Virus record (IMG/VR): IMGVR_UViG_3300006736_000118
Span: 1-21,011 of that record
Reading direction: 5' to 3' (one strand)
Origin: a virus
Length of the DNA: 21,011 nt
Below, piece after piece: positions 1 to 21,011 of the stretch. The translations under genes were made by a program, and so were the position numbers. Every line of letters starts with the position of its first letter. Position 1 is the first letter of the stretch. The notes under the pieces were generated by a model. It was given only the letters and a program-made list of their open reading frames with translations, was not told where the DNA came from and did not search any database.

Positions 1-2263
1 CAATCTCCGCGCCGGTTACACCAGGGCTTATAACACCACCGATTGAATTTAAAATGTCAGTGGTTCCTACACCAAAATCAGCACTCACTGTGCCTTGTCC
101 CGTTATTGTCGTCGCGCCAGCCGCAAGGGTGCCAGCGAATGTGGCGTTCTGGGAACTGTCTAGGGTGAGGGCCAGTGTTGGGATGTCCGCGCCGTCAATA
201 CTGGTAAGAAATTCCAAACGTCCCGGCATATCAGAGGTGCCGGGGGTGCCATCAACCGCACCACGGATTTCAGCGGCAATGCTCAAGTAGTCTGTGCCGT
301 CAGCCCCACGGAAATAGATAATTCCCAAATCATCATGTTCATCAACCAATGTATTGGCGGTGGCATGGTTGGACTTGACGAAATCAATCAGCGGAGCACT
401 CGAGGCTGTTGTGCCACGACGAACAATTTCTATTCCAACACCTTCAACAAAAAGTTCCCGCCCAATTGCCGCCGTACTGGCTCCAACCAAAACCTTGCCC
501 GCAAACGTGGCTGTCTCTGAGCCGCTTGCTCCGGCTAGTGTCAAGTTGACAACCTGATCATCGCCCTCAAGCTTCAACGAATGCCCAACCGCTGCCGTGG
601 CGACCCTAAGATGGTTGGCTCCATCGTTGTTGATAATCAAAGCGTTTACAGCGTCACTAGCACTTGCGAAACTTATAAATGCGTTCTGAGCATCCGCCGC
701 TTTAATGGTGAGAGTTTGCGCTGAACTTTCTGAAGTAGACCCCATCGTAACATCACCAACGAATGTAGCGTTCTCGTTGCCACTTGCTCCGGCTAGGGTG
801 AGGTTGGTGACGCTGTCATCAGCCTGAAGTATTAAAGAATGACCAACATTTGACGTAGCAACTGCAAGCTGATTATCATCGTGCTTATATTGAAGTTTTG
901 CGCCAACGCTGTCCGTGGGACTTCCAAAGTAGATATTAGTCAACTTGTCGTCAGGGGAAAGAAGATGAATGCCACAATCGTCACTATTTTCTACGACAAG
1001 ATCATCGCCACCTGTATCCGCTGTCACACTCCCAGCCGTAGCCGTGTGAACGTGGAGGGTGCCGTCAGTTGGCGCTATGCCGAAACCTGATCCGGCTGTA
1101 GCTGTAAGGGTGCCAGCAAACGTGGCAGAGCTATCCGTTGTCTCTATGATTAGGTCAGCCGTACCACCAGCGGGGCCAAACCAAATAGCATCGCCGCTTG
1201 TGACGGATATACCCAGATCATTCGTTGAGCCACCGCTGAACAATGCAGAAGCTGAACCAATGTGAGTATCATTGCCGCTTGAGAAAACGACATATCCAGA
1301 AGCGTGGCTGACATCAACCGTTGGGCCTGTCGCTGTAAATGTACCAGTGGTGGCCGAAAGGGTGCCAGCAAACGTGGCTGATTGGTCTGCTTGTGCAAAC
1401 GTGGCAACCAACGAACCAGCGTAAATTGTAACATCCCCACCAGATACATTCCCGCTGACTATCTGAATACGGCCCGTGTTCGCGTGTTCGTTGCCATTAA
1501 GTTCAATATAGCCTCCACGGGAGCCGCCTGCCGCCCCGCCAGCGCCAATAGCTACCTTGGAATCATCTGACCCATCACCGCTGTCCGATAAGATGTTAAA
1601 CGTAGTACCACTGTATGTAATGTCACCACTCGTTGTGATCGCGCCTGACGCAAGGGTGCCACTCTGCAAATCCCACGCACCAGCGGTGGTGATCTCTGCA
1701 ACCCGTGTTGCTCCTAAGCCGCCCGTGGCGATAACCAGCTTATCGCTGTCTGAGTTATCAATACCAATTTGCCAACCCATGACGCCGTTTATGCCAAGCT
1801 GGAGATAGGGATCGCCACCGGAAGACCCACCAGCCGTGATAGCAAACCTTGTGTCAGAACTGGCAGTGTTGGTCGTATTAATTACTTCGTGAGCAAAAAC
1901 AGACCCGCTTACGGCTTTGGTGACGGTAAGTGAGCCACCAAATGTAAATGCACCAGTAGACGAATTGAACGCCAGCGCCGAATTGGTCTTCGGCCCCAGG
2001 TCACCCGTCGCCGCCGTAACGAACAGGGGGAAGCATGTGGTGTCGGAACTCTCATCGGCAACAGTCACCAGTTCCACGGCCGAGCCTGTGGTCAGAGCTA
2101 TCGTGCCGTCCGCATCAGGTATGGTGAGTGTGCGGGTGGTGCCGGTGGTTAGTCCAGAAACCTGTAACTGGAGCTTCTTTGTCGGATCCGCATCGTCAAA
2201 GATGGTCCAAACGTCATCTCGGAAGATGGATTGTCCCGAAATCCCTTCGCTGCCGACAGCCAT
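1..2263 (-). CDS. Tail fibre / virion fibre protein, C-terminus outside the window (partial)
   Basis: The frame stays open on the minus strand from the ATG at 2263 to the window edge, giving 754 residues with no stop. It starts 3 nt after the stop of the upstream Ig-like gene and has a GGAAGG ribosome site about 10 nt ahead. The N-terminus begins MAVGSEGISG and continues as a beta-rich Ser/Thr/Gly/Ala sequence with almost no Cys or Trp. Phrases such as ATFAGTL recur many times, and two adjacent units of 86 codons (roughly 758-1015 and 500-757) share the words VGHSL and NLTLAGASG. This composition is typical of trimeric phage fibres that bind the host surface. Many such fibres end in a self-cleaving S74 chaperone, but that end cannot be seen here. 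Placement last in a virion gene block supports the call. The fibre role is inferred from repeats and context, not from a catalytic or receptor-binding motif. Confidence 0.8.
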   Translation of the reverse strand, partial: MAVGSEGISGQSIFRDDVWTIFDDADPTKKLQLQVSGLTTGTTRTLTIPDADGTIALTTGSAVELVTVADESSDTTCFPLFVTAATGDLGPKTNSALAFNSSTGAFTFGGSLTVTKAVSGSVFAHEVINTTNTASSDTRFAITAGGSSGGDPYLQLGINGVMGWQIGIDNSDSDKLVIATGGLGATRVAEITTAGAWDLQSGTLASGAITTSGDITYSGTTFNILSDSGDGSDDSKVAIGAGGAAGGSRGGYIELNGNEHANTGRIQIVSGNVSGGDVTIYAGSLVATFAQADQSATFAGTLSATTGTFTATGPTVDVSHASGYVVFSSGNDTHIGSASALFSGGSTNDLGISVTSGDAIWFGPAGGTADLIIETTDSSATFAGTLTATAGSGFGIAPTDGTLHVHTATAGSVTADTGGDDLVVENSDDCGIHLLSPDDKLTNIYFGSPTDSVGAKLQYKHDDNQLAVATSNVGHSLILQADDSVTNLTLAGASGNENATFVGDVTMGSTSESSAQTLTIKAADAQNAFISFASASDAVNALIINNDGANHLRVATAAVGHSLKLEGDDQVVNLTLAGASGSETATFAGKVLVGASTAAIGRELFVEGVGIEIVRRGTTASSAPLIDFVKSNHATANTLVDEHDDLGIIYFRGADGTDYLSIAAEIRGAVDGTPGTSDMPGRLEFLTSIDGADIPTLALTLDSSQNATFAGTLAAGATTITGQGTVSADFGVGTTDILNSIGGVISPGVTGAEI
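500..1015 (-). repeat. Two tandem 86-codon units inside the fibre gene
   Basis: Two neighbouring segments of the fibre are offset by exactly 258 nt. The landmark CCGGCTAG occurs at 531 and 789. Both units encode a pattern of AT(S/A)xVGHSL, then a D-D pair, then NLTLAGASG, then ATF(V/A)G. Outside these words the units have diverged, so the duplication is not recent. Shorter copies of the ATFAGTL word occur elsewhere in the gene, for example around 131-146, 1108-1123 and 1361-1376. Confidence 0.75.
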
Positions 2264-2266
2264 TGG

Positions 2267-3232
2267 TTAAGACCTTCCAGCCTGAAGTATCTTCTGTATC
2301 AAGCTGCCACTCGAGTGAACAGTAATTGCTGTCCTCGTGGCAAAAGGTGGGTTGGTATAGTTACCGTCGGCGTTGGCCGTTTGAGTCACGACCGTCTCAT
2401 GGTTCCATACCGTCTCATCACCCTCAGTATAATCATTGGCGAGCACATCGTGGAACGTATGCTGGACGGTATATGTCAACGATGCACTGTCAGATATTTC
2501 GACACCAAAGCCCACGTTGAAATCTGCACCGCGGTAATTGAGCACAAACCACTGTGACTCGGCCAGCCCATCAATTCCGGCTTCAACTGCACCTGCAGAT
2601 CCAGTGCTAAGGGTGATACGGTCCACGCGACCGAAATTCAAGGACTGCGAAGAACTCGTACCAGCGTTGGCGCCTGTGATTGTTTCCGTCAAGGCATCAT
2701 CATAGCGGTTTTCGCCTGTGACCAAAATGGTAGCAGAGCTGTCATTACCAGCCGAGTAAATAGCGACGTGCTGAGCGGCTCCTGCACCCTTCAAATCGAC
2801 ATAACCATTCACGCCGATTTCAATGTTGCCTGCAGTAGCAGCGTCTGGGGTCACGCTATCAACAGACCAGAACCTGGTGGTTCCGAGCGTGATCAAGCCG
2901 AGACCAGGACCGGTGATAACTTCGCGCAGCACGTTGCCCAGACCATCTTTACCAAGCACGGTAAAGGTGCGTCCTGAGTCGTCAGCTGCAGCGTAGATAA
3001 GAATGTAAGCTCCCTTGCGGGAAACAAAATCAGTACCGAGCGCACCGTCCAACGTCATGGCAGCAGCACTGGTCGGCGTTTGGCTCGTGGCTATGCCGTT
3101 TCGGTCATAACCCGTGGCCAAGGCACCGTTGATCAAAAAATCAAGGCGCGCAGCTACGAGCGTTTCTGTGGTGGAAATACCGTTTCGGTCGAGGGCCGAA
3201 GGCGCGAGAGTGATGCTTTTCTGTCTTGACAT
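2267..3232 (-). CDS. Virion structural protein with two Ig-like beta-sandwich repeats
   Basis: This is a 321-residue protein with no recognisable enzyme motif. Residues about 66-143 and 148-222 are two diverged copies of one domain. Each starts with hydrophobic strands (AYILIYAAADDSG, HVAIYSAGNDSS), has a central TxL(V/G)G or TILVTGEN strand, and ends with a G(V/I)(N/D)G turn. A short N-terminal repeat with a 28-residue period is marked by DRNGI at residues 15 and 43. The C-terminal part (about 236-321) ends in a Thr/Ser-rich strand and LIQKILQAG, a kind of ending I have seen in phage surface proteins. The start is supported by GAGAGGAT upstream. It sits between the beta-helix protein and the fibre gene, so a decoration, adaptor or tail-attachment role is likely. 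The exact role is unknown. Confidence 0.65.
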   Translation of the reverse strand: MSRQKSITLAPSALDRNGISTTETLVAARLDFLINGALATGYDRNGIATSQTPTSAAAMTLDGALGTDFVSRKGAYILIYAAADDSGRTFTVLGKDGLGNVLREVITGPGLGLITLGTTRFWSVDSVTPDAATAGNIEIGVNGYVDLKGAGAAQHVAIYSAGNDSSATILVTGENRYDDALTETITGANAGTSSSQSLNFGRVDRITLSTGSAGAVEAGIDGLAESQWFVLNYRGADFNVGFGVEISDSASLTYTVQHTFHDVLANDYTEGDETVWNHETVVTQTANADGNYTNPPFATRTAITVHSSGSLIQKILQAGRS

Positions 3233-3255
3233 CTTTATATCCTCTCAAAGGATTT

Positions 3256-3277
3256 GGTGAGGGCCGAAGCCCCCACC
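3256..3277 (-). terminator. UUCG-capped hairpin between two virion genes
   Basis: On the coding (minus) strand the arms GGTGGGGGC and GCCCTCACC enclose a TTCG loop. The stem is 9 bp with one G-U wobble and a C-G closing pair, the exceptionally stable cUUCGg tetraloop. It lies in the 56-nt gap after the beta-helix gene stop. No T-run follows (the next bases are AAATCC), so it may be a transcript stabiliser or processing/attenuation element rather than a classical rho-independent terminator. Confidence 0.5.
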
Positions 3278-3288
3278 TATGTTAATCG

Positions 3289-4203
3289 TTAAACAGCAGC
3301 GGTGCCGAGGACAATACCATGAACGTCGACGCCGACGCTATCCGCAACGTAACTCTCCATGGAGCACATGTTGCCGATGTCGTAGTTAGCCGCCGTCGTG
3401 GCCAAGCCACCAACGATCATGTTGTTGGCAAACATGCCGGTCGCATTGGCATCAAGCTCAACAGCCAAATCACCCGCCGTAGTGGAGCGGTTGATAATGG
3501 TATTGTTGGTGATGGTGGCACGAAGGATCTCATCGGCAGAACCTGGAGTCGTATTGTCCAGAGCGTGCTCGCCGAAATGACCGTCGATCACGTTGCCGTC
3601 GATAACCAGATCATCACAGCCATCAACCACGATACCGGAAGTAGAGCCGGCAGTCTGGAGAGACTTGATCAGGTTATTGCGGAGCTCGACGAACTGAGCG
3701 TCCGTGGCCGTGATATGAGTGGTGAACTGAGCCGTTGCATGAACAACAGTTTCGCACCCACTGACAAGACAGCCGTCCGCCGTGATGGTGATGGCGCTGG
3801 TGACGGTGTCATCAGTGTCTTCAAGCACGAAGCGGATGTTAGACATACCGGAGTTCGCAGCAGTCATGGCAACAGTGTAGTCGCCGCCGCCGACCGTGAG
3901 GGTCGGGCGAAGAGTGCCGCGGCCTAGTCCGATAACATGGACACCGATAACGTCCATGGTAACATTGGCCGCAAGGGTTTCGGCGTGACCGGGCTTGACC
4001 ATGATAATGTCACCATTGCTGGCCGTGCACCGGCCGATGGCATAATCGATTGTGGCCCAAGGACGTTGGCGAACACCTTCGCCGCTGTCAGAACCGCCAC
4101 CAGAGTCGACCCAGTAGATATTGCCGCCGTAAGTATTTACGATGGGGATACCGAGAATATCCACACCGTGAGCGAAACCATTTTGAAAACTAGAACCAGC
4201 CAT
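3289..4203 (-). CDS. Parallel beta-helix virion protein (pectate-lyase-like fold)
   Basis: This is a 304-residue protein. Residues 28-75 carry a phage-type entry module: YWVDS followed by Gly/Ser-rich sequence, then RPWATIDYAIGRC and GDIIMVKPGHAET. From about residue 80 the sequence becomes a right-handed beta-helix with short strands. Four rungs of the form (N/G)N-x-I occur at residues 176, 203, 233 and 260 (NNLI, GNVI, NNTI, NNMI), a spacing of 27-30, as in an asparagine ladder. No obvious lyase or hydrolase catalytic set is visible. The gene lies directly downstream of the major capsid gene, so a head decoration or short fibre is at least as likely as a tailspike depolymerase. The start is well supported by AAGGAAG about 6 nt ahead. 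Confidence 0.7.
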   Translation of the reverse strand: MAGSSFQNGFAHGVDILGIPIVNTYGGNIYWVDSGGGSDSGEGVRQRPWATIDYAIGRCTASNGDIIMVKPGHAETLAANVTMDVIGVHVIGLGRGTLRPTLTVGGGDYTVAMTAANSGMSNIRFVLEDTDDTVTSAITITADGCLVSGCETVVHATAQFTTHITATDAQFVELRNNLIKSLQTAGSTSGIVVDGCDDLVIDGNVIDGHFGEHALDNTTPGSADEILRATITNNTIINRSTTAGDLAVELDANATGMFANNMIVGGLATTAANYDIGNMCSMESYVADSVGVDVHGIVLGTAAV

Positions 4204-4224
4204 TTTAACTTCCTTTATTCAAAC

Positions 4225-4253
4225 TGGGCAAAAGCCCAAAGTTGCAAAGCAAC
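4225..4253 (-). other. Two small hairpins ahead of the beta-helix gene
   Basis: In the coding sense GTTGC-TTT-GCAAC (4253-4241) is followed directly by TGGGC-TTTT-GCCCA (4238-4225). The ribosome site AAGGAAG and the start codon of the beta-helix gene come just after. Each stem is 5 bp. Their stacking in a gap that also holds a larger GC stem suggests a structured leader or a processing region. This is a reading by eye and no folding energy was computed. Confidence 0.4.
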
Positions 4254-4270
4254 CGAATCGATTGCCAATA

Positions 4271-4305
4271 CCCCGGGAGTACCGTGCGGGCGGACACTCC
4301 CGGGG
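4271..4305 (-). terminator. GC-rich stem-loop after the major capsid gene
   Basis: Perfect 10-bp inverted repeat CCCCGGGAGT / ACTCCCGGGG with a 15-nt spacer, about 20 nt downstream of the capsid stop codon. Three further inner pairs (two of them wobbles) could shorten the loop to 9 nt. No T-tract follows. Many phages reduce transcription after the capsid gene with a leaky terminator, and the position fits that. Protection of the capsid message from 3' exonucleases is an alternative. Confidence 0.5.
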
Positions 4306-4325
4306 ATTTGACACGTCAGGCTTGC

Positions 4326-5231
4326 TTACGCGCCAGGGGAACCGAAGCAGCCGCGCCAATCGGTCCAACCGAAAATGTAACGCTCACTGACTTTGTAGCG
4401 AACATTGCCGGTTTCGAAATCGGCTTCCATACCGCGCTTCATAGCACGACGCTTAAAGTATTTCAGACCATCCGGGCAGTCGGTCGGAACAAACCAGGCG
4501 TCCGAGTCCGTCAACCGCTGGATGACCTTGTATCCTTTAGGCAGATAGCCGGCCGAGTTGATCGCGTTGATATCGTTATCGGCAGTCGACGTCCGCAGCT
4601 TGGAAGCCAGGAGCCGTTCACCGGTAAAGGCCAACGCAGTGGGCAAGACGAGACACTGACCGATCGCGGCGACCGGTACATTGCGCTCATCTTTAAGGTC
4701 AGAGATGTTGATCAGCAACTGCTCCAACGACGTCTCGTTGAGGTCTGCGGCCGTGGTCAACTCGTTCGACATGTCGCCGGAACGGGTTGGGTGATCGGTC
4801 GCAAACAGCTCTTTGCCGTCACCACCAGTATAGGTGGCAGAAAAGCCGTTGTTGAAGATGTTGGCACCCTTGATCTCTTTGGTATGCTGCATCGCTCGCG
4901 CGAGAGCCTTAACATACCGCTTGGCGATCGATCCATAAAGACCATCTTCCTCAGCTTCCTCCGTGATGGAGAACGCCAGGGCGATAATCTCATGGACATA
5001 ACGCGCCGTCCACACTTCAGCGGCAGCATCGTAACTGATGGCGCCACCTTCATTTTTGGTCGGAGCCGCACCGAAGCCTTCAAGCAGCACGTCCTCTTCG
5101 AACGCTTTCTCCGAGGTGTTGACCTCGAAGAGTTGCCGCCATTGTTCCGGATACTGCTTGTATTCCATACCAAAGAGCGTGTTGAGACCAGGCTCGAGTT
5201 GGGCTGCGAATTGTGCTCTGTTCATTGCCAT
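4326..5231 (-). CDS. Major capsid protein (Mu gpT-like / HK97-fold family)
   Basis: This 301-residue protein forms the icosahedral shell. The sequence has family signatures in order: an N-terminal arm ending in LEGFG (residues 47-53), NEGGAISYDAAAEVW, RYVHEIIALAFSITEEA, RYVKALARAMQHTKEIKGAN, then GGDGKELFATDHP, a VLPTALAFTGERLL helix, WFVPTDCPDGLKYFKRR and a C-terminal ERYIFGWTDWRGCFGS. I recognise these from capsid proteins related to the Mu-like major head subunit. The length is normal for the group. The start is chosen by an AGGAGG site at 5247-5242, 10 nt ahead, that overlaps the stop codon of the preceding gene. No separate protease gene is visible in the head block and no obvious cleaved prodomain is present. 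Confidence 0.92.
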   Translation of the reverse strand: MAMNRAQFAAQLEPGLNTLFGMEYKQYPEQWRQLFEVNTSEKAFEEDVLLEGFGAAPTKNEGGAISYDAAAEVWTARYVHEIIALAFSITEEAEEDGLYGSIAKRYVKALARAMQHTKEIKGANIFNNGFSATYTGGDGKELFATDHPTRSGDMSNELTTAADLNETSLEQLLINISDLKDERNVPVAAIGQCLVLPTALAFTGERLLASKLRTSTADNDINAINSAGYLPKGYKVIQRLTDSDAWFVPTDCPDGLKYFKRRAMKRGMEADFETGNVRYKVSERYIFGWTDWRGCFGSPGA

Positions 5232-5245
5232 TGTTCACATCCCTC

Positions 5246-5821
5246 CTAGACGCCTGGGGTTCCGTCAGCATCAATATGCTCATTAAGTTCATGCTCATAG
5301 ATTTGCACAAGAACGTTGGCGTGCTCACCATAAGCGTTTTCAGGATCAGACCAAAGGCCAAGGATACGAAGAGCAGCCGGACTCGTAGCAATAGTGCCGC
5401 TGAGCTCGTGCCCAGAATATCCAGTGACCGTGGAGCCAGTTCCAGCAACATGGTCGCCGAGCAAGCCGACGTCAGTCGCAGCAACCGAACCGCTGGTTGC
5501 CTGTTGGATAGCGAACACCAAGTTGGGATCGTCATAGACCCGCGCTTTGACATTCGTGGCTACGGTTGAAGCAGGCCAGTACTTACTGAACTGCACCTTA
5601 CCGTTCGCGTCAGTATATTCGACACCGTCGAACACACCAAGGATACGATTGGTAGCGGCTGCAACCTCAATCCCACCAGCAGCAACGAGCTTTACGAAGT
5701 CGCCGGTGAAAATATTGGTATTATACGCGCTAGCAATCGAGTACTCGGAGACACGCCCCATCAAACCACCGGTAAGATGTTTTACGGGCCATGCCCCACG
5801 TGCGCCGTCAAGATTTGCCAT
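5246..5821 (-). CDS. Putative head decoration / capsid-stabilising protein
   Basis: This 191-residue protein is Gly/Ala/Val-rich and predicted mostly beta. It begins MANLDGARGAWPVKHLTGG and contains an IFTGDFVKLVAAGGI segment and an RILGVFDGVEYTDANGKVQF segment, a pattern I associate with small proteins encoded beside Mu-type capsid genes. The ribosome site GAGGTA lies 6 nt before the ATG. Its stop codon overlaps the ribosome site of the capsid gene, so the two are probably made in comparable amounts, as expected for a decoration protein bound to the shell. No experimental family assignment can be made from the sequence alone, and a minor head protein is an alternative. Confidence 0.6.
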   Translation of the reverse strand: MANLDGARGAWPVKHLTGGLMGRVSEYSIASAYNTNIFTGDFVKLVAAGGIEVAAATNRILGVFDGVEYTDANGKVQFSKYWPASTVATNVKARVYDDPNLVFAIQQATSGSVAATDVGLLGDHVAGTGSTVTGYSGHELSGTIATSPAALRILGLWSDPENAYGEHANVLVQIYEHELNEHIDADGTPGV

Positions 5822-5848
5822 GGGTTACCTCGATTGGTTGGGTTAAGA

Positions 5849-6361
5849 CTATGCATCATCCATAACCTTCGTTCCACGATGAACCTTGCTTTCATCCTCC
5901 ACCGAAATGGGAATGCCATGCTGCGATTCAGCTTGACCCAAAGTAGATGACACAAACTGCGTCTGCTCATCTGTGCGATCCTGAAAATAACCGCGCCGAG
6001 ACTCGGCGAGCTCTTCAGTCATCTCACAGAGGATCATCCCTTCGATACCGACACACCCAGACCACTGTCCGTGGTTGAGGGTGGGCATGGGAAAGTTCTT
6101 GGGAATGGTATCAGCCGGACGTGGCAACCAACCTTCCCGTTGCTTTCTCATAACATGGTGAGGGATGTCTTGCCCCAGAATCGAGGTCGAAATGAAACGC
6201 TGGACCATCCCAGGACGAGGAGGTGGCGCTTCAAGTAACGCAGCCGGCGCGAAGCTGGCTGGTGCGCGAGTCTCAGACTCACGAGAGTCAGTGGTGCGAG
6301 CCTCAGCAGAACGTGAGGCACGTTTCGGGGTAGTCTTGGTTTTCTTAGCTGACTTAGCCAT
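5849..6361 (-). CDS. Conserved phage protein of unknown function in the head gene block
   Basis: This 170-residue protein is in two parts. Residues 1-35 are a basic, disordered Lys/Arg/Ser/Thr tail. Residues about 50-170 are a compact region with MVQRFISTS, a REGWLPRPADTIP segment, GQWSGCVGIEGMILCEM, ELAESRRGYFQDRTDEQ and a polar C-terminus. Genes of this style are often found between scaffold and capsid genes in phages with this capsid type, but I know no assigned function. The start follows AAGGAA by 8 nt. It begins 4 nt after the scaffold stop codon, which suggests coupled translation and a role in head assembly. Confidence 0.55.
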   Translation of the reverse strand: MAKSAKKTKTTPKRASRSAEARTTDSRESETRAPASFAPAALLEAPPPRPGMVQRFISTSILGQDIPHHVMRKQREGWLPRPADTIPKNFPMPTLNHGQWSGCVGIEGMILCEMTEELAESRRGYFQDRTDEQTQFVSSTLGQAESQHGIPISVEDESKVHRGTKVMDDA

Positions 6362-6365
6362 GATA

Positions 6366-7379
6366 TCAAGTTCCTTTTGCGTCGAGTTCTTTGCGGTATT
6401 CCTTCAGAGCGTCTTCACTCGTCAGGCCTAATTCTCTCGCCATGTTAGCTTCAGCAGGCGTAAACCGGGTGGCTTTTCTTTTGCCTTTAGAACGACCACC
6501 TGCACCAGCAGGAGCAACAGGGCTCGAAGACCGTTTAGCACTCTTCGCACCACGAGGTCTTACTGTACCACGAACTGGTAGGTCATTGAAAACGTTTTTT
6601 ATGCGGCCGTCCAATTCTTCATAATACTCAGGACTGTCCTTATCATAGCCTTCAAGGTCCAATTGGACGTCAATTGACCTGGCCAACGTGGTCTGCTGCT
6701 CATAACCGGGGGCGTCGAACCACGTGTTATTGCGGTTAAACCACTCGGTTGCTTCAGGTGGAGCTGCTGGCTGCTGTTGGGGTGGTTGGTAATTGCTTTG
6801 AGAAGCGCTTGGTTCAGACCGCCTCATAGAAGCGATCCTTGCGGCCGTCCGCATATCAGAAAGCTCTTCGGTCAATTCAACCTGCTCCTTTGAGTCACCG
6901 TTTTCAAAGGCTTGCTCAAGATCTGCTCGGACCTGAGAATATTTCTGCTTGAACCGCTCCATATTCTCTTTCTCGTCACCCTGTTCAAGGCGGTCGAGAC
7001 GTACGGCTAAAGCAGCGGTTTCCTGTTTGGCTGCAGCTTCACGGCGTTCGGCTTCGCGGCGTTTGAAGGTGAGCTCATCCATCCGCTTCTGAACTGAGGT
7101 TGACTCGACTTCGTCATCATCCTCGTCTTCTTCAAGTTCTGGCTCTGGTTCCGGCTTAGATTTAAGCTCAGCTTCAGGAACGTCGTTTTGATTTTCATCA
7201 GGCTCTTTGCCGCCCAGCTGTGCCTCGAGCTCTGCAGCTCGTTTGGCGACTTTTGGGTCGACGGTTTCATCACCGGACGGCCAATTAGGCCTTTTAGCCT
7301 CGTCGGCCACTGTGGCTTTATCCAATGACAATTCTTTTGTCAAGAAATCATCGTCTTCGTCCCACAGGCTATCACCCAT
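6366..7379 (-). CDS. Probable capsid scaffolding protein
   Basis: This 337-residue, very polar protein has the layout of a scaffold. The N-terminal third is acidic, with an E/D-rich run near residues 76-92. A coiled coil follows at about 95-185, rich in Arg, Glu and Ala. A Gln/Pro linker leads to a conserved WFNRNNTWFDAPG segment and an SPEYYEELDGRIKNVF helix. Residues about 270-300 are a basic Ser/Pro/Gly stretch, and the last 30 residues form a charged helix (RFTPAEANMARELGL). A basic C-terminal helix that binds coat protein is the usual scaffold design. It lies between the co-chaperonin and the capsid genes, in the expected order. An AGAGGAGA site precedes the ATG. Function is inferred from layout and position. 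Confidence 0.72.
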   Translation of the reverse strand: MGDSLWDEDDDFLTKELSLDKATVADEAKRPNWPSGDETVDPKVAKRAAELEAQLGGKEPDENQNDVPEAELKSKPEPEPELEEDEDDDEVESTSVQKRMDELTFKRREAERREAAAKQETAALAVRLDRLEQGDEKENMERFKQKYSQVRADLEQAFENGDSKEQVELTEELSDMRTAARIASMRRSEPSASQSNYQPPQQQPAAPPEATEWFNRNNTWFDAPGYEQQTTLARSIDVQLDLEGYDKDSPEYYEELDGRIKNVFNDLPVRGTVRPRGAKSAKRSSSPVAPAGAGGRSKGKRKATRFTPAEANMARELGLTSEDALKEYRKELDAKGT

Positions 7380-7415
7380 CGGTATTCTCCTCTTCTCTGC
7401 GTGCTGGCAACACGG

Positions 7416-7832
7416 TTAAACGTAAGCGGCGACGGCCTTAGGATCAGGCACCACGCTGGTTACCTCATCGTCGTTGATGATATGCAACTTGACACCATCA
7501 ACCGTCAGTTTCTGTCCGCCATACTTGCCGTAGGTAACCCAGTCACCTACCTTACAACCCGGAATCGGGGATGCGTCGGGGTGAGGCCGGAAGCGGTCAC
7601 CAGTAAAGGCCAACGGCCCCATAGCGATCACTTGACCTCGCATGTTGTTATACTCTTCGGCTTCCTTTCCTTGATCAGGGAGATGAATGCCGCCGGCCGT
7701 TATCTTCTTCGCAGACATCGGACGGATCAAGATCCGCCACAATGCTGGAACAGGGGTCTTAGCCGGATCCAATTCTTCTTGCTCGTCAAACAAGTGAAAA
7801 ATTGTAGCTGAGGTAGATTCAGTCTTCGTCAT
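7416..7832 (-). CDS. GroES-like co-chaperonin (Cpn10 family)
   Basis: 138 residues from the ATG at 7832, chosen over an upstream in-frame ATG at 7871 because AAAGG lies 9 nt ahead and the overlap with the upstream gene drops to 14 nt. Residues 28-60 match the start of GroES: PALWRILIRP, then the mobile loop KKITAGGIHLPDQGKE whose GGI-hydrophobic core docks into GroEL. The beta-barrel continues with RGQVIAMGP, VGDWVTYGKYGGQKLTVDG and VKLHIINDDEV. A Pro-rich insertion of about 18 residues sits at 76-94, and the N-terminus is extended by about 27 residues compared with bacterial GroES. Phage homologues such as T4 gp31 let the host GroEL fold the capsid protein. Its position beside scaffold and capsid genes fits that role. 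Confidence 0.88.
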   Translation of the reverse strand: MTKTESTSATIFHLFDEQEELDPAKTPVPALWRILIRPMSAKKITAGGIHLPDQGKEAEEYNNMRGQVIAMGPLAFTGDRFRPHPDASPIPGCKVGDWVTYGKYGGQKLTVDGVKLHIINDDEVTSVVPDPKAVAAYV

Positions 7833-8019
7833 CGAGTTGTACCTTTCGTGCCATGGATTTAGCCCAACCATCGATCGATATCAATGAATCGTGTCTACCA
7901 ACCTTACGGTAATAGTCAGAAAGATCTGAACACGACCCAGCAGCTAATGAGTGGGCGATATCTTCTTTCGCTCCTTGCAGCTCTTTACGTAAGAGTTGCA
8001 GGACTGTTACAGCGTCCAT
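7819..8019 (-). CDS. Small helical protein, function unknown
   Basis: 66 residues from the ATG at 8019, preferred over 8043 because AGGGGA lies 8 nt ahead. It is predicted to be two helices: MDAVTVLQLLRKELQGAKED, then an LAAGSCSDLSDYYRKVGRHD turn and a C-terminal helix with an acidic end (DDED). The L-x-x-G-x-x-x-D-x-x-x-Y pattern recurs in tiny proteins encoded near head genes of other phages. The last 14 nt overlap the co-chaperonin start, indicating coupled translation. Confidence 0.6.
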   Translation of the reverse strand: MDAVTVLQLLRKELQGAKEDIAHSLAAGSCSDLSDYYRKVGRHDSLISIDGWAKSMARKVQLDDED

Positions 8020-8043
8020 GATAGTTTTCCCCTGACGCAGCAA

Positions 8044-8157
8044 TTACGACTTGCTGGCAGCCTTCATGGCTTTGCCGTAACCTTTCTCAGCTCTGCCAAC
8101 ACCGCGAGTCTTGACTTCCTTCTTGACCGGTTTTTTGGCAGCTTTCTTCTTAGACAT
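8044..8157 (-). CDS. Very small Lys-rich protein, function unknown
   Basis: 37 residues from the ATG at 8157, chosen because a strong AAGGAAG site lies 6 nt ahead; a longer frame up to 8313 would overlap the neighbour by 131 nt. The sequence is MSKKKAAKKPVKKEVKTR followed by GVGRAEKGYGKAMK. The C-terminal R-G-x-G-x-A-x-x-G pattern resembles tiny basic phage proteins seen beside structural genes. It could bind DNA or be a minor virion component, but nothing in the sequence proves this. Confidence 0.55.
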   Translation of the reverse strand: MSKKKAAKKPVKKEVKTRGVGRAEKGYGKAMKAASKS

Positions 8158-8182
8158 GATCACTTCCTTTCCAAATCCAGAC

Positions 8183-8368
8183 CTATTCATTGCCGTCTTC
8201 GTCCGCCCGGTCTGCGATACGGCGAAGAGTGGTCGCAAAAGAAGTGTTGCCTTCTTTTGCAGCCAACGCGAATCGTCTTGGTGAAATCTCGGTATTGAGG
8301 TCTCGGCGCTCAAGATATTTCTTGGCGGCTCTCACCTCAGGTGCTGTGACGTTGCGGGACTCGGTCAT
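8183..8368 (-). CDS. Small charged protein, function unknown
   Basis: 61 residues, probably all helical: MTESRNVTAPEVRAAKKYLE, then a SPRRFALAAKEGNTSFATTL segment and an acidic tail. The ATG overlaps the TGA of the 340-residue gene as ATGA, so translation is probably coupled; no clear ribosome site is seen. The pattern P-R-x-F-A-x-A-A-K-E with a following S-F resembles small proteins of unknown role in other phage structural blocks. Confidence 0.5.
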   Translation of the reverse strand: MTESRNVTAPEVRAAKKYLERRDLNTEISPRRFALAAKEGNTSFATTLRRIADRADEDGNE

Positions 8369-9387
8369 CTTAAAACTGGGTTCGGATTGTTTGAAGCAAC
8401 TGGATCGCCGTGTGGTGGAATAACCAATTTATTTGGATTAGTTAGGTTATGAAACAACTTAGAAGCTATTTCATAACGAGCTAATTTCATTTCTTGATTG
8501 CGTCTTGCCGATAAGTACTCGGCTTCATCTCTTTCTCTTAGTGCGTTATCATACGTCATGTGGGGTTTTTTAAATGGATCACGAGAAGACATTGCTCGGT
8601 ACATTTTAGCAGCATGCCTGGCAGCTTTGTTTGATGGACCGATACCTGAAAGCAAACCTATTTTTTGAGACACATCTAGATTAAGCAGATCAGCTTTGCG
8701 ATTAGCTATTCTTTCTTCTGCAGGCCTAACAAGGCTCTCAAAGGTTTTAGCATCTTCCAAAGGATCCATATTATCTGTGGGTATAAGCATTCCAGCGCCA
8801 GCTAGTGCCCTAGATGCTAAGGCTTTTGCCATATACTTACCCACACCCGCAGCTGTCTTTCCTACACCACGAGCCACATCCCCAGGTCTAGATACTATTT
8901 CTTTTCCTAAATAGCGCAAAGCTCCTGGTAACCTCTTGGCCGCAGTGGCTCTTTTAGTGAGGTTATATTTGGCAGGACCCTGGCGATCGCCCATAGGCCT
9001 TCCAAGATTAAAAATATCTTTAGTGGTTGGCGCAAGTCGAGATCCGCCTCGAACTACAGTATTAAAAGCTGGTCTAATAATTGGATCAACAAAGTAAAGC
9101 AATGAGGCTAATTCTGCTGCACCAGACGGTAATCTACCGTAATCTCCTTCATATGTAGCCTGTTCAAAACCCGGCAACATTTCGTCCGCGAATCTTACTG
9201 CTTTACTAATGCCTGTTGGCCAACGCTCAGGGCGTCCTTGAGACCGACCTAATGCTCCTAATCCCCCTAGGTATGCAATAGATCCAGGAATAGAGAGTGG
9301 ATTAGCGATTTGACTTGCAAATTTACTTATGCCCGGGAAAACTCTTTTTCCTGGGCCGCTAAGTCTTAATAAATCATTATCTGCCAT
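8365..9387 (-). CDS. Basic Gly/Ala-rich protein, probable internal virion (ejection) protein
   Basis: 340 residues with no recognised family. The N-terminus is Pro/Gly-rich with hydrophobic, membrane-like stretches (IANPLSIPGSIAYLGGLGALG near residue 27). The middle (about 170-205) is basic with repeated VGKTAAGVGKYM-type helices, and the last 80 residues are charged helices. Start and stop are tied to neighbours: it overlaps the giant gene by 11 nt and the next small gene by 4 nt. It sits after the giant protein gene, where ejection proteins are expected. Base composition is AT-rich compared with the capsid and portal genes (one sampled 60-nt line holds about 23 G+C). Role is inferred from position and composition only. 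Confidence 0.55.
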   Translation of the reverse strand: MADNDLLRLSGPGKRVFPGISKFASQIANPLSIPGSIAYLGGLGALGRSQGRPERWPTGISKAVRFADEMLPGFEQATYEGDYGRLPSGAAELASLLYFVDPIIRPAFNTVVRGGSRLAPTTKDIFNLGRPMGDRQGPAKYNLTKRATAAKRLPGALRYLGKEIVSRPGDVARGVGKTAAGVGKYMAKALASRALAGAGMLIPTDNMDPLEDAKTFESLVRPAEERIANRKADLLNLDVSQKIGLLSGIGPSNKAARHAAKMYRAMSSRDPFKKPHMTYDNALRERDEAEYLSARRNQEMKLARYEIASKLFHNLTNPNKLVIPPHGDPVASNNPNPVLR

Positions 9388-12300
9388 CGTCTTCCTGCAT
9401 TTGGTTATAAATCTCGGCAGCTCCTACACCAATTGGAGGCAATACGTAGCGACTAAAACCTGCTCCATACTTCTTCTTTAAAGCATAGTAACGTTTTTTC
9501 ATCTCCGGTGTAATCTTTATTGCCCAGTGGGTCTTATTTGGGACGGGGATTTTTAGGTCAGGCTGCGCGGCTGTTGGTTGAGGCGTTCTACCCGGCGCTG
9601 GTTGGCCGGCAAGACCGGTTACGTCACCAAGGGCTGGAGTCCGCAGCATCTGACTAAGTATTGAAAGTTCATTTCTGAGTTGTTCTTCAAGCTCATTAAC
9701 ACGTGCTTGATTTGGTACATCTATTGCGTTATCGCGCTGCCCGTCAAGCGCCTCAATAACCATAAATCTTTGGTTTATTTCCTGCGCCGGGTGATCACGC
9801 AGTAATTGACCGGTAAGGGTATTATTTGACAGCAGATGATTAAGAAGTCGAGTCAACCTCAGTCCGGGGGCTCCGGTCTCATCAGGCCAATTCAGCTGTG
9901 TATTAATTACGTCTGCAAGGCGCGTATAATCCTCTTGTGCGGCGGCTGGGATCTGAGTTTGAGGTGTCGCTTCAATCGCCTGGTACGGCATTTGTTCAGC
10001 CGCAGGCGGAGTAACCGTGGCCCCGACATTGAGTTCATTACGCAAAGTGTTTAAAACCTCGAGTATCTCTTCTTGGATCTCATCCTGCCGCAACAGCATT
10101 CCTTGGCGTTCATCAAGACTTAAACTGTCATCTGCAAGATCTGCGATAACTTCACCTCTGTTTGTGTCAAGAGTGAATAACCGCTCTATTGCTCCACGCA
10201 CAGAAGGAAACGGGTGCTCGAGCAAGTGACTATTTGCAATTCCCAGGTTGGCTGGGAATAAAAGGGTGTTAATAACTCTGTTTATGTCGTCAACAAAGGC
10301 GCCGGCACCAAAAGCTCCTCCTTCACGTTCAAAGAATTCGTCGATAAGATCTGCGAGGTTGCGGTCAAAATCTGCACGCTCGATGGCATCATTTGCCTGA
10401 ACAGGCGCCGGCGCTAATGAGTCACGATACCTTAGCAACGCCTCTCTCAGTTGACCTAAAGCACCCGGAATACGGTCTTGAGCTTCTGGAAATCCAGGGT
10501 CATCTAATGACTCAACCCACCCATTTAAATTGTCCCAAGCAAGTGTAACACCATCGTCGGTGTGGTCATTCAAATACCGCATGACGTCCTGCTGCTCGAG
10601 CAAGCCACCCATTTCGTCGAAAATGGTAGCATCATTTTGGCCGGCTTGCATAGCCTCAACACGCTCGATGACATCATTTGCCTGTTGCTCTTCGCGAACA
10701 GCTGGAATATTGGGGTCAGGTGGAACGTCTGGTACTAATTGCGGCTGAGCAAGTCCTTGCTGATATCGAGTTATTTCATTGCCAAGTATCGCGTTGTTCA
10801 ACTCATCGCGGATGATTTCAAAATTGTCAACGACTTCGAAAACGACGCCGGCGTGCCAGACGTCGTAGTTATTGGCGCCTGTAATATCATCGATGATTGA
10901 TTGGGCAGAAGCCACGGCTTCATTCGACATGTTTGGAAGACTTAAGACGTCATGGGCAGCACGTAGCATGTCGGTAGGATCCGTGGCATCGAATTCATCT
11001 AGAATTGAAGATACTACTTCGGCGGTTGAAGCCGTGGTGGCATTACCCGTCAGCCAGGGAGCTGGACGCTCCATCTCGCTACCAAGACCGCGGGATATGC
11101 GCCTGAGGTTGTGCAGCATTATCTGGTCATGCTCTGGTCCCCAGTCTTCAAGACCGAGATCATCCCATAAATTTTCTATATCCTGAGCAGCAATTCTAGA
11201 CTCTTCAGGCATATTCGTATCAGCCCGCATTCTGCGAGCAAAGTTAAGTATCTCAGCATCAGTTAATTCTTCAGGATCAATTGGCCCAGGCCGCTCGTAT
11301 AAGTCAACCATGCGGTCGACGGCGCGGCGCTCGGCCTCGAGCAATGTCCTGTGGGCTATGGTGCCTGGCGCTATATCCAATTGGGGGATTTGCCGCTCGT
11401 ATAAGTCAAGTCCGCCAGTGTCTTGGTTTTGAGGATCTAAGGCCTGGTTGCGAAGAGTGTCCATGCGCTGCCGTAAGCTGCTGATCAGATTTGGAATTTC
11501 ATCCATGGCAGTATTAACTATATTTTCGGCTTCCTCGTCAGTCAATCCGTCAGTATCCACCTCCAAATTACCTACTTGGTCGATTAAATCTTCAGACAGA
11601 CGCCTGACCTGCTGATCGTAGTGACCAAGTAGATGTTGATAATCGAAGTCATCAAGATAAGCCTGGTTATCATCCATGCTTTCAAGCTGGATCAATGCGT
11701 CCTGATCCTGTGTGCTCCAGCCAGGGGTCATCCAGCCTTGTGGACCTTGTAAAGTCCTGCTGTTTTGGAGGGTATGGATAATGTTCTCCAAACTATGGCG
11801 CACAACACTGCGGTTTTCTTGGTGCTGGTGGTAGTAGGCATTTGCATATTCGTTCGTTATGTTGCGCGCTACCGTTCTAACAGCATTCGGCAGACTAGTG
11901 TCTGCTGCTATTCCTTCTGCCCACTCAAATGTACCTTGCGGAGTCGTCATAAGTTCAGTGGCTCTTTCGATTATACTATCGAAGTTACCCGCTGCCTGCA
12001 ATCTTTCCTGCCTCACCTGCACGCTCAGCGGCACATCGATACCTTCAGCGGTCAGTAGGCTTGTGAGCAGGTTGCGGCGCTCTTCAGGCTCCAGGACACG
12101 CCACTCAGGTGCATCTGCAAATATGTGTGAAGCATGGTCTCCTGTCTCGATATTAAACTCGCGCATAAAGGCTCTAAGCATACCGTAAGTGGTACGCTGG
12201 CTGCTAATTGCAGTCTCGAAAGCACGACCCAAGGATCCCAAGTCAGGAGCACTTCGTGTCAACTCCACATCTTTAAACAGGTCAACCAAACGGTTTTGCA

Positions 12301-14668
12301 GATCTGTCCTAACAAAAAATGAGTCTCTACCTGTATATTCAGGGAAGATTTCGACAAGATCACCACCGCCAAAGCGACCAACATTATCCATATAAGTAGG
12401 GTATGCTATTAATGCCTCCAAATAATATAATACTTGGCGCGCTTCGCCGACTTTATGATCAGGTAAGCGTTCAGAAATTGCCTGTGAAACCTGATCAGTC
12501 ATGCCACGCATGAACGCACCATTCAACCGCAGATCCTCGTCCGACATGTCGTTCATCTCTACCAATGACGATGGGACACCTGAGTTGGTAACTCTGTCGG
12601 CTTCGCGCAGCACATCGAGGCCACGTTGCTGCTCAGCCTCGGCTGCACGGGTACGCTCTAATTCACGCCGTTGCTCTTCAGCTAATTTCTCCGCAGCAAT
12701 CTTTGCGTCATAATCAGCCTGAGCCTTGGCCTTCAAGCCTTCAGGACTGAACTGCTCCATCCCCATTTGAGGGTCGAGCTGGAAGACATCTTTTTTCTTG
12801 TTGCCGCCATATTGGCCCACGATCTTCTCAGCATTCTTCTTGAACTGCTGGTCGTAGGTAACGCGCTTGCCTTTATAGCCATAGGTGAAGCTGCTGTGGC
12901 CATCCTCAGGCAGGATCGTAGATGTGTAGTCTTCGCCTTCTGGATGACCACCTTCAGAAATCGAGCCGTCCTGCTCTTCCACACGTGTATTATCTTCAAA
13001 CCTTTTGAAAATTATTGCGGCTGATTTTTCGTCAAAGTCCAGTTCGATATCTTTCCAGGTAGCCGGCTTGCCACGGTTAATTAGCCCCTGTGTATCACGG
13101 TGACTCATACCTTCGAGCGCTTCAGGTGTCATGGTGTGACCAATAAAGTTCCACAACGGCTCACCATTGCCTTCATTGGCATACGTAATATAGTATTCAA
13201 GGCTGCGAACGTCATTCAGATCCATGCTGCGCCAACGTTCAGCCTGCGCAGTACCACCGGTCCAGATCAAGTAGTCATCACCGTCCTCGATAGCGTTTGA
13301 AAGCTGCTTCTTCAACTCAACCAGCCCATAGTTCCGTTTGAACGGTCCTTTAGGTTGGATGTGGCGTTCGTTATCCCAAAACTCGAAATTACGGCGATCC
13401 TTAACCATCATGCCGCTGCTATCAAAAAAGTCAAGATCGTTGGCAGGTGTTTCAGAGTCTAGATTATGAGTAATACCGAAGCCAGAAAGCTTATCCGTAG
13501 CTTCTGTAAACTTTTTATTTGCTGCCGCAACCTGTTCATCAGTCGATTTTGGCATATTCCAATGAGCATCGTTGGCTTCTTTCAACCAGTGCTGTTCCTC
13601 ATGAGACGCAGGTCTAACCTCCTGCTCAACGCCCTCATAATCATAGCCTTCAGGCCACTTCTTGACGTCACCGTAATGATGACCACCAGCCTTGTTATAC
13701 TGGATCAACAAGTCGTTCTGGATTTCATCTACGTTCCGGACCCGAGTACCGTCAGGCAGGACACGGCGGTCCCCCTTGCTGAAGCTCACAAGATCCTCGC
13801 CGGCATCATCGAAATGAGGTGAGGTGATGCGCCGTGGTTTACTGGCTTCTAGTCTTTCTCGCTCAGGGAACAGCTCCATGTACCGAGGCAGCTGGTCCAT
13901 GCTGATGCCCTGCTGCAGCAAAGTGTTGACCTGATGCACACCATACTTATTTGACAGGCGTATATACTCAGCCACATCAGGAGGAGTAGCATGCCGATAC
14001 TTTGTCAGCGACTCCTCGTACTCAATGCTCTGTTCTGGACGATATAGGTAATGCTGCTCAAGCGGAGCTCCTGGCATATTTGAAGTTAAATCGCTTTTAT
14101 TTAATTTAAGGTCTCCAACTAAATTAAGGGCATCATTCAACGATGGCATCACTGAAATGAGGTGATCAGGATCGTTTATCTCTTCTAAAAAAGTTCTGAC
14201 TTCATTTCTAAGTGCAAGCTCAGGTGTGGACACTGTATCAGGATCAGCTCCCGACCAAAGATCGTAGTCAAATGATAATGGTCTATCAATCGGGCCGGAG
14301 GTAGCAGATCTAGGGCGCGGCAACCTGTTCAGGACGCCGGTGCGCTGAATATCTCTATACACCGGCAGCATTTTCTCTGACGCCTGCGTCTCCACATCCC
14401 ACTGAGGTGCCTCTTCAGAGCCGAGGTAATTGAGGATATCCTGCCTTGTCACAGGACCTTGGGCACGAGCAAAGAAGTCAGGCAAGCCAGAAAGATCGTA
14501 CTCCTCAGCCGTGATAGGGAACCGCATGCCCTCAGTCTTGAGGGTTGCACCCTTGGTCAGACGAGAAAGCCACTCCTCAACGGGCAACGCCTTCTTGACG
14601 TCCATCCCACGGAGTAGCTGCTCCATAGGTGAGAACAGATAGTTGCCTAACCGCCGTTTATACACCAT
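9377..14668 (-). CDS. Giant polyvalent-type virion protein (1763 residues)
   Basis: The start ATG at 14668 overlaps the preceding stop by 11 nt; a longer frame to 14731 lacks support and would overlap more. Domains: residues 11-86 hold the motif FSPMEQLL followed by GVT/EEYDLSGLPDFF-like and VTRQDILNYL segments, known at domain boundaries of large phage polyvalent proteins. Residues about 281-622 hold a second recognised module: DEIQND at 314-319, GPFKRNYG at 441, LIWTGGTAQAERW at 467 and a basic helix ending GQYGG at 622, corresponding to the EIQSD, PFK and WTTG-Q-x-x-R signatures of that family. Residues 645-690 are a coiled coil. Residues about 700-1680 are acidic helices with degenerate repeats, and the C-terminus is basic (KKRYYALKKKYG). 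No lysozyme or protease motif is seen. Such proteins are thought to enter the host with DNA; here that is inference. Confidence 0.75.
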   Translation of the reverse strand: MVYKRRLGNYLFSPMEQLLRGMDVKKALPVEEWLSRLTKGATLKTEGMRFPITAEEYDLSGLPDFFARAQGPVTRQDILNYLGSEEAPQWDVETQASEKMLPVYRDIQRTGVLNRLPRPRSATSGPIDRPLSFDYDLWSGADPDTVSTPELALRNEVRTFLEEINDPDHLISVMPSLNDALNLVGDLKLNKSDLTSNMPGAPLEQHYLYRPEQSIEYEESLTKYRHATPPDVAEYIRLSNKYGVHQVNTLLQQGISMDQLPRYMELFPERERLEASKPRRITSPHFDDAGEDLVSFSKGDRRVLPDGTRVRNVDEIQNDLLIQYNKAGGHHYGDVKKWPEGYDYEGVEQEVRPASHEEQHWLKEANDAHWNMPKSTDEQVAAANKKFTEATDKLSGFGITHNLDSETPANDLDFFDSSGMMVKDRRNFEFWDNERHIQPKGPFKRNYGLVELKKQLSNAIEDGDDYLIWTGGTAQAERWRSMDLNDVRSLEYYITYANEGNGEPLWNFIGHTMTPEALEGMSHRDTQGLINRGKPATWKDIELDFDEKSAAIIFKRFEDNTRVEEQDGSISEGGHPEGEDYTSTILPEDGHSSFTYGYKGKRVTYDQQFKKNAEKIVGQYGGNKKKDVFQLDPQMGMEQFSPEGLKAKAQADYDAKIAAEKLAEEQRRELERTRAAEAEQQRGLDVLREADRVTNSGVPSSLVEMNDMSDEDLRLNGAFMRGMTDQVSQAISERLPDHKVGEARQVLYYLEALIAYPTYMDNVGRFGGGDLVEIFPEYTGRDSFFVRTDLQNRLVDLFKDVELTRSAPDLGSLGRAFETAISSQRTTYGMLRAFMREFNIETGDHASHIFADAPEWRVLEPEERRNLLTSLLTAEGIDVPLSVQVRQERLQAAGNFDSIIERATELMTTPQGTFEWAEGIAADTSLPNAVRTVARNITNEYANAYYHQHQENRSVVRHSLENIIHTLQNSRTLQGPQGWMTPGWSTQDQDALIQLESMDDNQAYLDDFDYQHLLGHYDQQVRRLSEDLIDQVGNLEVDTDGLTDEEAENIVNTAMDEIPNLISSLRQRMDTLRNQALDPQNQDTGGLDLYERQIPQLDIAPGTIAHRTLLEAERRAVDRMVDLYERPGPIDPEELTDAEILNFARRMRADTNMPEESRIAAQDIENLWDDLGLEDWGPEHDQIMLHNLRRISRGLGSEMERPAPWLTGNATTASTAEVVSSILDEFDATDPTDMLRAAHDVLSLPNMSNEAVASAQSIIDDITGANNYDVWHAGVVFEVVDNFEIIRDELNNAILGNEITRYQQGLAQPQLVPDVPPDPNIPAVREEQQANDVIERVEAMQAGQNDATIFDEMGGLLEQQDVMRYLNDHTDDGVTLAWDNLNGWVESLDDPGFPEAQDRIPGALGQLREALLRYRDSLAPAPVQANDAIERADFDRNLADLIDEFFEREGGAFGAGAFVDDINRVINTLLFPANLGIANSHLLEHPFPSVRGAIERLFTLDTNRGEVIADLADDSLSLDERQGMLLRQDEIQEEILEVLNTLRNELNVGATVTPPAAEQMPYQAIEATPQTQIPAAAQEDYTRLADVINTQLNWPDETGAPGLRLTRLLNHLLSNNTLTGQLLRDHPAQEINQRFMVIEALDGQRDNAIDVPNQARVNELEEQLRNELSILSQMLRTPALGDVTGLAGQPAPGRTPQPTAAQPDLKIPVPNKTHWAIKITPEMKKRYYALKKKYGAGFSRYVLPPIGVGAAEIYNQMQEDDGR
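10377..10684 (-). repeat. Repeat marker pair inside the giant protein gene
   Basis: A 23-nt word reading CGCTCGATG, then A or G, then CATCATTTGCCTG occurs at 10377-10399 and 10662-10684 with one mismatch. The offset is 285 nt, exactly 95 codons. It encodes QANDVIER at residue 1329 and QANDAIER at residue 1424. This fixes the period of the helical repeat in the C-terminal part of the protein. Confidence 0.7.
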
Positions 14669-15644
14669 CGTAAAGAGACTCCCAATCAGGATCCTCGACG
14701 AACAGGCCGATGGTCCAACACAATGGCTCACCGATCCATCTGATCAGCTTACCACCAAGACCTGATCCACCGTCGATCGACTTGGCCCGTGCCTCAGCTA
14801 TCGGAGCCACAGCGGGACCGATCCACTTATGCTTGCGCATCAATCTGACAAACGGCACAGCCCACCAGCGATAACCACGGAGCGTGATTGGACTCATATG
14901 CTCAACATGATTGGCGCTGGTGTAATACAGATCTGGGTCCATGAGCTTGTTGTCGACAAGATAGGTGCAAATAACCCAGCCACCGCCACCGCCGCCTCCA
15001 CCTTCGCCGTCAACGTCACCAATCACGTCCTCAGCCATCTGAGCATCTTCCTGTGATTGCTGGTCTTGGCCTGCAAAATCTGCATCAGATTGACTGCCAA
15101 TTGAATAGTCACGGCCCTGAGTCTGATTAGTAGCATACATTCGGCCAGTGACCGTTGGTTGGTTAATTCCTTGAGGATCTCCGATGGTCGACTTGCTGAG
15201 GTCAGACCAACCTTCAGACGCAGGATCGACGTTCTTCCATGTCTGATCGTAAGGTGACCGGCCAAATTTACCAAACGTAAGATTGCTCTCCAAGGCATCT
15301 TTATAGCTGATGGGGTTATTATAATTTGTATAGAGCCCGCGCGCCTGGTTGACATCGGCTTTGGTACCAGCGGCTGCTCCAAGAACCCCAAGGCCTGGAA
15401 CACCGGTCACGGCTCCTATGCCGGTGCCCAGTGCTCCCAGTGCCTGACCATAGTTAGAGAAGTTCTGAGACATGTTAGTACCTTGCGAAACACCAGGACC
15501 AGCTACGTTTCCGCCGTCATCAGAGCTCCAGCCACCATAAAGATTCGGATCATTAGGATCGATCGGCTTACCAGGCAGTGAACCATACTGTGACCCAAAC
15601 TGTGGAACATACCGCGAAGCGTATCGAAAACCGTACTGTGGCAT
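14658..15644 (-). CDS. Two-part virion protein with Gly-rich hydrophobic region and Gly linker
   Basis: This is a 328-residue protein. Residues 1-20 are Tyr/Arg/Gln-rich. Residues 66-93 are a Gly/Ala/Leu/Val stretch (ALGTGIGAVTGVPGLGVLGA) that could insert into a membrane. A polar region follows, then a run of Gly at 213-222 (DNA near 14974-15014). The C-terminal domain (223-315) begins VICTYLVDNKLMD and continues with GYRWWAVPFVRLMRKHKW and GEPLCWTIGLF, a module I recognise at the ends of phage virion proteins but without a known activity. The ATG abuts the upstream stop and uses an AGGAGG site encoded by the last Glu codons of that gene. A role in DNA ejection is plausible given the neighbours. 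Confidence 0.65.
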   Translation of the reverse strand: MPQYGFRYASRYVPQFGSQYGSLPGKPIDPNDPNLYGGWSSDDGGNVAGPGVSQGTNMSQNFSNYGQALGALGTGIGAVTGVPGLGVLGAAAGTKADVNQARGLYTNYNNPISYKDALESNLTFGKFGRSPYDQTWKNVDPASEGWSDLSKSTIGDPQGINQPTVTGRMYATNQTQGRDYSIGSQSDADFAGQDQQSQEDAQMAEDVIGDVDGEGGGGGGGGWVICTYLVDNKLMDPDLYYTSANHVEHMSPITLRGYRWWAVPFVRLMRKHKWIGPAVAPIAEARAKSIDGGSGLGGKLIRWIGEPLCWTIGLFVEDPDWESLYDGV

Positions 15645-16355
15645 TTATTCCTCCTCGTCTAAGAATAACGGAGCTGCGGCTGGGAGTTTGAAGAGATCGT
15701 TGAAGCGACCTACTCTTTTGGGTTCAATCCAGAAATCATATTCGCTGTATATATTTGGATTATAATCTGGGTCGTCAAACCTGGGTCTGATTTCTTTCCT
15801 AAAACTTAAATCAAGCGGGATGCTTTCCACTCCAGCGTTTAACGCTGCAGCAGACCGATGTCTGGCCGAGTGTGAAGACACTGCTAAATCAGACCCAGGT
15901 TCAGCACCACCTCTGAAAGAGTCAAAACCTAGCCTAGGAGCATCATTAAATCCAGGTGGTTGTTCGCCTAGCATAGATATATAATCCTCAACTGTGGGTG
16001 TATCGTATTCATCGACACGTTCACCAGGGAATAAGTCAGCCCAGTTTTTTTCTCTTTTTAGTACTGCACCAAGATACTCAATATTGTTAATAGACCATGG
16101 GTCATCCATATTAAGCGGAAAAGCTAGATCTAGAAAGTTTTTTGGTGTAGTTATATATGTTTCTCCCCGATAATCAGGACTTAGTTGGTATGCTAATTCT
16201 TTAGGAGTAATCATGCCTAGGACACCTGGATACTTACGTTCGATATCTATCGCCTTACGCACAACAGAACGGTCTGCGCCTAGGTTACGCAAAGCACCTA
16301 CTGCCTCACGGCCGAACTGTTGAAGCCATTGTGGATTAGGTTTTAGAACCGGCAC
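15645..16355 (-). CDS. Stand-alone protein with a ParB/Srx-like H-x-x-R-H-R motif
   Basis: 236 residues from a GTG at 16355, preferred over a TTG at 16370 because AAGGAGG lies 5 nt before the GTG and inside the end of the portal gene. The frame overlaps the portal by 20 nt. An N-terminal helical part is followed by an ITTPKNFLDLAFPLN segment and, near residues 165-190, V-S-SHSARHRSAAALNAGVESIPLDL. In phage polyvalent proteins a similar segment reads H-x-GRHR-x-x-AL-x-x-G-x-x-x-IPV and is compared to ParB/sulfiredoxin-like nucleotide-binding folds. Here the Gly is Ala. The gene is strongly AT-rich (three sampled 60-nt lines hold 20-22 G+C each, about 33-37 percent). Catalytic activity is not established. 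Confidence 0.6.
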   Translation of the reverse strand: MPVLKPNPQWLQQFGREAVGALRNLGADRSVVRKAIDIERKYPGVLGMITPKELAYQLSPDYRGETYITTPKNFLDLAFPLNMDDPWSINNIEYLGAVLKREKNWADLFPGERVDEYDTPTVEDYISMLGEQPPGFNDAPRLGFDSFRGGAEPGSDLAVSSHSARHRSAAALNAGVESIPLDLSFRKEIRPRFDDPDYNPNIYSEYDFWIEPKRVGRFNDLFKLPAAAPLFLDEEE

Positions 16356-18975
16356 CAGGGCCTCCTTCAATCTTCAACGTGTTGGCCTTCTCAGCTGCAT
16401 CACCCATAGCCTCAGCCACCTTCACGTCGGCATTGGCCTCGGCTTCTACCTGATTGATCTGAGCCTTGGCCTGCATCTCCATGAACTTGGCTTCAATGGC
16501 GGCTTCCGCCTTGTTCTGAGCGATTGATATCTCAGACATTGCCTTGGCCTGCATGAGCTGCATCTCTTGGCTAAACCTCATGGCATTTGTCTCTTGATCG
16601 ATAGCAGCCTCGGCCTGCTTGAGCTGGACCTGACCAGCCGTCTTGACCTGATCCACCTCCATGGCCTTAGCAGCCTTGACCTCGGCGATCTGAACATCAG
16701 ACGCTGCCTTGACCTGCTTGGCCTCAACGTCAGCCGTCGCCTTAATCTTAGTTGCCTCGACCGCTGCCTGAGCCTTAGCAACCTCAGCCTGAGCGATAGC
16801 ATCCATCTCGCCACCTTCGCCCTCACCGCCAGCACCAGGAGGCGGTGGACCCATACCGATGGGAGCCTGCTGCACGTGCATGGCTGCAGCCTCGCTGATC
16901 TGTGCATCGATGATCGGCGAGATTTCCTCGAATTCGTCATCAGGATCTGAGAAGTTAGGCACGTTAGGCAACTGTGCCTGCAACCGCTGCTGCATTTGCA
17001 CGCGGTAATAAAGAGCCATGTGTTCGGCGCGATGAGCCATATAAGCACCGAGCCACATTTGCTGAGCCTGAGGAGGCAACGCACCGAACCACGTATCGAG
17101 CACCACCATATGAGCCTGATGGTCCTGATCGATGAACGTACGGATCGGCTTGCCAGTCATGATGGCAATATTCTCGGCAATAGGATCAAGCCTGACTGCT
17201 TCCTTCGGCTCGATCAACACCTTCTCATAGTTCGGCACACGCAGCGCCTCATACACCAGCTTATGGGCTTCATACTGATCATGCAGGTCAGGAGCATCCT
17301 TGGCCATCTGCAATGTAGCCTGTGCCTGACCGACCCGCTGTGTGGTTGAGAAGATGTTCGGGTCAGACTGTGGTATAACATCGACCCGCTCGTCAAAGTC
17401 AGCACGCCGAATGACGCGGTCCTCACCAGCCACCTGATACGGATACTCATCATCGAGATGACGACCGTTCAGCTTGGCAATGAGCTTGAATTCCTGTGAT
17501 TGAGACCAATGCAACCGTTTGTGGATGGCTGAGAAGATCTTGCTGCCCTCTTCCAACAGAGCAACAGTCGTACCAACCGGCGTATTCTGATTAGCGTCAG
17601 CGATATTCATCTCAATCGTATTGGCGAACCGACGACCAGCATCAACAATGAAACCAAGCAGCTGGAACAAGACAGCCGATGGCTCCTTGAACGTTAACGG
17701 CATGATAGCCTTGCGAATATCGTCGACCGGCGCATCAATGTCAGGAAATTCGCCAGGTCCGATTTCAATCTCGCCGCCGTCCACACGGCCCTTGAGCTTC
17801 AAGCCGCCTTGCAGATTGGCATACTGAGCGGAATCGAGCAAAGCACGCAATGCGCCGGTAGCGGCATCATTCAAACCACCGATCGCATGGTACAGTCCCC
17901 AACCATGGAAGCCGAGGCCCGGCAGGAACTTATAGCCGATGTACCATGTTTCACGGTTCTGGTTCTCTTCGTCATCCTCGTCCCAGTTCCGGCATATACG
18001 AGAAACATTGCCGGTTTGAGGGTGAACCGTAATGGTAAACGGTCTGGCAATGCCATCAGGATCTGAATGTTTATCACCTGGCATATCGTAATCGACACAC
18101 TGCTCGATTAAAATAGTCTGACCGTCTTCAGGATCAGGCGACTGAGTGATGCCTTGGATCTTATTGACCACATCAGTCGTATATGTATCCTCTTCCGTCA
18201 CCACATCGGTAAGCGGGTCGTCGATCTTGACGTAAAAGTCCTTTTGCACGTATTTGGCGTACGTGTTTGGATCCATACGGAGAATGTGGTTGATCCGTTT
18301 CACTGTTGACAGGTCTCTGGTGTCATATTCATGCACAACCAAGTCGTCAACAGTGACGTACCGAATAGTTGTACGGCCTAGAACAGGATCATACCAAACT
18401 TTACGGAATATCTGGCCGACAAGCGGATGATGAAACAACATCTGATCCAGATCAGGGAAATACTCAGGCATCTCCTCCTGGATTTGATAGTTCATATAGT
18501 TTTTAACGCGGTCGTTTTGATCGCTTAGCTCATCAGTAACCTGGCCCATTACTTTCGAATTGACCGGACCGGCCGACGGATACAGCTCAGCGATGGCTCG
18601 TGCCTGATACTGAGTAGCAGCTTCGTTGATCAACGGATGGCGGACTTCGCTCAAGCCCCTAATGGAGCGAGCGTCGTTGTCAGTGACTGAATCGTCGGTA
18701 CTGAACATCTTCAGTCCCTTTTCGTACAACGACTCCCAATCAGACCTCGATGCCTTGTCAGCCAAGAAGCCTTCCATCACATCCATGCCAATCTTCTTCA
18801 GCTCTTTTTCTGTGAAGTCGTCTACAAGGTTCTTGTAATGGTCGAGAGGATCAACGTCTGGTTCAATCTCACCCTCAGGGTCGATGATCTCAATCGATCC
18901 GTCAGGTAGGTTGACGACGTTTTCGCCCATCTCTTCGGGGTTGGGAACTTGGAAGTCTGCTGCGTATTCGGCCAT
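16336..18975 (-). CDS. Portal protein (P22-like) with long helical C-terminal tail
   Basis: This 879-residue protein forms the dodecameric ring through which DNA enters and leaves the head. The N-terminus is acidic (to about residue 60). Core signatures include RHPLINEAATQYQARAIAEL at 112-131, FHGWGLYHAIGGLNDAATGALRALLD near 356-381 and a family hallmark at 464-481 (NTPVGTTVALLEEG, then SKIF). Residues 696-722 are a Pro/Gly/Glu linker. Residues 723-865 are an unbroken helix-forming region rich in Ala, Lys, Gln and Glu with 11-residue periodicity, likely an internal barrel as in the P22 portal. The ATG follows AGGAGA at 6 nt, which overlaps the terminase stop. The protein is longer than the P22 portal (about 725 residues). 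Confidence 0.9.
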   Translation of the reverse strand: MAEYAADFQVPNPEEMGENVVNLPDGSIEIIDPEGEIEPDVDPLDHYKNLVDDFTEKELKKIGMDVMEGFLADKASRSDWESLYEKGLKMFSTDDSVTDNDARSIRGLSEVRHPLINEAATQYQARAIAELYPSAGPVNSKVMGQVTDELSDQNDRVKNYMNYQIQEEMPEYFPDLDQMLFHHPLVGQIFRKVWYDPVLGRTTIRYVTVDDLVVHEYDTRDLSTVKRINHILRMDPNTYAKYVQKDFYVKIDDPLTDVVTEEDTYTTDVVNKIQGITQSPDPEDGQTILIEQCVDYDMPGDKHSDPDGIARPFTITVHPQTGNVSRICRNWDEDDEENQNRETWYIGYKFLPGLGFHGWGLYHAIGGLNDAATGALRALLDSAQYANLQGGLKLKGRVDGGEIEIGPGEFPDIDAPVDDIRKAIMPLTFKEPSAVLFQLLGFIVDAGRRFANTIEMNIADANQNTPVGTTVALLEEGSKIFSAIHKRLHWSQSQEFKLIAKLNGRHLDDEYPYQVAGEDRVIRRADFDERVDVIPQSDPNIFSTTQRVGQAQATLQMAKDAPDLHDQYEAHKLVYEALRVPNYEKVLIEPKEAVRLDPIAENIAIMTGKPIRTFIDQDHQAHMVVLDTWFGALPPQAQQMWLGAYMAHRAEHMALYYRVQMQQRLQAQLPNVPNFSDPDDEFEEISPIIDAQISEAAAMHVQQAPIGMGPPPPGAGGEGEGGEMDAIAQAEVAKAQAAVEATKIKATADVEAKQVKAASDVQIAEVKAAKAMEVDQVKTAGQVQLKQAEAAIDQETNAMRFSQEMQLMQAKAMSEISIAQNKAEAAIEAKFMEMQAKAQINQVEAEANADVKVAEAMGDAAEKANTLKIEGGPGAGSKT
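16361..16367 (-). promoter_or_regulatory. Ribosome site that fixes a GTG start
   Basis: AAGGAGG on the minus strand, located inside the final codons of the portal gene, 5 nt before the GTG at 16355. It argues that the next gene begins with GTG rather than the TTG at 16370, and that its translation is tied to the portal. Confidence 0.6.
16381..16809 (-). repeat. Thirteen 11-residue repeats at the portal C-terminus
   Basis: Portal residues 723-865 divide into 13 consecutive units of 11 residues with no gaps, for example KATADVEAKQV, KAASDVQIAEV, KAAKAMEVDQV, KTAGQVQLKQA. Position 1 is usually Lys or Glu, position 2 usually Ala, and positions 6, 8 and 11 are mostly hydrophobic or Ala. An 11-residue period is the mark of right-handed coiled coils or extended amphipathic helices. 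The matching DNA is a GC-rich, nearly periodic stretch with a 33-nt rhythm. Confidence 0.8.
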
Positions 18976-18985
18976 TCAATATCTC

Positions 18986-20524
18986 CTAACCATACAGCGG
19001 TTTCTTAACTCGCTTGACGCTCAAAGCCGCATCTCCGTCATCATCTTCAGGATGTGGCAGCAACCACATATTGCGCAGCCTGATCCAGGCCTGAGTGCAC
19101 GTGTCAACCAAGTCAGCGCCATCACCAGCTGGGAATATAGCACATTTCTCAATCAATGTATCCGCCCAGCGTCGATTTGGGTGCCATACCATACCAGACT
19201 CAAGCAACGCCGAGGATGAATGAGCACGAGCCACCTTATCACGATCTGGGCTGTATTCTATACAGGGAATATTAGCCATGCGCAAATCCTGTATCAACGA
19301 CTGACCTGATGCCTTCTTCTCAATCAACACAGCATCCGGCTGCCATTCAAGATACGACTCCTTGGCTAGCCGCCTGAGCGTCGGGTACGGCACATGATCA
19401 CGCCACATCTCGAGGATCATGCAGTTGAGGTGTCCCTTATGCTCGAACACGCCCCATGTGGTGCGAGCTGAGAATGAATTGTCATCCTTCTCGGAATAAG
19501 CAGTGTCCCACGACTGTAAGATATAATCGAACTCAGGCAGCAGCAAATTGCCCTCCTGATCCTGCTCATCCCAACACTGCCACCAGCTAGCACGCAAGAT
19601 ACCGCCACCTTTGGGGCTTGGTCGCTGTTGCAACTGACCAGCTGATGCATACGTGCCCATGCTGTTTTTAAGCCGATCGAGCGACTCCTTGTCAAACTGA
19701 TCAGGCCACAACAGCTGACCCTCCACCTTGCGTGGATCCTTGAAACCGAGCGACGACTTAACAGGGAACGGGAACTTCTTCTCATATTCGGCCGGCAAAA
19801 CGAGATGGTCCCAGTTCTCGTACTCTTCCTTGATGATATGACCTGACAGGTCTCGCTCGTGGATACGCTGCATAATGACGATAAAGGCGCCGGTCTTCGG
19901 GTTGTTGAGACGTGACTGCATAGCGTGGTCCCACCATTCCAGCACACCCTCTCGAGTGACGCTGGACTCGGTCTCGGCCACGTTGTGCGGATCATCGATC
20001 ATGATGATGTCGCCGCCCTCACCAGTCAGTGCTCCACCGACCGATGTAGCCAGCCGATAGCCGGACTTATCATTCTCATAGCGACCTTTTTGGTTCTGAT
20101 CACCTGTCAGTTCGAACTTATGGCCCCATCGTTCCTGATACCACTTTGACTGGATCAAGCGGCGACACTTGAGGTTGTCTCTCACAGCCAGCGGTCCGGC
20201 ATACGATGCAGCGAGGAACTGGATGGTTGGGTTCTGGATCCACACCCATGTTGGAAACGATACTGAGACACCAAGGCTCTTCATATGACGGGGTGGGATG
20301 TTGATCAGCAGCCGACGTATCTCGCCAGTGTACACAGCCTCAAGATGCTCAGCGATGGCTTGAATGTGCCAACCGTCTACGAACTCCTTGCCCGGCTCCA
20401 TGGTTGGCCAAGCCTGCTGTATGTAATCATGAAGGCTCATCTCAGCCAGCTCGCGCTGCACCTGCTGATACAAGGCCGACGGGTCCGTGTTGTCGAGCAT
20501 GGACTGGAGAGCTGCTTGGGTCAT
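18986..20524 (-). CDS. terL: Terminase large subunit (ATPase/nuclease)
   Basis: This 512-residue protein is the packaging motor. The ATPase part has a Walker A-like NIPPRHMKS at 75-83, Walker B IIMIDD at 173-178 and a coupling strand TGAFIVIMQR at 211-220. The RNase H-like nuclease part shows WDTAYSEKDDNSFSA (Asp340), AVLIEKKASGQSL (Glu402) and DGADLVDTCTQAW (Asp471/Asp474), the usual acidic triad. Length and order are typical. The ATG overlaps the upstream TGA as ATGA and no strong ribosome site is seen, so translation is likely coupled. The stop overlaps the portal ribosome site. No small terminase subunit was recognised in the window; it may lie upstream. Confidence 0.95.
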   Translation of the reverse strand: MTQAALQSMLDNTDPSALYQQVQRELAEMSLHDYIQQAWPTMEPGKEFVDGWHIQAIAEHLEAVYTGEIRRLLINIPPRHMKSLGVSVSFPTWVWIQNPTIQFLAASYAGPLAVRDNLKCRRLIQSKWYQERWGHKFELTGDQNQKGRYENDKSGYRLATSVGGALTGEGGDIIMIDDPHNVAETESSVTREGVLEWWDHAMQSRLNNPKTGAFIVIMQRIHERDLSGHIIKEEYENWDHLVLPAEYEKKFPFPVKSSLGFKDPRKVEGQLLWPDQFDKESLDRLKNSMGTYASAGQLQQRPSPKGGGILRASWWQCWDEQDQEGNLLLPEFDYILQSWDTAYSEKDDNSFSARTTWGVFEHKGHLNCMILEMWRDHVPYPTLRRLAKESYLEWQPDAVLIEKKASGQSLIQDLRMANIPCIEYSPDRDKVARAHSSSALLESGMVWHPNRRWADTLIEKCAIFPAGDGADLVDTCTQAWIRLRNMWLLPHPEDDDGDAALSVKRVKKPLYG

Positions 20525-21011
20525 TTGTCGTCCATTTGTTCATTTATACGGTTGATGGTTTTTCTAGATCCACCGCCACTCATGTCTTCCCAACCATTAC
20601 CATTGTCAACAAAGACCTCAGCGTTACCACTTTCTACTGACTCGTAAAGACGTGGACTAAGGTAAAATGAATGGTGAAAGCCTTGATTTTCAGCATCCTC
20701 GTACGACACTGTTCCAAGCACTTCGTTATCAAGAATATCAACAACAGCCACCCAAGCAGGACGACCCTTCCAAGTATGATGGTTTTTTATTTCTGTTGTC
20801 GGGCCTTCATTCGGACTCACAGGGTTGAGAGTGTCAGTTCCTATAAACCTATCCAGCTCGTCAAGCTTATCAGACAGGTATGGTGACGCCGCATCAAAGG
20901 CCATATCATTCATATTTTCAACTAGTTCACCAAAATTAGGGTTATAAATCTCGGATAATTCATGCAGATCTTCTGGTGTAACTACCTTTGTATTTGAGAC
21001 TATTGGATCAC
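20521..21011 (-). CDS. Unknown protein, N-terminus outside the window (partial)
   Basis: The frame is open to the window edge, giving 162 visible residues. An internal ATG at 20913 lacks a ribosome site, so the true start lies upstream of 21011. The visible part reads VVTPEDLHELSEIY, then acidic helices, a WKGRPAWVAVVDI strand region, LGTVSYEDAENQGFHHSFYL and a polar C-terminus. No helix-turn-helix of a small terminase is visible and I do not recognise a family. The stop overlaps the terminase start (ATGA). Base composition is AT-richer than the terminase. Confidence 0.6.
   Translation of the reverse strand, partial: DPIVSNTKVVTPEDLHELSEIYNPNFGELVENMNDMAFDAASPYLSDKLDELDRFIGTDTLNPVSPNEGPTTEIKNHHTWKGRPAWVAVVDILDNEVLGTVSYEDAENQGFHHSFYLSPRLYESVESGNAEVFVDNGNGWEDMSGGGSRKTINRINEQMDDK

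Follow-up and report, generated by a model that had tools for sequence, protein, structure and literature searches.

A giant cysteine-free phage protein with a polyvalent-type domain pair and a large, predicted helical insertion: a candidate ejected cargo protein

Introduction

The closest described counterparts of the protein treated here are, on the one hand, the polyvalent proteins of phages and conjugative elements (Iyer et al., 2017; PMC5512222) and, on the other hand, T7 gp16 and the N4 vRNAP (gp50), for which ejection is established. T7 gp16 consists largely of alpha-helices and folds again once it has left through the portal (PMC8954989), and the N4 vRNAP features a mostly helical C2 domain of about 110 kDa without known homologues (PMC12633501).

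Here, we describe a giant phage gene (positions 9377..14668). It is located in the IMG/VR record IMGVR_UViG_3300006736_000118, a phage fragment whose complete 21,011 bases form the window. An original prediction had viewed the gene product as a polyvalent-type protein joining two modules to a degenerate helical repeat array, with no catalytic domain evident and possibly injected into the host.

Results

The main genes of the window are all encoded on the minus strand, as are all features located below. The terminase gene TerL (18986-20524) and the portal gene (16336..18975; PHROG 1216, E=3e-22, and tblastn matches to CRP-901/902) are followed by genes for a 241-aa protein (15645..16370) and a 328-aa protein (14658..15644), the latter overlapping the start of the giant gene. 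The giant gene itself is an open ATG frame of 1,763 codons encoding a cysteine-free protein with a net charge of -129, and its end is overlapped by the gene for a basic, cysteine-free protein of 340 aa (8365..9387). Between the latter and GroES lies a very basic (+17) ORF of 89 aa (8044-8313), which likely starts at the internal ATG of MSKKKAAKKPVKK..., and GroES is followed by a putative scaffold (337 aa), two small genes and the major capsid protein (5231-4326). The giant gene is found among the late virion genes, directly after the portal and two small genes and ahead of GroES, scaffold and capsid. The capsid gene is followed by additional genes whose role is uncertain and by a tail-fibre-like gene truncated at the end of the record; one of the proteins encoded there (304 aa, 3289-4203) gave weak matches to parallel beta-helix families (Disaggr_assoc, NosD) and could possibly represent a spike or decoration protein.

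Via the portal gene, a single relative of the giant protein was reached in IMGVR_UViG_3300025112_000019, a contig of 51.9 kb. The giant frame runs off the end of this contig, and the part encoded (891 aa) is 52-56% identical over residues 1-823 of the giant protein. Apart from its breaks, which fall inside the giant gene at one end and in a tail-fibre-like gene at the other, this contig appears to be a near-complete relative of the window phage (L100-L102). The neighbouring proteins are conserved there as well. The 241-aa protein (56% identity) is cysteine-free and carries an HxxRHRxxA...G motif near its C-terminus, which we take to be reminiscent of a motif in other phage polyvalent proteins. 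The 328-aa protein (65% identity) features a glycine-rich middle followed by a strongly conserved C-terminal WVICTYL...RGYRWWAVPFVRLMR region and found no match in the libraries. For the 340-aa protein, a scan for relatives aimed at the C-terminal halves of other giant proteins returned none.

Judged by portal and capsid, the window phage is closest to the Roseobacter phages CRP-901/902 (portal 43-45%, capsid 67-68% identity), followed by DSL-LC04, the Pelagibacter phages HTVC023P/027P, Caulobacter phages and Planktothrix phages. These related phages are podoviruses or feature podovirus-type gene sets (PMC10149686). Across this lineage, the large genes in the stretch from TerL/portal to GroES vary: DSL-LC04 encodes a PcfJ-like protein, CRP-901 LysM and nuclease proteins, HTVC027P proteins of 483 and 892 aa, and ct7L0027 a peptidase M15 together with a protein carrying the module described below, while CRP-901/902 have no giant-type gene between portal and GroES. 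Such variable content is easier to reconcile with exchangeable cargo than with a fixed structural part.

According to the original prediction, residues 11-86 and 281-622 represent two polyvalent modules. In whole-protein searches (Pfam, PHROGs, NCBIfam, PDB sequences, phage tblastn and an IMG/VR scan), nothing beyond the relative was found; no curated polyvalent (LPD/PolyVal) domain was detected in the giant protein, Pfam matches up to E<10 were spurious, and no PHROG family matched at E<0.1. A consensus of the second module ('EEVQSDW...WTTGEQQAER') served solely as bait to fetch real homologues, on which all subsequent tests are based; its matches were proteins encoded by ct7L0027, HTVC028P and Dolichospermum phage Dfl-JY45. 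An alignment of their modules led to more than 500 stretches in IMG/VR that encode the module, and 80 of these loci were retained; in bacterial and archaeal genomes, it was detected in at least 125 stretches.

Profiles were then built from 80-100 unrelated phage proteins, with the giant protein and its relative left out. The module HMM (95 sequences) matched residues 274-481 (E=2.6e-9, 34.5 bits; best of 1,000 shuffles 3.9 bits, best reversed ORF 6.9), the N-domain HMM matched residues 52-83 (E=1.2e-4, 19.8 bits; best control 7.5), and a combined HMM of both reached 44.8 bits (E=1.4e-12). On this basis, the N-terminal domain was assigned to residues 11-93 (14390..14638) and the front part of the module to residues 255-630 (12779..13906). 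Of 84 carriers among the homologues, 81 have the N-terminal domain immediately ahead of the module. At the level of sequence profiles, both N-terminal domains of the giant protein are thus shown to be homologous to a domain pair of phage proteins. The two predicted modules consequently hold up with HMMs built from homologues and not with Pfam, PHROG, NCBIfam or PDB sequence models, and for residues 281-622 in particular a profile match is literally absent from the curated libraries, but present once profiles derive from real relatives.

To locate the end of the module, four sub-profiles (A-D) were placed separately on the giant protein, each with 2,000 shuffles as control. Motif A (HF...DR...EIQxD) found its best place at residues 282-320 (13709..13825) and motif B (PF...LK...A...G.D.l.WT.G..QAeR) at residues 441-479 (13232..13348; 18.2 bits), with none of the shuffles as good in either case. 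The best place of motif C (GxxGkrvtYD......k..gqyGG), at residues 599-622 (12803..12874), was weak, as 120 of the 2,000 shuffles scored as well; Y605 and D606 correspond there to the invariant Y and D of the homologue consensus A4. Motif D, comprising the last strand, was found together with the C-terminal tail (HWAIKITPEMKK...GAGFSRYVLPPIG...) at residues 1713-1763 (9380..9532); its sub-HMM reached 9.0 bits at residues 1713-1725, matched by 0 of 2,000 shuffles, and the last strand reads HWAIKITPEM.

The order A-B-C-D is the same in the giant protein and in the homologues, whereas the spacing from C to D is 1,091 residues compared with a median of about 15 in 83 homologues, in which it measures at most about 100, one unreliable case aside. 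Many short homologues end 11-45 residues past motif D with a tail like ITPEMK..v.KGQPLF.a.P.ig; the giant protein ends 38 residues past it, and its tail is similar. The position of motif D argues that the roughly 1,090 unmatched residues represent an insertion inside the module, and motif order, spacing and shared tail together let the giant protein read as a cargo protein of about 670 residues with about 1,090 residues inserted before the last strand. Alternatively, motif D could represent a free-standing C-terminal signal instead of the last strand of the module.

The insertion (about 1,075-1,090 residues; 9557..12778) is acidic, and that about 1,000 C-terminal residues would match nothing was borne out in all libraries searched. 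The relative runs about 250 residues into it before its contig ends and contains a local match to giant residues 982-1059 at a shifted place; the insertion thus seems to be shared, with its length changing fast. An AlphaFold2 (AF2) prediction of residues 623-1763, based on two sequences, contained helices throughout and no strands, at a pLDDT of 41.9 that allows no fold to be claimed. It includes a long charged helix (residues 642-696, 12581..12745; pLDDT about 40-60), which had been read as a coiled coil. As to the proposed degenerate helical repeat array, the all-helical character was reproduced by this low-confidence model, and the repeats turned out to be weak: the only notable internal match pairs residues 922-986 (11708..11905) with residues 1149-1212 (11033..11224) at a self-alignment score of 55, reached by 24 of 1,000 shuffles (p=0.024). 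We also considered whether the acidic insertion could mimic DNA and abandoned this idea, since its charge of -8.7 per 100 residues resembles that of the portal protein (-7.4).

Hundreds of proteins from phages and prophages contain the domain pair. A Pfam scan of the carriers revealed ART-PolyVal, LPD3, LPD23, LPD37, LPD38, SLT and MuF_C as well as InPase, ddrB-ParB, PBECR1, PBECR5 and KfrB domains on the same polypeptides, and both the N-terminal domain and the module are present in a 5,000-aa 'LPD23 domain-containing protein' encoded on a Pseudomonas aeruginosa plasmid. The gene of the latter (L270; NZ_CP115292.1, 67300-82302) lies on a plasmid of 278 kb with an integrase gene nearby. This co-occurrence with Pfam polyvalent domains marks the pair as a polyvalent-protein module without a Pfam model and justifies the designation 'polyvalent-type', as the pair is common to the Pfam-polyvalent carriers and the LPD23 protein. 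Despite its wide distribution, no model or entry covering the module was found in Pfam, NCBIfam or the PDB. PHROG 7348 ('endolysin', 2,564 positions) matches 62 of 65 module homologues (for the homologue L141 at positions 1806-2106), but not the giant protein. This family reaches the module only via its giant multidomain profile (H54, H55), and its name stems from another part of that profile; an 'endolysin' or 'lysin' annotation of module proteins is therefore probably wrong for the module part.

For the compact homologue L141, AF2 yielded a confident model from a 65-sequence alignment (pLDDT 89.3, pTM 0.84) with the order b-a-a-b-b-a(helical insert)-a-b-a-bbb-a-a-b-b-a. Even before the fold search, a GNAT-like fold had been put forward as an idea. 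With Foldseek, no PDB entry matched significantly (best E=0.04, DnaK); GNATs, including 3n7z, 1vkc, NatD and Naa50, were the commonest fold and accounted for 35 of the 50 top listed matches by hand count, all with E>=0.04. The viral structure library gave 29 significant matches, some of them named polyvalent, ART-PolyVal or lytic-transglycosylase, with NAT_SF/GNAT-named proteins outside the module family among the next matches. Unlike in GNATs, no canonical CoA-binding R/QxxGxG/A motif could be seen on inspection of the stretch from the EIQxD strand to the motif B helix in either the giant protein or the A4 consensus, and a helical insertion separates the central hairpin from the next helix. 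The model suggests that the module is probably a GNAT-like alpha/beta domain. The former statement that no catalytic domain is evident is accordingly revised to a module which resembles the GNAT fold in a homologue model, with matches short of significance.

Among the invariant residues of the module, the giant protein has kept the YxE tyrosine 263 and glutamate 265, H285, E315, Q317, D319, P442, Y605 and D606, while N, H, R, S, A, W and M positions are altered (e.g., N to D, H to F, R to K and M to K). As these residues are partly changed, the copy in the giant protein could be inactive. An enzymatic part would likely reside in this recognised module rather than in the unmatched region, which the original prediction had considered as the effector of a possible anti-host or anti-defence factor. 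The confident fold and the short conserved set (Y, E, H, ExQSD, YD) make the activity of the module directly testable.

Neither the 1,763 residues of the giant protein nor the 891 of its relative include a cysteine, where 8-14 would be expected in the giant protein. With residues treated as independent, the chance of this is 3e-4 for the giant protein and 4e-6 for both at the window rate of 0.47%, and 1e-6 for the giant protein at a yardstick rate of 0.77%, the average of 29 other proteins of T7, P22, N4 and P1. The near-absence of cysteine extends to the 80 phage carriers (window 9377-14668 and loci L110-L189, L271-L274 for the observation as a whole), which contain 0.018% cysteine, whereas 135 further long ORFs from these loci, not all of which need be true genes, contain 0.64%. 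In 66 of the 80 there is none at all, including all 36 that are shorter than 900 aa, and carriers from bacterial and archaeal genomes contain 0.045%.

Among proteins taken as ejected on the basis of record annotations and general knowledge, T7 gp15 and gp16, P22 gp7, gp20 and gp16, and N4 gp50 (3,500 aa), gp51 and gp52 are likewise cysteine-free, and P1 DarA, DdrB and DarB contain 1, 2 and 9 cysteines, respectively. Several slot proteins of related phages are also cysteine-free, namely the LysM and nuclease proteins of CRP-901, HTVC027P gp41/42 and HTVC028P gp33-35. However, the T7 scaffold, the N4 capsid, the P1 tape measure and several non-cargo genes of the window lack cysteine as well, so that the mark is not specific. 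Its being common to the giant protein, most carriers and the ejected proteins of T7, P22 and N4 supports ejection indirectly. The likely reason, as we infer, would be the unfolded passage through the portal together with the oxidising periplasm. In a literature search over a limited set of papers, none was found to state a link between cysteine and ejection; others may exist.

Discussion

Taken together, we consider it likely that the giant protein is an internal virion (cargo) protein of a CRP-901/HTVC023P-like podovirus, which is ejected, GNAT-like and carries its helical mass looped out of the module. Accordingly phrased as a sequence of events, the protein would be made late, packed into the head and ejected, at least partly unfolded, via the portal and the short tail, and would refold in the host envelope or cytoplasm. 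The N-terminal domain and the module (residues ~11-630 and ~1705-1740) correspond to the unit of which whole cargo proteins of 620-790 aa consist in other phages, and the module is probably a GNAT-like alpha/beta enzyme domain whose substrate would be a host molecule. The approximately 1,090 helical residues, looped out between its last two strands, would most likely help in packaging, in crossing the envelope or in contacts with DNA or membrane, roles that are also presumed for the large helical parts of T7 gp16 and N4 vRNAP. That the protein may be injected, as originally predicted, agrees with the late-gene position beside the portal and with the complete absence of cysteine, of which the latter is the feature shared with T7, P22 and N4.

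A different, though rather unlikely, explanation would be a structural part of the ejection machine of the T7 gp16 or N4 type, whose helices form or line a conduit through the envelope and whose module is degenerate or merely structural. The cysteine-free, helix-rich character known from T7 gp15/16 and N4 vRNAP, the homologue-free helical domain of the latter (PMC12633501) and the altered invariant residues of the module would all be in line with such a part. However, the module proteins of many phages comprise only 620-790 aa and lack the helical mass, CRP-901/902 do without such a gene between portal and GroES, and the giant protein shows no sequence or profile similarity to known ejection proteins (T7 gp16, P22 gp16, N4 gp50).

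An intracellular late protein, e.g., an assembly factor or scaffold-like helper that is not ejected, appears improbable: the gene adjoins those of GroES, scaffold and capsid, and scaffolds and some capsid proteins are likewise cysteine-free, but cargo-type domains (ART, MuF_C, PBECR) accompany the module elsewhere and the slot content differs greatly among related phages, unlike what is expected for an essential assembly factor. A tape measure or tail adaptor, for which the long, helical protein and the cysteine-free P1 tape measure could speak, is rejected as most improbable, since no tail profile matched (best tail match insignificant, E=0.33), the relatives are podoviruses or feature podovirus-type gene sets (PMC10149686) and the N-terminal modules belong to polyvalent cargo proteins.

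Returning to an ejected cargo protein as the favoured reading, such polyvalent-type cargo is already known, and the surprise lies in a module that is very widespread yet uncatalogued, in the helical mass inserted into it and in a family almost devoid of cysteine. In its broadest form, which we put forward tentatively and hold to be doubtful as a whole, the N-terminal domain and the module would constitute an uncatalogued, very widespread family of ejected GNAT-like enzymes in phages, prophages and mobile elements, the giant protein would have a helical domain of about 120 kDa looped out of the last hairpin, and the absence of cysteine would be a general mark of unfolded portal passage. Should the cysteine rule be borne out on a larger, unbiased set, sequence alone could suffice to select candidate ejected proteins from metagenomic phage genomes.

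Among the described systems, the giant protein shares with polyvalent proteins its late-gene position and the module, and differs from them in the lack of a curated polyvalent domain, in having one probable enzymatic module rather than several and in the approximately 1,090 unmatched residues inside it. Its nearest module-bearing counterparts are UOF80349.1 of Caudoviricetes sp. ct7L0027 (848 aa), which is encoded at the corresponding portal-to-GroES position of a related phage, and the cysteine-free HTVC028P gp34 (954 aa), which lies among internal virion proteins; both are half the size and have no insertion between motifs C and D. With T7 gp16 and N4 vRNAP, in contrast, it has in common a very large size, the absence of cysteine, an enzymatic part (here a probable one) next to a large helical part (here by low-confidence prediction) and a gene alongside virion genes of a short-tailed phage; large size, helix content and lack of cysteine are properties measured here rather than a textbook criterion. 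The enzymatic part of those two proteins is a transglycosylase or an RNA polymerase instead of a GNAT-like module. By analogy, the helical parts of T7 gp16 and the C2 domain of N4 vRNAP may offer the closest working parallel to the insertion.
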